Source: Nitrospirota bacterium
GTDB taxonomy: Bacteria; Nitrospirota; Nitrospiria; Nitrospirales; Nitrospiraceae
Reading direction: 5' to 3'
DNA: 64,000 nt
NCBI GenBank assembly: GCA_030684575.1
Contig: JAUXVD010000008.1
Span: 62,001-126,000 of the forward strand
The translations under genes and the position numbers were made by a program. The notes beneath the pieces were generated by a model that made no database searches, was not told where the DNA came from, and saw nothing but the letters and a program-made list of their open reading frames with translations. Below, piece after piece: positions 1-64,000 of the stretch. Each line of letters starts with the position of its first letter. The first letter of the stretch is position 1.

Positions 1-744
1 AGTGACTTCTTTGACGATTTACAGCGGGTCTACCGCCAGACGTTCCCGCGGCCGAAGATTTTGGTCATCAATTTTCCGCATAACCCCACCACTGCCGTGG
101 TGGATCTTGAGTTTTTTAAGAAAATTGTCGCCTTTGCCAAAGAGCATAACGTCATTGTCATTCATGACCTGGCATATGCGGACCTAGTGTTCGACGGATA
201 TAAGGCGCCGAGCTTCTTGCAAGTTCCTGGGGCGAAAGATATCGGCGTCGAGTTCTATACCCTCTCGAAGGCCTACAATATGCCAGGCTGGCGGGTGGGC
301 TTCTGTTGCGGCAATCGTGAGGTTGTTGGCGCTCTGGCCAAGATTAAGAGTTACCTCGACTATGGCATTTTCCAGCCTCTGCAGATTGCCAGCGTCATTG
401 CGCTGAATGGACCACAAGAATGTGTCAAAGAGACGGTCTTGCGCTATCAGAAACGCCGGGATGTGTTGGTCGGCGGCCTGAATCGCATCGGCTGGCAGGT
501 GACGAAGCCCGTGGCCACCATGTTTGTCTGGGCCAGGATTCCGTTGCCCTATCGATCGATGGGCTCGTTGGAGTTCTCCAAGCTTCTGCTCCGCGAGGCG
601 AAAGTGGCGGTGTCTCCCGGGATCGGGTTCGGGGAAGGCGGGGATGAATATGTGCGGTTCGGCCTTGTCGAAAATGAGCATCGCACAAGGCAAGCCGTGC
701 GCGGTATTCGCAAGGCCCTGAAGCTTGGGGGGGCGGAAGAATGA
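1..744 (+). CDS. PLP-dependent class I/II aminotransferase (5' truncated)
   Basis: Fold-type I aminotransferase entering from the left edge; the frame is open from base 1 and the N-terminal part lies outside the window. The visible part has the NFPHNPT segment typical of the family, an aspartate in HDLAYAD that would contact the PLP ring, and the PLP-binding lysine in [12 protein letters not shown] (residue 90 counted from base 1), followed by the substrate-binding arginine region near the C terminus. The stop overlaps the start of hom by 4 bases (ATGA), so the genes are probably translationally coupled. Context suggests alanine, aspartate or LL-diaminopimelate as substrate; the sequence alone does not decide between them. 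Confidence 0.9.
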
Positions 745-2054
745 TTGCGCGTGTGGGTGTCGGCATCATCGGATTCGGTACGGTTGGGACGGGTGTCGCG
801 AAGATTCTTTTGGAGAATGCCGCCTTGATCAGCCGTCGGGTCGGTGTGCCGATCGAACTCGTTCGAATTGCGGATCTCGATGTCACGCGCGACCGCGGAC
901 TGACCCTGCCACCAGGCCTGCTCACGACTGATGCGAAGCAGATTCTCAACGATCCCTCGATCGATATCGTCGTGGAGTTGGTCGGAGGCTGCGACTTTGC
1001 CAAACGCATCATTCTGGAATCCATTGCAGCCGGGAAACATGTCGTCACGGCGAATAAGGCCTTGTTGGCGATACATGGGGAAGAAATATTTGCCGCGGCG
1101 TCCAGCAAGGGAGTCGACCTGGGGTTCGAAGCGAGCGTGGGAGGGGGGATTCCCGTTATCCAGGCCTTGCGAGAGGGGCTGGCGGCGAACACCATCCAAT
1201 CCATTTACGGGATCATCAACGGGACGGCCAATTATATTCTCTCGCGTATGACCCATGAAGGTCAGAACTTTGAGGCAGTCCTCGACGAAGCGAAGAAGGC
1301 CGGTTATGCCGAAGCGGATCCGACCTTCGATGTGGCCGGTATCGATTCGGCGCATAAGCTGGCGATCCTGGTGGCGCTGGCCTATGGAACACCGGTGAAT
1401 GTGAAAGAGGTGTACACCGAGGGGATCACGCATATTACGCCGCTCGATATTGCGTACGCCAAAGAGTTCGGCTGTACGATCAAGCTGCTCGGGATTGCCA
1501 AGTTGGTGGGCAACGAAGTGGAGGCCCGCGTGCATCCGACGATGCTGCCGTCTTCGTCTCCGATCGCTCAAGTCGAAGGGGTCTACAACGCGATTCAACT
1601 CGTCGGCGATGCGGTGGGCGATGTGGTGCTCTATGGCCGTGGTGCGGGGTCGATGCCGACGGGCAGTGCGGTGGTCGGCGATCTCATCGCCATCGCGCGT
1701 AATCAGTTGCAAGGAGCGGCTGGGCGAGTGCCACCCGCCTCATTTAAGCAGGATCAGCGGCGTCCGCTTCGTATGCGGCCGATGGAAGAGATCAGCTCGC
1801 TCTATTACCTCCGGTTTATGGTCCTGGATCGCCCTGGGGTGTTGTCGCAGATTGCAGGGGAACTGGGCCGGTGCGGCATCAGTATCTCGTCGGTTCTTCA
1901 GCAGGGGCGCCGCGAAGGACAGACGGTTCCCGTCGTGATCAAGACCCATACTGCGACAGAGCGCGATGTCCAAACGGCGTTGCGGGCGATCAATCAGATG
2001 GCATTTATTTCAGAGCCGACGACGTTGATTCGCGTCGAAGGCAAGGATGAGTGA
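741..2054 (+). CDS. hom: Homoserine dehydrogenase
   Basis: NAD(P)H-dependent reduction of aspartate semialdehyde to homoserine, the branch point to threonine and methionine. At 437 aa it has the full-length form: a Rossmann fold with G11-x-G13-x-x-G16 at the N terminus, the catalytic domain with the [11 protein letters not shown] segment, and a C-terminal ACT domain from about residue 354 that usually mediates threonine feedback. It overlaps the upstream aminotransferase by 4 bases and thrC by 8 bases, so it sits inside a tightly packed operon. ATG start. Confidence 0.97.
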
Positions 2055-3117
2055 TGCGATGATACGCTGGCGTGGCTTAATCGAAGAATATCGGAAATTT
2101 CTTCCCGTGACCGAACGTACTCCCGTGGTGACGCTCGGTGAAGGCAACACGCCGCTTATTCGGGCGACCAGGCTGGCCCAGCAGATCGCTCCCGGCATCG
2201 ATCTCTATCTCAAAATCGAAGGCGCGAATCCCACAGGATCGTTCAAGGACCGCGGCATGACGATGGCAATCTCAAAGGCCGTTGAGTCCGGTGCCAAGGC
2301 GGTGATTTGTGCCTCCACAGGGAATACGTCTGCTTCTGCCGCAGCCTATGGCGCGAGGGCTGGGCTGGCGGTTTATGTATTGATTCCTGCCGGGAAGATT
2401 GCGATGGGCAAGCTGTCCCAGGCCATGATGCATCAAGCCACGGTTATTCAAATTGAAGGAAACTTCGATCAGGCCTTGACCATCGTGAAGGAATTATCGG
2501 TGAGCCACCACATCGAGCTGGTCAACTCGCTCAACCCCTATCGGATCGAGGGGCAGAAAACTGCCGCGATGGAGGTCTGCGATCAGCTCGGTGATGCTCC
2601 GGCCATTCATGTGCTGCCGGTCGGAAATGCCGGCAACATTACCGCCTATTGGAAGGGGTATCAGGAATACCGTGCGGCCAATCAATCCACGAAACTGCCT
2701 CGTATGATCGGGTTTCAGGCGTCCGGTGCGGCACCCATCGTGCTGGGCCACATCGTGGAGAATCCGCAGACCGTGGCCACGGCGATCAGGATCGGTAATC
2801 CGGCTAGCTGGCAATCAGCGTTGGACGCCGTGAAAGAATCGTCCGGGGCAATCGATTCGGTGACGGACGAAGAAATCCTTCAGGCCTATCGTGCGGTAGC
2901 GGCAACGGAAGGCGTCTTCTGTGAGCCGGCATCCGCCGCATCGGTTGCCGGCGTCATCAAGTTGAACAAGCAGGGCGGGCTTCGTGAAGGCGAGATCGTC
3001 GTCTGCACGTTGACGGGCCATGGATTGAAAGATGCCGATACGGCGATCAGTGTATCGGTCCAACCGAAAACCGTTAGAGCGACGCGGGAGGATGTCGCTC
3101 GTCTTTTAAGGGTGTAG
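2047..3117 (+). CDS. thrC: Threonine synthase
   Basis: PLP enzyme converting O-phosphohomoserine to threonine. 356 aa, the short bacterial class. The PLP lysine is K67 in [11 protein letters not shown], and a phosphate-binding glycine-rich loop PVGNAGNI lies near residue 190. The start lies inside the end of hom. Its substrate requires a homoserine kinase, but no thrB is present nearby; the next gene is a phosphoglycerate-mutase-like protein that may take that role. Confidence 0.97.
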
Positions 3118-3139
3118 ATACAATGCGAGCAGGGCTTCG

Positions 3140-4381
3140 ATGAAATATGTGATTCTCCATGCCGACGGGATGGCAGACCATTCTCGGCAGGAATTGGGCG
3201 GACGGACTCCTCTTCAGGTGGCCTCAACTCCTCACCTCGATCGCCTCGCGCAAGCCGGGGAGCTTGGCCTCCTAGCCTCGGCGACTGAGCCTCATCGGCG
3301 TGGGAGCGGATTGATGGGGACGGCCATCCTCGGATACGACCCCAAGAAATACTACCAAGGTCCCGGCCCGTTCGAAGCAGCCAGCCTCGGGGTCGCCGTG
3401 GGCGAGCAGGATGTAGCCTATCGCTGTACCATGGTCACGTTGCGGGCAGACATGCAGTCCGGGAGCAAGGGTGGCCTCAACGAGATCAAGAAACTGGGGC
3501 CGCATGTGGTGATGGACGATGCGACCGCCGGCCTGATTTCGACTGAAGAGGCTCGCGAATTGATCGAGGCGATCAATGAGCAGCTCGGGTCGGAGATGAT
3601 TCAGTTCTATCCAGGATTAGGTCATCGTCATCTCATGGTGTGGGGCAATGGGAAGTCACGAGCCGTCTGTACGGATCCACAATTATTGGTTGGTCGACCG
3701 ATTGCCGATGCCTTGCCGACGGGAGAAGGAGCGGATTTTCTCTGGAAGCTCATGGACGCGTCGTTTCAGATTTTGCGCGATCATCCCCTCAACGAAGAAC
3801 GGAGTGCCGCGGGACAGAAGCCGGCCAATTGCCTCTGGCTCTGGGGCGAAGGCCGTGCCGTGTTCTGGCCAAGCCTTTCTGAACGATTCAAGATGGCTGG
3901 TGTCGTGGTTTCTCAGAGCGATGTCCACCGCGGTCTTGGCAGTATGGCCGGGCTTGAGGTGGTAGATGGCTCACGATTGGCCGGTGCAGATCTTCGTACC
4001 CAGGCGACGGTTGTCCTGGAGGAACTCGTCAAAAAAGACTTTGCCTACATTCATGTGGAGTTGCCTGACGAGGTGCTCTATGGGTCGGATGTCGCAGCAA
4101 AAGTGAAGGCGATTGAAACGGTCGATCGCGAGCTGGTCGGGCCGTTGCTCGAAGGGCTGTCCAAATTAGGCTCTCATCGTATCGTGGCCTTCTGCGATTC
4201 CGGTAACGTGCCGCAAGGTCAGGCGGCAGACGGTTCTGGGTTTTTCGCCTATTGTGACAGTACGGTGGCTCCCTCTGGGGGAGCCGGACGGAGATTTATC
4301 GAAGCCGATGCTCAGGCTTCGGCTGTGCCGCCTCGTGATGCGACGAAATTCATCGTGCGATTATTCGCAAAAGGATCCTGA
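3140..4381 (+). CDS. ApgM-like phosphoglycerate mutase family protein (proposed homoserine kinase type), degenerate
   Basis: 413 aa, of the archaeal-type cofactor-independent phosphoglycerate mutase family (alkaline phosphatase superfamily). The family subset found inside threonine clusters has been proposed to act as an alternative homoserine kinase. Family landmarks seen: HADGMADH at the N terminus, LGYDPKKYY near residue 65, and [10 protein letters not shown] in the C-terminal half. Three expected metal-ligand histidine positions look lost: DEAGH is DEVLYG, the DHST motif is CDSGN, and the last His-containing loop reads GQAADGSG. Activity as a mutase is therefore doubtful. It lies 22 bases after thrC and 5 bases before lysC, so it is clearly operonic. 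The function assignment is contextual. Confidence 0.75.
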
Positions 4382-4386
4382 CGTCC

Positions 4387-5628
4387 GTGGCGCTGATTGT
4401 CCAGAAATATGGAGGGACCTCCGTCGGTACGATCGAGCGGATCCGTTGTGTGGCCGAGCGTGTCGAGCGAGCACATAAGGATGGCCATCGAGTCGTGGTG
4501 GTGCTGTCCGCGATGAGCGGCGAAACGGATCGGCTGCTTCGGTTGGCGCATGAGGTGACGGCGGTCCCCGACGATCGCGAACTCGATATGCTGTTGTCGA
4601 CTGGAGAGCGGGTGACGATTGCCTTATTGGCGATGGCCTTGCGGGCCCGTGGACTCGATGCCCAATCGTTTACAGGCCGTCAAGTCGGGATTATGACCGA
4701 CAGTGCCCATACGAAAGCACGGATTACCAGGGTGAGCGCCGATCGGATTCGAGAGGCTCTGCTCAACGGGGTTATCCCGGTGGTTGCCGGTTTTCAAGGG
4801 ATTAACGAGCAGTCGGATGTCACGACGCTGGGGCGCGGAGGCTCCGATCTCACGGCCGTCGCGTTAGCCGCGGCGCTGAAGGCCGATCGATGCATCATCT
4901 TTACCGACGTCGACGGTGTCTATACATCGGACCCCAATATCGTGCCGGCGGCTCAACGCATCGACAAGATTTCCTATGAGGAAATGTTGGAAATGGCCAG
5001 TCTGGGTGCCAAGGTGCTGCAGAGCCGATCCGTCGAATTTGCCGCAAAGTTCAATGTGCCGGTGGAGGTGAATTCAAGCTTCAAAGAAGGAAAGGGGACG
5101 CTCGTGACGCGTGAAGATGAGGACATGGAAGCGGTCGCGGTGTCTGGAGTGACCGGCGATCGGAATCAGGCGAAAATCACGATTGTGGGCGTGCCGGATA
5201 AACCTGGTATTGCATCGAAAGTCTTTGGGCCGGTGGCGAAGGCCCATATCAATGTTGATATGATCATCCAGAATATGGGCCAGTCCGGGATGACCGATAT
5301 TTCCTTCACGATTCCTCGGGTCGATATCAAGAAAGCGTTACCGCTGATTCAGGACGTGGCAAAAGGGATCGATGCCAAATCAGTCGCCGTGACCGAGGCG
5401 ATCGCGAAGGTCTCGCTGGTCGGCGTCGGTATGCGGTCTCATTCTGGAGTCGCGGCCAAGATGTTCGATGTATTGTCGGGGGAAGGTGTGAATATTCTTA
5501 TGATCAGCACGTCGGAGATCAAGATCTCCTGTGTCATCGATGAAAAGTATGTGGAGCTCGCCATGCGTTCACTGCATACCGCGTTCGGGTTGGATCAGCC
5601 GTTGGCCGTGGACCGGGCCGCGAAGTAA
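4387..5628 (+). CDS. lysC: Aspartate kinase
   Basis: Phosphorylates aspartate, the first step to lysine, threonine, methionine and diaminopimelate. 413 aa with a GTG start. The N terminus has the kinase motif [10 protein letters not shown], then the [13 protein letters not shown] nucleotide/substrate loop near residue 156 and [12 protein letters not shown]. Two C-terminal ACT domains (from about residue 265 and 345) with a [10 protein letters not shown] core predict allosteric control by lysine and/or threonine. This is a monofunctional kinase, not fused to homoserine dehydrogenase. It lies 5 bases behind the ApgM-like gene. Confidence 0.97.
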
Positions 5629-5684
5629 CGAATTTCTGATGCTGTGAGTCTCAGTCAGGATTGTCCTGCTCCCGTACCTTTTTT

Positions 5685-7337
5685 ATGGCTCGAAAAACAC
5701 CTCAGTCACGATCCTCACAAGGCAAGCCAGGCGCTACCTCCTCCTCCGGCCTGTCTTCTCCTGCCGCAAAGCCGGCAGTATTGGAAATCTACGACACCAC
5801 GTTACGGGACGGAGCTCAGGCCGAGGATGTCAGTTTCTCGGCAGAGGATAAAGTTCGGGTCGCGCAACAGCTCGATGGGCTTGGCGTACAGTACATTGAA
5901 GGCGGGTGGCCCGGCGCGAATCCCAAAGACATCGAATTCTTCCGGATGATCAAGACGATCCCGTTGCAGACGGCGACAGTCGTGGCATTCGGGTCGACCA
6001 GAAAAGCCAGCAATACGGTGCAGACCGACCCTAATATCAAGGCCTTGCTGGACGCCGAGACCAAGGTCATCACGCTCTTCGGGAAAAGTTGGTCATTACA
6101 CGTCACCGATGCGCTCGGTATTTCCCTCGCGAAGAACCTTGAAATCATCAACGATTCAGTGGCCCATCTCCGCTCCAAAGGTCGACGGCTGTTCTACGAC
6201 GCGGAGCATTTTTTCGACGGGTACAAGACGAACCCGGACTATGCGCTAGAGACGATTCGCCAAGCGGTGGCCGCCGGCGCCGAGCGGGTGATTCTTTGCG
6301 ATACCAATGGCGGGACGATGCCATGGGAGATCAAAGAGATTTGCCAGATCGTTCGGAAGGAATGTGCCGTGCCGTTGGGGATTCACGCGCATAACGATTG
6401 TGAAATGGCGGTCGCCAACTCCCTGGTGGCGATCGAAACCGGTGTCCTGCAAGTACAAGGAACGATTAACGGGATTGGCGAACGGTGCGGCAATGCCAAT
6501 CTCTGTTCGATCATTCCCAATCTTGAACTGAAGATGAAACGGGTGGTGCTGGGAGAGCGGTTGAGCCATCTCAAGCGGGTTTCTGGATTTGTGACTGAAA
6601 TCGCGAACCTCATGCCCAATACGCATCAGCCGTATGTGGGAGATTCGGCATTTGCCCATAAGGGCGGGATCCATATCCATGCGGTCCTAAAGAATGCCGC
6701 CACCTATGAACATGTGATTCCCGGGTTAGTCGGGAACCGCCAGCGAATGCTGGTATCGGATGCGGCTGGCCGGAGTGGGTTGCTCGAGAAAGTCGAGGCC
6801 TATGGGATCAAATTGGACAAGAGCCACGCCAAGTTGCAGGAATTGATCGATGTGCTGAAGGAGCGTGAAAGTCAAGGCTACCAGTTTGAGGCGGCAGAAG
6901 GTTCCTTCGAGTTGCTGATGCGAAAAGCGATGGGGACTCACAAGCCGCCGTTTCAGCTCCTGGGCTTTCGGGTGATTATCGAAAAAAAACAAGATCATGG
7001 CGCCTCGTCGTCAGAAGCTACAGTGATGGTGAAGGTCGGCGACGTGGTGGAACAAGCGTCAGCGAGTGAGGAAGGGCCGGTCAATGCGCTCGATCATGCG
7101 TTGCGGAAAGCGTTGGAAAAATTCTATCCCCAGCTTCGAGAAGTCAAACTGCTCGACTATAAAGTGCGCGTGTTGTCGGCGAATCGTGGGACGGAGTCCA
7201 AGGTCAGGGTATTGATCGAATCCGGCGATCATAAGGATAAATGGGGCACCGTCGGTGTATCCGAGAACATCATGGAAGCAAGCTGGCAAGCGCTGGCTGA
7301 CAGCATTGAGTACAAGTTGCTGCTCAAAGACTCATGA
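5685..7337 (+). CDS. cimA: (R)-citramalate synthase
   Basis: Condenses pyruvate and acetyl-CoA to citramalate, starting the threonine-independent route to isoleucine. It is a DRE-TIM metallolyase: YDTTLRDGAQ near residue 32, the metal-ligand HAHND loop, and GTINGIGERCGNAN; a C-terminal LeuA-type regulatory domain follows from about residue 420. The N terminus has a Ser/Pro-rich extension of roughly 25 residues before the conserved start of the fold. ATG at 5685 was chosen; an in-frame TTG at 5661 directly follows AGGA and would add eight residues. Last gene of the cluster. Confidence 0.93.
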   Translation: MARKTPQSRSSQGKPGATSSSGLSSPAAKPAVLEIYDTTLRDGAQAEDVSFSAEDKVRVAQQLDGLGVQYIEGGWPGANPKDIEFFRMIKTIPLQTATVVAFGSTRKASNTVQTDPNIKALLDAETKVITLFGKSWSLHVTDALGISLAKNLEIINDSVAHLRSKGRRLFYDAEHFFDGYKTNPDYALETIRQAVAAGAERVILCDTNGGTMPWEIKEICQIVRKECAVPLGIHAHNDCEMAVANSLVAIETGVLQVQGTINGIGERCGNANLCSIIPNLELKMKRVVLGERLSHLKRVSGFVTEIANLMPNTHQPYVGDSAFAHKGGIHIHAVLKNAATYEHVIPGLVGNRQRMLVSDAAGRSGLLEKVEAYGIKLDKSHAKLQELIDVLKERESQGYQFEAAEGSFELLMRKAMGTHKPPFQLLGFRVIIEKKQDHGASSSEATVMVKVGDVVEQASASEEGPVNALDHALRKALEKFYPQLREVKLLDYKVRVLSANRGTESKVRVLIESGDHKDKWGTVGVSENIMEASWQALADSIEYKLLLKDS

Positions 7338-7364
7338 ATACCGGTGTGTTTTGCATATTTGTCC

Positions 7365-7393
7365 TTGACAGCACCCCTAACCTCACGTAACTT
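7365..7393 (+). promoter_or_regulatory. Sigma-70 type promoter of ihfA
   Basis: TTGACA at 7365-7370, a 17-base spacer, then TAACTT at 7388-7393, about 80 bases before the ihfA start. A TTATAG lies just downstream but with a 21-base spacer. It is seen by eye, with no experimental support. Confidence 0.6.
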
Positions 7394-7472
7394 ATAGCGA
7401 AACTGAACATTTTGCGAGTCGGGCTGAGCGCCGACCGTTTGAGAGGCTTGTAGAGGCATCGGAGGGGAAAGT

Positions 7473-7748
7473 ATGAGGAAAGCGGATATCGCGAACGAAA
7501 TCTACAAGCAGGTCGGTATTTCCAAGAACGAAGCCGCAGATATTGTCGAACTGGTGTTGAATATGCTGAAGGATGTGCTGCATAAGGGAGAGTCGGTCAA
7601 GATTGCCGGATTTGGAAACTTTGTGGTGCGTAGCAAAGGGGCTCGGAAGGGTCGAAACCCTCGGACGGGTGAAGAAATCGGGATTACGCCCCGTCGTGTC
7701 GTGACCTTTCGTCCCAGTCAAGTGTTTAAGAAATACGTCAATTCATAG
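7473..7748 (+). CDS. ihfA: Integration host factor / HU family DNA-bending protein (IHF alpha type)
   Basis: 91 aa, the normal length for the HU/IHF family. It shows the DNA-binding signature GFGNFVVRSKGARKGRNPRTG and the beta-arm IGITPRRVV with the intercalating proline. The N terminus MRKADIANEIY is IHF-alpha-like. A strong Shine-Dalgarno (GGAGGGG) lies 7 bases before ATG. It is followed 43 bases later by a MerR-type regulator, the same order as in many proteobacterial ihfA loci. It acts in nucleoid architecture, and IHF often assists sigma-54 promoters, one of which is present upstream of the second pilin set in this window. Confidence 0.93.
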   Translation: MRKADIANEIYKQVGISKNEAADIVELVLNMLKDVLHKGESVKIAGFGNFVVRSKGARKGRNPRTGEEIGITPRRVVTFRPSQVFKKYVNS

Positions 7749-7791
7749 CGCCGTTCACTCACCTTAACTCATCCCACCACGAGGACCGGTC

Positions 7792-8136
7792 ATGGGGAAC
7801 GAGCCCAGGCTGGGCAGCAAGGTTTTTTATAAAATCGGCGAAGTGAGCCAGATCGCCAAGCTGCCGGCTTACGTGCTCAGATTCTGGGAGTCGGAGTTCC
7901 CGTTTCTGAAGCCCAAGAAAAGTCGTGGGAATCAGCGCCTCTATGTCAGGCGAGAAGTTGAAACGGTGCTGGAGATCAAGCGGATGCTCTATGAAGAGGG
8001 GCATACCCTGGCAGGGGTGAAACGATATTGGGCCAGGCGAGGCCGGGTCGCCAGCCAGCAGCTACGGCCCAAAGAGCTCGCGCAGAAGCTACGAGGGAAT
8101 CTTCAGGCGATTCTCAAAATTTTGGAGTCGTATTAA
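7792..8136 (+). CDS. MerR family transcriptional regulator
   Basis: 114 aa. The N-terminal winged helix has the MerR pattern YKIGEVSQIAKLPAYVLRFWE followed by SRGNQRLYVRREVETVLEIKRML. It has a short C-terminal helix and no cysteine-based metal site or drug-binding domain, so the effector is unknown. This compact MerR form commonly follows ihfA. The role of these ihfA-linked regulators is not established. Confidence 0.9.
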   Translation: MGNEPRLGSKVFYKIGEVSQIAKLPAYVLRFWESEFPFLKPKKSRGNQRLYVRREVETVLEIKRMLYEEGHTLAGVKRYWARRGRVASQQLRPKELAQKLRGNLQAILKILESY

Positions 8137-8234
8137 GCGTAACAAGGGTCTCGATTCGTCTCTTTCAAGCCGGTTGCATTCCAGGCGCTTCCAAGGAGAC
8201 AATGCGGGAGTCGGTGATATTGAATAGAGCCCGT

Positions 8235-8311
8235 CGGGGCGTGGCGCAGCCCGGTAGCGTACTCGCTTGGGGTGCGAGTGGTCGGCCGTTCAAATCGGCT
8301 CGCCCCGACCA
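8235..8311 (+). tRNA. tRNA-Pro(GGG)
   Basis: 77-nt cloverleaf with CCA encoded. Acceptor arms CGGGGCG (8235-8241) and CGCCCCG (8301-8307) pair fully. The anticodon stem CTCGC/GCGAG (8262-8266 and 8274-8278) encloses the loop TTGGGGT with anticodon GGG at 8269-8271. The T-loop GTTCAAAT is present. It stands alone between the MerR gene and surE. Confidence 0.96.
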
Positions 8312-8318
8312 AAATATC

Positions 8319-8372
8319 GAGTGCTGAGGACTGAGGCGAAGAGGATAGTCGTGAACTCGGTTCTCAGCACTC
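8319..8372. repeat. Inverted heptad-type repeat behind tRNA-Pro
   Basis: GAGTGCTGAG (8319-8328) and its perfect complement CTCAGCACTC (8363-8372); the match extends imperfectly to 17 bases. The arms are built from 7-base units (TGCTGAG, GACTGAG). It could fold into a long hairpin between the tRNA and the terminator. Confidence 0.6.
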
Positions 8373-8387
8373 AACACCGAAACAGAG

Positions 8388-8409
8388 AGCTGCCGCTGGC
8401 AGCTTTTTT
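8388..8409 (+). terminator. Rho-independent terminator before surE
   Basis: AGCTGCC (8388-8394), loop GCT, GGCAGCT (8398-8404), then TTTTTT. It would end the tRNA-Pro transcript, only 15 bases before the surE start codon. Confidence 0.8.
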
Positions 8410-8424
8410 ATTTCTAGCGATACG

Positions 8425-9228
8425 ATGCGTATTGTAGTCACCAACGATGATGGGATTCACTCGCCCGGGTTGACGGCGCTGGCTAAGGCCTTGTCCAAGG
8501 TGGGCGAGGTATGGGTCGTGGCGCCGGATCGTGAGCGGACCGCAGCAGCCCATGCGGTGACGCTCCATAAACCGCTCCGAGTGGAGCAGTTGGGGACGCG
8601 GATCTATTCGGTCAGTGGCACGCCAGTCGATTGTGTGAATCTGGCCGTGCTGAAACTTCTGCCTGCACCGCCAGACCTCCTCGTGTCAGGAATCAATCGA
8701 GGTGTAAATCTCGGCGACGATGTGTTGTATTCAGGAACGGTGTCGGCCGCGATGGAAGGAACGATTCTCGGTATTCCCTCCATGGCTGTCTCTCAGGAGG
8801 GGCAGGAGCATTTTTATTTCGACGCTGGGGCTCGGTATGCTGTTCGTATCGCACGTTTGATTATGAAAGAGGGTTTGCCGGGCGAAACGTTGGTGAACCT
8901 GAATATTCCCGATCGGCCGTTCAAGTCCATCACCGGAGTCCGGGTCACCTGTCTCAGCCGCAGACGCTTTCACAATCCGATCATCGAGAAAGTCGATCCT
9001 CGTGGTAGGACGTACTATTGGATCGCCGGGACTCGTGTGTCCTGGAGCCGGAGCAAAGATGCCGATCATGAGGCGCTGGAGCAAGGTGCGGTTTCGCTCA
9101 CACCTATTCACCTTGATACGACCAATTACGCGGTGTTGGATCGATTCCGGGCTTGGGAAACAGTGCGTCGACAGGATACGCATCCAGTGACTGCTGCGGT
9201 AAAGCCTAAGGGCAAGAAGAGGAGTTAG
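8425..9228 (+). CDS. surE: 5'/3'-nucleotidase SurE
   Basis: Stationary-phase survival nucleotidase that removes phosphate from nucleoside monophosphates, metal-dependent. 267 aa. The N-terminal metal motif is NDDGIHSPG (D8, D9), the second signature SGINRGVNLGDDVLYSGTV lies near residue 92, and APDRERTAAAHA lies near residue 33. The start follows a terminator with only 15 bases between, so the message is either leader-poor or made by limited read-through. The next gene (DedA) starts 5 bases after its stop. Confidence 0.95.
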   Translation: MRIVVTNDDGIHSPGLTALAKALSKVGEVWVVAPDRERTAAAHAVTLHKPLRVEQLGTRIYSVSGTPVDCVNLAVLKLLPAPPDLLVSGINRGVNLGDDVLYSGTVSAAMEGTILGIPSMAVSQEGQEHFYFDAGARYAVRIARLIMKEGLPGETLVNLNIPDRPFKSITGVRVTCLSRRRFHNPIIEKVDPRGRTYYWIAGTRVSWSRSKDADHEALEQGAVSLTPIHLDTTNYAVLDRFRAWETVRRQDTHPVTAAVKPKGKKRS

Positions 9229-9233
9229 GTCCT

Positions 9234-9872
9234 GTGGGGAATCTGATCGAAGCGATCATCACGGAGCTCAGCCGGTTCATCGTATCGATGATCTCGACGT
9301 TCGGCTACACCGGGATTTTCATCACCATGGCGATCGAGAGCGCCTGTATTCCTTTGCCGAGCGAGATCATCATGCCCTTTGCCGGGTATCTGGTGACGAC
9401 GGGGCAGTTTACGATGTTGGGTGTGACATTGGCTGGCGCCCTCGGGAACGTTGCCGGGTCGGTTGTGGCCTACTACGCTGGTGTGTGGGGCGGACGGCCG
9501 TTCGTCGAGCGGTATGGGCCCTATATGTTGGTGTCACGACATGACATCGAAATGGCGGATCGATGGTTCGCGAAATATGGTGATGCCGCCGTTTTTTTTA
9601 GCCGAATGCTTCCGGTGGTCCGGACCTTCATTTCGTTGCCGGCCGGCATCGCCAGGGTGAATATTTATCGGTTCATGCTCTACACGTTTCTCGGTGCATT
9701 GCCCTGGTGTTATCTCCTGGCCTATATCGGCGTGAAGATGGGAGAGCAGTGGGAGCATCTGAGAGACTATTTCCATCAATTCGACATTGTGATCGGTGTC
9801 TGCCTGGCGCTCGCTGTGGGGTATTTTCTCTGGTCCCATTGGCCGAAGCGCCGCATCACTCCGGAGTTGTAA
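9234..9872 (+). CDS. DedA family membrane protein
   Basis: 212 aa inner-membrane protein of the DedA/SNARE-associated family, linked in other bacteria to flipping of undecaprenyl phosphate or phospholipid and to membrane integrity. The conserved signature IESACIPLPSEIIMPFAG near residue 37, GSVVAYYAG, and FSRMLPVVRTFISLPAGIAR with its essential arginines are present, with several hydrophobic spans. GTG start, 5 bases after surE. The substrate cannot be told from sequence. Confidence 0.92.
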   Translation: MGNLIEAIITELSRFIVSMISTFGYTGIFITMAIESACIPLPSEIIMPFAGYLVTTGQFTMLGVTLAGALGNVAGSVVAYYAGVWGGRPFVERYGPYMLVSRHDIEMADRWFAKYGDAAVFFSRMLPVVRTFISLPAGIARVNIYRFMLYTFLGALPWCYLLAYIGVKMGEQWEHLRDYFHQFDIVIGVCLALAVGYFLWSHWPKRRITPEL

Positions 9873-9879
9873 TCAGCCC

Positions 9880-11394
9880 ATGCTCTCGATCTACAACAGC
9901 CTCACGGGAAAAAAAGAGCCGTTTCACTCGCTCCAGCCGAAGACCGTGCGAATGTATGTCTGTGGCGTGACCGTCTACGACTATTGCCATATTGGTCATG
10001 CACGGAGCGCGCTGGTGTTCGATGTGATCCGGCGCTATATGGAGTTCGGCGGATACCAGGTTGAATTCGTCAAGAACTTCACCGATGTGGATGACAAGAT
10101 TATCAAGCGAGCGAACGAACGAGGCGTGTCCTGCGACGTCATTACCGCCGAATTTATCGAGGCCTACTATCAGGACATGGGGAAGCTGGGTATTCGGCGG
10201 GCGACGAACGAGCCAAAAGCGACTGAGCATATGGCTGAGATTATTGCGCTGGTTGACACGCTGATTCAGAAAGGACTCGCCTATCCGGTGGATGGCGATG
10301 TCTACTTCCAGGTCGAGAAATATCAGGCCTATGGCCGCCTCTCAAAGCGAAAGCTCGAGGATTTGCAGGCCGGCGCCCGAGTGGATGTGGATGAACGAAA
10401 GCGTCATCCGATGGATTTCGCGCTCTGGAAGGGCAGCAAGCCTGGCGAGCCGTCATGGGAGAGTCCCTGGGGCCCTGGGCGGCCTGGCTGGCATATCGAA
10501 TGTTCCGCAATGGCGATGCGCCATCTAGGCGAGACGTTCGATATTCATGGCGGGGGAATGGATCTCATTTTCCCTCATCACGAAAACGAAATTGCCCAGT
10601 CCTGCGGCGCCACCGGGAAGGAATTTGCGCGGTATTGGGTTCACAACGGGTTTGTGCAAATCAACCAGGAGAAGATGTCCAAATCCCTGGGGAACTTTTT
10701 CACGATTCGTGAGATTTTTGCGAAATCAGAATGGCCGGAGGATATCGCGGGAGAGATGCTGCGCTACTTTCTCCTCGCGACGCAGTATCGTGGTCCGCTC
10801 GACTTTTCCGATCACGCAATCAAGGAAGCCAAGCAGGCGTTAGATGGATTCTACGATCTCTTTAATCGCCTTAAAGAGAAAGCCGAAAGTACCACGGCTG
10901 ACAAGGATCTTCCTGGAGTGCTGAAGCGCTGTAGGTTGGCGTTCTGCGAAGCGATGGATGATGACTTCAATACGCCAGTGGCACTTGCAGAACTGCAGCG
11001 GATGAAAAGCGACGTCAATAAATTGCTGAGCCAGGGCCTCTCGACGGAGAGGCGGAAGAATGTTAGAGATGAATTCCGGTCGCTTGGCAATAACCTTGGA
11101 TTGTTTCAGTTAGACAAGTGGCAATTCGCAGATAAGTCACGGTCAGGAGGCATAGTTGTTACGCCAGGCACCGGGTCCCTGACGTTGACGACCTTTGCCC
11201 CAGCCGCCATAGTTGGTCAGGTATCACCCGAGATTGAACTCTCGGAAGAGCAGATCGAACAACAGATAGCGGAGCGTCTCGATGCAAAAAAGAAGAAGAA
11301 CTTTCCAGAAGCGGACAAGATTAGAAAGTTCCTCGCCTCCCGCGGCATCGTCATTGAAGATAAGCCCGACGGCACCAGTCGCTGGAAGCGATAG
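9880..11394 (+). CDS. cysS: Cysteine--tRNA ligase
   Basis: Class I aminoacyl-tRNA synthetase that charges tRNA-Cys. 504 aa. HIGH motif at H37-H40 (YCHIGHAR), zinc-site residues in YVCGVTVYD and WHIECSAM, and KMSKS at K265-S269 (KMSKSLGNFF). The C-terminal part holds the DALR-like helical domain and a short tail. ATG at 9880 is chosen because it begins MLSIYNSLTGKK, the usual family start; upstream in-frame codons overlap the DedA gene. Confidence 0.95.
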   Translation: MLSIYNSLTGKKEPFHSLQPKTVRMYVCGVTVYDYCHIGHARSALVFDVIRRYMEFGGYQVEFVKNFTDVDDKIIKRANERGVSCDVITAEFIEAYYQDMGKLGIRRATNEPKATEHMAEIIALVDTLIQKGLAYPVDGDVYFQVEKYQAYGRLSKRKLEDLQAGARVDVDERKRHPMDFALWKGSKPGEPSWESPWGPGRPGWHIECSAMAMRHLGETFDIHGGGMDLIFPHHENEIAQSCGATGKEFARYWVHNGFVQINQEKMSKSLGNFFTIREIFAKSEWPEDIAGEMLRYFLLATQYRGPLDFSDHAIKEAKQALDGFYDLFNRLKEKAESTTADKDLPGVLKRCRLAFCEAMDDDFNTPVALAELQRMKSDVNKLLSQGLSTERRKNVRDEFRSLGNNLGLFQLDKWQFADKSRSGGIVVTPGTGSLTLTTFAPAAIVGQVSPEIELSEEQIEQQIAERLDAKKKKNFPEADKIRKFLASRGIVIEDKPDGTSRWKR

Positions 11395-12160
11395 TCCTCA
11401 GGATCTGATCTACGGGCTGCATGCCGTGCGTGAGGCCTTGCGCGCCGGTACTCGTCCGTTGCAGCGGCTGATTCTGATGCGAACCGATCGACAATTTGCC
11501 GACCTCGTGCAGTTGGCGAAGGTCAAGCGAGTCCCCGTTCATATTGAGCCTCCTCCTGCTTTTGCGCGATTGGTGCCGACAGGGAATCATCAAGGCGTCA
11601 TCGCCTACATCGCAGCCAAATCGTTTAGCACGACGGAAGATATTCTCAGCCGGGCGAAGACGCGGGGCGAGAAGCCCTTCCTTGTGCTTCTCGACGGGGT
11701 CGAAGATCCTCATAATTTAGGCGCGGTCTTGCGGACTGCTGAAGCTGCCGGTGTTCATGGGGTCTTTATTCCGGAACGGCGTGCCGTCGGTCTGACGCCG
11801 GTGGTGGCGAAGGTCTCAGCCGGGGCGATCGATCACATTCCCGTCGGCTGCGTGGCCAATCTGATTCGTTTGATTCAGGATCTGAAAGAGGAAGGCCTCT
11901 GGGTGTATGGTGTCGATCCGCAGGCGGAGAAACTCCACACCGACATCGACATGACCGGGCCGATTGCGCTGGTGTTGGGAGGAGAGGGAGAAGGGATTCG
12001 TCCTGGCGTGCTGGGGGCCTGTGACGATCGGATCAGGATTCCGATGTTGGGCAAGGTCCAGTCGCTGAATGTCTCGGCTGCCGCAGCCGTCACCCTGTTC
12101 GAAGCGGTCCGCCAGCGCCGCAAAATCGCAGCGCCGGCGGCGACGCCTACCGGATCTTGA
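11354..12160 (+). CDS. rlmB: 23S rRNA 2'-O-methyltransferase RlmB (SpoU/TrmH family)
   Basis: SPOUT methyltransferase modifying a conserved guanosine of 23S rRNA. It has a YGLHAVREALRAG substrate-binding N domain, then LLDGVEDPHNLGAVLRTAEAAG (motif 1), ALVLGGEGEGIRP (motif 2) and IPMLGKVQSLNVSAAAAV (motif 3), all in the C-terminal knot. It overlaps the end of cysS. The start is uncertain: TTG at 11354 keeps the overlap to about 40 bases; ATG at 11282 would overlap by 113 bases. It converges with the LuxR-type gene, their ends overlapping by 14 bases. Confidence 0.88.
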   Translation: MKISPTAPVAGSDSPQDLIYGLHAVREALRAGTRPLQRLILMRTDRQFADLVQLAKVKRVPVHIEPPPAFARLVPTGNHQGVIAYIAAKSFSTTEDILSRAKTRGEKPFLVLLDGVEDPHNLGAVLRTAEAAGVHGVFIPERRAVGLTPVVAKVSAGAIDHIPVGCVANLIRLIQDLKEEGLWVYGVDPQAEKLHTDIDMTGPIALVLGGEGEGIRPGVLGACDDRIRIPMLGKVQSLNVSAAAAVTLFEAVRQRRKIAAPAATPTGS

Positions 12161-12449
12161 TCGTCCCGTCCTGGATTGCGGTCTTGAGCAGCTGCGCGGT
12201 ATTTGACACACGCATCTTTTTCATCATGTTGGCCCGATGGGCCTCGACGGTCTTGACGCTGATCTTGAGCCGCTGCCCGATTTCCTTGTTTTTGAACCCA
12301 GCCCAAATCAGTTCAAGGATCTCCTGCTCGCGACTGGTGAGGGATTCTGGCCGTTTCTTGCGTGGTGGCGGAGCGAGGTTCGCCAGGGACGGCTTGGGCT
12401 TCGGTTTCGTCTTCGGTTTTGGCTTTGCAGCCGGTGCGGTCCGTGCCAT
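12147..12449 (-). CDS. Short LuxR/GerE-type HTH transcriptional regulator
   Basis: 100 aa. A Lys/Pro/Ala-rich leader (alternating K and P, residues 9-20) precedes a single C-terminal LuxR helix-turn-helix: SLTSREQEILELIWAG followed by GQRLKISVKTVEAHR. No receiver or sensor domain is present, so any input must come from elsewhere. A Shine-Dalgarno AGGAGA lies 8 bases before the ATG, and a TATACT -10-like box lies at 12483-12488 on the same strand. Its stop lies within the end of rlmB on the other strand. Being next to the pilus genes, it may regulate them, but this is only positional. Confidence 0.85.
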   Translation of the reverse strand: MARTAPAAKPKPKTKPKPKPSLANLAPPPRKKRPESLTSREQEILELIWAGFKNKEIGQRLKISVKTVEAHRANMMKKMRVSNTAQLLKTAIQDGTIKIR

Positions 12450-12672
12450 GATCCTGTTCTCCTTTGATGAATGAAAAAGTGCAGTATAATTAAACTTGAC
12501 GGAGAACTTCGCAGGAGTAAACCCTCGCCAAGCAGGAAGCAGATTATAGAGAACTCTTACGCTGTAAGTAAATTCAGGGAGATGGCCCTAGAATAACTAC
12601 CTAGCTTTTTTCATTTGGCATGCGAAGTGCGTCGCTTGACGCTCCGAGCTGTCGCCTGTTACTGAGTCGATT

Positions 12673-13455
12673 ATGCAAGAATGGCCGCTCTATCTTCTGG
12701 TCGGGACCCTTGGGGCGCTGATAGGCAGTTTCCTCAACGTCTGCATCTATCGATTGCCCAGAGGAGAATCGATCGCCTGGCCCGGCTCCCATTGTCCCTC
12801 ATGCGCGCACCCCATCGAGTTCTACGATAATATTCCGCTGCTGAGTTACCTCTGGCTTGGAGGCCGCTGCCGGGCTTGCCGCACATTCATTTCGATACGA
12901 TATCCCCTGGTCGAAGCCGCAAATGCACTCGGCTATCTCACAGTCTTGTGGTTCTTCGGTCCCAGCTGGACGGCAGCCCTCTATGCCTTGCTGTTTTCGG
13001 CATTGGTTGTGGTGACGGGAACAGATCTCACCCATAAGGTGATCCCTAATGTTATTACGATACCCGGCATGGTGGTTGGACTGCTGGGCGCAGCGACCGT
13101 CCTGCCGGTTGGCATGGTCAACTCGGTGCTTGGCCTCACCATCGGAGGCGGCATCCTCTGGCTCTTGGCCTGGCTGAGTCCCTATCTGTTTGGCAAGGAG
13201 GGAATGGGAGGGGGCGATATCAAGTTGCTGGCGATGGTCGGTGCCTTTCTTGGCTGGAAGCCTGCCCTCCTCACGATCATGATCGGTTCACTCACCGGGT
13301 CTGTCATCGGCATTAGCTTGATCGCGTTTCGCATCATCAAGCGTGATGACTATATCCCCTTTGGCCCCTTCCTAGTCTTGGGGGCACTCCTCTCGATGTT
13401 TTTTGCCCAGCCGCTCCTCGATTGGTATCAAGGTCTCCTCGGTCCTGGCTACTAA
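12673..13455 (+). CDS. pilD: Prepilin peptidase / N-methyltransferase (A24)
   Basis: Inner-membrane aspartic peptidase that cleaves and N-methylates type IV prepilins. 260 aa with multiple membrane spans. The N-terminal domain has GSFLNVCIYRLPRGESI and two Cys pairs (CPSC, CRAC). The catalytic aspartates are in TDLTHKVIPN and GGGDIKLLAMVGAFLGW. It heads the pilus region and would process all the class III signal peptides encoded downstream. Confidence 0.95.
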   Translation: MQEWPLYLLVGTLGALIGSFLNVCIYRLPRGESIAWPGSHCPSCAHPIEFYDNIPLLSYLWLGGRCRACRTFISIRYPLVEAANALGYLTVLWFFGPSWTAALYALLFSALVVVTGTDLTHKVIPNVITIPGMVVGLLGAATVLPVGMVNSVLGLTIGGGILWLLAWLSPYLFGKEGMGGGDIKLLAMVGAFLGWKPALLTIMIGSLTGSVIGISLIAFRIIKRDDYIPFGPFLVLGALLSMFFAQPLLDWYQGLLGPGY

Positions 13456-13705
13456 CGCCCCATGTAGTATCTATTTTGGCGTTCTCCTGTATCTGAAATA
13501 TAAATTGGCGCTCTAGTCCTCCCCAACATTTTGTTCAGGGCATGGGCCTGCTCCGCCTCGATATCTTCTGGTGTTGATGTGAAACCACTTGAATTATCGA
13601 AGTATTCTACGCTCATTCATTAGTACGTATTCATGCGTATAGGCGTGGGCATGGGTCTTGGAGACAGGTTGATCATCCTAAGTAGAGTTCTTCTTCGAGG
13701 GGTTT

Positions 13706-14155
13706 ATGCCGATAGACCGACAGGTGCAGGAACAGGGCTGGAGTCTGGCAGAGCTTCTCATCGTCTTGGCGATCATGGGGATCATGACGATGTTGGCCGG
13801 GCCGAGTTATCAGACGTTGACTGCTAGGGTTCAGGCGCGGAGCGCCACAGCAGAGATCGCGTCGGAGCTCAGGCTCGCCAGACAGCTGGCGATGGCCAGG
13901 CGAGAACGTCTTCGGGTCATATTCGATCGAGAGACCCGCACGATCACGCTTCGACGAGCGGATGCTGAGGGCATCCTGCATGTCTATCGCTATGCGGATA
14001 AGGGGGTGGTCGTGGATGAGCCAACAGCCGGCCCTGAATTGTTATTTCAGGCAAGTGGTCGAGCTGCGACCCCGACCACCATCCGTGTGAGAGATAGCCA
14101 GGGCCGGGAAACACGATTCACGGTGAGTATCACCGGAAGAGTGTCTATCTCATGA
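13706..14155 (+). CDS. GspH/FimT-type minor pseudopilin
   Basis: 149 aa. Class III signal: QEQG cleaved before WSLAELLIVLAIMGIM, with glutamate at +5 and a hydrophobic helix. The rest is a GspH/FimT-like beta domain with ARQLAMARRERLRV. It is the first of four consecutive pilin-like genes, with an ATGA overlap to the next. The 250 bases upstream show no gene; a promoter is likely there but no strong match is seen. Confidence 0.88.
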   Translation: MPIDRQVQEQGWSLAELLIVLAIMGIMTMLAGPSYQTLTARVQARSATAEIASELRLARQLAMARRERLRVIFDRETRTITLRRADAEGILHVYRYADKGVVVDEPTAGPELLFQASGRAATPTTIRVRDSQGRETRFTVSITGRVSIS

Positions 14156-14643
14156 TGCGGGATCGACTTTTTCAGGTAGAGCGCGGAGCCAGTTTTGCCG
14201 AGGCGCTTGTGGCGATGGCGCTCACAATGACCGGTCTCGCCGGGGCGATGGGAGCCTTTGATGCCGCAGAGCGGATTATTCGAAATGGCATGTTGGCCAC
14301 GCGTGCCCTGGCAATGGCGGAGTCGCGGCTTGAGGCCAAACGATCTGCGAGATGGGATCGACTGTTACTGGATGATGTGAACCACGATGGTGTCACGGAC
14401 CTTGTCATGCATGACGACGGAGTAGGCGGTGATGCCGTGGCCGGTGATGGAACGTACTCAGGGAGTTGGGACCAGGATGGCGTCCAACTGATCTGGACGG
14501 TGACGCCGAGCCGTTCCGGTTCGCTATCGGTTTCAGGGCATGTCGTGCTCGAGGCTCGTGCAGCCTATGCTTCCAGGTCTGGTCCTCGCGAGGTACGAGT
14601 AGGGACGTTACTGGCCAATCCCCTGTTTATCGGGAGCGAATAA
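14152..14643 (+). CDS. PilV-like minor pilin
   Basis: 163 aa. Class III signal VERG followed by ASFAEALVAMALTMTG with Glu at +5. After the helix the pattern MAESRLEAKRSARWD resembles PilV/GspI-type minor pilins. Its start overlaps the preceding gene by 4 bases. The paralogue set at 19.0-22.0 kb has the same order. Confidence 0.82.
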   Translation: MMRDRLFQVERGASFAEALVAMALTMTGLAGAMGAFDAAERIIRNGMLATRALAMAESRLEAKRSARWDRLLLDDVNHDGVTDLVMHDDGVGGDAVAGDGTYSGSWDQDGVQLIWTVTPSRSGSLSVSGHVVLEARAAYASRSGPREVRVGTLLANPLFIGSE

Positions 14644-14668
14644 CGAGTCGTCGCGTGAGGGAGACAGC

Positions 14669-15409
14669 ATGAATACAGATCGTCAACTACGAGATATCCG
14701 CCACAGCGCGAGGATGGAGGCCGGTGCCAGTTTGGTCGAGTTGATGTTTGCCATGGCGGCAGGTCTGGTCGTCTTGGGTGCCACGCTTCAAGCCCTATCT
14801 TATTTCCAACAGCAGTTTGTGCGGCAACAACGTGAGGTCGCACAACAGCAAGACCTTCGCCTGGGGTTGGAAGTGCTTGAGCAGGAATTGCGGCTCGCAG
14901 GGTCCGCTGCTCTGACCACCGCGGCTTCGGACGCAGTGGAGTTTTCGGCGAATCTGCAAGGTCTCTCAACGACGATCACGGCAACGTCCGCAATCGGCCA
15001 AACGGCGCTGTCGGTCGAAGACGGGCGAGGGTGGGATGATCGGAAAACCATTGTCGCTTGTTGGGCAGAGCGCTGCGAGACGCTGGCCCTGGCTCGTGAT
15101 GGACAGCGGCGATTACTCACCGTGACGCAGCCACTCACCATCATGATTCCATCGGGAGCCTCTGTCGTTCAGTTGAATCGTGTCCGTTACTACAGTCGTC
15201 ATGATGACCAGGGTGTGCTGCGATTGCTGCGACAAGTCGATGGTGGCGCGAGTGTCTTGGTCGGAGATATCAGGGCGGCGAGATTTTCATATTGGGATGC
15301 AAACGGGCAGGCTGTGACGCAACCAGCCCTCGTGAGACGGGTCGTGGTTGAAGTCATGATGCCCGATCAAGGGATGCGCGCAGTCCGCGAAATTAGCCTC
15401 AGGACATAA
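14669..15409 (+). CDS. PilW-like minor pilin
   Basis: 246 aa. Class III signal MEAG before ASLVELMFAMAAGLVVLG, Glu at +5. The Gln-rich helix (QQQFVRQQREVAQQQ) and QELRLAG motif match the PilW/GspJ type. Two cysteines (CWAERC) may form a disulphide in the periplasm. Third in the first minor pilin set. Confidence 0.82.
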   Translation: MNTDRQLRDIRHSARMEAGASLVELMFAMAAGLVVLGATLQALSYFQQQFVRQQREVAQQQDLRLGLEVLEQELRLAGSAALTTAASDAVEFSANLQGLSTTITATSAIGQTALSVEDGRGWDDRKTIVACWAERCETLALARDGQRRLLTVTQPLTIMIPSGASVVQLNRVRYYSRHDDQGVLRLLRQVDGGASVLVGDIRAARFSYWDANGQAVTQPALVRRVVVEVMMPDQGMRAVREISLRT

Positions 15410-15443
15410 CAGCCGCAGCGCCAATACGAACGGGAGTGAGGAG

Positions 15444-16937
15444 ATGGAGATGGAGATGGAAGAACGGCTTGCATCAGAACGTATGAATCAGTGCGACAAG
15501 GGCCATGTGCTTCTCGCGGCCCTCATGCTGATCGTGCTGCTTGGGATCGCCAGTATGACCTCTCTATTTCTGGCCAGTCAGGATGCCCCTGGCGTGAGCG
15601 CCATGAGAGAGGATAACGTTGCACAACAGTTGGCCGACGGTGCGGCGGATGTGGTGATGAGTTGGTTCCACGATCCCTCATCCACGCCAACAGCCATTGC
15701 CGAACTGTTGGTCAAGCGGCAAGGAAATCTTGAAAGTGGGCCATCGTTCTTCGATGCAACTGGGCGTTCACAATTTACCGGTACCATCGATCGTCCTGAT
15801 GTCTTCCTACGTGCATCGAACTCCACGGACGACCAGGTGTTGAATCAGCCTCCCAACGGCCTGTTCGCGTCGCTGCGAGGCCTTGGCCGCATTCTTTCGG
15901 TGAAAATGTATGGTCCTCTGCAGCCTGGTTTACTGAGCACGGTTGAGGTCACGGCTACGACGGTCGATCCTCGACCGGTCACACGAACCGTGCAGCTTCA
16001 GCTTGGGGCTCTGTCGATTCCTGCGGTTCGTGCGGCGGTACAAGTCGGACAGTCGTTGGGCCTCTTGCAGTCAGGCGGCGCATCTCCCGTACTGGTGCAT
16101 TGGGGCGATCAGCGAGTGGTGGGGGATCTCGCGGTGCAACGAGTCGAGGACCTCGTCCTCAAAAGCAACAGCGCGCCGGTGACGGGGCAATCGTACGATC
16201 AGATGTTGTCTGTTCAGGATCGCTGGACGGAATATTGGATCGGAGGGATGGTTTCGGTCCTTGCACCTCCGCCAGGACACGGAGCGAATCCTCCGCTTGC
16301 TGACAATGTACACCTGCGCCAATATCCGACGCCTGGGCTTAGGCTCGATCAGTGGGATTACGATGCACTCAAGAAGCTCGCACTGCACTGGGGGACCTAT
16401 TACCGACTCGATCGTATGGGGCAGCTTCATCCGCAAGGGGCTTCGGACTCGGATCAGGGCATCGCGCCTGCAACGGCACTGGAATCTCAGGCTGTTGGAG
16501 ACCACCATGGATTGGTGTTTATCGACACAGTCGATGGGCGCCCGCCTCATGTCGATAATATGGGCACAGTGCTGCTCGATACGGACTACGTTGAAGGGTT
16601 GCTGGTCGTGCAGGGTCATGTGGTGCTCAGGCCTCGGGCCGCAGGGAAACCTGTTCCGGCCCTCAGCCCCTCTCCGACGGGAGCGCAGTCCCTCGGGACA
16701 AGAGTGCCGGTGCAATTGTCCGGCATCCACCTCAACGGTCTGCTCTATGTGGCTGGTGCCATCAGGATTGAACGATCAGCTCGCCTGTATGGGGCGGTGA
16801 TGTCAGGACAGAGCGTGACGTCGATCGGCACCGGCGACGTGATCGAGATCTGGTACAACGCCGACTTGGCGCAAGGGCTGTTTCGAGGGCTTCCCGTGGT
16901 CTATCGAGCACCCGGCACGTGGATGGCGAAATACTAG
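15444..16937 (+). CDS. PilX-like pilus assembly protein
   Basis: 497 aa. An N-terminal class III-like segment CDKG before HVLLAALMLIVLLGIASM, then AMREDNVAQQLADGAAD as in PilX proteins. The helix has alanine where Glu +5 is expected, a feature seen in non-canonical minor subunits such as GspK, which caps the pseudopilus tip; its large size also fits GspK/PilX. The long C-terminal domain is unfamiliar. The start is followed by a repeated Met-Glu run (MEMEMEE), so the exact initiator is uncertain. Confidence 0.75.
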   Translation: MEMEMEERLASERMNQCDKGHVLLAALMLIVLLGIASMTSLFLASQDAPGVSAMREDNVAQQLADGAADVVMSWFHDPSSTPTAIAELLVKRQGNLESGPSFFDATGRSQFTGTIDRPDVFLRASNSTDDQVLNQPPNGLFASLRGLGRILSVKMYGPLQPGLLSTVEVTATTVDPRPVTRTVQLQLGALSIPAVRAAVQVGQSLGLLQSGGASPVLVHWGDQRVVGDLAVQRVEDLVLKSNSAPVTGQSYDQMLSVQDRWTEYWIGGMVSVLAPPPGHGANPPLADNVHLRQYPTPGLRLDQWDYDALKKLALHWGTYYRLDRMGQLHPQGASDSDQGIAPATALESQAVGDHHGLVFIDTVDGRPPHVDNMGTVLLDTDYVEGLLVVQGHVVLRPRAAGKPVPALSPSPTGAQSLGTRVPVQLSGIHLNGLLYVAGAIRIERSARLYGAVMSGQSVTSIGTGDVIEIWYNADLAQGLFRGLPVVYRAPGTWMAKY

Positions 16938-16966
16938 CGGGAAGGCGAGGACGAAAGGCGTCGGGC

Positions 16967-18775
16967 ATGACGGTCGAGACGAACATATTGGCCGGTGGAA
17001 CAGGGGGGAATAAGGGCGGCCGCTCGGCGAAACCATCGCGCTATGCGATCGAACAAAACGTGCTGGATAGCTTGGTGTATCGTGGCATGATCAGCCTCTC
17101 TGATCTGACCGCTGCGGTCGATGAATCGTCCGATGGTACAGTTGACCTGGAAACTCTCCTCCTGGACCGCTACGGCGTTCAGAAAGAAGCGCTTGGATCG
17201 GCGCTGAGCGATTTCTATCAATGCCCGTACCTGCCATATGACGAGCGAACCGCTAGCGATCGTGAACTGTTGAAAAGTCTCAACGCCGATTATTTGAAGA
17301 AACATGCGTGGATTCCCATCGCGCGGCGCGGCTCGTTAATAGATGTGCTCACCAGCGATCCGCACGATCTCGACAAGACCTTGGATGTACGGCGAACATT
17401 TCCCGGCATGACCATTCGCTATTCGGTCGGCTTGCGGCGGGACATCGAGCAGTTTCTCCAGCTGTCGACAGGGCAAGGAACGAAGGGGTCTATCGGAGCC
17501 ATTCTCGGGGAGCTGGTCAATGAGATTCATCTTGAGCCTGCCATCGATCCCGTATCCGGCGGGATCGACGAAAACGACTCAGCCATTGTGCGGCTCACCA
17601 ATGAAGTGATCGCCGAAGCCGATCGCCTCGGCGCGTCGGACATCCATATGGAGCCCTATGCGGATCGTAAGGACATGGTCGTGCGCCTACGCGTCGACGG
17701 CACCTGCTTCGCCTACATGAAAATTCCCGCTGCCTATCGGCGCGCGGTGGTGTCCCGCATCAAGGTCATGGCCAATCTCGACATCGCTGAACGGCGCAAA
17801 CCCCAAGACGGCAAGATCCGGTATCGGTTGGCAAAGGATCGAGAGATAGAATTGCGCGTGGCGACCCTTCCCACTGCAGGACAGGATGAAGATGTTGTAT
17901 TGCGCCTCCTCACGGCTAAGCAACCGATGCTGCTTGACGCCATGGAATTTGCTCCGGCTACCTTGCAGGCCATACGAGCCATCGCAGAGAAACCACATGG
18001 GATCATTCTCTGTGTCGGACCAACCGGGTCCGGCAAAACGACGACCCTGCACGCGATTCTCAAACACATCAATACCGACGAGCGAAAGATTTGGACGGCC
18101 GAGGACCCTATCGAAATTACCCAGGACGGACTTCGGCAAGTGCAAGTCCATCCGAAGATCGATTTGACGTTCGCAACCGCAATGCGGGCGTTTCTGCGCG
18201 CCGATCCAGACGTCATTATGATCGGCGAGATGCGGGACAAGGAAACAGCCGATATCGCCATTGAGGCCTCGCTCACAGGCCATCTGGTGCTCAGTACTCT
18301 CCATACGAATAGTGCAGTCGAGACGGTGGTTCGGTTGCTGGACCTCGGGTGCGACTCGTTCAACTTTGCCGATGCCATGTTGGGAGTGCTCGCCCAGCGT
18401 CTGTGCAAACGGATCTGCATCCAGTGCAAAGAGTCCTACCATCCGAGTCGACAGGAGTACGATGAACTGGTGCAGGGATATAGTGCGCAGGGTTGGCCAA
18501 CGGTCGGCATCGAATACCTCCCCGATTGGCGCCTCTACCGTGGACGAGGCTGCGAGGCCTGTAACCGAACCGGGTTTAAGGGCCGAGTGCCCCTCCATGA
18601 ATTGTTGATTCCCTCGGAAGCCATGAAGCAGCTCATTCAAACTCGATCGCGCAAGGCTGAGATGTTGGCGTTTGCACTAACCGAGGGGATGGCCACCTTG
18701 CTGCAGGATGGCATCAGGAAAACGTTACAAGGTCTCACGACCTACCGCCAAGTTAGAGCTGTGGCGATGAAGTAG
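16967..18775 (+). CDS. Type IV pilus / type II secretion assembly ATPase (PilB/GspE)
   Basis: Cytoplasmic hexameric motor for pilus extension or secretion. About 602 aa. The N-terminal T2SSE-N domain lies around residues 25-150; Walker A GPTGSGKT at residues 351-358 (K357), Asp box, Walker B-like VIMIGEMRDKETA and His box GHLVLSTLHTN follow. A tetracysteine zinc site (CIQC, CEAC) lies in the C-terminal part. ATG at 16967 with an upstream AAGG is chosen over GTG 16919, which lies inside the previous gene. No retraction ATPase (PilT) or platform protein (PilC) is present in the window. Confidence 0.93.
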   Translation: MTVETNILAGGTGGNKGGRSAKPSRYAIEQNVLDSLVYRGMISLSDLTAAVDESSDGTVDLETLLLDRYGVQKEALGSALSDFYQCPYLPYDERTASDRELLKSLNADYLKKHAWIPIARRGSLIDVLTSDPHDLDKTLDVRRTFPGMTIRYSVGLRRDIEQFLQLSTGQGTKGSIGAILGELVNEIHLEPAIDPVSGGIDENDSAIVRLTNEVIAEADRLGASDIHMEPYADRKDMVVRLRVDGTCFAYMKIPAAYRRAVVSRIKVMANLDIAERRKPQDGKIRYRLAKDREIELRVATLPTAGQDEDVVLRLLTAKQPMLLDAMEFAPATLQAIRAIAEKPHGIILCVGPTGSGKTTTLHAILKHINTDERKIWTAEDPIEITQDGLRQVQVHPKIDLTFATAMRAFLRADPDVIMIGEMRDKETADIAIEASLTGHLVLSTLHTNSAVETVVRLLDLGCDSFNFADAMLGVLAQRLCKRICIQCKESYHPSRQEYDELVQGYSAQGWPTVGIEYLPDWRLYRGRGCEACNRTGFKGRVPLHELLIPSEAMKQLIQTRSRKAEMLAFALTEGMATLLQDGIRKTLQGLTTYRQVRAVAMK

Positions 18776-18973
18776 CCAATTTGTTGTATCCGTATTAGGC
18801 CGTACTTCCCCCCCTCTCACGGTTCTTTCCCACTCAAGAATTCCTCCATGTGAATATTCATCCTTGTCGAAAATTGTCCCTCGCAGGTCCGAAAACTGTT
18901 CATGTAGAAGGGGCCATCCCTAGGGCGTTCTTGTATATCAATAGCTTAGACGTGATTGCTCCCTTGTGCATAA

Positions 18974-18988
18974 CGGCATGTCCCTTGC
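18974..18988 (+). promoter_or_regulatory. Sigma-54 (-24/-12) type promoter of the second pilin operon
   Basis: CGGCATGTCCCTTGC has GG at 18975-18976 and GC at 18987-18988, exactly 12 bases apart as in the TGGCAYG-N4-TTGC consensus. A transcription start near 19000 would leave a leader of about 40 bases before ATG 19040. Sigma-54 control is known for pilA in Pseudomonas. Confidence 0.65.
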
Positions 18989-19039
18989 GTGAGTGTGACA
19001 GACGATATGGGTCTATCAAGACAAAATAGGACGGATGTT

Positions 19040-19537
19040 ATGCTCGGATCGAAGAATCGCCAGAGCGGGTTCACGTTGATCGAGCTGATGATCGCGGTGG
19101 CGATTATCGGGGTCGCGGTGGCGATCGCCATCCCGAATTTTACGCGGATGTACATAGACTATGAAGCGAAAGCCACGGCCTCTGAGATCACCCGTTTTCT
19201 TGTGATGGCTCGTACGAGAGCACAGACGTCGAATCAGACTCTCACCGTCGGAATCGTCCTGGTGAATGGGGTGGTGTCTATGACCGCCAGCAATCTCGCA
19301 GGCGCTCAGACATTTCGGAACGGGTTTGATGCGGGACATATGGTGCCGCTCGTGTTCAGCGCCGGTGGCATCCCAAACGGGGGAGCCGTTCAGTTCGACT
19401 CAAATGGGGTCAGGACGGGCGTGCCCGGTGCAGGAGTCCAGACGATCACCGTCGGAGGGATTGTCGGAGGGGCTCCATCCACACAATATCGCATTAATAT
19501 TGCGCAGAGCGGAATTGCCGGGCTGGTGAGGCTGTGA
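19040..19537 (+). CDS. GspH/FimT-type (pseudo)pilin
   Basis: 165 aa. Class III signal: KNRQSG cleaved before FTLIELMIAVAIIGVAV, with the canonical Phe +1 and Glu +5. It then has EITRFLVMARTRAQTSNQ as in GspH/FimT. ATG 19040 is preceded by AGGACGG; an upstream GTG at 18989 would overlap the sigma-54 type promoter. First gene of the second minor pilin operon; its stop abuts the next gene. Confidence 0.88.
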   Translation: MLGSKNRQSGFTLIELMIAVAIIGVAVAIAIPNFTRMYIDYEAKATASEITRFLVMARTRAQTSNQTLTVGIVLVNGVVSMTASNLAGAQTFRNGFDAGHMVPLVFSAGGIPNGGAVQFDSNGVRTGVPGAGVQTITVGGIVGGAPSTQYRINIAQSGIAGLVRL

Positions 19538-19548
19538 GGTCTGCGGCA

Positions 19549-20091
19549 ATGGACGACAAACAGCACAATAGCAATAGGATAATCAGCCGGCTCCGACAAG
19601 AGCGGGGATTTACCCTCATTGAGGCCATGCTGTCGTCGGTTATTCTTGGGATCGGGTTGCTCGGGTTAGCCGCCATGATGACCTTGTCGTTCACGCGCAA
19701 TAGCGACGGGAATGAAGTGACCGCCGCCACCAACCTCGCGGCGGAGCTCGTCGAACGGATGCAATTCAATCGACGGAATCTCGTGAACGGCTATAACGGC
19801 ATCAATTTGATTTCAGCCAACCCCGCGCTCTGCGTCCAGAATGCCCTGACTCAGCCGGTGGCGAGAGGGGATTGTCTGCAATGGCAAGCCCGCCTATTTG
19901 CGTCTGGATTGGTAGGGGTCCGAGCCAATGTGGCGGTGGCGCTCGTGGGGCCGGTAGTGCTCAATCAAAATAACATCAACGTGAACGTCACCTGGACCGG
20001 ATCAAGTCGCAATACGATTGCCGGGGGGTCGGCCGCCTGGGTCGCAGGGACCAAAGCCATCACGTTGAACGCGGTCATCGCACCGGAGTGA
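19549..20091 (+). CDS. pilV: PilV-type minor pilin (type IV pilus modification protein)
   Basis: 180 aa. Class III signal RQERG before FTLIEAMLSSVILGIGLLG, Glu at +5, followed by TNLAAELVERMQFNR, the PilV hallmark. ATG 19549 has GAGG nine bases upstream; a GTG at 19534 overlapping the previous stop is an alternative. It is coupled to the following pilW-like gene. Confidence 0.88.
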   Translation: MDDKQHNSNRIISRLRQERGFTLIEAMLSSVILGIGLLGLAAMMTLSFTRNSDGNEVTAATNLAAELVERMQFNRRNLVNGYNGINLISANPALCVQNALTQPVARGDCLQWQARLFASGLVGVRANVAVALVGPVVLNQNNINVNVTWTGSSRNTIAGGSAAWVAGTKAITLNAVIAPE

Positions 20092-20123
20092 GCAGCCGAC
20101 AGGGAAAGGGGCGGACGCACGAT

Positions 20124-21359
20124 ATGAGATCGCAAGACCAGCCGCACGCACAGGGATTCACATTGATCGAGGTCATGGTGGCGACCGCGGTGACGTCCGT
20201 GATCGTGTTGGCCGGTATGGCTGCCCTGACGATGACCGGCAAGGCCGTGCGAGCCAACGAGCAAATTTCCGACGCCCAACAGAACGCGCGTATGGCCATG
20301 GAGATGATCACCCACGACATCAAGATGGCTGGGATGGGGCCGGCTATCGATCCGTCACGGAATCCGCCTCCGGTTGGAAACTGTGGAATTGGCGGGACTC
20401 CAGTGCCGATGCTCCCTGGGGATAACAATCCGACCGTCGGGGTACCCGATACGGGACCGGATCAAATCTCACTCGTGGTCCCCCTCACATTTTATGGTGC
20501 GCCGGCTGTTCCGGGGGTTCCGCCTGCCTGGCAGACCACCGCTCCACTCGGTATCGGCGCAGCGGGGTTTGCAAACGTGCCGATCAACGCAGCCATCCTT
20601 CCCGCTATGGTAACTGCGGGACTCGCGGCCAACTCCTTTATTTCGATTGGTGGCGTCGTCGCAGCTCAGGTGGGGGGTGCGGCCGCTCCCTTGGCATTGG
20701 TCGCCCCCATTCCAGGGCCGACACAGATTCCGACGGGCACTCAGATTTTTCTGTTGCAGTGCATTACCTATCAAGTGATTCCTCAGCTTGCCGGTGGGGC
20801 TCCCGGTGCAGATCTCAATAACGTCTGTGGCGGCAATGCTCCCTGCCTGGTCAGGGGGATCGCGAATGCCACGGTCAATTCTTTCGGGCGTACGCTGCCG
20901 AATTGCAATGTCGCCGCGAGTCCCTGCTTGCCGATCGTCAATGGGATCGAGGATCTCCAGTTCGCCTATGCCTGCGACGGCTGTCTCTTGCCGGCGCCAG
21001 GCGGTTCTGAGCCGAACGGTCGGCTGGATGATGTGAGTCTGAACCTGAACTTCGACCAAGCGGACTACATCTCCAACCAGATCTGGAACAACCCGCCCAT
21101 GACGCCGTCCGCCATTAAAATGGTGCAAGTCACGATCGTCGCCCGGCAACAGTCGCAGGACAATGGACTGGGAGACGGGAATTCACAGGCAGGAGCGGGG
21201 ACCCTGTCCACCACCTTTCTCACGGTCGATGACCATATTCATGCCAACGGCGTCTTCGTCGCCGGCGATGCGGGGGCCCAGGTTCCTCCCTATGCGTCGG
21301 TGCGCCGGCGGGTTGTGACTAGGACCGTGGAGACGAGAAACGCGAGACCCTGGTCCTGA
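20124..21359 (+). CDS. pilW: PilW-type minor pilin
   Basis: 411 aa. Class III signal HAQG before FTLIEVMVATAVTSVIVLAG, Glu at +5. After the helix come QNARMAMEMITHDIKMAGMG and a large periplasmic domain with several cysteines (CNVAASPC, ACDGC) that may form disulphides. Considerably larger than the PilW-like protein of the first set. ATG 20124 is preferred over GTG 20088, which would overlap pilV. Confidence 0.87.
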   Translation: MRSQDQPHAQGFTLIEVMVATAVTSVIVLAGMAALTMTGKAVRANEQISDAQQNARMAMEMITHDIKMAGMGPAIDPSRNPPPVGNCGIGGTPVPMLPGDNNPTVGVPDTGPDQISLVVPLTFYGAPAVPGVPPAWQTTAPLGIGAAGFANVPINAAILPAMVTAGLAANSFISIGGVVAAQVGGAAAPLALVAPIPGPTQIPTGTQIFLLQCITYQVIPQLAGGAPGADLNNVCGGNAPCLVRGIANATVNSFGRTLPNCNVAASPCLPIVNGIEDLQFAYACDGCLLPAPGGSEPNGRLDDVSLNLNFDQADYISNQIWNNPPMTPSAIKMVQVTIVARQQSQDNGLGDGNSQAGAGTLSTTFLTVDDHIHANGVFVAGDAGAQVPPYASVRRRVVTRTVETRNARPWS

Positions 21360-21377
21360 GCGAGGAGGAAGAGGACG

Positions 21378-21971
21378 ATGATGGAGCAGCATAGTTGGGC
21401 GCAGATACGGGACGAGCAGGGGGTGAGCCTCATCACCTCCATGATGGTGATCCTCATCATGACCCTGATGGGAATCTCGATCCTTGCCGTCACAGGAACA
21501 GAGCGGCAAATTTCGAGTTCCGTCAGTGCCAGTGAGTCCGCGACCGGCGCGGCAGAGTCCTGTGTGAGTACGGGAGCGAATGTGCTCCAACAGTTTATGT
21601 CAGCCCGTGTCGTGCCGCCCGCGTTGCTCGCCAATGCCGTGCCGCCCGGCCCGGTGCCGGTTGCGAACCTTGCCGTGTTGAACGCCGAGCTGATCAATGA
21701 TGGTGGCAATGCGGATTTTCCGGTCGGAGCGGGCTCTGCGCCAAACCTGGCGATGACCGTCGGGAACTACCAGGTGTTCGGTGACATTGATCGCATGTAT
21801 ATCCAATGTGCCCCCGGGAGCGATTGTGCCGACCCGCAGGCTGCGCGGTTCGATATTTTCTATCAAATCACCTGTGTCGCGCAAAATCTGGCGACGGGGG
21901 TTACCAGTCAAGTCGGGGCCCTGTACGCCTGTAACCTGTCAGGATTTTTCTGTCAGCCGAGACCCTACTAG
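21378..21971 (+). CDS. pilX: PilX-type minor pilin
   Basis: 197 aa. N terminus RDEQG before VSLITSMMVILIMTLMG, then GTERQISSSVSASESATGAAE, the typical PilX motif. Threonine replaces Glu at +5. C-terminal cysteines suggest a disulphide loop. It sits 18 bases after pilW. Confidence 0.86.
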   Translation: MMEQHSWAQIRDEQGVSLITSMMVILIMTLMGISILAVTGTERQISSSVSASESATGAAESCVSTGANVLQQFMSARVVPPALLANAVPPGPVPVANLAVLNAELINDGGNADFPVGAGSAPNLAMTVGNYQVFGDIDRMYIQCAPGSDCADPQAARFDIFYQITCVAQNLATGVTSQVGALYACNLSGFFCQPRPY

Positions 21972-22001
21972 GCCTGCGATCGCTCGATGAGGAGGAACAG
22001 C

Positions 22002-22394
22002 ATGATGGACCGAACTCGCACAGAGGAACAGAGGGAATCCCTCCACCGAGACATCCGGATGACCGGGCCTCGCCGACTATTCGCCCACACCGGAATCATG
22101 GTGCTGGTTGTGACGTTTCTGTCCGTCATGAATACCGGCGTCACGCGGGCAGAGGACCAGCCCATTCCTTCGATGACGATCGGTTATCAAACCGGTGCGA
22201 TCACCGCCATCTATGAGAAAACGCTCGAAATCAATGGGCGGGCCTACGGCTTGATGCCGGAGGTGATCATGCTTGACGAACATGAAGAGACCTTGGATCC
22301 CGCTCGCCTCATGGTGACTGCCGAGGTGAAATTTCACGTTAAGAAAGAACAAAGCAACAAGATCGACCGAATGATCGTGACGCTCCCCAGGTAA
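22002..22394 (+). CDS. Exported PilY2-like protein
   Basis: 130 aa. A positively charged N terminus and hydrophobic segment (FAHTGIMVLVVTFLSVM) predict export or anchoring. The mature part, with YEKTLEINGRAYGLMP and ARLMVTAEVKFHVKKE, is a small beta-rich domain. Position between pilX and pilY1 matches pilY2 of Pseudomonas, which has a similar size. ATG 22002 has AGGAGGAA directly upstream. Assignment is by size, topology and order, not clear sequence identity. Confidence 0.6.
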   Translation: MMDRTRTEEQRESLHRDIRMTGPRRLFAHTGIMVLVVTFLSVMNTGVTRAEDQPIPSMTIGYQTGAITAIYEKTLEINGRAYGLMPEVIMLDEHEETLDPARLMVTAEVKFHVKKEQSNKIDRMIVTLPR

Positions 22395-22443
22395 CAAGGA
22401 AACGGTGGATACGATGTCTTGTGCAACAAGAACGGAGGGTGCC

Positions 22444-25400
22444 ATGAAGAGCCGGAATATCGCCACTCGTGGAACCGTCATGCTGGCGTTGGTGGGTTGT
22501 CTCCTGGTGCCCGGTGCGCTGCAGGCCCAAACGATGGATCAGTATTTTGCCGTGCCGCCCTTCGTCAGCGACCAGGTCGCTCCCAATATCCTCCTGCTGC
22601 TCGACAATTCCGGCAGTATGAGCGGTCTGGCGTGCGACAACTCTACCCCTGCGGATGGGGACTGCGCCGATGCCGGTGATAAGCCGTTCGCCAACACCTC
22701 CACGTTCTCAGGCTACTTCGATTCCCTCCTCTGCTACACCTATGATTCAGGCGCCGATGCCCGCTTCGAGCCGGCCACGGTGAAGGCGTTGGTGTCGACG
22801 GCCTGTTCCACGACCCAGTGGGACGGTAATTTTTTAAATTGGGCGACCTTCCGGCGGTTCGATGCCCTCAAGAAATCGATGACCGGTGGGGATTGTTTCG
22901 TGGCGCGGGCTGCAGATGGAACCTGTCCGACGAACGGCACCCCGGCGCTGAAGACCGTGCGGGCACAGGCGGTAGGAGTGAACGTAGAGTTGAATGATAC
23001 GGTCTATGCGGGAGGAGCGGGAGCCACAACCTATCTCGGAAGGATTCCGCTTGCGGACAGATCGGGCAACCCTGGAACACTCTACATCGGTGTTGCCGAC
23101 GCCTATTTCTGTATCGACAACGACAGCACGTTTAACAACAACTGCGGAGATAGTTACAGCGTCAGAAGGTACGAACTCAAAGTCGGATACAATGTTGAGC
23201 CAACGGGGGTCATTCAGCAGATTGGTTCCCAGGCGCGGTTTGGGCTGTTTGAATTCAAACCGACCGGCGACGGAGCCCGGATGCTCGTGGGGCTCGGGGC
23301 CCGCCAATCGATCGCATTTTCAGGATCGGCCGTCAAGACGTTCACGACGAACACCGCCGCGATGGTGGATGCGGTTCAGGATTCGTTCCCATCTACTTGG
23401 ACACCTCTCTCCGAGTCTCTCTATGAAACCGCCCGCTATATTGCCCAGATCAATTCTACCTACCTGGCCGGTTCCTATGCCTATCCCATTGCCTTTGCCG
23501 GAGGCATCTCAAACGGCGTGGCCTTTGGAGCGACGGGGGCAGGATCAATAGGCGCGCCTGAAATCACCGCCTTGACCGGCAGCGAGGTCTGCACGGTCGG
23601 GGCCGGCTACATCACCAACGCCTGCGGACGGGATCCGTATTTTTTCGGGAGCAACCACACGCCTGCCTGGGCGACGACGTCCACCCAGGTTCGCTGCTGT
23701 AAAACCTTCGTCATCATCGTGACGGATGGGGAACCGACGCAGGATACCAATATCCCGGCGGGGCTCCAAGATTACGCGCATGGGCGACATGGTCTCCACT
23801 GTACTGGTGGAAACGCGACCATCCATGCGCCGAACGGCACCTGTAACACGAACAGCGCCACGACAGCCGCCACGCTGTTGGGGGAACATAAGACCGATTA
23901 TGCCTCGACCGGGAACCATTACCTGGACGACGTCGCCTATTGGGCCCATACGAATGACCTCCGGCCCTGTACCGCCGCCGGGACCGATGGAACGATTCCC
24001 GTCCTCAACGTGACGGGCCATTGTTTAGCTGGGCTCCAGAATCTGTCGGTCTACACGTTCTTTGCCTTCGGCAACATCGCGGGGAGAGAAATTTTGATGC
24101 ATACCGCCAAGTTGGGCGGATTCGAGGACAGCAACAATAATAATATTCCGGACCTGGTGAGCGAATGGGACAAGGTCATCAATGCGACCGGCGCGCCGGG
24201 GACCGACGGAATTCCCGATAACTACTTTGAGTCTTCCAACGTGGACGACTTGCAAGATCGGTTGATGGCGACGATCACGGCGATCTTGCGAAAGAGCTCG
24301 TCCGGCACGGCCATTTCCGTGCTGGCCACCTCTGCCAGCGGTGAGGGAAGCGTCTATCAAGCCTATTTCTACACCAGCAACGTCGGGCTGGGTGGCGCCA
24401 ATGTCAGATGGACCGGGTATACGCAGGGCCTGTTCATCGACCATTTGGGGAATTTCCGCGAAGATACGGATCAGGACGGAAAGCTCGTCTACGAAAACGA
24501 CTACATCATCAGGACCAGCTACGATAACAACCAGGCAAGTCTCACGTATGGGACCGTCCTGGTCGACAAGTTTGTGGATGCCAATGGCGATGGGAGCGCC
24601 GACAGTACAACGGCGACCATCTCGGGCCTGGGGCTGAAAGATATTCTTCCCTTCTGGGAAGGAGGCAAGCAGCTGGCCAACCTCGCCTCCGCGTCGAGAA
24701 ACCTGCTGACGTGGGTGGACAGCAACAATGATGGACTCGTGCAGGTGGGCGAACAGATGCAATTCGCTACGGCAAATTCTGGAACGTTGGGGCAGTACCT
24801 GAGAGCCGGCGCCGCCCCCTATACGGCCGATAACATCATCAATTTCATCCGCGGGGACGAAGTCGCGGGGCTTCGGACGCGCATGCTGGAGGTGCCGTTG
24901 GGCAGCGGCACCTACAAAGTGTGGAAGTTAGGGGACCCCATCCATTCAACGCCGACCATTGTGTCGGCGCCGCGCACGAACTACGATCTGGTGTATGGAG
25001 ATTCTTCCTACACGGCGTTTTATCAGCAGTATCAAAATCGCCGTGAAGTCGTCTATGTCGGCGCGAACGACGGGATGTTGCATGCCTTCAACGGAGGGTA
25101 TTACCACAAGAGCGACGATCCTACGACGGCAACCGTAGTCGAGCATGGGTGGTACACGAAGAATCCCACGAACAACAGCAGCGGTCGTCCGCTCGGGGAC
25201 GAACTCTGGGGATACGTCCCCTATCAGCTCCTGCCGCAGTTGCAGTGGTTGACGAGAGCCGACTATACCCATGTCTACTACGTGGACCTCAAACCCACGG
25301 TGGCGGATGTGCGAATCTTTACGCCGGATGCGGACCATCCGAACGGCTGGGGCACGGTGCTGATCGGGGGCTTCCGCATGGGAGGGAGCTGCGGAGGCTG

Positions 25401-26799
25401 TGCGGCCGGCACCGGTGCGCCTCCGATGACGGTCAATATCAGCGGGACGCCCCGCACCTTCTACAGCGCATACTTTGTGCTCGATATCACCAATCCGGAG
25501 GTTGATCCCAAGCTCCTCTGGAGCTTCAGCGATGCCGGCTTGGGTCTGTCGATCGGGACGCCGTCGGTGATGCGTGTCAGTCCCACGGCTGATGCCAAGA
25601 CCGATAACACCAATGCGAAGTGGATGGTCCTCTTCGGTTCGGGCCCGAACGGCTATGCGGCAGACTTGCCGCCCGCTCCCGCGCAAGTCGCCACGGTGTA
25701 TGCCGTAGACTTGCGGGTCGGGCCCGGGGCTGCGAATTCGCAGGTGACCAAGATGGCTGCCGGTTCCTGGCAGTCGTTTGTTGGAAACATCGCGGTGCTG
25801 GATAATAATTTCGACTACCGGCATGATGTCGCCTATTTCGGGCGCACGATCAATACTGGAGCTCTGCCCTGGAGGGGCAAGATGTATCGGTTGACGACGA
25901 GTGGTTGTACGAACGCCCCCTGCAGCACCTCGACCTGGGGGGTTGCCAACGGAGCCAGCCGAGTACCGACGGAGATGATCGATACCTTCAATGACTACAC
26001 GGCATTGAGCAGTACGACTGTGAATTTGGGACCGGTCACAACTGCGCCGTCAGTGACCATCGATGATGCGAACATGGTCTGGGTCTTTTTTGGAACGGGC
26101 CGCTACCTGAGTAACTCCGACAAGACCAACACGGAACAACAATACCTGTTCGGCATTAAAGACAAAGTGATGAACGGGGGGTGCACCCAGACTAACGCCA
26201 TCAATTGCAATGCCGTCAATCTGGTGAACGCCACGAATGCGGTGGTCTGTGTCGTTTGTGCGGGCGGGACCAACCAAGTGACGGACCCCAACAATCCTGC
26301 CCTCACGAGTGTCACCTCAGGAGCCACCTCGATGGCGGGGTTGGTGCAGAGCAGGGATGGATGGTACGTCAAGCTGGTGACGGCGGCCGGTACGTCGGCA
26401 GAGCGGTCCGTGTCCAATCCCGTCGTGATTGCCGGAGCGGTATTTTTCCCGACGCTCGTTCCCACGAATGACTTCTGCTCCTCCACGGGAACGAGTTATC
26501 TCTATGCGTTGTATTACAAGACCGGCTCGGCCTATTCGTCTCCGGTCATCGGGACCAGCGTGTCCGGCGCGAATACGATCAGCAACACCAGGGTCCTGAT
26601 GGGCGAAGGTGTGGCCTCGCAAGTCGCCATCCATATCGATGGCTCGGGAGGCTCTTGTACCGGAGGCTGCGACGGCGGGGGGAAGCCGCCGATCAAATAT
26701 TGCAGCCAGATGAGTACAGGGAGCAGCGAATGTAAGGATGCCAGTGGGCCAAATCCTCCCTGGAGCCGGTACCTGTCCTGGATACGTCAGCGGGGCTGA
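22444..26799 (+). CDS. pilY1: PilY1, type IV pilus tip adhesin
   Basis: About 1451 aa, exported (signal peptide ending near QAQT). Von Willebrand A-like domain near the N terminus with MIDAS D54-N-S-G-S58, and VTDGEPTQD further on. Several calcium-type loops (TDQDGKLVYEND, DANGDGSAD, DSNNDGLVQVGEQ) fall between about residues 670 and 780. The C-terminal half has the PilY1 beta-propeller (VYVGANDGMLHAFNGG, ELWGYVPYQLLPQL, SIGTPSVMRV). PilY1 sits at the pilus tip and functions in adhesion and surface sensing. ATG 22444 has GGAGGG six bases upstream. The protein is somewhat longer than Pseudomonas PilY1. Confidence 0.94.
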   Translation: MKSRNIATRGTVMLALVGCLLVPGALQAQTMDQYFAVPPFVSDQVAPNILLLLDNSGSMSGLACDNSTPADGDCADAGDKPFANTSTFSGYFDSLLCYTYDSGADARFEPATVKALVSTACSTTQWDGNFLNWATFRRFDALKKSMTGGDCFVARAADGTCPTNGTPALKTVRAQAVGVNVELNDTVYAGGAGATTYLGRIPLADRSGNPGTLYIGVADAYFCIDNDSTFNNNCGDSYSVRRYELKVGYNVEPTGVIQQIGSQARFGLFEFKPTGDGARMLVGLGARQSIAFSGSAVKTFTTNTAAMVDAVQDSFPSTWTPLSESLYETARYIAQINSTYLAGSYAYPIAFAGGISNGVAFGATGAGSIGAPEITALTGSEVCTVGAGYITNACGRDPYFFGSNHTPAWATTSTQVRCCKTFVIIVTDGEPTQDTNIPAGLQDYAHGRHGLHCTGGNATIHAPNGTCNTNSATTAATLLGEHKTDYASTGNHYLDDVAYWAHTNDLRPCTAAGTDGTIPVLNVTGHCLAGLQNLSVYTFFAFGNIAGREILMHTAKLGGFEDSNNNNIPDLVSEWDKVINATGAPGTDGIPDNYFESSNVDDLQDRLMATITAILRKSSSGTAISVLATSASGEGSVYQAYFYTSNVGLGGANVRWTGYTQGLFIDHLGNFREDTDQDGKLVYENDYIIRTSYDNNQASLTYGTVLVDKFVDANGDGSADSTTATISGLGLKDILPFWEGGKQLANLASASRNLLTWVDSNNDGLVQVGEQMQFATANSGTLGQYLRAGAAPYTADNIINFIRGDEVAGLRTRMLEVPLGSGTYKVWKLGDPIHSTPTIVSAPRTNYDLVYGDSSYTAFYQQYQNRREVVYVGANDGMLHAFNGGYYHKSDDPTTATVVEHGWYTKNPTNNSSGRPLGDELWGYVPYQLLPQLQWLTRADYTHVYYVDLKPTVADVRIFTPDADHPNGWGTVLIGGFRMGGSCGGCAAGTGAPPMTVNISGTPRTFYSAYFVLDITNPEVDPKLLWSFSDAGLGLSIGTPSVMRVSPTADAKTDNTNAKWMVLFGSGPNGYAADLPPAPAQVATVYAVDLRVGPGAANSQVTKMAAGSWQSFVGNIAVLDNNFDYRHDVAYFGRTINTGALPWRGKMYRLTTSGCTNAPCSTSTWGVANGASRVPTEMIDTFNDYTALSSTTVNLGPVTTAPSVTIDDANMVWVFFGTGRYLSNSDKTNTEQQYLFGIKDKVMNGGCTQTNAINCNAVNLVNATNAVVCVVCAGGTNQVTDPNNPALTSVTSGATSMAGLVQSRDGWYVKLVTAAGTSAERSVSNPVVIAGAVFFPTLVPTNDFCSSTGTSYLYALYYKTGSAYSSPVIGTSVSGANTISNTRVLMGEGVASQVAIHIDGSGGSCTGGCDGGGKPPIKYCSQMSTGSSECKDASGPNPPWSRYLSWIRQRG

Positions 26800-26817
26800 G
26801 TGAATGAGTTACAGAGC

Positions 26818-26848
26818 CGGGAGGGGGCCAGTATCTTGGTCCCTCCCG
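26818..26848 (+). terminator. Hairpin after pilY1
   Basis: CGGGAGGG (26818-26825) pairs with CCCTCCCG (26841-26848), with GGCCA/TGGTC pairing inside apart from one mismatch. No T-run follows, so this could be a processing or stability hairpin rather than an intrinsic terminator. Confidence 0.5.
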
Positions 26849-26866
26849 ACTCGATCACGGGGGCAA

Positions 26867-26890
26867 GTCCCGTTCGGCTACGAACGGGAC
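26867..26890 (+). repeat. Perfect 10-bp stem-loop before lipoprotein gene
   Basis: GTCCCGTTCG, loop GCTA, CGAACGGGAC, 15 bases before the lipoprotein ATG. No T-run follows. It could shape the leader of the downstream message. Confidence 0.55.
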
Positions 26891-26904
26891 CGATGTGTTG
26901 AGTG

Positions 26905-27858
26905 ATGTACACAAGATTTCTTCCACCACTTTGCCTGATTTGTTCGCTCCTGCTCATCGGGTGTAACTCGAGTGCTGCTCCCGGCAACGAGTCCTCTGCT
27001 CCGACGGTTGTCTCTGCACAGGGACTCCTGACGATCAGGTTAGCGACTATTACCCCGAACCCCATTACGCTGAACGAGGCGGTGAAGGTCATGGTCGAGA
27101 CTGATAACAGTCGGGCCGATATGTCTGGACTCAAGTACCAATGGATGGCCAACGGCACCCCCCTTCGAGGCCAGACAGGGCCCACGTTGGAACCGAGCAT
27201 GTTACAGCGTGGTGACAGCGTGACGGTCGAGCTTGTGCCTACGAGCGGCACGCTTCAAGGCACTCCATACCAGGCAGGTCCTGTGGTGGTCGGCAATAGC
27301 CCTCCCGTCGTCGCACAGATCTCCATCGAACGGGCGGCTGACTCCTATGTTCCGGTCTTTGTGAAGATGGAGGTTGCCGATGCCGATCGGGACGAGATGC
27401 AGTTCGACTTTCGTTGGTGGCGCAATAGTAAACTCGTCAAAGAGGGGCCTCAACAGACGCTGGATACCACGGGATTTCAAGCGAAAGACACACTCGAGGT
27501 TGAAGTGACCCCGCGAGACCAATCGTCTGCCGGGAAGCCGGTCCGTTCCGAAGCAGTTTATGTCGGCAATAGCCCTCCGAAGATCGTCTCTGCCCCCGCA
27601 GACCTCATCGGCCGGGAACGATATGAGTATACGGTCAAAGCTGTCGATGGGGACGGCGATCCCCTCAGCTTTCTGCTGGAAGTGGCGCCACCTGGGATGA
27701 TGGTTCACAAAGAAACAGGGCATCTGGTGTGGCAGATTCCACCCGGCCAACTTGGCAGCCATCGAGTGCGCATCATCGCTGAAGATGGGCAGGGGGGGAG
27801 AGGCTTTCAGGAATTCCATGTCTCCCTTCTGGCTCCTGTCGCATCGGCAAAACCGTAA
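26905..27858 (+). CDS. Ig-like-domain lipoprotein
   Basis: About 317 aa. Lipobox LLIGC near residue 20 predicts a lipoprotein. Three beta-sandwich modules follow, two joined by a repeated VGNSPP linker, and the last (DGDGDPLSFLLE, HKETGHLVWQIP) is a putative Ig/cadherin-like domain of the He_PIG kind. Directly downstream of pilY1, it may serve pilus or surface assembly, but no known pilus lipoprotein was recognised. A GTG at 26902 is an alternative start one codon earlier. Confidence 0.75.
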   Translation: MYTRFLPPLCLICSLLLIGCNSSAAPGNESSAPTVVSAQGLLTIRLATITPNPITLNEAVKVMVETDNSRADMSGLKYQWMANGTPLRGQTGPTLEPSMLQRGDSVTVELVPTSGTLQGTPYQAGPVVVGNSPPVVAQISIERAADSYVPVFVKMEVADADRDEMQFDFRWWRNSKLVKEGPQQTLDTTGFQAKDTLEVEVTPRDQSSAGKPVRSEAVYVGNSPPKIVSAPADLIGRERYEYTVKAVDGDGDPLSFLLEVAPPGMMVHKETGHLVWQIPPGQLGSHRVRIIAEDGQGGRGFQEFHVSLLAPVASAKP

Positions 27859-27960
27859 GGCTGCCGGCGGGTCTACTCGTTCTTCTGCTTGTCACACCTT
27901 TCCCTGGTTTGTTAGAATCAATCCACGATCACTGTAGGGAAGGAGAACGCCTGAGCGTTT

Positions 27961-29031
27961 GTGCGTAAACTAAAACTACGAGAAGGCACCAATACCGCCG
28001 TATTGTTCGGTCACCACGACCGGCACCTCAAGCTGATTGAAGAAGACCTCGGCGTGCGCCTTTCGGCGCGTGGCGAGGAACTCACCCTTGATGGCACTCC
28101 AGACGCGACACGTTATGCTGAACGGGTTATCACGGAACTCGCCACCCTGGCCAACGACGGGATGGTGCTCCAGCCGGAGGACATTTCCCATGCGTTAAAC
28201 GCGCTCCGGCAGAGCCCCGAGACTCCGATCAAGGAACTCCTCTCCAGCGCGGCCACCATCGTCACGAAGAAACGTTTCGTCGCACCGAAAACGCCGACGC
28301 AAAAAGCCTACATCGAAGCCATTGAAACGCACGACATCGTGATCGGCATCGGACCGGCCGGAACAGGCAAGACCTATCTGGCGATGGCGATGGCGGTGAG
28401 TGCCTTGATGAAGAAAGAAGTGAGCCGCATCATTCTGGCGCGGCCGGCTGTCGAGGCAGGCGAGAAGATCGGTTTTTTACCAGGCGACATGTATGCGAAG
28501 GTGAATCCCTATCTCCGTCCTCTGTACGACGCCCTGTTCGACATGATGGATATGGAGCGGGCGACGCGTGCGATCGAGCGGGGCGACATCGAAATTGCGC
28601 CACTCGGGTTTATGCGGGGCCGTACGTTGAACGATTCGTTCGTCATTCTCGATGAAGCGCAGAATGCCACGGCGGAACAAATGAAGATGTTCCTGACGCG
28701 GCTCGGCTTCCATTCCAAGGTGGTCGTGACCGGCGATATCACTCAGGTGGATCTGCCCCCTGAACGGGTCTCCGGCCTGATCGAGGTGCGGGAGATTCTG
28801 CGCGATGTCGAGGGTATTCAATTCGTCTACTTCGACGAGCGTGACGTGGTACGTCACAAGTTGGTACAGGACATTATCAAGGCCTACGATCATCACCAGC
28901 AGACCATTTTGCCTTCCGGTTCTTCATCGGGCGCAACGGGGCGTCGTCCGTCGCCAGCGCCGCATCAAAAGCCGCCGAAGCCTACGACCCCTGCCTCATC
29001 GCTCACGGACTCGTGGGGCCAGTCGCATTAA
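27961..29031 (+). CDS. phoH: PhoH-family ATPase (PhoH-like/YbeZ)
   Basis: 356 aa. N-terminal KH-like RNA-binding region, then a RecA-like ATPase with Walker A GPAGTGKT at residues 132-139 (K137 in the first loop) and Walker B SFVILDEAQN. YbeZ-type proteins work with YbeY in rRNA processing, and ybeY follows directly with a TAATG overlap. The C-terminal 45 residues are a Ser/Pro/Lys-rich tail. GTG start; the best Shine-Dalgarno-like GGAG is rather far upstream. Confidence 0.93.
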   Translation: MRKLKLREGTNTAVLFGHHDRHLKLIEEDLGVRLSARGEELTLDGTPDATRYAERVITELATLANDGMVLQPEDISHALNALRQSPETPIKELLSSAATIVTKKRFVAPKTPTQKAYIEAIETHDIVIGIGPAGTGKTYLAMAMAVSALMKKEVSRIILARPAVEAGEKIGFLPGDMYAKVNPYLRPLYDALFDMMDMERATRAIERGDIEIAPLGFMRGRTLNDSFVILDEAQNATAEQMKMFLTRLGFHSKVVVTGDITQVDLPPERVSGLIEVREILRDVEGIQFVYFDERDVVRHKLVQDIIKAYDHHQQTILPSGSSSGATGRRPSPAPHQKPPKPTTPASSLTDSWGQSH

Positions 29032-29462
29032 TGCCGGTTCATCTGCAGACTCAGGTTCGACGTGTCACGTTCGATCAGGCGCGCCTGGATCGGCAGGCAC
29101 GGGCGATTCTGTCCGATGTCGGAGAAGCCTCTGCGGAGCTGGGCATCCTGTTCGTGGGCGACCAGCGGATGAGGAGTCTCAATCGTCAGTATCGAGGCAA
29201 GGACCGCACGACCGACGTGCTGGCCTTTGCCATGCGGGAAGCGCCTCATTCCTCCTCGGCGGTGCTTGGCGATGTGGTCATTGCCGTGCCGACGGCAGTC
29301 CGTCAAGCGAAAGAGGGCCATCGATCGTTGGATGAAGAGCTGACGGTGCTTCTGGTCCACGGCATTTTGCATCTCTGCGGTTACGATCATGAGCGAAGTG
29401 AGAACGAAGCGCGCAGGATGCAACGCAGGGAACGAATGATTCTGCGGTCGCTCGGGTCGTGA
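29031..29462 (+). CDS. ybeY: Endoribonuclease YbeY
   Basis: 143 aa. Zinc-dependent RNase of 16S rRNA maturation and ribosome quality control. The H3 motif HGILHLCGYDH is at residues 110-120; RGKDRTTDVLAFAM is the conserved N-terminal part of the fold. ATG shares its A with the phoH stop (TAATG), so translation is coupled. Confidence 0.95.
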   Translation: MPVHLQTQVRRVTFDQARLDRQARAILSDVGEASAELGILFVGDQRMRSLNRQYRGKDRTTDVLAFAMREAPHSSSAVLGDVVIAVPTAVRQAKEGHRSLDEELTVLLVHGILHLCGYDHERSENEARRMQRRERMILRSLGS

Positions 29463-29499
29463 CCGGCACGAGTCAACCGAAAGTGTCACGAGTAAATTT

Positions 29500-30438
29500 A
29501 TGGGATGGTTACAGAGACTCAGTGACGGGCTGACCAAAACACGCGATGTCCTGCGCGGGTCGTTGGATCGGCTGTTGGGCCGTGCAGCGGATCCTGCCCT
29601 CTTAGAGGAGTTCGAAGAATCGCTCATTGCGTCCGATCTCGGGGTCCGCGTCGTGGAACGCGTCATGGAGCGTCTCAAGAAGCAGCTCCAAGGGACCGAC
29701 GCCTCGCAAGCCGTGCAGGTGCAGAAGATGTTGCGAGACACGTTGCTTGATGTCCTGACGCCCGTGGAAGGACTGTCGTTGGAGTCGCTGCTTGCGAAAG
29801 GCCCCAAGCCCTTCGTCATCCTGGCCGTAGGGGTGAACGGGGTGGGCAAGACGACGACGATCGCGAAAATCGCGCAACGGCTTGTGCAGGCAGGGAAGGT
29901 GCCGTTGTTGGTGGCCGCCGATACCTTTCGTGCGGCGGCGATCGATCAGCTGCAAGTGTGGGCCGACCGGGTCGGTGTCGACGTGATCCGTCATCGCCAT
30001 GGAGCCGATCCTGCCGCAGTTGCGTTCGATGGGATCGCGGCGGCGAAAGCTCGGAAGGTGGATGTCGTGCTGATCGATACGGCGGGTCGGCTGCACACGA
30101 AATCGAATCTCATGGACGAACTCCGCAAGATCACTCGCGTCATCGCCCAGGAATGTCCCGGTGCGCCGCACGAAGTGCTCCTCGTGCTGGACGCCATGGT
30201 CGGGCAAAACGCGCTGTCCCAAGCCCGTCAATTTCATCAGACTGTCGGCGTGACCGGCTTGGTTCTGACGAAGCTCGACGGCACCGCTCGGGGAGGAATC
30301 GTGGTGGCGATCGCCGAGGAATTGAAGTTGCCCGTGAGGTTGATCGGAGTCGGGGAGTCGGTCGAGGATCTGCAGGATTTCAAGAGCGCCGCCTTTGTGG
30401 ATGCGCTCATCGGGACATCGCCGCCGTCATCAGTATAA
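29500..30438 (+). CDS. ftsY: Signal recognition particle receptor FtsY
   Basis: 312 aa, short form without the acidic A domain. NG domain: GVNGVGKTTT with K117, the I-box region DTFRAAAIDQL, DTAGRLHTKSN, TKLDGTARGG and GVGESVEDLQDF. GTPase docking the SRP-ribosome complex at the membrane. It follows ybeY by 37 bases. Confidence 0.96.
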   Translation: MGWLQRLSDGLTKTRDVLRGSLDRLLGRAADPALLEEFEESLIASDLGVRVVERVMERLKKQLQGTDASQAVQVQKMLRDTLLDVLTPVEGLSLESLLAKGPKPFVILAVGVNGVGKTTTIAKIAQRLVQAGKVPLLVAADTFRAAAIDQLQVWADRVGVDVIRHRHGADPAAVAFDGIAAAKARKVDVVLIDTAGRLHTKSNLMDELRKITRVIAQECPGAPHEVLLVLDAMVGQNALSQARQFHQTVGVTGLVLTKLDGTARGGIVVAIAEELKLPVRLIGVGESVEDLQDFKSAAFVDALIGTSPPSSV

Positions 30439-30549
30439 CCCCTGTGAAATCACGGCATTTTCTTCTCAGTCGGCATCGTCCGTGGTAGGGTACCTGTGAC
30501 GGTGATCCCAACGTCGCGCGCGACACATTGTTCTCGGGAAGGCTGAGAC

Positions 30550-31335
30550 ATGATCAAAATTTTGGTGATCGATGACGATCGCATGAACTGTGAGCTGATC
30601 CAGGCCGTGTTCACTCGACATGGGTATCAGGTGTTGACGGCGACGAGCGGGATCGAAGGCCTGACGATCTTTCGCCAACATGCTCCGCGGGTTACCATTC
30701 TTGATCTTCGCATGCCGGAAATGGATGGGCTGACCGTTCTCAAAGAAATCCGCGCCTATGATCCCCATGCGCCGGTAATCATCTTAGGGGGCGGGGCGAC
30801 CGAGGAGCAGGAAAATCAAGCTCGAGGGTTGCGTGTCACCGACTTTATCCGCAAGGGCCTCTCGCTTGATGTGCTCGTCGAGTGCGTCAACCGGGTGGTG
30901 CAGCTTCCCGCTCGATCCGTCTCCGCGTTGCCGGGGGCGGCGGACAGTGCCGCCGTGGCGGATACCGGGGAAACGATTCTCGTCGTCGATGACGAGCCGT
31001 TGGTTCGCGACCTGCTGGTCCAGTTTCTCAGTCTCCGCGGCTATCGCGCCCTTGGCGTGAAAGATGGCGCTGAAGCCCTCTCGATGGTGGAGCAGGCGCC
31101 GCCCGATCTGATTCTGCTCGATCTGGTCATGCCCGGTATGGACGGTGCCGAGGTGCTTCGGCAACTTCGCCAACGCGAATATACCGGCGGGGTGATCATC
31201 ATTACCGGGAGTCACGACGAAGACCGTCTCGACGAAGCCTGGGTCATGGGGCCGCAAGAAGTCATCGGGAAGCCTGTCGACCTTGAGCAATTGTTGACGT
31301 CTATCCAGCTTGTGCTCGTCTGTCGCGAATGCTAA
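30550..31335 (+). CDS. Double-receiver response regulator without output domain
   Basis: 261 aa with two CheY-like receiver domains: first about residues 1-118 (acidic VIDDDRM, phospho-acceptor in ILDLRMPEMDG, FIRKG lysine), second about 138-258 (VVDDEPLVRD, LLDLVMPGMDG, IGKPVD). The two are joined by an Ala/Ser-rich linker. No DNA-binding or enzymatic output is seen, so it probably relays phosphate or acts by protein contact. No histidine kinase is adjacent. Confidence 0.9.
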   Translation: MIKILVIDDDRMNCELIQAVFTRHGYQVLTATSGIEGLTIFRQHAPRVTILDLRMPEMDGLTVLKEIRAYDPHAPVIILGGGATEEQENQARGLRVTDFIRKGLSLDVLVECVNRVVQLPARSVSALPGAADSAAVADTGETILVVDDEPLVRDLLVQFLSLRGYRALGVKDGAEALSMVEQAPPDLILLDLVMPGMDGAEVLRQLRQREYTGGVIIITGSHDEDRLDEAWVMGPQEVIGKPVDLEQLLTSIQLVLVCREC

Positions 31336-31345
31336 AACCCTTCCG

Positions 31346-33604
31346 ATGCCAATCGGAAACAGGATCGTCTTTGTCCTCCCTCTCATGCTCTTCGCGCTCT
31401 TCAGCGGCGGGGCATCCGGTATAGCCTGCGCAGCCGAGCCTGCCTCATCACGACAGAGCATGATGCATCACGATCTGTTCGTACAGATCGTCCCTGAGCA
31501 ACATGCCCTTATCGCAACAGACCGGCTGACCCTTGAGGTCGCAGAGCCACGGGTTTCGATTCGTTTCTCGCTCGCCTCCACGCTTCACGTCGACCGCGTG
31601 GCACTCGTGCGCAGATCGTCAGAGACGGAGGTCTTGAGTGACGATGTGCCGTATGAAATCGAACATGGCTCTACGCCGGAGTCGGCGCAACATGTGACCA
31701 TTCCCTCGCAGGTCCTGGCTGCAGGTTTGGTGACGTTGGATATTCATTACCATGGGGTCGTCAACGATCCGCCGAGAGATCCGCGCCATCTTCGCTTTGT
31801 GACGCCCAGTGAGACGGCCGGGCATATCGGGCCGGACGGTGTCTATGTGAGCAGCGAAAGCCGCTGGTATCCGGATGTTCCGGAATCGCTCAGCACCTAT
31901 ACGTTGCTGGTCGCCCTGCCAACAGGATGGACCTCCGTGACCCAGGGGAAGGCCGGTGAAGCGCGTACCTGTCCTGTCGGAACCTGCCGCCATGCTGGAA
32001 TGGTGATGACGGAATGGACGGTGACGCAACCGAGCGAAGCGCTCACGCTTGTGGCGAACAGGTTCGTTGCCACGTTTCGCGACTGGACAGCCAGGACCGG
32101 TCAGCGGATTCAGCTCTCGACCTACCTCTTTCCCGACGATGCGCATTTAGCCGAGGAATATCTCGAGGCCACCGCTCGCTATCTTGACGCCTACATCCCG
32201 TTGCTGGGTCCCTATCCCTTTGAGAAGTTCGCCGTAGTGGAGAATTTCTTTGCGAGTGGGCTCGGTATGCCCTCCTTCACCCTGTTGGGGAGCGGCGTCA
32301 TCAAGAGGCATTATGTGCAGCCGTACGCGCTCGGTCACGAGATCGTGCATTCCTGGATCGGCAACGATGTCTTCAATCGCGCCGATCGCGGGAATTGGGT
32401 GGAGGGGCTGACGACGTACCTGGCCAATTATTACTGGCACGAATTGACGGGAGATTCAGCGCAGGCACGGGATCAACGCCGTCTGATGGTGCAGGGCTAT
32501 AACCTGCATGTCCCACCGGAGCGAGACTATCCGGTCGCACAATTCACGCACAAACTGGATGAGCATGACAATGCCATCGGGTATCAAAAAGCTGCCATGC
32601 TGTTTCACCTCCTGCGCCAGGAGGTGGGAGACGAGACGTTCTGGCGCGCCCTGAAGCGTCTGGTAGGGCAGTATCGTGGGCGGCATGCGGAATGGCGCGA
32701 TCTTGAACGGGTCTTTGGAGAAGAGAGCCACCAGGATCTCCGATGGTTTTTTGCGCAATGGGTGGAACAGGATGGGGCGCCCATGCTGTCGTTGTCTGAG
32801 GCCGTGGCCCGTCCGGTTGCGGAGAAGAACGGACAGGCCCATCAGCTCGAGGTTACGATCGTTCAATCGGGCAAGCCCTTTCGCCTCCCTCTTCAGTTGT
32901 TGGTTCGCATGGAAGGCGATCGTGAACAGGTTCTGACTGTGCCGCTGCGTGGGCTGCGCGAGACGATTTCCATGACCCTGCCCGCTCGGTCGATCTCGAT
33001 TGATCTCGATCCAGAATTCATGACCTTTCGACGGATCGACCGGCAATCGTTGCCGCCGGGGCTCAATCACTATGTCACCGATCGGCGGCGGTCGGTCGTG
33101 CTGGCCTTTACGGATGAGCCGGGGAGGCCTTCTCCGTTTCGCGACGTGGTCGCGCGCATTGAAGCGCAAGAGCAGCAAAAACCGGTTGGCGAACGAACGG
33201 TGGTGGTCCCGATGGCACCGGATGGGCTGTTGCCTCAGGAAGGTTCGGTGTTAGTATTGGGCGGCCCGGAATCCCGCCCGGGGATTCAGTCGATCCTCGC
33301 CAGGCACTGCGGTGAGCGCGCGATGCTACACGACAAGGGTGTCACGGTGACGGGGAAGGCGCACGAAGGGCCTGGCCTGGCGCTGTTGGCCAGTTGCCAC
33401 CGGGTCGATCGCCCTGGCAGCGTCGTGACGCTGTTGTATGCGGCGACCCCGCAGGCTGTGGCGAAGGTGGCGCGGCTGCTCTTTTTTTACGGATGGAATA
33501 ATTTTGTGTTGTTCAACGATGGCGCGGTCGTCATTCGTGGCGAATGGCCCATTGCCAGCGATCGTACGGAGGTGCGTTTCGATGCCAGCAATCTCATTCA
33601 GTAA
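31346..33604 (+). CDS. Exported M1-like (gluzincin) metallopeptidase
   Basis: About 752 aa with a signal peptide (FVLPLMLFALFSGGASG). Zinc site HEIVH at residues 331-335 and WVEG glutamate E353. The spacing between is 17 residues, one shorter than the usual 18 of M1 aminopeptidases. The GAMEN exopeptidase motif is not obvious (FFASGLGMPSF is at the place), so aminopeptidase activity is uncertain. After about residue 500 comes a long C-terminal region without recognised domain. The end overlaps the next gene by 23 bases. Confidence 0.82.
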   Translation: MPIGNRIVFVLPLMLFALFSGGASGIACAAEPASSRQSMMHHDLFVQIVPEQHALIATDRLTLEVAEPRVSIRFSLASTLHVDRVALVRRSSETEVLSDDVPYEIEHGSTPESAQHVTIPSQVLAAGLVTLDIHYHGVVNDPPRDPRHLRFVTPSETAGHIGPDGVYVSSESRWYPDVPESLSTYTLLVALPTGWTSVTQGKAGEARTCPVGTCRHAGMVMTEWTVTQPSEALTLVANRFVATFRDWTARTGQRIQLSTYLFPDDAHLAEEYLEATARYLDAYIPLLGPYPFEKFAVVENFFASGLGMPSFTLLGSGVIKRHYVQPYALGHEIVHSWIGNDVFNRADRGNWVEGLTTYLANYYWHELTGDSAQARDQRRLMVQGYNLHVPPERDYPVAQFTHKLDEHDNAIGYQKAAMLFHLLRQEVGDETFWRALKRLVGQYRGRHAEWRDLERVFGEESHQDLRWFFAQWVEQDGAPMLSLSEAVARPVAEKNGQAHQLEVTIVQSGKPFRLPLQLLVRMEGDREQVLTVPLRGLRETISMTLPARSISIDLDPEFMTFRRIDRQSLPPGLNHYVTDRRRSVVLAFTDEPGRPSPFRDVVARIEAQEQQKPVGERTVVVPMAPDGLLPQEGSVLVLGGPESRPGIQSILARHCGERAMLHDKGVTVTGKAHEGPGLALLASCHRVDRPGSVVTLLYAATPQAVAKVARLLFFYGWNNFVLFNDGAVVIRGEWPIASDRTEVRFDASNLIQ

Positions 33605-34709
33605 ATGGTGCATGATCGGTCTCGTCTGTCTGTTGCTGGGCGAGCAACAGGGGCAGGCAGAGGGCCTTGCCTCGAAGGCTCGGGCGGTTCCCGCTCACCA
33701 GTCTGAGCGGCATCTGAAGAATATTCGCCAGCTGACGGTTGGCCGGCAGAATGCCGAAGCCTACTTTTCCTTCAGCGGGAATAAACTGATCTTCCAATCG
33801 ACCAATAATTGGATGAAGGATACCTACGCGGCCATGCTCAAGCCGGCCGATGCCGGGCTGGGTTGTTATCAGATGTACGTGATGGATTTAGAAAGTAATA
33901 CGGTTCGTCTGGTGAGTACCGGCACGGGCGCCACCACATGCGGCTACTTTTTCCCCGGCGATCGCCGCGTGCTCTATTCCTCGACCTATGCGACGGGGCC
34001 GAACTGTCCGCCGAAGCCGAAGCGGGAAGGGGCCTATCGCTGGGCGTTGGACGATTACGATCTGTACGCCGTGCGGATTGACGGTCAGGAAATGCAGCGG
34101 TTGACCTCTTCGTCCGGCTACGATGCGGAGGCCACGGTATCGCCTGACGGGAAGACGATCATTTGGACCTCTGTGAAAGACGGGGATTTGGATATCTATG
34201 CCATGAACCTCGATGGGTCCAGGGTTCGGCGGCTGACGAACGAGGTCGGCTACGACGGCGGGGCGTTTTTTTCGCCGGACAGCAAGCGCATCGTGTATCG
34301 GGCCTCGCATCCGACCGAGCAGGCGGAGATCGAGAAGTACCAGGATTTGCTCAAGCAGAATCTCGTGGAGCCGGGACAACTTGAACTCTATGTGATGAAT
34401 GCGGATGGCAGCGGCAAGCACCAGGTCACGTCGAACGGAGCCTCGAATTTCTCGCCCTTCTATTTTCACGATGGCAAGAGGATCATTTTCTCTTCGAATG
34501 TGGAGACCAAAGGCGAAGGAGGCCGACCCAGTTTCCATCTCTACGCAATCGGCGAGGATGGCCAAGGCCTTGAACGGCTCACGTTCGACGGACAGTTCAA
34601 CAGTTTCCCCATGTTCTCTCCGGATGGCACCAGTCTGGTGTGGGTCTCCGACCGCGGGACCAAGGCTCCCGGTGAGTTCAATGTCTTTCTCGCCGACTGG
34701 GTGCCGTGA
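33582..34709 (+). CDS. Exported TolB-like beta-propeller (PD40) protein
   Basis: 375 aa. N-terminal hydrophobic export signal (CMIGLVCLLLG). Repeated blades with the WD40-like PD40 pattern: GYDAEATVSPDGKTIIWTS, DGDLDIYAMNLDG, GGAFFSPDSKRIVYRA, FPMFSPDGTSLVWVS. It resembles the TolB propeller but no Tol/Pal genes are near. ATG 33582 with GGAGG upstream lies inside the end of the peptidase gene, suggesting coupling; the two exported proteins may function together. Confidence 0.85.
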   Translation: MPAISFSKWCMIGLVCLLLGEQQGQAEGLASKARAVPAHQSERHLKNIRQLTVGRQNAEAYFSFSGNKLIFQSTNNWMKDTYAAMLKPADAGLGCYQMYVMDLESNTVRLVSTGTGATTCGYFFPGDRRVLYSSTYATGPNCPPKPKREGAYRWALDDYDLYAVRIDGQEMQRLTSSSGYDAEATVSPDGKTIIWTSVKDGDLDIYAMNLDGSRVRRLTNEVGYDGGAFFSPDSKRIVYRASHPTEQAEIEKYQDLLKQNLVEPGQLELYVMNADGSGKHQVTSNGASNFSPFYFHDGKRIIFSSNVETKGEGGRPSFHLYAIGEDGQGLERLTFDGQFNSFPMFSPDGTSLVWVSDRGTKAPGEFNVFLADWVP

Positions 34710-35830
34710 CTTCGTCCGACGAGGGGCCAGGGGCGAGCGGCGAGCGGCGAGAACGCCCGCTTCTTGCCGTCCCACCTCTTGCCGCTCGCCTCTTGCCTCT
34801 TGCCTGCTCCTTCGTTGCGCTCATCCTGGTATTCGTCGGGCTCTTTGACTGGGATGTGCCGCTGACTCGGTTCGTCCGTTCCCTCTATCCTCCGGTCGGC
34901 TCCGTCCCCAATCCCTGGCTGGTTCAGTTTAGCGATCTCGGTGACCGCCTCGGCAAGGGGGAGTCGCTGGTGTTCCTGAGCCTCCTGTTGCTGGCGGTCG
35001 GGTACGGATTGAAACGCCCGCAGTGGAAAGACGCCGGCCGGCAAAGCCTCATCGCACATGGTCTCGTGGCTGTGACCGCCAACATCTTAAAACATGCCAT
35101 TGGCCGCCCCCGTCCCAAGTTCATGGATACCGGCAAGTTCCAGTTTTCTCCGGTCAGCGGGAGCGGATGGGACTCGTTCCCGTCAGGGCATGCAGCGGCA
35201 TCGTTCGCCGTCGCCACGGTATTGGCTGCGAAGTTTCCGCGAGCGAGATGGCCCATACTGGCTGTCGCCGTCGCCATTGCCGCCAGTCGAATCATCCGCG
35301 GGTCTCATTTTCTGACGGATGTGGCCGGAGGAGCAGCCCTCGGTTGTGTGATGGGAGCGATTGCCGTCCATCCATGGCGAGAATGGCGCGCTGCGGCTGG
35401 ACTCGCTCTCTGTCGAATGACGCCGTATTTTGTGGTGACCCTCGCCTTCGTGTGGACGATCGTGCAGTTCCCGTCTGAGGCCTGGCCCTATCAGCAGTTA
35501 TTATGGAGTGGTGTCGTACTCACCCTGGTGGGACTCGTGGGGCATGTCTTGTGGGCGGTGCAGTCGGCATGGCGTCCGGTCTGGTTGTCAGGATCACTGA
35601 CTCGTAGCCTCGTGGGACTGGGATTAGGGATGACGACCGGTTCGTTGTTTGTGACGATCGCTGTGCTGCTCGTCTCAGCGGCTCATTGGTTGGACGGCCT
35701 TCAAGATCAGGTCGAGCCGGTGGATGGGCATAGAGGGGGAAGGGCGGCCTTGGCGGAGGGGCTGTTCATCGCGACCATGTTGTTGGCGCTGGTGGCGAGT
35801 TATGTGTTGAAAGGTATCGTGCCGATGTAG
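34706..35830 (+). CDS. PAP2-family membrane phosphatase
   Basis: 374 aa integral membrane protein. PAP2 motifs: KHAIGRPRP, PSGHAAAS, and SRIIRGSHFLTDVAGG, all with the expected Arg and His residues. Likely dephosphorylates undecaprenyl pyrophosphate, phosphatidate or lipid A. GTG start overlaps the preceding stop (GTGA). Codons 6-34 are made of a GGCNAGN heptad inverted repeat, so the N-terminal part is repeat-derived and the initiator may in fact be further downstream. Confidence 0.88.
   Translation: MTSSDEGPGASGERRERPLLAVPPLAARLLPLACSFVALILVFVGLFDWDVPLTRFVRSLYPPVGSVPNPWLVQFSDLGDRLGKGESLVFLSLLLLAVGYGLKRPQWKDAGRQSLIAHGLVAVTANILKHAIGRPRPKFMDTGKFQFSPVSGSGWDSFPSGHAAASFAVATVLAAKFPRARWPILAVAVAIAASRIIRGSHFLTDVAGGAALGCVMGAIAVHPWREWRAAAGLALCRMTPYFVVTLAFVWTIVQFPSEAWPYQQLLWSGVVLTLVGLVGHVLWAVQSAWRPVWLSGSLTRSLVGLGLGMTTGSLFVTIAVLLVSAAHWLDGLQDQVEPVDGHRGGRAALAEGLFIATMLLALVASYVLKGIVPM
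34721..34806. repeat. GGCNAGN heptad inverted repeat A (inside PAP2 frame)
   Basis: Left arm from 34721 with units such as GGCCAGG, GGCGAGC, GGCGAGC, GGCGAGA; right arm 34774-34806 gives GGCAAGA, GGCAAGA, GGCGAGC, GGCAAGA on the opposite strand. It lies within the start of the PAP2 gene. Confidence 0.75.
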
Positions 35831-35897
35831 ACCGGTCTGGCAGGCTTAGTCAGATGCTAAACAGACTAGAGAGACCGGACAGACCAGATAGACTAGA
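35831..35897. repeat. Heptad-type repeat between convergent genes
   Basis: Degenerate repeat of AGACTAG/AGAGACC/GACAGAC-like units with partial inverted symmetry, filling the whole gap between the PAP2 gene (plus) and the GT39 gene (minus). It may work as a bidirectional terminator. Confidence 0.5.
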
Positions 35898-37634
35898 TCA
35901 GTGGCCAAAAATGGTAGGCGGCGGCGGTGGGGCTGCACCTTCTGGAATGGTCACCATCGGTTGTTTCGCCAGCAGGATGTAGCCGTAGCGTTTGAGAATC
36001 GGGACCAGAGTGACCGACTCAGCCGGCATTTTCGACTGTGCTGTTTCCGGTAGCAAGATCATCACTTTCTTTGGCCCCTTCAGGGCCTCCCGTATTTTAT
36101 CCTCTTCCCCAAATGGCACGAAGACGGTCGGTCGTCTGGCATAAAAAACCGACGAGGGTCTGACCGTTCCATAGGCAATGAAAATGTCCTGGGGGTCAAG
36201 GTTCAATCCTGCGGCATAGGCCAGCTCTTGTGGGGGAGCGATCACAAATCGGTTGATGGGTGGGGTTGCAATCACGATGACGGTCAGGACCAGACCGGCC
36301 AGAGTCGCTCCCGCTGCCCAGAAGGCTCCTCCACGCCGTTCCTCGTTTAATCCAAGATATCCCACCAAGCCCATGCCGAATAACAAGAGGATTGCGGCCA
36401 CGTAGGGGCCGATTCCAAGACCGACCTGTCCGGCCAGGGGAAACTCCCGCACCATCTTCGAGGCATAGTTGGCATAGAGCGTGGGGACGCAGGCAAAGCC
36501 GATCGCCAAGAGATAGCCCAGCCCCATCATGAGGTGGATGGATCCTCGAATCCCTTTTGTGGTCGGATCCTGCAGACATCGCGACCAGTACGAAGCCGCC
36601 AACAAGGCGGCGGCAGGAAACAAGGGACCGATATAGTGGGGCAAGCGCGTTGACGACGCGGTGAAAAACAGGAAGACGCCCACGACCCACAGGGCCGCAA
36701 AGAGATCGAGTTCCGATAGCCCTGTTTGATCAGGCTGAGTACGGTCACGACGTGCGACATACCAATCTTTGAGCGTGCGATAGAGCGGGACCGGAAGGAG
36801 CGCGCTCCAAGGGAAAAAGCCCAAGAGCAGGACGGGGAGATAGAAAAAGATGGTCCCATGATGGCCTTCCATCGGACTCAGGAATCGCCCGATCGTATGG
36901 GCTTTGGCGCCTGTGGCATAGGCGTCGCCATGGACGAGGAACATGGCCACATACCAGGGAGCGGCCAAGAGAGTAAACACCAGCAGGCCCGCCAGAGGGA
37001 ATCCTTTGTGCCAATAGTCCTGCCATCGGCGCGTCCAGGTGAGGTAGAGCGCCGCAGCGATGAGGGGCACGGCGAACCCGACCGGTCCCTTCGTCAATGT
37101 CGCGAGCGCCATCCCTATATAGAAGGCCCAGACCCAATGGCGCATGCGTCCTTCCCCATGTAGCCCCAGCCAGAAACCGTACAGCGATGCCGTCGTGAAG
37201 AAAATCAGGACACTATCGGTCAGGGCCATGCGCCCGAGTCCAAGAATTTCCAGGTTCAGCAGGAGCATCAAGGCGCCGAAGAGCGCGACGGTTCGGTCAC
37301 GCTGGCGCAGGAGAAAGAGATAGGTGATGAGGATTAAGCCTACGCCGAAGAGGGCGGAGGGGAACCGTGCGGCAAACTCGCTGACGCCGAACAGGCGATA
37401 GGACCGATCCATCAACCAATAGAGAAAGACCGGTTTGGCGACGCGCAGCTCACCGTTGAAGGTCGGCGTCAGGCGATCCCCCGATTCGAACATTTCCCGT
37501 CCGGCTTCGGCGTTCCGTCCCTCGTCACGGTCGGTCAGGCCCATGTCGCCGAGTCCCAGGAAAAACAGCAGTCCCGATAGCGCCAGGAGCGCGAGGAGGA
37601 GGAGTGCATGGTGCGAGCGGTCAGTGGTGGTCAT
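35898..37634 (-). CDS. Membrane glycosyltransferase, GT39/ArnT-like
   Basis: 578 aa, many membrane spans. The first periplasmic loop has DRDEGRNAEAGREM (family Asp/Glu site) and FNGELRVAKPVFLYW, typical of ArnT/PMT-like transferases that use polyprenyl-phosphate sugar donors on the periplasmic side. Encoded with a LAB_N protein and a GT2 enzyme on the same strand, it forms a likely lipid A or envelope glycosylation module. The sugar and acceptor are not deducible. Confidence 0.87.
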   Translation of the reverse strand: MTTTDRSHHALLLLALLALSGLLFFLGLGDMGLTDRDEGRNAEAGREMFESGDRLTPTFNGELRVAKPVFLYWLMDRSYRLFGVSEFAARFPSALFGVGLILITYLFLLRQRDRTVALFGALMLLLNLEILGLGRMALTDSVLIFFTTASLYGFWLGLHGEGRMRHWVWAFYIGMALATLTKGPVGFAVPLIAAALYLTWTRRWQDYWHKGFPLAGLLVFTLLAAPWYVAMFLVHGDAYATGAKAHTIGRFLSPMEGHHGTIFFYLPVLLLGFFPWSALLPVPLYRTLKDWYVARRDRTQPDQTGLSELDLFAALWVVGVFLFFTASSTRLPHYIGPLFPAAALLAASYWSRCLQDPTTKGIRGSIHLMMGLGYLLAIGFACVPTLYANYASKMVREFPLAGQVGLGIGPYVAAILLLFGMGLVGYLGLNEERRGGAFWAAGATLAGLVLTVIVIATPPINRFVIAPPQELAYAAGLNLDPQDIFIAYGTVRPSSVFYARRPTVFVPFGEEDKIREALKGPKKVMILLPETAQSKMPAESVTLVPILKRYGYILLAKQPMVTIPEGAAPPPPPTIFGH

Positions 37635-37689
37635 AGGAGTTTGTATGATGTCGTGATTGAATCAGCCTGGCCTATCAACGTTCTGGCGG

Positions 37690-37989
37690 TCATGATTGTG
37701 GAGCGGATGGGCCGGCGAGCTGTTTCGCCTGGTTGGCACGGGAGATGAGCACGAGATTGCGAATATAGACGAAGGTGCCGATGCCTTGCCCAGAAATAAA
37801 GACCGGGTCTGCCCGATAGATGGCATAGGCGAGCGTGATGAGTCCGCCGATCAGGCTCATGTACCAGAACGCGATCGGGACCTGACTCTCCGCCTTTTTC
37901 TCAGAGGCAATCCATTGGATTACCCAGCGGCCGAAAAACAATCCTTGGCCGAGAAAGCCAATGGCGATCCAGATGTGTTCGGTACTCAT
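37690..37989 (-). CDS. Lipid A biosynthesis N-terminal domain (LAB_N) small membrane protein
   Basis: 99 aa, three hydrophobic spans, with IGFLGQGLFFGRWVIQWI and PIAFWYMSLIGG, the LAB_N signature. Such proteins often sit next to GT2 and GT39 enzymes of lipid A modification and may be flippase-like or scaffolding. A heptad repeat element lies just upstream. Confidence 0.85.
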   Translation of the reverse strand: MSTEHIWIAIGFLGQGLFFGRWVIQWIASEKKAESQVPIAFWYMSLIGGLITLAYAIYRADPVFISGQGIGTFVYIRNLVLISRANQAKQLAGPSAPQS

Positions 37990-37990
37990 G

Positions 37991-38121
37991 GGCAGGCCAG
38001 AGGCGATGGGCTAGAGGCGAGGGGCTGTGCGCCTCGCCTGGATACTCTATGAATCAACATGGCAAGATCCTTTGCTGTCTTCCTCACCTCTAGCCTCGTG
38101 CCGCTGGCCCTTCGCCCTTCC
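37991..38121. repeat. GGCNAGN heptad inverted repeat B
   Basis: Left arm 37994-38034 (GGCCAGA, GGCGATG, GGCTAGA, GGCGAGG), right arm 38083-38121 with the complement. The right arm covers the last codons and stop of the GT2 gene. Confidence 0.75.
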
Positions 38122-38845
38122 TGAACCCATACCGCAACACTCGACTCTGCATCCACCGCACGGCAATCAAATCATAGAGAGATTTGAACAGCCGATTGCC
38201 CATGCCGTACTTGGAGACGCCGTGAATACGAGCGTAATGCCGCACCGGCACTTCGGTGACGGTGAATCCATGCATCAGCGCGAGCGCGGGAAAAAATCGG
38301 TGCATGCCTTCGAAAAGCCGGATCCGTTCCAGCACGGGCCGCCTGAAGATCTTGAGCGGGCATCCCGTATCGTGCACACCGTCGTGTGTGAAATAGTTCC
38401 GCACCCGGTTGGCGATGCGGGACGAAATTTTCTTCACAAAGCCATCCTGCCGCTGTTGCCTCCATCCACACACGAGATCGTAGGTGGCGGTCAGGGGCAG
38501 GAGTTTAAGAATGTCTTCGCTGTCCTGTTGCAGGTCGCCGTCGATTTCGATGATGAGGTCGCCGGAGGACTGTTTGAAGCCGGCATCGAGCGCGCAGGTC
38601 TTGCCGTAATTCCGGTCGAGGTGGAAGACCAGTACGTTCGGATGTTGTGCCGCCAGGCGATCCAGTTCTTCGCTGCTGCCGTCGCTGCTGCCGTCGTCCA
38701 CAAAGAGGATCTCGTACGGGCGCGATCGTGAGGCCTCGTGCGAGTCCATGACCTTGAAGAGGCCCGTTAGGAGGGGGACCAGGTTCTCTCGTTCATCTTT
38801 GATGGGGATGATGACGGAGGCCCAAGGGCTGGATGAGGATGTCAT
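38090..38845 (-). CDS. GT2 family glycosyltransferase (polyprenyl-phosphate sugar synthase type)
   Basis: About 251 aa. GT-A fold motifs: SVIIPIKDERENL, ILFVDDGSSDGS, DLIIEIDGDLQQDSED (DxD), and TGCPLKIFRR. It resembles dolichyl-phosphate mannose synthase and ArnC, lacking a large membrane domain. Together with the GT39 enzyme and the LAB_N protein it should make and use a lipid-linked sugar. ATG 38845 is preferred to TTG 38866. Its last codons (GEGPAARG) come from the heptad repeat. Confidence 0.9.
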   Translation of the reverse strand: MTSSSSPWASVIIPIKDERENLVPLLTGLFKVMDSHEASRSRPYEILFVDDGSSDGSSEELDRLAAQHPNVLVFHLDRNYGKTCALDAGFKQSSGDLIIEIDGDLQQDSEDILKLLPLTATYDLVCGWRQQRQDGFVKKISSRIANRVRNYFTHDGVHDTGCPLKIFRRPVLERIRLFEGMHRFFPALALMHGFTVTEVPVRHYARIHGVSKYGMGNRLFKSLYDLIAVRWMQSRVLRYGFRKGEGPAARG

Positions 38846-38930
38846 GATGCGTAGGGGCTCCGGCAACGGTCTGTAAGGTGTGTATGCACGCGCGCATTCT
38901 AGCGGATGGCCGTGAGACCGTCAAACGATG

Positions 38931-39006
38931 GGGAAGTGATGAGTGATCAGAAACAACTGAACTCCTCTTATCCCTTCACCCATCACTGCTCGCAGATCAC
39001 TTCCCT
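38931..39006. repeat. Heptad-type inverted repeat (GTGATGA units)
   Basis: GGGAAGTGATGAGTGATCAG (38931-38950) faces the imperfect complement ending at 39006. Units of seven (GTGATGA, GTGATCA) are visible. The stop codon of the exported protein gene lies in the right arm. Confidence 0.6.
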
Positions 39007-39551
39007 GATGCCGTGACGGTGAAGCGCATGGTGCCCATCAGACTCATCTCGTTGATCTGTTCTCCCACGTGAATATCCACTTTGTATCGGCCTGGTTTCC
39101 AGGCCTCCTGTGGCGGGGAGAGCGTGAGGTAGCCGCTTTCGTCCTCCAGCGCAATGTGCATGGCATCCTGTCCGATCATCACGGCGGGGTCGAGGCCGGT
39201 GACGGCTTCCGGGAAGAGCTGTCCGAAGACCTTGAACCCCTGATAATGCTGGTGCAGATGGAACACAATGAAGACGGCCGGGGTATCGGGGCGGAACCGG
39301 TCGGTCGGTGTCACCGGCACAATCTCGTGCGTGCGTTGAAAACCCAGTTCTTCGTCGAACCCTTCCGCTGTCGTAATGCTGAGGAACATGCCTTGGGGAG
39401 GGGCATCGAAGTTGTAGGGGACGACATCTTGCGGGCGATTCTGAAAGTCGGGGATGGGGGCATTCTTGATGATCGGCAACTCCGCCGCCTGGGCCTGAGT
39501 TCCCGCAAGGCTGAACAGGATGATGGATAGTGCGATGAAAATCCGGGGCAT
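38997..39551 (-). CDS. Exported protein of unknown function
   Basis: 184 aa with a clear signal peptide (MPRIFIALSIILFSLAGT, cut near AQA). The mature part seems to be beta-rich, with FHLHQHYQGFKVFGQLFP and a C-terminal WKPGRYKVDIHVGEQI module that resembles a domain for extracytoplasmic ligand binding. No family recognised. ATG 39551 is chosen as it starts the signal peptide; an in-frame TTG/ATG upstream adds 12 residues. Confidence 0.75.
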   Translation of the reverse strand: MPRIFIALSIILFSLAGTQAQAAELPIIKNAPIPDFQNRPQDVVPYNFDAPPQGMFLSITTAEGFDEELGFQRTHEIVPVTPTDRFRPDTPAVFIVFHLHQHYQGFKVFGQLFPEAVTGLDPAVMIGQDAMHIALEDESGYLTLSPPQEAWKPGRYKVDIHVGEQINEMSLMGTMRFTVTASGK

Positions 39552-39599
39552 GAAGGTGTTCGTACACCGGTCGGTGGGAGCTGTCAAGGTGACGGATGC

Positions 39600-40110
39600 A
39601 AGGCGAGAGGCAAGGGGCGAGGGGTGAGAGGGGCGGAAGAGACTGTTGCGGCTAAATTTCCGGTTCTGTTAGAATCCCGCTTCTTTGACGAAGCTTGCCA
39701 ACGAGGGGTATGAGACAGTGGGCAAGAAGGGATTTAAGGATCTACTCGTGTGGCAGATGGCAAAGGACTTGGCAGTGAGAGTGTATCGCGTATCGGAAAG
39801 CCAAGGTCTCAAGAAAGACTTTGGTCTTTGCGATCAGATTCGGCGGAGTGCGGTGAGTGTTGCGAGCAATTTGGCTGAGGGAGATGAGCGTAGCTCGGAT
39901 CGAGACTCGGTGCGTTTCTTTTACATGGCGAAGGGTTCCGTTGCTGAAGTGCGAACGCAAATCCAAATCGCTTGCGAAACCGGCCATCTCAGGAAGCCGG
40001 ACTACGACAGCCTTGACGCAGAGTATGAGCAGCTAGCGAAGAAGATCGGGAGTCTCATCAGGGCTCGGAGCCAAGCCCCTAGCCATTCACCAACCCCTAG
40101 CCCCTAGCCT
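39600..40110. repeat. GGCNAGN heptad inverted repeat C flanking the four-helix-bundle gene
   Basis: Left arm 39600-39636 (GGCGAGA, GGCAAGG, GGCGAGG, GGTGAGA); right arm 40070-40110, complementary type (GGCTAGG twice on the minus strand). About 430 bases between the arms are taken by one gene, whereas other elements have 20-50 bases there. Confidence 0.65.
39718..40107 (+). CDS. Four-helix-bundle (23S rRNA intervening-sequence/S23-type) protein
   Basis: 129 aa. FKDLLVWQMAKDLAVRVYRVSE, CDQIRRSAVSVASNLAEG and FYMAKGSVAEVRTQIQIA mark the S23/IVS-encoded four-helix-bundle family. Members are encoded in 23S rRNA intervening sequences or, as here, stand alone; the function is unknown. GTG 39718 preceded by GAGGGG is chosen; TTG 39685 is an alternative. 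The last 13 codons lie in a heptad repeat, giving a Ser/Pro tail. Confidence 0.85.
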   Translation: MGKKGFKDLLVWQMAKDLAVRVYRVSESQGLKKDFGLCDQIRRSAVSVASNLAEGDERSSDRDSVRFFYMAKGSVAEVRTQIQIACETGHLRKPDYDSLDAEYEQLAKKIGSLIRARSQAPSHSPTPSP

Positions 40111-40122
40111 GGACGTATTTTT

Positions 40123-41592
40123 ATGTTACAAGACGCAGACGCTTTACCGCAGCTCATCGGCGACTATAAACCGGTCGACCAGTGGCAAGTGCACATTAAT
40201 ACGCTCTTCTACCGTTTTCGTGGCGATCAGATCCGTAGCTTCTACCAAACGTTTGCCTCAGGCGACTATCGGCTAGCCCATGCCCTTGCCGCAGATTATC
40301 ACGAGCGAGTCATCGCTCGTGATAAGGCAAGAGGTAAGAGGCAAGTGGCAAGTGGAAAAGCGGGCGATTCTCTGACCCCTAGCCCCTCGCCCCTGGCCTC
40401 TAGCCTGGTCATCCATGAATGGGGACCTGGCAACGGCAACCTGGCCGCCTGTTTTCTCAGTCATCTCAAGGCGCTCGACGTAGATGGAGCGATCTATCCC
40501 CGTATTCGTTATGTGCTGGTCGATTGGGAGCAATCGGTGCTCGATGCAGCGATGGCTCATCCGGAACTTGTATCCCACCGCGATCGAATCGAGACACTTC
40601 GAGGGACCGTGGATCGGCTTGAAGGCATCGCGGATGGCAGCGTGGACCGCATATTCTGTAACGAATTGTGGAACGATCTCCCGACGAAATTGATGTCGCG
40701 GCAGGCGAACGACATCGAAGAAGAGTTCCTCCGGCCGAACTTGAACGAAGCCTTACATGCGAAGATTGCCGATTGGGCGGCCTTTGTCCGGGCGTTCGAG
40801 GCCATGGACATGGACGTGCTGAAGGGCTTTCCACCGTTTCTCGACGACCTGGTGTGGGAGCGTGAATATCGGACGGTCGAATGGAAAGAAGTCCCGTACC
40901 GGAAGATCATCACGGAGTTCCTCAAGCGTATCGATGAGCAGGTGGTGGTGCCCGTCAATATGGGAGCCTATGCCACGATCAAAGAGGCGAAGCGCCTGTT
41001 GGCTCCCGATGCGATCGGGTTCAGCAGTTTCGACGCGGGCACGGCGGATATGGACGTGCTGAACGATCCGGAGAAGCCCTGCTATGGTCAATTCGGAGGT
41101 CAACAGAGTTTCATGGTCAACTTTGCATTGGCCGAAGCGGTGGCCAAGCAGGTCGAGGCTGGCACGATGACCATCGAAAGTCAGCGTGAGTTCGTGGGGC
41201 GCAGCTTAGGGACCAACGTCTTGACCCTCATGGATCTCATGGCCACCCATCCTTCCGCAGGCACGAGCATGGCGCCCTGGGAGCAGGATCGCTTGATGCT
41301 CAAGACCCTCCTGGCCTTGAACGAGACCTACCAGAGTCCCTATGCGCGTCAGCTGGACTTTCCCATTCCGTTGGAGATGCCGCCGGAGGAGCGCGAGATG
41401 CTCCAGGCCCTCGTGCATGCGTTGAAGCCGACAGGGATCCCCGACACCGTCGCCTATCTCACCGAAGAAGAGCTGATGTCGGCCTCGAAGGACCTCGAAG
41501 CCATCGGCTACGATCCGCAGTCGTTCATGATTGCCTTAACCGCACCGCCGAGTCCTGTCGATTATTATCACGCGTTCGTGCAACCGCGCTGA
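40123..41592 (+). CDS. SAM-dependent methyltransferase, MidA-like
   Basis: 489 aa. SAM-binding motif I IHEWGPGNGNLAACFLS near residue 97, then YVLVDWEQSV and the later IFCNELWNDLP resemble the MidA/NDUFAF7 family, whose members methylate protein arginine. Residues about 68-95, just before motif I, are encoded entirely by a heptad inverted repeat and give a low-complexity Ser/Pro/Lys/Arg stretch. The reading frame remains open through it. The C-terminal third has no recognised domain. Confidence 0.7.
   Translation: MLQDADALPQLIGDYKPVDQWQVHINTLFYRFRGDQIRSFYQTFASGDYRLAHALAADYHERVIARDKARGKRQVASGKAGDSLTPSPSPLASSLVIHEWGPGNGNLAACFLSHLKALDVDGAIYPRIRYVLVDWEQSVLDAAMAHPELVSHRDRIETLRGTVDRLEGIADGSVDRIFCNELWNDLPTKLMSRQANDIEEEFLRPNLNEALHAKIADWAAFVRAFEAMDMDVLKGFPPFLDDLVWEREYRTVEWKEVPYRKIITEFLKRIDEQVVVPVNMGAYATIKEAKRLLAPDAIGFSSFDAGTADMDVLNDPEKPCYGQFGGQQSFMVNFALAEAVAKQVEAGTMTIESQREFVGRSLGTNVLTLMDLMATHPSAGTSMAPWEQDRLMLKTLLALNETYQSPYARQLDFPIPLEMPPEEREMLQALVHALKPTGIPDTVAYLTEEELMSASKDLEAIGYDPQSFMIALTAPPSPVDYYHAFVQPR
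40326..40408. repeat. GGCNAGN heptad inverted repeat D (inside methyltransferase frame)
   Basis: Left arm 40326-40353 is four exact heptads (GGCAAGA, GGTAAGA, GGCAAGT, GGCAAGT); right arm 40374-40408 reads GGCTAGA, GGCCAGG, GGCGAGG, GGCTAGG on the minus strand. Confidence 0.85.
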
Positions 41593-41599
41593 TTCCGAT

Positions 41600-41620
41600 C
41601 GAGCGAAATCGCTCGCTTTT
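41600..41620 (+). terminator. Short intrinsic terminator after methyltransferase
   Basis: CGAGCG, loop AAAT, CGCTCG, then CTTTT. Stem of 6 bp; moderate strength. Confidence 0.55.
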
Positions 41621-41748
41621 GAGAATTTCTGCTTGACTAATACCTTGTTCTTCTATAGCCTTCCCCCCGTTTGGGGAATCATGCCCACCTTTCGAGCGGT
41701 ATCACGCTGGAGGGCCTGAGTGGGACATAACGAGAAAGCGAGTCATTG

Positions 41749-42018
41749 ATGTTTGGATCATTTGGATGGATGGAATTGGTGCTGATTCTGATCATCGTGT
41801 TGATCATTTTCGGCGCGGGTAAGATTCCGCAGTTAGGTGAAGGGCTCGGGAAGGCGATTAAGGGATTTAAGAAGAGCGTCAACGAGGCCGATGCCATCGA
41901 CGTGACGCCTCCTCCATCCGATGCGCCGGACATGGTGCCGACGCAGATCGCCCAAACGCAGGCAGCCCCGCAAGCCGCGGCACCGGTTGAAGCAGCGCAG
42001 CAGGTCAAGCAAGGCTAA
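41749..42018 (+). CDS. tatA: Twin-arginine translocase subunit TatA/TatE
   Basis: 89 aa. A single N-terminal membrane helix (ELVLILIIVLIIFGAGKIPQ), the FGAGKIP hinge and amphipathic helix LGEGLGKAIKGFKKSV, then an Ala/Pro/Gln-rich tail. This is the pore-forming Tat subunit. A TTG one codon before ATG is also possible. It is followed by a second TatA/B-type gene; no tatC is in the window. Confidence 0.93.
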   Translation: MFGSFGWMELVLILIIVLIIFGAGKIPQLGEGLGKAIKGFKKSVNEADAIDVTPPPSDAPDMVPTQIAQTQAAPQAAAPVEAAQQVKQG

Positions 42019-42027
42019 CAACGGATG

Positions 42028-42109
42028 GGCCAGAGGCTAGAGGCAAGAGGCTAGTGGAAAAAGATCTCAGAACCGGTACTCCTCGCCTCTCGCCACTCAC
42101 CCCTTGCCA
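42028..42109. repeat. GGCNAGN heptad inverted repeat E between tat genes
   Basis: Left arm of exact heptads from 42028 (GGCCAGA, GGCTAGA, GGCAAGA, GGCTAGT); right arm 42081-42109 complementary (GGCAAGG, GGTGAGT, GGCGAGA on the minus strand). Confidence 0.85.
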
Positions 42110-42120
42110 AGGTTTGAACT

Positions 42121-42420
42121 ATGTTTGGACTCGGCGCCGGCGAAATTCTCATCATTTTGGTGATCGGGTTCTTGCTGTTCGGCCCCAAGCAGTTGCCTGA
42201 AGTCGGTCGCCAGATTGGCAAAGCGGTCAAGGGCTTCAAGGAAACGGCGGAAGATCTCAGAAAGTCGGTCGAGCCGGAAATCAATATGATCCAGCAGGAA
42301 GTGAAAATGGTCGAGCAGGACTTTCAAGCCTCGATCAAAGACGCCGAAGAGCAGATCAACGCAGCCGGGAAACAGGCAGAGGACGGAGCCAAGTCCATCA
42401 GCCAGTCGGGCCAGGCCTGA
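42121..42420 (+). CDS. TatA/TatB-family protein
   Basis: 99 aa. Membrane helix GEILIILVIGFLLFGPKQLP with the FGPKQLP hinge, close to TatB, followed by amphipathic helix and a coiled-coil-prone Glu/Lys/Gln-rich tail. It could be TatB or a second TatA. It is separated from tatA by about 100 bases containing a heptad element. Confidence 0.88.
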   Translation: MFGLGAGEILIILVIGFLLFGPKQLPEVGRQIGKAVKGFKETAEDLRKSVEPEINMIQQEVKMVEQDFQASIKDAEEQINAAGKQAEDGAKSISQSGQA

Positions 42421-42424
42421 CTGA

Positions 42425-42458
42425 CGGCAAGAGAAGCAGGAGAGGCGAGGCAAGTGAG
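42425..42458. repeat. GGCNAGN heptad single arm F
   Basis: Short degenerate arm behind the second tat gene (GGCAAGA, GGAGAGGCGAGG, CAAGTGAG). No inverted partner was found close by. Confidence 0.5.
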
Positions 42459-42708
42459 CCGACGGGCTGCCCGTTAGAAACCTGGAAATTGTTTGTCAGA
42501 TCAAGTCGGTTCGGGCAAATTGGTACAAGTTGGTAGTGGTTGAGGGAGGAAGAGACGCCGTTGGCACAACGGGGTCTTGGTTCTCCGGTAGAGCAGGGAC
42601 GAAAGAGAGTACGTGATGACCGTGCATGCAGTTGGATGTCAAGTCGGCAGCGCAGCGCCGGAACGTGCACCGGTGGCGGCTGTTATCCAATTCACAGGAG
42701 GAATTCAT

Positions 42709-44364
42709 ATGCAAAGTATCCACAGACGAATGGGGTGGGCCAGTGCGGCCACCTTCTTCAGTGCGGCCATTATGGCTGCAGGCCTGTCGTTCGGGACGGC
42801 CCCGGCGCAAGCCGCGTTTGAATTGCCAGAAGGTGAGAAGATCACCAACGTCCCGGCCATTCCTCGCGCGATTCCGCAGAAGGAAGCCTACGAACTCTAC
42901 GATCCCAAGATCGGCAAGAACTTCGACATCAAGAATTTCTGGGTCCGTGCGGACCTGCGTGTGCGGCCGGAAATGCGCAACGGGATCTGCTTCGGCGGCG
43001 GTGCCGGCGCAACTTGTAACGCGCTCAATGGGAAGGCAACTGCAGGCAAGCAAAATGACTTCTATGCCCAACAGATGACGCGTTTGGGCATTGGGTACGA
43101 TCTCTCGCCTGACGTGAACTTCTATATGGAGATCATCGACTCCAGGAACTGGGGCAGCAACACCGGCGTCGCCGGAGATGCGCTGAGCCATAACGGTGAC
43201 AACAGAGGGGTCAACGGAAACGGCGGCACCTTGGGCGTTCGCGCTGCCTACATGTTGGTCCGGAATTTTGCCGGTGTGCAGGGCTTGAGCGTGAAAGCCG
43301 GCCGTCAATATATCGTCTTCGGAAACCATTCGTTGTTCGGCCATTTCGACTGGGCCAATACGGGATTCTCCCATGATGGTGTGATGTTGCAATATGCCAC
43401 CAAGAACTTCGACAGCTATGCTGGCTGGTTCCGGACCCAAGAAGGCGATCTGGCCCAGGGCGCCCCAACCGGCGGTACGGCAGCCAATGTGACCACGGGA
43501 CCAAATGCTAACAATTCTGGCGGAAGCTACGATGCCGATATGTTCATTTTCTACAACCAGATCAAGTCGGTGCCTGGTTTCCTGATCGAGCCCTACTATT
43601 TCCTCTACAGCAACCGTACTCCTTCAGTGGGAGCTGGTCAGGGATTGGGATCGAACAAGCATGCAGCGCAGACTCGTCACAATATCGGAAACCGGATCGA
43701 AATGCGTAAGGGCAACTTCGATGCGACCAACGAAGTGACCTATCAGTTCGGCTCGATGGCCGATGCCAATCAGCCCGGTGCCAACGCCGGCTATGGCCAA
43801 CAGCAGAACATCCATATCAGCGCCTTTGCGACCAGAAACTGGATCGGGTATACCCATTACCAGTCATCCTGGAAGCCACGGTTGGCCTTCAACTTCGACT
43901 ATGCCACGGGTGACGGTCGTGCGAATTGTACCGTCGCAGGTGGTGCGGCAACTGGCTGTAAGACGGCCAACACCTTTGAAAACATGTTCCCGACCAACCA
44001 CATCCACATGGGTTACATGGATGTCCAGGCCTGGAAGAACATGATGAGTCCTTCGATCAACTTCCAAGCCCGTCCGAGCAAGGATGACCACATTGAAATC
44101 TGGGCCACCAGCTTGAACTTGGCGAACAGCAAGGACAACTGGTACCGTGGTTCACAGGGCGTCTATGTTTTCTCGGCAACCAACAATACCAAGAAGCACA
44201 TTGGCGACGAATTGGACATCGCCTGGACCCACCTGTTCATGGATGGCAAGCTGGCCTTCCAGGCGGCCTATGGCCACTTGTTTGCCGGCAGCTATATCCA
44301 GGCAAACTTGGGTCAGAGCAGCAACCAGGATTGGGCCTATGCCCAGCTTTGGGTGAACTTCTAA
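42709..44364 (+). CDS. Outer-membrane porin, alginate-export-like family
   Basis: 551 aa. Signal peptide (AATFFSAAIMAAGLSFG, cut near AQA), then a beta-barrel with aromatic-ended strands and final AYAQLWVNF, the terminal-Phe signal for BAM insertion. A charged early motif FWVRADLRVRPEMRNG and VKAGRQYIVFGNHSLFGH fit the alginate-export/porin family. The role, e.g. anion uptake, cannot be told. Start chosen by AGGAGGAATTCAT directly before ATG 42709, an excellent Shine-Dalgarno; likely highly expressed. Confidence 0.87.
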   Translation: MQSIHRRMGWASAATFFSAAIMAAGLSFGTAPAQAAFELPEGEKITNVPAIPRAIPQKEAYELYDPKIGKNFDIKNFWVRADLRVRPEMRNGICFGGGAGATCNALNGKATAGKQNDFYAQQMTRLGIGYDLSPDVNFYMEIIDSRNWGSNTGVAGDALSHNGDNRGVNGNGGTLGVRAAYMLVRNFAGVQGLSVKAGRQYIVFGNHSLFGHFDWANTGFSHDGVMLQYATKNFDSYAGWFRTQEGDLAQGAPTGGTAANVTTGPNANNSGGSYDADMFIFYNQIKSVPGFLIEPYYFLYSNRTPSVGAGQGLGSNKHAAQTRHNIGNRIEMRKGNFDATNEVTYQFGSMADANQPGANAGYGQQQNIHISAFATRNWIGYTHYQSSWKPRLAFNFDYATGDGRANCTVAGGAATGCKTANTFENMFPTNHIHMGYMDVQAWKNMMSPSINFQARPSKDDHIEIWATSLNLANSKDNWYRGSQGVYVFSATNNTKKHIGDELDIAWTHLFMDGKLAFQAAYGHLFAGSYIQANLGQSSNQDWAYAQLWVNF

Positions 44365-44368
44365 GCAT

Positions 44369-44400
44369 CAGGCAAGAGGCATAAGGCTACGGGCGAAAGG
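44369..44400. repeat. GGCNAGN heptad single arm G
   Basis: CAGGCAAGAGGCATAAGGCTACGGGCG behind the porin gene is a degenerate left-type arm, close to a strong terminator. No inverted partner seen. Confidence 0.4.
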
Positions 44401-44426
44401 ATCTTTCGCTCAAGCTCAAAAAGACA

Positions 44427-44461
44427 GCCCCGCTGGGAGATCCCCAGCGGGGCTTCTTTTT
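44427..44461 (+). terminator. Strong Rho-independent terminator of the porin gene
   Basis: GCCCCGCTGGG (44427-44437) pairs perfectly with CCCAGCGGGGC (44443-44453), followed by TTCTTTTT. Confidence 0.92.
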
Positions 44462-44618
44462 GCCTTGCTGACGCGACCAACGATTGTCGAGGACTAAACG
44501 CTACCCCTACTAATCTCACATTATCAAGAGGCAGAACAAATTGGAGCAGTCAGCTGTAAGCGGATATCTGAGCGCTCGAGTCGTTGACCATAGTCATTGA
44601 CCATGGTAATGTTTCGGC

Positions 44619-44888
44619 ATGAGCAAAGCGCGCAAACATACTGAAATGGAAGAAGTCTCGATTTCTCATTTCAAGGCGACCTGTTTGGCTATTCTTGCCA
44701 AAGTCAACCGAACGAAAAAACCTATTCTGGTCCTTCGCAAGGGTGAGCCCATCGCGCAGGTGGGGCCACCTCCTCCCTCATCGATGCCACCGTCATGGCT
44801 GGGCTCGCTCTCCAGTTCCGGTGTCATCACTGGTGACATTATGAATCCCATCTCCAGCCCTGAGGAATGGGAAGCCCTTCGCGCGTGA
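44619..44888 (+). CDS. Phd/YefM-type antitoxin
   Basis: 89 aa. The N-terminal part EEVSISHFKATCLAILAKVN then KKPILVLRKGEPIAQV is the Phd/YefM pattern of an antitoxin DNA-binding fold. The C-terminal tail, with SPEEWEALRA, would block the PIN toxin encoded next. The stop overlaps the toxin start (GTGA). An ATG at 44646 is a possible internal start. Confidence 0.88.
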   Translation: MSKARKHTEMEEVSISHFKATCLAILAKVNRTKKPILVLRKGEPIAQVGPPPPSSMPPSWLGSLSSSGVITGDIMNPISSPEEWEALRA

Positions 44889-45280
44889 AGCTCCTGCTCG
44901 ATACCCATGTTTTGCTCTGGAGCGTGCTCGACCCGGATCATCTTTCGTCAGAGATAAGAGCCGAGTTGGAAAACCTCCACAACGAGCTCTGGCTGTCCCC
45001 TATCACGCTCTGGGAAGTGCATCTGTTGGCGGAGAAGAAGCGTATTCAACTTCAACCTGACCCGGCTGCATGGATTCAGCAACTGCTGGATACGATTCCA
45101 TTTCGGGAAGCTCCTCTCACCCATGCCGTGGCATTGATGAGTCGGCAGATCGCTCTGTCTCATCAAGATCCAGCCGATCGGTTTCTTGCTGCGACCGCCG
45201 CTGTATATGGTTTGACGCTCCTGACAGCCGATGAGCGGCTCCTCCATTCGGACCAGTTTTCCACGTTGGCCGCGCGATAA
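44885..45280 (+). CDS. VapC-type PIN-domain ribonuclease toxin
   Basis: 131 aa. PIN acidic quartet visible: D in LLLDTHVLLW, E in ITLWEVHLL, and D/D in HQDPADRFLAATA and LLTADERLL. RNase that would cleave specific RNAs when free of the antitoxin. GTG 44885 overlaps the antitoxin stop, giving translational coupling. Confidence 0.9.
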   Translation: MKLLLDTHVLLWSVLDPDHLSSEIRAELENLHNELWLSPITLWEVHLLAEKKRIQLQPDPAAWIQQLLDTIPFREAPLTHAVALMSRQIALSHQDPADRFLAATAAVYGLTLLTADERLLHSDQFSTLAAR

Positions 45281-45532
45281 TTCATGGCGATGCTCCAGGG
45301 GCCTTCCCTCTCATTCGACTGCTACGAACAAGGGTTGATTGAGGGCAGAGACGTTACCCCTTCCCGTACAAAGGGGAGGAATAGGTCGGATCCGTCAGCC
45401 TCTAATGAAGCGCACTTCACAAGCTGAAAGCTGATGGCGTAAATCCACGGCTTGCCCACCGTCAGTCCAGTCCTCTATACTCAGCTCGCTCTCTCACTCA
45501 TTGCCACCTCAAATTATTTGAATAACCTTGCC

Positions 45533-47392
45533 GTGGATGATCTGACTCGACAGCTCAGCGAACAGTTCGGCTTTGGCACCTTTCGGCCAGGCCAGGAGGA
45601 GGTCATTCGCGCCGTGCTGGCCGGACGCGACGCGATGACGGTCATGCCGACCGGGCAGGGGAAATCGCTCTGTTATCAATTGCCCGCGACCCTCTTGCCT
45701 GGGTTGACTCTGGTGATTTCTCCGCTGATCGCCCTTATGCAAGATCAGGTGGCGAGTTTGAAGCAGCGAGGGATCAAGGCGGCGGCGTTTCACTCGGGAC
45801 TGACCGGCTCTGAAAAGCACCGTGTGATTCAGGACCTCAACCAGAAACGGCTGCAATTGCTCTATCTGGCGCCGGAACGGATGCAGCATGAGGGCTTTCT
45901 CCAGCTCTTGCGTACCCTCTGGGTGTCGTTGTTGGTGGTCGACGAAGCCCATTGTATCTCTCAGTGGGGCCACGACTTCAGGCCCGACTATCTGAAAATC
46001 GGCCGCCTCCGGCAGGAACTCACGAACCCTCCCTGCCTCGCCTTGACGGCCACGGCGACCACCCGCGTGCAAGTCGATCTATGTAAACGCCTGTCGCTCC
46101 GCGATCCGCTCCGGTTGGTCTCGGGTTTTCGTCGGCCCAATCTGGCCCTCTCCGTCCGACCCTGTCAGTCGCGACAGGAGAAGCTGGCAACCTTGGAGCG
46201 GCTGGTCCGCGAGAGGGAGAAAGGCACGATCCTGGTCTATTGCGCCACGCGCCGGGCCGTCGAGGAAGTGGCGGACTGGCTCGGACAGTCAAACCAAGCG
46301 GTGGCCTACTACCATGCTGGTCTTTCAGATGAGGAGCGGCGGCTCGTGCACGACGATTTTCGTAGGGGGACCGTCAGGATCCTCGCTGCGACGAATGCCT
46401 TTGGGATGGGCATCGACAAGTCGGATGTCCGGCTGGTTGTCCATTTCGACATTCCGGGAAGTGTGGAGGCCTATTATCAAGAGGTCGGGCGGGCTGGCCG
46501 CGACGGACAGCCCGCTGCCTGTGTGCTGCTGTTCCATGAACGGGATCTGGCCACGCAGGAATATTTCATCCAGCTCGCGGCAAAGGATCCTGAAGGCTCC
46601 GACCGCGCCGCGCGGATGAGAACGTTACTTCAGGAAATGCTGGCGTATGTGTCCGTGCCGACCTGTCGGCAACTCGCGATCCTCGACTACTTCAGCGATG
46701 AAGCCGAGCGGGCCCTTGGTCCCTGCGGCCTCTGCGATCGCTGCGAGGTTCCGGTGCGGCAACTCAGCAGAGAGATCTCTCGTGACGATGCCGCTTCGGC
46801 AAAGGCCGTGCTGGAGACGGTGTCCTGGTGTGGGGGGCGCTTCGGGGTGAGCCGTATCGTCGAGATCCTTCGTGGCAGCCGTTCGAAAGCGCTGCTGGCA
46901 TTTGGCGGGGAAGCCTGTCCAACCTATGGGACTTGTCGTGCGCTCTCGAAGCCATCCGTGACCGGGCTGGTGAAGGGTCTGATCGATTCCGGCTATCTTC
47001 AGGTTGAAGGCGCGGAATATCCCACCATCGACCTGACTGGTCGAGGGCAGGAGATTCTGCGTGGGACCGGTGTTGTGCTCTTGAAGGCTGTGGAGGAGCG
47101 CCCGCGAGCGTCGTCGTTGAAGAAGCCGTCTCGCGATACAGCTGTGCCGAGCGTGGCCCTGGGATCCTCGCCGGCCGACCAGCAGATCTTCGAACGGCTC
47201 CGGCAGCTCCGCACGGAGCTGGCCGAAGAAGAGAACGTCGCGCCGTTCATCATTTTTCACGACAAAACGTTGAAAGCGATTGCCAGCTACAAGCCTGCGA
47301 CGTCGGCCGCGCTGTTGGACGTTCCAGGCATCGGCGATCTGAAGGCGGAGCGGTATGGCCGGCGCGTGTTGGCCGCGGTGAACGGGGAGTAG
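45533..47392 (+). CDS. recQ: ATP-dependent DNA helicase RecQ
   Basis: 619 aa from GTG 45533; TTG 45518 or 45452 are alternatives. 3'-5' superfamily 2 helicase in recombination and repair. FRPGQEEVI, Walker A with K44 (TGQGKS), DEAH box at residues 137-140, SALTATAT-like ALTATATTR, YHAGLSDEER, and QEVGRAGRDGQ. The zinc-binding Cys residues (CGLCDRCE) and RQC domain follow, then an HRDC-like end (FHDKTLKAIASYKP). Flanked by two CCCC..TACAAAGGGGAGG motifs. Confidence 0.93.
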   Translation: MDDLTRQLSEQFGFGTFRPGQEEVIRAVLAGRDAMTVMPTGQGKSLCYQLPATLLPGLTLVISPLIALMQDQVASLKQRGIKAAAFHSGLTGSEKHRVIQDLNQKRLQLLYLAPERMQHEGFLQLLRTLWVSLLVVDEAHCISQWGHDFRPDYLKIGRLRQELTNPPCLALTATATTRVQVDLCKRLSLRDPLRLVSGFRRPNLALSVRPCQSRQEKLATLERLVREREKGTILVYCATRRAVEEVADWLGQSNQAVAYYHAGLSDEERRLVHDDFRRGTVRILAATNAFGMGIDKSDVRLVVHFDIPGSVEAYYQEVGRAGRDGQPAACVLLFHERDLATQEYFIQLAAKDPEGSDRAARMRTLLQEMLAYVSVPTCRQLAILDYFSDEAERALGPCGLCDRCEVPVRQLSREISRDDAASAKAVLETVSWCGGRFGVSRIVEILRGSRSKALLAFGGEACPTYGTCRALSKPSVTGLVKGLIDSGYLQVEGAEYPTIDLTGRGQEILRGTGVVLLKAVEERPRASSLKKPSRDTAVPSVALGSSPADQQIFERLRQLRTELAEEENVAPFIIFHDKTLKAIASYKPATSAALLDVPGIGDLKAERYGRRVLAAVNGE

Positions 47393-47401
47393 TAGCATTC
47401 A

Positions 47402-47486
47402 GCCATCAGCCTCTTCGCCCTCCTCGCCTCCCCTTACAAAGGGGAGGAACCGGTTAGACGTCTGATTGCTGACGGCTGACTGCTAC
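47402..47486. repeat. Inverted repeat between recQ and thrH
   Basis: Arms AGCCATCAGCC (47401) and GCTGACGGCTGACTGCT (near 47470-47486) of heptad type (GCTGACG, GCTGACT) surround the perfect hairpin CCTCCCCTT-ACA-AAGGGGAGG at 47427-47447. Lies between convergent genes and may terminate both. Confidence 0.6.
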
Positions 47487-48100
47487 TTCAAATTTCCCGC
47501 CTTCTTGAAGCATGCTTGCAGCTCTGCATAGTTCTTCGTCACCGAAAACTGGGGAAATTCCTTGGGCAGATGATCCGGCGGACAGAAGAAGAATCCCGCA
47601 TCGGCTTCTCCTAACATGGCCGTGTCGTTGTAGGCATCGCCGGCAGCCATGGTGAAGAAATTCAGCGATTTGAACGCGGCCACCGAATGTTTCTTCTGGT
47701 TCGGCATCCGCATGTGGAAATTCACGATGCGTCCGGCAGGATCGATCTCCAGCTGGTTGCAAAAGAGCGTTGGAAATCCCAGTTGGCGCATCAGCGGCTG
47801 GGCGAACTGGTAGAACGTATCGGATAAGATGATCACCTGGCAGCGTTCGCGAATCCAGGCGACAAAATCGTTGGCCCCTTCCATCGGCCCCATGTTGGCG
47901 ATGACGCTTTGGATGTCGTGGATGGTGAGTTTGTGCTGATCGAGAATGGCCAGGCGCCGTTTCATCAAGGCATCGTAGTCCGGCATCTCGCGGGTGGTCA
48001 TCTTCAATTCGTCGATGCCGGTCTTGATAGCGACGTTGATCCAGATCTCTGGCACTAACACGCCTTCCAAATCTAAACAGACGATGATGGGTTTGTGCAT
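47483..48100 (-). CDS. thrH: Bifunctional phosphoserine phosphatase / homoserine phosphotransferase ThrH-like
   Basis: 205 aa HAD-superfamily protein. Motif I DLEGVLVPEIW (rather than DxDGT) is the signature of ThrH; motif II ILSDTF; motif III with a basic residue near MPNQKKHSV; motif IV AAGDAYNDTAML. ThrH of Pseudomonas dephosphorylates phosphoserine and can transfer phosphate to homoserine, bypassing thrB. It stands alone here, far from the threonine cluster. ATG 48100 is chosen, with GAGG eight bases upstream. Confidence 0.9.
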   Translation of the reverse strand: MHKPIIVCLDLEGVLVPEIWINVAIKTGIDELKMTTREMPDYDALMKRRLAILDQHKLTIHDIQSVIANMGPMEGANDFVAWIRERCQVIILSDTFYQFAQPLMRQLGFPTLFCNQLEIDPAGRIVNFHMRMPNQKKHSVAAFKSLNFFTMAAGDAYNDTAMLGEADAGFFFCPPDHLPKEFPQFSVTKNYAELQACFKKAGNLK

Positions 48101-48140
48101 TTTGTTTTCCTCTTGTTCTGTGTGTGTCAAATGGACATCA

Positions 48141-48230
48141 GGCTTGAGGCGCGAGGCAAGTGGCTAGAGGCGAGTACGACGATCCGTCTCTTTCGGCGCC
48201 TCTCGCCTCTCACCCCTCGCCTCGTGCCTG
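48141..48230. repeat. GGCNAGN heptad inverted repeat H
   Basis: Left arm 48141-48175 is five successive heptads (GGCTTGA, GGCGCGA, GGCAAGT, GGCTAGA, GGCGAGT). Right arm 48196-48230 is the complement type. The 3' end and stop of the YkgJ gene lie inside. Confidence 0.88.
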
Positions 48231-48994
48231 TTTGTAAACGCCTGGCTGAGAAACCGCCACATGTTGTCGAGGACTTGGTCCAGGAGGGATGAGCCTGGCC
48301 AGGTCCGTCTGGATTCTTCTACGTGCCGCTCGGCCCATTCCAAGGCCATCGGGAGCGGAATGAGTCGAGGCGGAGAATCGGTCAATGTTCCCCAGACCAG
48401 CCCCAGGATGGACCCAATGCGCATCGAGACCGGCAGCGGGGTCACCGGATTCTGCACCAGATCCTGACAGAGTTCCGCCGGTGAGGTAACGAGAAGTTCA
48501 CGGCAGGCGGCCGGTCGTGCCTCGTAGATCGAACACATCTCATCCTCTAAATAGGGACAGGGGATTCTCAACGCATAGTAGGCCCGGTTGATCGGGTCGA
48601 GTTCTTCATCCGGCATCGGCCTGGAAGCCTCTGCGACATCGTTGAGCCGGTCCCAGACAGCCTCGCGCGTCAAGCGATCTTTCGTGGTGCTGATGCGCTG
48701 TTGCAGCTGGGTTCGTCGATCGGTCGGCAACTGCTCCACATACTCGCGTAGCGCGAATGCCTCCGGTGCGGACAACGGAACTAACATCCGGCAACAGGCG
48801 GCGCAGCCCATCTGGCAGGAGATGGTGAGGCCTGCTTCACGCGCCTGGTGGACTTCCAGCGCTGCGGCTTCTTCCCCCAGGCGGCGTGACACTGGGACTA
48901 TTGCGGTGATGGGAATGAGTCCCGTCGGTACGTCGATGGCCGTGGTCAGTCGCCCGGCTGGGGTATTCAACGCGACTTCAAATCGTTCGACCAT
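48164..48994 (-). CDS. YkgJ-family cysteine-cluster protein
   Basis: 276 aa. Fe/Zn-binding cysteine cluster: CQMGCAACC near residue 60, then CPYLEDEMCSIYEARPAACREL. The family (UPF0153/YkgJ) is thought to bind a metal; function unknown. The last 22 residues (rich in Arg/Glu) are encoded by the heptad repeat. Confidence 0.85.
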   Translation of the reverse strand: MVERFEVALNTPAGRLTTAIDVPTGLIPITAIVPVSRRLGEEAAALEVHQAREAGLTISCQMGCAACCRMLVPLSAPEAFALREYVEQLPTDRRTQLQQRISTTKDRLTREAVWDRLNDVAEASRPMPDEELDPINRAYYALRIPCPYLEDEMCSIYEARPAACRELLVTSPAELCQDLVQNPVTPLPVSMRIGSILGLVWGTLTDSPPRLIPLPMALEWAERHVEESRRTWPGSSLLDQVLDNMWRFLSQAFTNRHEARGERREAPKETDRRTRL

Positions 48995-49134
48995 ACAATC
49001 CCTTTATCCCGTACCTCTGGTCCCGTGCCGATTTCACGTCGGCATCATAGAGAACGGCTTGTGGACTGGTCAACTGAGCCGGTTCTTGCTCCCTCCCAGG
49101 CATACCCGCATAATGTGGGCAAAAGGAGAGCGGT

Positions 49135-49509
49135 ATGGCTCTGTCTGGTCATGTGGTGGGGTTGCTCAAAGAGTATATGGTGGATCTGGTCGAGCAGGCG
49201 AAGCAGGAGACATCGGCGCAGGAGCGGTTCGGATTTACGGTGACGCCCTATCGGCCGGATCAGGCGATCTCCGATCTCCTGGCGCTGTTGGATGACCGTA
49301 TTGAATCTGAAGGGATGCAAGTGGGCCTGCCTGAAGGCTTTCTCCATCAGATGTGGAGTCTCTGTAATGACGCGACGGCGCAGGTATGCGACCGGGTGTG
49401 GATCGAGGGGAACATCGGGAGTCAGGCTGCCAGTCGGGCCAGGGTCCGAGAGTTGACGTATCGGGCGCTGATTCAATACATTGAAACCTCCGACCGGGAG
49501 AGTCATTGA
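49135..49509 (+). CDS. Hypothetical protein, 124 aa
   Basis: Soluble, helix-rich protein with an early VVGLLKEYMVDLVEQAKQE helix and LYRAL-type C-terminal helix; no family recognised. Good Shine-Dalgarno (AAGGAGA) seven bases before ATG. Ends 3 bases before the likely start of the sugar dehydrogenase gene, so they are probably co-transcribed. Confidence 0.7.
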   Translation: MALSGHVVGLLKEYMVDLVEQAKQETSAQERFGFTVTPYRPDQAISDLLALLDDRIESEGMQVGLPEGFLHQMWSLCNDATAQVCDRVWIEGNIGSQAASRARVRELTYRALIQYIETSDRESH

Positions 49510-49511
49510 TC

Positions 49512-50696
49512 ATGCAAGACCTGTCCCTTCGATGCTGCGCAACCCTAGGCCTTGGTCTTACACTCGCTCTGCTGCTGTCCCCACCTGTGAAGGCCGGAGC
49601 TGAATCAGCTCCAACTCAATCCTCGTCGATCCGCCTCATGCCTCTCGTCACTGCGGGACTCGAACGTCCGCTGTTTCTCACGCATGCCGGTGATGGGTCT
49701 CGGCGCCTGTTTGTGGTGGAGCAGCCTGGAACGATACGTATTATTGACCGAGGCATTCTGCAGAAAGACCCGTTTTTAGATGTGCGCGATCGTGTGGCGA
49801 CGGACGACCCTGAGCGAGGGTTCTTGGGGCTGGCGTTTCATCCGGATTACCGCCGCAACGGGCGGTTCTTCGTCAATTACACGAGGCAACCGGATGGGGC
49901 CACGGTCGTCGCGGAGTATCGACGCGGCGCTGCGCCTGATGCGGCTCTGCGGAGCGAGCGCGTGATCCTGGTCGTCAAGCAGCCCGACTCCAATCACAAT
50001 GGCGGGATGGTCGCGTTCGGACCTGATGGGTATCTCTATATCGGTCTTGGCGACGGAGGAGGGCTGGGCGACCCGGGCAATCGTGCGCAAAATCCCGATG
50101 AGCTGTTAGGCAAAATCTTGCGGATCGATGTGGACCATGGCGATCCCTACGCGATCCCGCCGGATAACCCGTTTGCCAAGGCGGGTGGTCGTCCGGAGAT
50201 CTATGCCGTCGGCTTGCGGAATCCCTGGCGTTTTTCCTTCGACCTCACGAAGGCGGACCTTTGGGTTGCCGATGTGGGGCAGTATAAGTGGGAGGAGGTC
50301 GATCTTGTCACACGAGGAGGGAATTACGGGTGGCGTGTGATGGAGGGACTCCATTGTTTCAAGCCCGCCGACGCCTGCTCGACGAAGGGGTTCATTCCAC
50401 CCGTTATGGAATATGGTCATGCGGGAGATCGTAGCAAGGGAGGACGCTGCTCGATTATCGGCGGCTACGTCTATCGCGGTCGCGCGATGCCGGCGCTTAA
50501 GGGAGTCTATGTGTTTGGCGATTTCTGCAGCGGTGAAGTGTTGACCTTCAGTCAATCAGCCGAAGGAGGGAGCGGAGCGGATCCCACGGTGTTGATCAAG
50601 GCTGGCTTTTGGATTTCCTCGTTCGGGCAGGATGAAGAAGGGGAGCTCTATGTCTTGGATCACGGCGGCGGCATCTATCGGTTGATCCCTCGTTGA
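49512..50696 (+). CDS. Exported PQQ-dependent sugar (aldose) dehydrogenase-like propeller
   Basis: 394 aa with signal peptide (TLGLGLTLALLLSPPVKAG). Six-bladed propeller of the soluble glucose dehydrogenase/YliI type: ERGFLGLAFHPDY, the active-site His in SNHNGGMVAFGPDG, LYIGLGDGGGLGDPGN, GLRNPWRFSFD, WEEVDLV, and GGNYGWRVMEG. Cys pairs may form disulphides. ATG 49512 is preferred to TTG 49506. The substrate is unknown; many homologues lack confirmed PQQ activity. Confidence 0.88.
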   Translation: MQDLSLRCCATLGLGLTLALLLSPPVKAGAESAPTQSSSIRLMPLVTAGLERPLFLTHAGDGSRRLFVVEQPGTIRIIDRGILQKDPFLDVRDRVATDDPERGFLGLAFHPDYRRNGRFFVNYTRQPDGATVVAEYRRGAAPDAALRSERVILVVKQPDSNHNGGMVAFGPDGYLYIGLGDGGGLGDPGNRAQNPDELLGKILRIDVDHGDPYAIPPDNPFAKAGGRPEIYAVGLRNPWRFSFDLTKADLWVADVGQYKWEEVDLVTRGGNYGWRVMEGLHCFKPADACSTKGFIPPVMEYGHAGDRSKGGRCSIIGGYVYRGRAMPALKGVYVFGDFCSGEVLTFSQSAEGGSGADPTVLIKAGFWISSFGQDEEGELYVLDHGGGIYRLIPR

Positions 50697-50702
50697 TGAG
50701 GC

Positions 50703-51515
50703 CTACAGTTTCCCTGCCAGCCAATAGACTACGATACCGGCCAGCTCCGTGATCGCTCCCGTCGTCTGTTGTAACGCGGAGCCGTTTGGCAGGATATCAA
50801 GCAGGTTGATGTCCTCCCAGTTTTCTCGCGGAACGTTCTGTGCGACATACCCGCAGGGGGCCGGCGTGACGCGGAATCCCTGCTTGGTGAACACCGGCAC
50901 GGCACGTGGCAGATGGCTGGCTGAGCTGACGAGGAGAATCGAGGCGGGTCCGATCAGCCGTTTGGTCCCCGTCGCGTTCTCATAGGTGTTCCTCGCGTCA
51001 GGATCGATTTTAGCGGCGGACTCGGGAACGCCGAGGCGAACGGCCCATCGTTTCATTTCGACCGCTTCCTGGGGGCCCGCTCCGAAGATTCTGGCATCCC
51101 CCCCCGTCAGTACCAATGTCGGGGCATAGCCCTGTTGGAACAGATCCACGCCGCAGGTGGTTCGATCTCTGGAATAGGAGGACGGTTCGGTGGTTGGTCG
51201 AAGCGACCCCTTCTCATCGATGCCTCCCCCCAAGACCACGATCGCATCAAAGCGATCGGATTGCGCCAGTTGCGGGGGCTGGTACCAGGACTCAAGCGAA
51301 CCGATCAGCGAGGTGGCAATCAACGGGTTGGAGGTCGCCGCGAGGAGCAGGAGCGCGGACAAGACGAGCAGGCGTACCCACCGCAGGCGCTCCGGTGAGA
51401 ACGGAAAGAGGGCTAGGGCCGTGGCCGCGCCGAGGAGCAGTACTATCCAGGTCAGCGGGTAGAGGCCGTACTTGACGAACTTATAGAGACCGAAGAAGAA
51501 TGGAGTCAGTTCCAT
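50703..51515 (-). CDS. YdcF/ElyC-family (DUF218) membrane protein
   Basis: 270 aa. Two N-terminal membrane spans (PLTWIVLLLGAATALALF and a second), then a periplasmic DUF218 domain: AIVVLGGGIDEKG, LVLTGGDARIFG, EAVEMKRWAVRLG, and LVSSASHLPRAVPVF. Family members affect peptidoglycan/ECA precursor metabolism (ElyC) or vancomycin resistance. Convergent with the dehydrogenase gene, 6 bases apart. Confidence 0.88.
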   Translation of the reverse strand: MELTPFFFGLYKFVKYGLYPLTWIVLLLGAATALALFPFSPERLRWVRLLVLSALLLLAATSNPLIATSLIGSLESWYQPPQLAQSDRFDAIVVLGGGIDEKGSLRPTTEPSSYSRDRTTCGVDLFQQGYAPTLVLTGGDARIFGAGPQEAVEMKRWAVRLGVPESAAKIDPDARNTYENATGTKRLIGPASILLVSSASHLPRAVPVFTKQGFRVTPAPCGYVAQNVPRENWEDINLLDILPNGSALQQTTGAITELAGIVVYWLAGKL

Positions 51516-51597
51516 CGACGAACCTCAATTGAGAGCGAGACATCGCCGACAGCATACAGGGAACGAGTCGAATGACCAAGCAGGAAGAGGGGACGCA

Positions 51598-52080
51598 ATG
51601 ACACAGGCGCGCCGTTATTGGCTGATGAAATCGGAACCGCGCGTGTTTTCGATCGAGGATCTTGCCCAGTCTCCCAAGCAGATGACCGGGTGGGATGGGG
51701 TGCGGAACTATCAGGCGCGTAACTTTATGCGTGAGATGACGGTCGGCGACCAGGTGCTGTTTTACCATAGTAATGCCGAGCCACCGGCTGTGGTGGGAAT
51801 TGCAGAGGTGGTGCGGACGGCTTATCCAGACACGACGCAGTTCGAGAAGTCGCATCATCATTACGATCCGGCCAGCGATCCCTCTGCCCCTCGGTGGGAT
51901 ATGGTGGATATTCGGTATCGCCAGACATTGAAGACGAGTCTGTCGCTCGACCGACTGAGGCAGGAGCCGAGGCTGAAGGATATGGTGTTGCTGCGAAAGG
52001 GGTCTCGCCTCTCGGTCCAACCGGTGACGGAAGCGGAATGGGCGGTGGTACTGAGGCTTGCCGGAGCGAAGGTCAGCTAA
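51598..52080 (+). CDS. EVE-domain (PUA-like) protein
   Basis: 160 aa. YWLMKSEPRVFSIEDL, WDGVRNYQARNFMREM, VGDQVLFYHSNAEPPAVVG and the DP-x-DP-type region form the EVE domain, a PUA-like fold that binds modified bases in nucleic acids. EVE proteins are often small solo domains of unclear role. ATG 51598 has GAGGGG upstream and is preferred to an upstream start in frame. Confidence 0.92.
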   Translation: MTQARRYWLMKSEPRVFSIEDLAQSPKQMTGWDGVRNYQARNFMREMTVGDQVLFYHSNAEPPAVVGIAEVVRTAYPDTTQFEKSHHHYDPASDPSAPRWDMVDIRYRQTLKTSLSLDRLRQEPRLKDMVLLRKGSRLSVQPVTEAEWAVVLRLAGAKVS

Positions 52081-52151
52081 CGGGATAACTGTTTGTGTAT
52101 TTCAGGGTTTCTTTGGCCTTGCCCATAGGGGTATGAGGAAAATATTTTTCG

Positions 52152-52272
52152 GGATGCTCAAAAAGTTCGTCCCGCAAGGCCGGAGGCGAGTCGAACCCGG
52201 AGACGTACCCTCTGTGGTACGTTGAGGATTTCGATGAGCCGAGAACGAAGCGGGCGGATTTTTTCAGCATCC
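52152..52272. repeat. REP-like imperfect palindromic element, 121 bp
   Basis: Ends GGATGCT (52152-52158) and AGCATCC (52266-52272) are perfect inverted repeats, continuing imperfectly inward (AAAAA/TTTTTT, CCCGC/GCGGG). The centre has the perfect hairpin CGTACC-CTCTGT-GGTACG (52203-52220). Non-coding. I recall similar palindromes being common in Nitrospira genomes, but could not check. Confidence 0.7.
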
Positions 52273-52274
52273 TG

Positions 52275-52523
52275 CTAGTTCTTGGCTTTGCCGGTGTCCA
52301 AATACCGATGCTGCCAGTCAAGCCAGGCATGGCCCAATTCGTGGGCTAGAATGTAGCGCCGCCTGGTCACGGGCAGGCGCTTACGAAGATAGATGGTCTT
52401 GGTGGTGTCGTCCCAGATGCCGTCGGCATCGGGGTCCCGGCGGTCCATGTCGGTATCAGACAGTTGCCGCACGGATATCCGGAAGCCGAAGGGGAGCACG
52501 ACTCGTGAAGGCATGCGCAACAT
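52275..52523 (-). CDS. Small ImmA/IrrE-like metallopeptidase-type protein
   Basis: 82 aa. HELGHAWLDW gives a zinc-peptidase HExxH; preceded by a beta-hairpin TKTIYLRKRLPVTRRR as in ImmA/IrrE. The protein is much shorter than typical members (about 150-200 aa), so it may be a minimal or truncated form. Its C-terminus ends two bases from the REP-like palindrome, which suggests the element clipped the gene. AGGAA lies about nine bases upstream of the ATG. Confidence 0.68.
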   Translation of the reverse strand: MLRMPSRVVLPFGFRISVRQLSDTDMDRRDPDADGIWDDTTKTIYLRKRLPVTRRRYILAHELGHAWLDWQHRYLDTGKAKN

Positions 52524-52834
52524 GATCGTCGTTCCTGGTTGTGTACCAGCCTATCACAAACTCATTTCCCCGTTCACGGCTCGGACTGTCAGGAAAATCA
52601 ACGATTTAAACCGTTACTTCTCTGGTAGGCTCGTGCAGGCTCCGGTCTATTTTTATCGGTAAGGATAGGCGGCTACTGTGGGCTATAGGCTCAAGCGCTC
52701 TCTGGATATTGACCGCTTCTCGTCAAGGGAGGATATCGGATAGGAGCAACCCTGCCGCCATTCAGATGGAACCGCTCACGAGATGTTCATTGGGCTCTCA
52801 GTCAGGAGTATACTCATAACATGTGAGGTCTCCC
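52524..52834. other. Gap between ImmA/IrrE-like gene and lysine cluster
   Basis: 311 bases. No reading frame of substance seen. It would hold the promoters of both flanking divergent genes; a candidate promoter for the plus strand is listed separately. Confidence 0.5.
52786..52814 (+). promoter_or_regulatory. Candidate promoter of the lysine-degradation cluster
   Basis: TTCATT (52786-52791), 17-base spacer, TATACT (52809-52814), which sits in the palindrome GAGTATACTC. The -35 match is weak (3 of 6). Confidence 0.4.
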
Positions 52835-53923
52835 ATGCATCGCGTACTGGTCCTCGGTGCTGGAAAGATTGGCTCTCTGGTTGCCTGTCTCTTATCGGAG
52901 AACGGTGAGTATGAAGTCACGCTGGGGGATATCAGCCTCGATGCCTCCAAGCGGTTTATTCGTGAACTCGGTCTCTTGCGAGTCACGCCTCTGCTTCTCG
53001 ATGCCCGGCATCCTGACACCATCAGCTCATATCTCACAGCGCATCGATTCGATGCGGTCCTGTCGAGCCTCCCCTATTTCTGCAATCCGATTGTCGCCGG
53101 ATTGGCCCGGGAACATCGTCTGCACTATTTTGACCTGACGGAAGATGTCGATGTCACCAATCAGGTCAAGGTCCTGAGCATCGACTCGCCGCAGGCCTTT
53201 GTGCCGCAATGCGGTCTGGCCCCCGGATTCATCAGCATTGCGGCGCAGGACTTGATCACCCATTTCGAGACGGTGGATACGATCAAAATGCGGGTCGGAG
53301 CTCTGCCCGTGCATCCCAGTAATGCCCTCAAGTATTCGCTGACCTGGTCGACCGATGGGCTCATCAATGAGTACGGCAACACCTGTTACGGAATCGAAGG
53401 AGGAGAAAAGGTGTCCCTCCAGCCCCTCGAAGGTTATGAGACAATCTCGGTGGACGGGCTCCTGTACGAAGCGTTCAACACTTCTGGAGGATTGGGAACA
53501 TTGGCCGATACCTATGCGGGGAAAGTCCAGACCATGAACTACAAGACGCTCCGCTATCCGGGCCATTGCGAGAAAATTCATCTATTGATGAACGATCTCA
53601 AGCTGAACGAGGATCGGGACACGCTCAAGCGAATTCTCGAACGGGCGATTCCTCAGACATTGCAAGATGTCGTGCTGATCTATGCCTCCGTGACGGGGAG
53701 GAGGGAGGGCGCGTTGTTTGAGGAGAACTATGTGAAGAAAATCTATCCCCAATGTATTAAGGGGAAGCTCTGGTCGGCCATTCAAGTCACGACCGCTTCC
53801 AGCCTCTGTGCCGTTGCGGACCTCGTGCTCCAAAATCCTGAGCGATATAAGGGGTTCGTGACTCAGGAATCGTTCCCATTGTACGACTTCCTCGAGAACC
53901 GGTTTGGAGCCTGCTATCGATGA
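52835..53923 (+). CDS. Saccharopine/lysine dehydrogenase-like NAD(P)-dependent oxidoreductase
   Basis: 362 aa. N-terminal Rossmann fold with G8-A-G-K-I-G13, then the FDAVLSSLPYF segment and the C-terminal saccharopine-dehydrogenase domain (LKYSLTWSTDGLINEY). Similar proteins are lysine 6-dehydrogenases or saccharopine reductases. The next two genes (aminoadipate semialdehyde dehydrogenase-like and DUF1338-like) point to lysine breakdown. ATG 52835 has GAGG upstream; GTG 52823 is an alternative. Stop overlaps the next ATG by 4 bases. Confidence 0.85.
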   Translation: MHRVLVLGAGKIGSLVACLLSENGEYEVTLGDISLDASKRFIRELGLLRVTPLLLDARHPDTISSYLTAHRFDAVLSSLPYFCNPIVAGLAREHRLHYFDLTEDVDVTNQVKVLSIDSPQAFVPQCGLAPGFISIAAQDLITHFETVDTIKMRVGALPVHPSNALKYSLTWSTDGLINEYGNTCYGIEGGEKVSLQPLEGYETISVDGLLYEAFNTSGGLGTLADTYAGKVQTMNYKTLRYPGHCEKIHLLMNDLKLNEDRDTLKRILERAIPQTLQDVVLIYASVTGRREGALFEENYVKKIYPQCIKGKLWSAIQVTTASSLCAVADLVLQNPERYKGFVTQESFPLYDFLENRFGACYR

Positions 53924-55449
53924 AGCAGCCATTGGAGATTCTGACAGAACTGGGGCTTCGCGACGTGAATCCCGGGGCCAGCACGGGAGTCGGTTGGTGG
54001 TCGTCCCTCTCTAGCGAACGCAGGCTCGACTCTAGGAATCCTGCGACGGGAGAAGTCCTCGCCAGGGTGACGCCGGCCACGGCAGCTGATTACGAGCGGG
54101 TCGTAGTGGAGGCACAGCGAGCCTTCGCGCAATGGCGCCTGGTGCCGGCGCCGAAGCGTGGCGAGGTGATCCGGTTGATCGGCCAAGCTCTCAGGGACAA
54201 GAAAGATGCGCTGGGCAGCCTTATAGCGATGGAAGTCGGCAAGATCAAAGCCGAGGGTGACGGAGAGGTGCAGGAGATGATCGACATGGCCGACTTCGCG
54301 GTCGGCCAATCGCGGATGCTCTATGGCCAGACCATGCATTCTGAACGACCCAGCCATCGCATGTACGAACAGTGGCATCCGCTCGGACCGATCGGCGTCC
54401 TGACGGCCTTCAACTTTCCCATGGCTGTCTGGGCCTGGAATGCCTTCATTGCGGCCATCGCCGGGGATACCGTGGTGTGGAAGCCTTCACCGAAAGCGCC
54501 GCTCTGCGCGATTGCGGTTCAGCAGATTTGTAATCAGGTCATAGAACAGCAGGGGCTGTCAGGAATATTTTCGCTTGTCATCGCAGACCGTACCGATCTG
54601 GCCGAAACCATGGTGCGCGATGAGAGGCTTCCGTTAATCTCCTTCACGGGGTCGGTTCCGGTCGGTCGGCAGGTCGCACAATCCGTGGGGGCACGTCTCG
54701 GACGGACATTGTTGGAACTGAGCGGCAACAACGCTGTCATCGTCGACGAAACTGCCGATCTGGACCTGGCGATTCGGGCCATTCTCTTTGGCGCAGTCGG
54801 TACCGCCGGTCAGCGCTGTACCACCACGCGACGGCTCTTTGTGCAGGAATCGAGGCGCGATGAATTGGTCTCCCGGCTCGTCTCGGTCTACAAACAGGTG
54901 CAGATCGGCGATCCACTCAAGTCTGGCGTACTGATGGGGCCCTTGATCGATCAGGCCGCCGTGCACATATATCGAGAGGCCATCGAAGAGATTAAGAAAG
55001 AAGGGGGAGAGATTCTTTGTGGCGGGCATGTGCTGCCCGGGCCAGGAAATTTTGTCGAGCCGACGATCGTGTTGGCGCAATCCCGCTGGCCGATCGTGCA
55101 GCGGGAAACCTTTGCGCCAATTCTCTATCTCATGACCTATAAAACCTTCAATGAAGCGATTGCGATGCAGAACGATGTGCCGCAAGGTCTCTCGTCGGCC
55201 CTATTCACCAACCACCTCAGACATAGCGAACAGTTTCTGTCTGCAGGCGGCAGCGATTGCGGGATCGCCAATATCAATCTGGGAACCTCCGGGGCTGAAA
55301 TCGGCGGCGCGTTCGGCGGAGAGAAAACCACCGGTGGAGGACGAGAGGCCGGTTCGGATGCCTGGAAAGCCTACATGCGGCGGCAGACGAACACGATCAA
55401 CTGGGGCGGCGAATTGCCATTGGCCCAGGGCATCACATTCGGAGAGTGA
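53920..55449 (+). CDS. Aminoadipate-semialdehyde dehydrogenase-like ALDH (ALDH7 family)
   Basis: 509 aa. N terminus LGLRDVNPGASTG is characteristic of ALDH7/antiquitin, which oxidises L-2-aminoadipate 6-semialdehyde (piperideine-6-carboxylate) to 2-aminoadipate. Catalytic C300 in GQRCTTTRRLF and E266 in LLELSGNN, with NAD motif FTGSVPVGRQV. Start overlaps the dehydrogenase stop, so the two are coupled. Context supports a lysine catabolic role. Confidence 0.93.
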   Translation: MKQPLEILTELGLRDVNPGASTGVGWWSSLSSERRLDSRNPATGEVLARVTPATAADYERVVVEAQRAFAQWRLVPAPKRGEVIRLIGQALRDKKDALGSLIAMEVGKIKAEGDGEVQEMIDMADFAVGQSRMLYGQTMHSERPSHRMYEQWHPLGPIGVLTAFNFPMAVWAWNAFIAAIAGDTVVWKPSPKAPLCAIAVQQICNQVIEQQGLSGIFSLVIADRTDLAETMVRDERLPLISFTGSVPVGRQVAQSVGARLGRTLLELSGNNAVIVDETADLDLAIRAILFGAVGTAGQRCTTTRRLFVQESRRDELVSRLVSVYKQVQIGDPLKSGVLMGPLIDQAAVHIYREAIEEIKKEGGEILCGGHVLPGPGNFVEPTIVLAQSRWPIVQRETFAPILYLMTYKTFNEAIAMQNDVPQGLSSALFTNHLRHSEQFLSAGGSDCGIANINLGTSGAEIGGAFGGEKTTGGGREAGSDAWKAYMRRQTNTINWGGELPLAQGITFGE

Positions 55450-55477
55450 CGTCATGTCCGAGAAAGGAGTCGCCAGC

Positions 55478-56074
55478 ATGGATCACGCGGCGGAGTTGGA
55501 TGGGCTCATCGAGCGGATGATCGCGACGTACGTCGCGGGCAATCGGGCTGCCCAGGCACTACGCGCCTCGCTGGATGAAGCGGGGGTCGGTTTCTATCCG
55601 ATCACAGACCATTTGACGCTGCGGACGTTGGATATCGACCGGCGTGCGGAGGAATTCACGAGGCTGGGGTATGGGTACAGCGAAACGATCGAGTATGAAG
55701 ACTGGTATGCGAAGGTCTATCGGAAGGTTGGATACCCGGCGCTCTTCGTGGATCAGGCCTATTCCGACGAACGGGGCCGCACCAGCATCATTCCCGGTTG
55801 GGTGAATACGTTCGGCGACCAGGTCTTTCATCATGTCGCGGTGCGGGTGGAAGATATCGAGCTGGCGATGGAACGGTTGAACGCCAAAGGGGTGGCCTTT
55901 ACCGGCCAGATTGTCGGAGTCAGGGGTGGGCAGTTAAGGCAAATCTTCACGGTGCCTGAAATGGTGGATGGCCAGCCGTTCTCCGTATTGGAACTCACCG
56001 AGCGCCACCGAGGATATCAGGGGTTCTCGCCTCCTCAGGCGGACAGCCTGATGAAATCGACCGTGGTCCGGTAG
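55478..56074 (+). CDS. DUF1338/HglS-like VOC-fold protein (possible 2-oxoadipate dioxygenase/decarboxylase type)
   Basis: 198 aa. Sequence DHLTLRTLDIDRRAEEFTRLGYG with H45, then FHHVAVRVEDIE (H118/H119) and VLELTER with E172 fits the Fe-binding two-His-one-Glu pattern of the DUF1338 (HglS) 2-oxoadipate dioxygenase fold. It is much shorter than HglS (over 400 aa), so it may be a minimal relative. Third gene of the lysine cluster. AAAGGAGT lies eight bases before ATG 55478; ATG 55454 is an alternative. Confidence 0.65.
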   Translation: MDHAAELDGLIERMIATYVAGNRAAQALRASLDEAGVGFYPITDHLTLRTLDIDRRAEEFTRLGYGYSETIEYEDWYAKVYRKVGYPALFVDQAYSDERGRTSIIPGWVNTFGDQVFHHVAVRVEDIELAMERLNAKGVAFTGQIVGVRGGQLRQIFTVPEMVDGQPFSVLELTERHRGYQGFSPPQADSLMKSTVVR

Positions 56075-56163
56075 CTCTCTGCCTAAACAAATCGACCTGT
56101 GATATCGTTCCGCGCGATGCGGTCGATAGGATGATGAAAAATCCAATCTCTGGAGGAATGGTC

Positions 56164-57246
56164 ATGACGAAGAAGAATCTGCTGGTAGGGGGCCTAATCG
56201 GGCTGATGGTCTCTGCAATCTGGCCATACGTTTTTGAGGATGTGAAGTGGGCCTTGGCATCACCTTCAGGCTCTGCGCCGCACGGAACGGTGACGATCGA
56301 TGGGATGACGGTCCCGGATATCGGCCCACTCCCGACGTCGATTCCGACACCCTCCACGAATCTGAACTACAAAGCGAAAATCGATCTTGGGACGCAACTC
56401 TATTTCGATGGCCGCCTGTCGAAGAGCGGCGCCATTTCCTGTGCGTTCTGCCATAACCCTGGGACCGGATTTGCCGATCCTCGCCAAACCTCGATCGGGA
56501 TCGGCGGCGGTGTAGGAGGACGGCAGTCGCCCACGGTCTATAATACGGCCTTCAACCACGTTCAATTTTGGGATGGCCGCGCGCGCTCGCTGGAAGAGCA
56601 GGCCATCGGGCCGATCCAGAATCCGATCGAGATGGGAGAGACGCATGAGCACGTTGTCATCAAGCTCAGCAAGATCAAGGGTTACCAGCAACAGTTCCGG
56701 GCCGTCTTCGGGACCGAGGTGAATCTGCAAGGGATTGCCGAGGCCATCGCTGCCTATGAACGGACCGTCATATCCACGAATTCCGCTTTCGATCAGTATG
56801 TAGCCGGCGACGTGAAAGCCATGGATGAATCCGCCGTGCGAGGTCTGGTTCTCTTCAAAGGCAAGGCCCGCTGCATTCTTTGTCACAACGGACCGAACTT
56901 CACCGACAACCAATTCCACAATCTCGGCGTCCCTCAAGTCGGTCCGTTGAAAGAGGATCTGGGGCGCTACTCTGTGACCAAAGCGGAAAAAGACAAAGGC
57001 GCCTTCAAGACGCCGACGCTGCGGAGTATCATTGAGACCGCGCCCTACATGCATGACGGTGCCTTCAAGACGCTGGAAGAGGTTGTGGAGTTTCTCAACG
57101 CTGGAGGCGGAGCCAATCCGAATCTGAGCCCGCTCGTCAAATCGCTCAACCTGACTCCTGAAGAGAAAGCCGATCTCGTGGCGTTTCTACAATCCCTGAC
57201 AGGGGAACCGATTCCGTTTCAGTTTCCCACGCTCCCCAAGAATTAG
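56164..57246 (+). CDS. Di-haem cytochrome c peroxidase (MauG/CCP family)
   Basis: 360 aa with an N-terminal export signal (LVGGLIGLMVSAIW). Two haem c sites: CAFCH (C93, C96, H97) and CILCH (C237, C240, H241). LGTQLYFDGRLSKSG and IGPIQNPIEMG match the family. Periplasmic enzyme that reduces hydrogen peroxide using cytochrome electrons. GGAGGA lies six bases before ATG 56164; upstream ATGs also occur. Confidence 0.95.
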   Translation: MTKKNLLVGGLIGLMVSAIWPYVFEDVKWALASPSGSAPHGTVTIDGMTVPDIGPLPTSIPTPSTNLNYKAKIDLGTQLYFDGRLSKSGAISCAFCHNPGTGFADPRQTSIGIGGGVGGRQSPTVYNTAFNHVQFWDGRARSLEEQAIGPIQNPIEMGETHEHVVIKLSKIKGYQQQFRAVFGTEVNLQGIAEAIAAYERTVISTNSAFDQYVAGDVKAMDESAVRGLVLFKGKARCILCHNGPNFTDNQFHNLGVPQVGPLKEDLGRYSVTKAEKDKGAFKTPTLRSIIETAPYMHDGAFKTLEEVVEFLNAGGGANPNLSPLVKSLNLTPEEKADLVAFLQSLTGEPIPFQFPTLPKN

Positions 57247-57366
57247 GTGAATCCTTTTGAACCTGTGCGTCTCAGATACTCAGTACGGATGCGCAGGTTG
57301 TTGTGTCGGCCTGGATGAACGAGGCAAAGATCTCGTCCCCCAACTCTAACCCCGGAGGTAGTTGTG

Positions 57367-57885
57367 ATGAAAAAAGGATTATTAGCCATTGTTGCGATGG
57401 CGGCCATTGGATGTAGCGGAGTCGCTGCTCAAAAGGCCGTGAGCGCAGAGCCGACAAGCCCAGCCCTCGGATACGATATCCACGTGCAGGCGCCGCACAT
57501 GATGCCGGATGGCACGCCTGGCGGGCCATACCATCACTATTGCAAGGGGATTTCAGACAAGATCCTTCAATGTTTACTCTTTGAGTCGACTGATCCAAAA
57601 GCCCCGCTGGTGGCGATTGAATATTTTGTGGCGAAGGACCTGACGAGAAAACTCCCCGCCATCCAATGGCACCGGTTCTTCCATGACCATAAGGTCGAGA
57701 TCGCGACTGGCCGCGTCCAAATTCTCGATATGCCGGCAGAGCAGGCTGCCAAAGTGGCTGAAATTGCGGCAGGGACAGACGGTGTGATCTATCATCTGTG
57801 GCAGAAGGGGCTGGAGTTTCCTGACGGCTCAGTCAGCTTCCCGCAGTCTCTCGGACATAAGTTCCCTGGTCACACCGAAAAGTAA
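57367..57885 (+). CDS. DUF1264 (OBAP-like) exported protein
   Basis: 172 aa with signal peptide/lipobox-like end (AMAAIGCSG). YDIHVQAPHMMPDG, HHYCKGISDKILQCLLF, and WHRFFHDHKVEIATGRVQIL are hallmarks of DUF1264, related to plant oil-body-associated proteins. Function unknown. Good Shine-Dalgarno GGAGG. Between the peroxidase and cytochrome genes. Confidence 0.88.
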   Translation: MKKGLLAIVAMAAIGCSGVAAQKAVSAEPTSPALGYDIHVQAPHMMPDGTPGGPYHHYCKGISDKILQCLLFESTDPKAPLVAIEYFVAKDLTRKLPAIQWHRFFHDHKVEIATGRVQILDMPAEQAAKVAEIAAGTDGVIYHLWQKGLEFPDGSVSFPQSLGHKFPGHTEK

Positions 57886-57917
57886 ATCTGAAGCAGGGCT
57901 TCATAATCGCTAAGCGA

Positions 57918-57958
57918 GGAAGGGACCGTTACCGGCGTTGCCGGTGACGGTCCCTTCC
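57918..57958 (+). terminator. Long near-perfect hairpin
   Basis: GGAAGGGACCGTTACCGGC (57918-57936), loop GTT, and its complement (57940-57958) with a single G-T wobble. There is no T-run, so it may be a stability or attenuating hairpin just before the cytochrome gene. Confidence 0.6.
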
Positions 57959-57979
57959 TGTGTACGTTCACGGAGCACG

Positions 57980-58432
57980 ATGATGCGCTCGATGTTCAGG
58001 ATTATCTTATTGATGGTGTGTGGTGGGGTTATCGCGTCATCCGCATCCTTGTCTTTCGCGGCGGATGCGGCCGTGTTGAAACCACGAGTCCCCTTCGACC
58101 AGATCGAAGAAGCCAAGTCCTGGAAGAATCCGTTCGAGCCGACCGCAGAGAATATCGAGAAAGGGAAGGCGATCTTTCACGGGAAGGCATTCTGTGTCAC
58201 CTGTCACGGGAGAGATGGCAAAGGATTCGGCGATATTCCAGGCCTCGTTGGCAAACTTCCGCGTAATTTCACCGACAAAGCCTGGCAGTCAGTGAGAGCC
58301 GACGGCGAAATTCTGTGGATTCTCAAGAACGGGAGTCCGGGAACGGACATGGCGTCGTTTATTCCACTTATCCTTACCGAAGAAGAAGCCTGGCATGTCC
58401 TGCTCTACGTGCGCTCATTTGGCCAACCGTAA
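57980..58432 (+). CDS. Monohaem cytochrome c
   Basis: About 150 aa with signal peptide (FRIILLMVCGGVIASSASLS). Haem site CVTCH (C72, C75, H76) followed by GRDGKGFGD, and MASF supplies a possible axial Met. Class I cytochrome c, possibly donor to the peroxidase. GGAG lies upstream of two adjacent ATGs. Followed 9 bases later by a beta-barrel gene. Confidence 0.9.
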   Translation: MMRSMFRIILLMVCGGVIASSASLSFAADAAVLKPRVPFDQIEEAKSWKNPFEPTAENIEKGKAIFHGKAFCVTCHGRDGKGFGDIPGLVGKLPRNFTDKAWQSVRADGEILWILKNGSPGTDMASFIPLILTEEEAWHVLLYVRSFGQP

Positions 58433-58441
58433 GTGGTCCGC

Positions 58442-59449
58442 ATGGCCAGGAGTCATTCTTTCTCAAGCCGTGCCGTCTCTCTGATTCTTTTGATCCTCTT
58501 CTTTCCTCCTTACGACGCAACGGCTGAATGGTCTGCGATTGCAGAACAGAGGACCAGCTACACCACTGATGCGTTTCAATTTTCATCCGCCAGGCGGCTC
58601 CGTTTCGGCGAAGACCCCTCCCAGCCAACCGTGGTATCGACTAATAAACCGGAGGATGTCATCTGGGAGCCATCGATTGAGGTGCTCCGTTCATCGTCCA
58701 CTACGCTTGGGAAAAATGAGCTGTCGTTCAAAGCGCATGGGGCGATCTTTACCAACAATCCCGTCTTGGACCACGGAGATTACCGCATTCAGGACCGGCA
58801 ATGGTTCGGCGCCGACAGCTCTCTCCTGTTGCGGTATCGGTATGTTCCGAACCTCTTCCTCGGGCCGAACTTCGAGCGGCGCACCGGCGCTCGACTGATT
58901 CAGGAAGAGCGGCTGACTTCCCACCATTGGCGAGCAGAGCTCGAGCGTCGTCTGAGCGATACCGTGACGGCATCCCTGATCGGTCGCTATGGACTCCGGC
59001 TCTACAATCAGGCGTTTGCGGAGCGGGACACGCAGTTCTATACGATAGGGCCTCGCTTTGCTTACAGGGGCATGAGCTGGATAACGGTTACCCTCTCCTA
59101 CTTGTACGAACGTGGGCTGGCAGATGGTCGTGAACAGGTTGAATTCGCAGACGATGTGTCGTACTACCTGCATATGTTCTCGCTTGAGACGATGGTTCAC
59201 GTGAGTACAGGCCTTGACCTCGACTTTTCCTACGGCCATTTGAGGAAGACGTTTACCAGCGGGCTGGCGGGAGATACGCACGTGGGGCGGTTCGATCAAA
59301 CGCATCAAGGGACTGCGGAACTTCGGTACCACCTTACGCCTGCGGCGACAGCGCTGATTTCATTTCAACGCAGCCAGCGCACGTCGACCAATGCACTGAG
59401 GGACTTCAATGACTCAATTCTGTCCCTCGGCGCGCAGTATCGGTTTTAG
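58442..59449 (+). CDS. Putative outer-membrane beta-barrel protein
   Basis: 335 aa with signal peptide (AVSLILLILFFPPYDATA). Alternating hydrophobic/polar strands rich in Tyr/Arg (SLLLRYRYVPNLFLGPNF, ATALISFQRSQRTSTN) and a C-terminal aromatic LGAQYRF predict an outer-membrane barrel. Probably co-transcribed with the cytochrome. No specific family recognised. Confidence 0.72.
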   Translation: MARSHSFSSRAVSLILLILFFPPYDATAEWSAIAEQRTSYTTDAFQFSSARRLRFGEDPSQPTVVSTNKPEDVIWEPSIEVLRSSSTTLGKNELSFKAHGAIFTNNPVLDHGDYRIQDRQWFGADSSLLLRYRYVPNLFLGPNFERRTGARLIQEERLTSHHWRAELERRLSDTVTASLIGRYGLRLYNQAFAERDTQFYTIGPRFAYRGMSWITVTLSYLYERGLADGREQVEFADDVSYYLHMFSLETMVHVSTGLDLDFSYGHLRKTFTSGLAGDTHVGRFDQTHQGTAELRYHLTPAATALISFQRSQRTSTNALRDFNDSILSLGAQYRF

Positions 59450-59558
59450 CTGAATCGTTTCAGATTGAAGAATAGGAGCGTTTCGCCTCATGGCTCCTAG
59501 GATTCAAGCTCTCGGCAGGAGTATCGATGGCTTCAGGTCTGTATGTGATTGGGGATTT

Positions 59559-59604
59559 TGGTGGGCCGTGTAGGGGTTGAACCTACGGCCCGCTGATTAA
59601 GAGT
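59559..59604 (-). pseudogene. 3' fragment of tRNA-Lys(CTT), likely attR of a genomic island
   Basis: Read on the minus strand, 46 nt align with tRNA positions 31-76: CTCTTAA anticodon loop (anticodon CTT), TCAGC stem, T-arm GTAGG-TTCAACC-CCTAC, acceptor ACGGCCC, A73, and CCA (59561-59559). The 5' half is missing: upstream bases do not complete the cloverleaf. Integrases inserting into tRNA genes leave such duplicates; the intact gene should lie at the other end of the island, to the right. Confidence 0.88.
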
Positions 59605-59682
59605 GGCAGCAGGGCAATAATTCGAACAGCTCGATGTTGCGAAGGTTTCCCCGTTTATCGTTGAAAATCATGGGCTTGCTGG

Positions 59683-59708
59683 GGTTCTACTGATTCCATT
59701 GGTTCTAC
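59683..59708. repeat. GGTTCTAC direct repeat
   Basis: GGTTCTAC at 59683-59690 and 59701-59708, 18 bases apart, just inside the island. Could be arm-type integrase sites; speculative. Confidence 0.4.
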
Positions 59709-59895
59709 CTAATTCGGTCGTTTGTGAAGAATTTGCGCACAAAATTAGCACATCACTTTTATGCTGCGTGTCCTGACCTACCCCCCCCGAATCGGGGAAA
59801 GACGGGCACTGGATTGAAGTTTTCTCGCCATTCTGAACGGCTGCATCCGACCCAAAGCCGAAGTACACGACCGACCGCTATCACAAGGGAGGGTC

Positions 59896-60046
59896 TTACG
59901 CCGATCCGCATAAGAACCAGTGATACATGGTCGATGGGTCGTAACGCATTGCACCACCGTCGATGATGGGATAATGTTCACGATCATTGAAAGTGTGTTA
60001 GGCGGATAGAAAATGGCAGATCCGGTTCTTATGCGGATCCGCCTAA
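59896..60046. repeat. 23-base inverted repeat left of the cassette
   Basis: 59896-59918 and 60024-60046 are reverse complements apart from two mismatches; the inner 16 bases (GGTTCTTATGCGGATC at 60024-60039) are perfect. An overlapping pair GTTAGGCGGAT (59997) / ATCCGCCTAAAC (60037) is of integron core-site type. Confidence 0.65.
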
Positions 60047-60051
60047 ACATT

Positions 60052-60058
60052 GTTAGGT
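60052..60058 (+). other. Integron-type core site (GTTRRRY), left end of cassette
   Basis: GTTAGGT matches GTTRRRY. With flanking bases, GTTAGGTGCCGA (60052-60063) is the perfect complement of TCGGCACCTAAC (62253-62264) at the right end of the cassette, as the circular-cassette model requires. Confidence 0.7.
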
Positions 60059-62311
60059 GCCGAGCGGGGTTGTCGTAGGTCATGAAGCTGACCAGCTTGT
60101 CCATTACAAACTACCGGGCGCTCAGGGACGTAGCGATTCCTTTGTCGGACTTCGGCTGCCTCATCGGAGAGAACAATTCAGGCAAGTCTTCCTTCTTGCA
60201 GGCTTTGTCTCTGTTCTTCTCTGGCACCAAGCTGGCGGTCAGCCACTTTTTCGATGATTCCAAACCTATCCGCATCGCGGTGACATTCGAAAATATTGGT
60301 GACGCAAACTTAGCGCGATTGGCTGCCGAACACCGCACCCGCGTTGCGGGAATCGTCAAGAATGGACGTCTTGTCCTTGTCAGGGCCTACGACACCGCTG
60401 GAAAGAGTTCGCTGCTGTACAACACTCTTACGCCGAATGACGCCAGATTCTCCGCAGACAGAATTGGCGCGCTCTTAAAGAGTCAGCGAGCAGGTCAGAC
60501 ATTCGTCAACAAGGTAGTGCAGACATTCCCGGAACTGGACGGCGTCGTCGATACGACCATGGATCAGGATGCCGTCAAGCAGAAGATTCAGGAATTTGCC
60601 GACTCATTACCCGACGATCAGAAGACTGCCACCGATCAGCCTTTGCCGACGGGGATCGACAAGAGCATCGAGCCGATGCTGCCTGACCCGATCTACATCC
60701 CGGCGGTGAAAGACCTTGCTGACGACATCAAGACAACCGAAAGCACCCCGTTCGGCAAAATCCTAGCCATCCTTCTGCAAGCCGTCGAGCCCAAGCTGCC
60801 AGATGCACAACGACTGTTTGAAGAACTCAACGCCAAGCTCAACCGCGTTCAACAGCCTGACGGAACGGTCGTGGATGGGCGGCTCGATGAGGTGAAGCTG
60901 ATCGAGTCTACTGTCGAGAAGTATGTCCGAGAGAGTTTTGCTGACGTGGCGCTCCGCATCGCAATCCCTCCGCCGGAGTTAAAGACCGTGTTCTCGGCCG
61001 CTCGCATCTACGCCAACGATGGCGTGGATGGTCTGATCGATTCCAAAGGCGACGGATTGCGTCGCGCAATTGTCTTCTCCATCCTGCGATCTTACGTCGA
61101 ACTCAAGGCGAAGCTCGCGCCCGTTGCGACGCTAGTTGAAGAACCGGCCCAGGCTACACCCGCCTCCGCATCCTACCTACTGTTGTTCGAAGAACCGGAG
61201 TTGTTCCTTCACCCCAAGGCCCAGCACATCCTCTTCGACGCCCTGCGGGTCTTCGCCGAGGAACACCACGTTATCGTCACTACCCATTCACCAATGTTCT
61301 TTGGCCCAGGGGCGACCGAAACGTTCGTTAAGCTGAGAAAGGTATCCGATCCGGCGCTCGCGCCTCGGCCGTTCACTCAGGTACAGCCGGTAGACCTGTC
61401 CGACATGACCGCCAAGGACCAGTTTCAGATCATCTGCTTCGAGAACAACAACGCCGCTTTCTTTGCCGATACCGTCGTCCTGGTCGAAGGCGATAGTGAT
61501 TATCTCCTCATGCCGCACATCGCCAGAACACTTGATCCCTCGTGGGATGTGGCGAAAGTGCCGATTGTGTTCGCTCGGATCACTGGTAAGGGCAACATCC
61601 GACGGTATCGAGAGTTCTTCAACAGGTTCGGGGTCCGAGTTCCGGTCATCGCCGACCTCGACCTGTTGGCCGTTGGCTTCGACCACATCGCCCCCAATGA
61701 TGCAGTCAGGACGGCCAAGGCCGATCTGCTGGCAAGGGTCGATGAGTTGATCGTGCCCGATGCGAACGGCCCATCTGCGTCGGACGCCAAAGACGCTCAT
61801 GATTCCGGCGAGCTACGTGGCTTGTGGCGGAGGGTCAGGGAGTTACAGGAGAAGCTCAAGGCCGGTACATGCTCCCAAGCAGAACATGATGCAGCTGTTG
61901 AGGCATTCTTCGCGTGGCAGCGGAAATCAGACCGGCTGGCTGTCATGAGTACCAGCACTGACGTGCAGATGATCCAGTTGAAGCACCGTCTGCTTGCAAT
62001 GCTTCGAACGGTCGACGTTTACGTGCTCGAACGTGGCGCGATAGAGCAGTACTACCCCGAAGCCACCACCGGAGCAGACAAGCCATCGCGTGCCCAGGAC
62101 TTCTGTGCCAAGGTTGCGACACGCGACGCGATCCTCGCCTGCTGCGGCGAGCAGACAGTCGACCGCGAGGGTACTCAGGAAAGCATCAAGGAGTTCGATC
62201 TCATTTTCCAAGGGATCTTTGGAGACCCCTGCGGGTGACGAAGCTGCGTCATTCGGCACCTAACAACAGCGTGCAGCGGACGGCGCTGCGCGCCGCCGCT
62301 GATGCTGAGCG
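60053..62311 (+). mobile_element. Putative integron gene cassette with OLD nuclease gene
   Basis: 2259 bp from G^TT of the left core to G^TT of the right attC-like site, carrying a single gene in the usual orientation. Unusually long for a cassette. No integrase gene lies in view. Confidence 0.68.
60082..62238 (+). CDS. OLD-family ATP-dependent nuclease (AAA ATPase + TOPRIM)
   Basis: 718 aa. ABC-like AAA ATPase: Walker A G29-E-N-N-S-G-K35-S, and signature/Walker B region LLLFEEPELFLHPKAQ with the switch HHVIVTTHSPMFF. The C-terminal TOPRIM domain has E469 in VLVEGDSDY and D525-L-D527. OLD proteins degrade DNA and several act in anti-phage defence (e.g. Gabija GajA, retron-linked nucleases). 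The neighbour is not a UvrD-like helicase, so this is not Gabija. Start ATG 60082 is only 29 bases inside the cassette, as usual for cassette genes. Confidence 0.9.
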   Translation: MKLTSLSITNYRALRDVAIPLSDFGCLIGENNSGKSSFLQALSLFFSGTKLAVSHFFDDSKPIRIAVTFENIGDANLARLAAEHRTRVAGIVKNGRLVLVRAYDTAGKSSLLYNTLTPNDARFSADRIGALLKSQRAGQTFVNKVVQTFPELDGVVDTTMDQDAVKQKIQEFADSLPDDQKTATDQPLPTGIDKSIEPMLPDPIYIPAVKDLADDIKTTESTPFGKILAILLQAVEPKLPDAQRLFEELNAKLNRVQQPDGTVVDGRLDEVKLIESTVEKYVRESFADVALRIAIPPPELKTVFSAARIYANDGVDGLIDSKGDGLRRAIVFSILRSYVELKAKLAPVATLVEEPAQATPASASYLLLFEEPELFLHPKAQHILFDALRVFAEEHHVIVTTHSPMFFGPGATETFVKLRKVSDPALAPRPFTQVQPVDLSDMTAKDQFQIICFENNNAAFFADTVVLVEGDSDYLLMPHIARTLDPSWDVAKVPIVFARITGKGNIRRYREFFNRFGVRVPVIADLDLLAVGFDHIAPNDAVRTAKADLLARVDELIVPDANGPSASDAKDAHDSGELRGLWRRVRELQEKLKAGTCSQAEHDAAVEAFFAWQRKSDRLAVMSTSTDVQMIQLKHRLLAMLRTVDVYVLERGAIEQYYPEATTGADKPSRAQDFCAKVATRDAILACCGEQTVDREGTQESIKEFDLIFQGIFGDPCG

Positions 62312-62317
62312 TTCGGC
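62258..62317 (+). other. attC (59-base element)-like recombination site
   Basis: 60 bp. R'' box ACCTAAC (62258-62264), R' box GTTCGGC (62311-62317). Between them a hairpin CAGCGG-A-CGGCGC / GCGCCG-CCGCTG with loop TGC and a single extra-helical A, the typical feature of attC folded strands. The R' box deviates from GTTRRRY by one base (C for R). Confidence 0.75.
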
Positions 62318-62480
62318 TCGTGAGATGCGTGCTGTGGCCAGGGCCCGACACGTGTAGCAGAAGCAAAGCTGCTGGGGGTGGGCCGCTGTGCAGACTTATT
62401 CTCGCAGATCCAGTAGCGTGGCCGGGTCTGACCCGCGTGTGGGTATCCCGTGATGTAAGTTTTGGGCGAAGGTACAGGGT

Positions 62481-64000
62481 ATGGCACGATACGACTTCAA
62501 ATCCCTCTCCAGCCAGGACTTCGAGGAGCTGATTCGCGATCTTTTGCAGGCGGAATGGAAGCTCGCGCTCGAAGCCTTCCGCAGCGGTCGTGATCATGGG
62601 ATCGACTTACGATATGCGTCGGCCGCCGGTGGCGCGACAATCATCCAGTGCAAGCACTACGCGGGCTCGGGGTTCGCCAAGCTGCTGGCGCATCTGCGCA
62701 ACGGCGAACTCCCGAAGGTCCGACGCTTGCGTCCGGCCCGTTATGTGGTAGCGACCTCTGTCAGTCTCACACCCGGCAACAAGGACGAAATCGTCACGGC
62801 GCTTCAGCCGTTCGTGTTGAGTGTTCGGGACGTTTTCGGCGCAGACGATATCGAAGGCCTGCTTAGCCGCCACGGGGACGTCGAGCGCGCCAACTTCAAA
62901 CTATGGCTCACCAGCACGAGCGTTCTCGATCGAGTGCTTCACAATGCTACGTTGTGCCAGACAGATTTCGAGATTGACCGCCTCCGGCGCAAGCTTCCTC
63001 TGTTCGTGAAGAGCGACGCCTACCCGCGTGCGACTGAGATCCTCAACCAGACCCGCATAGTCGTTGTGACAGGGCCTCCAGGGATCGGTAAGACCACGCT
63101 GGCCGAGATGCTCCTTTACGCGCATCTGGAAGACGGGTACGAACCGGTCGCGATCAAGGCGGAGATTGCTGAGGCGAAGGATCTCTTCAAATCCGCGCGC
63201 AGGCAAATCTTCTACTATGACGACTTCCTCGGCCAGACATTCTTGGGCGAACGCCGCGAATACCTTGGCAGAAATCAGGACACGGCGATGGTGGATTTCA
63301 TGGAGATGGTCCGCCGGTCGCCCCAGTCTCGGTTCATCCTCACGACGCGGGAACATATCCTGAGCGGCGCACTTCAGGTCTCGGAGCGGCTTGCCCACAG
63401 TCGGATTTTGGAGCATCGCTGCATCCTCGAGCTGGGCGACTATCCGTATGGCCACCGAGCCCGCCTTCTCTATAACCATCTCTATTTCAGCGACCTGCCA
63501 CTGGAGTACAAGAACGAAGTGCTGAAGGAGGACTTCTTTCTGGACATTATCAGGCACGAGCACTTCAATCCTAGACTGATCGAATGGCTGTCTGCGTATT
63601 CGCACCTGGGGCAGGTTCCCGCTCAGGGCTACAGGACGCACGTCTCGGCCCTGCTGGAGGCACCGGAGACCATCTGGGCCCACGCGTTCCGTCACCAGAT
63701 CTCGGACGCGGCGCGCCACGTCCTCCTTAGCTTCCACACGTTCGGCGAGTGGACAGACACGGTCGACCTCGAGCCGGCGTTCATCGCGCTCCACCGGCAC
63801 AATGCCGCCAAGTACCATCACCGGATCCGGGCGGGCGATTTCCATCGGGCGCTTCAGGAGCTGGAAGGCGCTTTTCTCTCATATAGAATGAGACACGCGA
63901 GTTATCTCAACCCCTCTGTTCGGGACTTTGTGGCCTCGGTAGTCAGCAACGAGCGCGAGACCGCCGAAGACCTTGTCAATTCGGCCGTGCGCTTCAAGCA
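62481..64000 (+). CDS. Mrr-type restriction endonuclease fused to STAND NTPase (3' truncated by window)
   Basis: Open for 506 codons with no stop before the window end. N-terminal restriction-endonuclease (Mrr-like, PD-(D/E)xK) domain: HGIDLRY with D42 and IIQCKHY with Q56/K58. P-loop ATPase (nSTAND3-like) with VVTGPPGIGKTTLAEM, K204 in Walker A, and Walker B-like IFYYDDF (D247, D248), then FILTTREHIL sensor. Such nuclease-STAND fusions are predicted phage sensors/effectors. The C-terminal sensor part lies beyond the window. Its position just after an attC-like site suggests it may begin another cassette. Confidence 0.85.
   Translation, partial: MARYDFKSLSSQDFEELIRDLLQAEWKLALEAFRSGRDHGIDLRYASAAGGATIIQCKHYAGSGFAKLLAHLRNGELPKVRRLRPARYVVATSVSLTPGNKDEIVTALQPFVLSVRDVFGADDIEGLLSRHGDVERANFKLWLTSTSVLDRVLHNATLCQTDFEIDRLRRKLPLFVKSDAYPRATEILNQTRIVVVTGPPGIGKTTLAEMLLYAHLEDGYEPVAIKAEIAEAKDLFKSARRQIFYYDDFLGQTFLGERREYLGRNQDTAMVDFMEMVRRSPQSRFILTTREHILSGALQVSERLAHSRILEHRCILELGDYPYGHRARLLYNHLYFSDLPLEYKNEVLKEDFFLDIIRHEHFNPRLIEWLSAYSHLGQVPAQGYRTHVSALLEAPETIWAHAFRHQISDAARHVLLSFHTFGEWTDTVDLEPAFIALHRHNAAKYHHRIRAGDFHRALQELEGAFLSYRMRHASYLNPSVRDFVASVVSNERETAEDLVNSAVRFK

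Follow-up and report, generated by a model that had tools for sequence, protein, structure and literature searches.

A probable integrase-less integron array carrying an OLD-family nuclease, within a family of attI platforms in Nitrospira genomes

Introduction

Is the gene for a large OLD-family nuclease in a Nitrospirota genome carried on an integron gene cassette, and if so, into what kind of integron was it inserted? In the usual picture of an integron, one attI lies beside one intI. We analyzed the window, a 64,000-nucleotide stretch of contig JAUXVD010000008.1 (positions 62,001 to 126,000; assembly GCA_030684575.1), and compared it with the genomes of 61 relatives. A sequence-only reading had proposed that an integrated gene cassette with its own attC lies near the end of the window. 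The features that we located are listed in Table 1; positions past the end of the window are given as window equivalents.

Table 1. Features of the locus, in window coordinates
Feature	Position	Strand	Basis or remark
Left island end: direct, partial repeat of the 3' part of tRNA-Lys(CTT)	59540..59604	+	65 bp, 90.8% identical to L011:13444-13508
Left end (LE), 37 bp: CGACCCAAAGCCGAAGTACACGACCGACCGCTATCA	59848..59884	+	Homology to G002 starts exactly at 59848; LE stands beside 39 attI copies
attI-type site, 162 bp, ending ...GGATCCGCCTAAACATTG^TT	59892..60053	+	Homology to intI-adjacent copies
Gene cassette 1 (OLD)	60053..62311	+	Bounded by two G^TT cuts, one at attI and one in its own attC (attC1)
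OLD-family ATPase/TOPRIM nuclease, 718 aa, intact	60082..62238	+	Pfam, PADLOC, motifs
attC1, 60 bp	62258..62317	+	R'' ACCTAAC, imperfect hairpin, R' GTTCGGC
Gene cassette 2	62311..64000, on to ~65049 past the window	+	attC2 at 64997-65055; right end at 65049-65118
PDC-S73 candidate defence protein, 770 aa	62481..64000, ending at window-equivalent 64793	+	PADLOC, Pfam
Whole tRNA-Lys (right end of island)	window-equivalent 69463-69538 (L011:13463-13538)

Results

The OLD gene is bounded as a gene cassette

The OLD gene is framed by an inverted repeat (GTTAGGTGCCGA at 60052-60063 and TCGGCACCTAAC at 62253-62264). A repeat search gave 14-nt arms that are 100% complementary, and the 12-mer of the arm occurs in two places only in the whole 3.79-Mb genome, both of them here. 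The ends are thus as perfectly complementary as first proposed. The stretch opens with a G^TTRRRY-type boundary (GTTAGGTG at 60052-60059) and has an attC at its far end, as a gene cassette does. A cassette-long inverted repeat is expected and is no separate oddity, because it corresponds to the R''/R' of the circular attC, restored. When the cassette is circular, the repeat makes up the outer stem of the attC (−33.7 kcal/mol, z = −7.6 vs shuffles). Across 21 other single-cassette units, the reverse complement of a cassette's own R'' flank matched its start better than the flanks of other cassettes did (bases 8-14; 3.8 of 7 vs 2.0), and none of 10,000 permutations was as high.

The 718-aa open reading frame matched AAA_15 (8.5e-37) and OLD-like_TOPRIM (8.6e-16) in Pfam and Old (2.2e-89) in PADLOC. 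We observed a Walker A motif (GENNSGKS, residue 29), a Walker B motif (LLLFEEPE, 366) and two TOPRIM motifs (LVEGDSD, 467; ADLDLL, 524), and the closest solved sequence is that of an OLD-family nuclease (6p74). The next gene encodes a PDC-S73 protein, and there is no UvrD-like GajB partner. These data agree with the earlier assignment of an OLD nuclease to the cassette and identify the protein as a predicted class 1 OLD nuclease and candidate anti-phage protein. Among the 61 relatives, an OLD of this kind was found in the window genome and in one other genome only (Nitrospira sp. GL140_5, G002), where the reading frame is also intact (dN 0.0098, dS 0.0235).

Two attC sites match a covariance model

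The 60-bp attC1 forms an imperfect hairpin whichever strand is folded. Its R' departs once from GTTRRRY and is part of the next cassette. The R''/R' boxes and hairpin described in the sequence-only reading were upheld, but not its single extra-helical base: two are bulged out of the central stem when the + strand is folded.

A simple scanner for R''/R' boxes and folds was dropped in favor of a covariance model, because it gave false matches within coding sequence and missed attC2. The model was built from 21 aligned attC sites of other loci, with the window genome and its sister copy left out. Covariation in this alignment exceeded that of shuffled and slid controls (0.299 observed vs 0.080 shuffled, 0 of 500). 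A covariance scan had been put forward as the check on the cassette, with absence of a match at 62258-62317 counting against it; the model matched 62262-62313 (26.1 bits, E = 0.05 genome-wide for this small model). A further attC was to be looked for past position 64,000, and attC2 was found there at 64997-65055 (29.6 bits; R'' off consensus). Across the whole 3.79-Mb genome the model gave seven matches at E < 5. Six lie where the array structure predicts: attC1, attC2, three beside right ends on contig C4 and one on C14, ~0.8 kb downstream of an attI. The seventh is close to the end of C1. The folds, the covariation and the model matches together indicate the conserved secondary structure of attC sites.

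A second cassette is followed by a conserved right end

The gene downstream of attC1 matched PDC-S73 in PADLOC (1.9e-155 for the part in the window, 8e-156 for the full reading frame), and Pfam places an Mrr_cat nuclease domain and an nSTAND3 NTPase domain in it. In most units that we collected, the last cassette is followed by a conserved 70-bp right end. The GTT that opens this right end belongs to R' of the last attC, and an attC-like site lies upstream of it in most of 60 units. In the window genome it lies at 65049-65118 and is 97% identical to that of G002; with an attC-like site upstream, 62311-65049 is therefore a second cassette. The unit first proposed (cassette, attC and OLD gene) stands, but its extent was too short: an attI lies in front, and a second cassette and the right end follow.

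Among the 61 relatives, PDC-S73 was found in the window genome and, as a fragment, in G017 only. The G017 locus (C15, L145:1509-2080) has a truncated cassette, with the 3' part, an intact attC2, the right end and an orthologous right flank (91% identical). Because G017 keeps the 3' end of cassette 2 and the order fits integron polarity, PDC-S73 looks like the older resident, and the OLD cassette, which adjoins attI, like the newer one.

The unit recurs in a second species with other flanks

In G002 (locus L105), the left end, attI and OLD cassette are 98.6% identical to those of the window (59848-62313, 2466 bp), with flanks on both sides that are unrelated. The backbones of the two genomes are 86% identical (a gene compared), which argues that the unit moved recently between species. 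The OLD cassette of G002 runs straight into the right end; the PDC-S73 cassette, which sits in the window genome exactly between these two, is missing. It therefore appears independently movable, and we read the difference between the genomes as one cassette gained or lost at GTT boundaries.

Taken alone, an inverted repeat of 12-14 bp and a single hairpin are weak evidence, and both could arise by chance around an ordinary chromosomal OLD gene. This explanation is refuted by the covariance match, the second attC, the conserved right end, the attI homology described below and the same unit in G002 with other flanks, and we give it virtually no weight. The gene cassette with attC proposed from the sequence is genuine, as judged from the covariance match, the attI homology and the relative's copy in other surroundings.

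The cassette adjoins an attI-type site

We searched the 604 bp upstream of the OLD cassette across the genus and found a recurring block that ends exactly at the cassette GTT. The 206 bp immediately upstream (59848-60053) consist of the left end and the attI-type site, which contains an inverted repeat (59896-59918 / 60024-60046). The 162-bp block was present in 27 of the 61 relatives and 24 of the 32 genus genomes, at one to eight copies each. Its copies end in ...CTAAACAT(T/A)GTT or close variants, and the sequence beyond the GTT differs from copy to copy. At five loci (G016, G044, Nitrospira CR1.3 (L107), ACE_NIT12 (L124) and N. defluvii NC_groundwater_1100 (L137)) the block lies ~19 bp 3' of a match to a true integron integrase, at constant spacing. 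In true Nitrospirota integrons (L023, L025, L107, L124, L137), intI reads toward attI and the cassettes, which is the reverse orientation, and attI follows after ~19 bp. Among the relatives' genomes, IntI scored above the cut-off in G016, G019 and G044 only. The simple site at the attI end of the window reads ...CCTAAACATTG^TTA and is similar to the class 1 attI end, ...CCTAAAACAAAG^TTA.

IntI is able to use relaxed secondary sites, and the OLD cassette could have been inserted at such a non-attI site, with the conserved upstream block having no role in recombination. We rejected this explanation as highly improbable because the block recurs beside intI: it adjoins intI in five loci and precedes cassettes in dozens, always ending in GTT.

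Most attI copies stand without an integrase

We collected ~109 attI copies (a few duplicates possible), five beside intI and the rest without. At least 39 are solo copies with the common 37-bp left end in the place of intI, and 46 have a right end within reach. An exact pattern of the attI core was found in 76 further stretches of named genomes, nearly all Nitrospira and including the N. defluvii chromosome. It also occurs in bins labelled Ca. Peribacteraceae (L119) and Actinomycetota (L134), reflecting either mis-binning or transfer beyond Nitrospirota. A left end of ~36-37 bp was also seen with no adjoining attI (L043:4922, L049:868, L058:5614).

The window genome holds five attI copies, on C8 (the window), C4 (two), C14 and C19. 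No intI was found in this genome, which is 99.84% complete (best TIGR02249 match 77 bits vs a cut-off of 265). A complete integron in this genome was therefore rejected: an attI is present by homology, but intI is absent, so the window locus is not part of a complete integron. The two attC sites without intI place the locus among CALIN. For an array promoter, the sole promoter-like match in the upstream block (59987-60014) did not rise above chance (1 match against 0.5 expected).

Equivalent platforms carry different cassettes

G031 resembles the window genome from the tRNA-Lys arm through the left end and attI up to the GTT (82% over 511 bp) and again at the right end (89%), whereas the interior is wholly unlike. 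Between attI and a single attC, G031 carries LmuA, a 162-aa open reading frame and LmuB, a complete Lamassu system (C234, L059:2190-6050). Because the sole attC stands at the end, this system is apparently one three-gene cassette of 3.9 kb. Loci L088 and L078 share attI (88%) and the right flank (84% over 2 kb) but differ in their cassettes. L069 and L116 have the same first cassette (96.5%), and the difference begins after its attC.

We compared 57 distinct reading frames from ~44 units with PADLOC. The families matched at E < 1e-8 included Old, PDC-S73, LmuA, LmuB (two), PDC-S32 and AbiU; weaker matches were MADS-like. Contig C4 of the window genome (L043:2853-11431) holds a series of units, with two platforms, one carrying AbiU/AIPR and one PDC-S32 (AbiJ_NTD4-like). 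Short repeats of the form TGGCCG-ATGGCAGTCCT-CGACCC and TGGCCG-TTCTTCGACCATCGGTATC-CGACCC join successive units, after the right end or before the left end (L043, L050, L053, L088 and others).

These observations bear on the origin of the solo copies. By plain decay, each solo attI array would be an independent remnant of an integron that had lost intI, an ordinary CALIN on an immobile platform with no use in trans. The genus does have intI-attI integrons with homologous attI, some attI copies are partial, and the locus is a CALIN by the two-attC definition of IntegronFinder 2 (PMC9024848). The solo copies with an identical-type left end where intI would be are at least 39, which argues against independent deletions. 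As many as eight copies in one genome, different cassettes at orthologous platforms and the recent move of the OLD unit between species also speak against decay, which we consider unlikely.

The unit lies in a tRNA-Lys island

The attI unit is cargo of an island of ~10 kb at tRNA-Lys, from 59540 to window-equivalent 69538 (L011:3540-13538). A gene for a 353-aa tyrosine integrase (Phage_integrase) lies beside the tRNA, and Rep_trans and RadC genes lie inside. Rep_trans is a replication initiator family known too from filamentous phages and rolling-circle elements. Similar tRNA-Lys arms were seen in most genus genomes.

Discussion

We conclude, with a probability of roughly 0.85, that the locus is an integron array of two cassettes that lacks an integrase, and that it belongs to a family of attI platforms dispersed across Nitrospira genomes. 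The array runs from the left end and attI (59848-60053) through the OLD cassette (60053-62311) and the PDC-S73 cassette (62311 to ~65049) to the right end (to 65118). The points against this reading are the absent integrase, the off-consensus R' of attC1 and R'' of attC2, and the E value of 0.05 for attC1.

Cassettes would be captured by recombination between attI and attC, with IntI acting in trans, either lost since or supplied by other strains. A promoter within the attI block or ahead of it may drive transcription of the cassettes near attI, and OLD and PDC-S73 may protect against phages. The whole unit would move as a block between loci and genomes, partly on islands such as the tRNA-Lys element and partly by a further step whose breakpoints are its two ends. 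Such movement at the two ends would be distinct from the integron reaction; the candidates are transposition in the manner of a MITE and homologous recombination between the conserved ends. Both remain because the ends are sharp but mosaic, and because no empty element, clean unoccupied site or target duplication was established.

In the first case, left end, attI and right end would form a non-autonomous MITE-like element that includes attI, with some transposase moving it and cassettes as cargo, an explanation that is compatible with our main reading. Left ends start and right ends stop sharply between unrelated flanks, the element would measure ~276 bp without cargo, copies are both dispersed and tandem, and by eye the left end shows a weak, imperfect inverted similarity to the right end. 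Against this, no empty element (left end, attI and right end with no cargo) was found among the units collected, no target duplication among the units compared, and no transposase. The recurring classes of flanking sequence and the platforms at orthologous loci instead suggest fixed sites with swapping by homologous recombination. We regard the MITE-like element as somewhat unlikely. A transposon with perfect terminal inverted repeats was unsupported: around both ends, short repeats form mosaics that fall into recurring classes.

Beyond the integrase-less array itself, we tentatively propose a distributed integron, at odds a little short of even. Many integrase-less attI platforms would load and exchange large defence cassettes, up to operons, through the IntI of a few strains acting in trans, and would spread as units of left end, attI and right end and on tRNA islands. 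Solo attI far outnumber integrases, at 1-8 per genome, and equivalent places carry different cassettes, with several defence systems among them. If IntI uses the platforms in trans, integron cargo could be taken up simultaneously at many sites, both in the chromosome and on mobile islands. Such platforms would escape common annotation, which reports attC clusters only. Little is known of how the nitrifiers of the genus Nitrospira defend themselves against phages, and our data give a first detailed description of their integrons.

The sequence-only reading had considered a defence gene on a cassette noteworthy. The defence cassette is borne out, but it is not noteworthy in itself, as integron-borne anti-phage defence has been published (Darracq 2025, Getz 2025 and Kieffer 2025, according to their citation in PMC12444791). 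More unexpected is that attI platforms without an integrase form a dispersed family. Within the phylum Nitrospira, IntegronFinder 2 reported two CALIN, both of them carried by Ca. N. inopinata, and attI sites outside class 1 are poorly described (PMC9024848). Genus-wide, multi-copy attI platforms without an integrase appear to be new: the literature searched describes neither solo nor multi-copy attI platforms, which is no proof, as subscription papers lay mostly outside the search.

The predicted nuclease resembles class 1 OLD nucleases in having an N-terminal ABC-type ATPase and a C-terminal TOPRIM domain within one protein. It differs in that its gene is on a cassette and its 718 aa exceed the length of the solved OLD (528 aa). 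In reverse chromosomal integrons (e.g., Treponema), intI has the orientation of the cassettes. The intI-bearing relatives share this arrangement, with attI just 3' of intI and cassettes in the same direction, whereas the window locus has no intI. As in a CALIN, two attC sites lie 2.7 kb apart in one orientation without intI. The term CALIN is silent on attI, which is recognizable here; the locus also has a conserved sequence at each end and is one of many such platforms in a genome.

Two MITE copies enclose the integron in the case of integron mobilization units and of class 1 integrons flanked by MITEs (e.g., PMC3934969, PMC13367494). Both there and here, integron parts would move as a block by way of elements without a transposase of their own. 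In the loci described here, by contrast, the point of insertion at attI lies between the two conserved ends, and no transposase was identified. The integrons of the three 2025 studies, sedentary or mobile, are reportedly served by an integrase. The loci described here share with them anti-phage genes carried as cassettes; judged from the titles of those studies, they differ in that a solo attI platform, in Nitrospirota, carries large cassettes, one or two in number (2.3 and 2.7 kb in the window genome, 3.9 kb for the complete Lamassu of G031).
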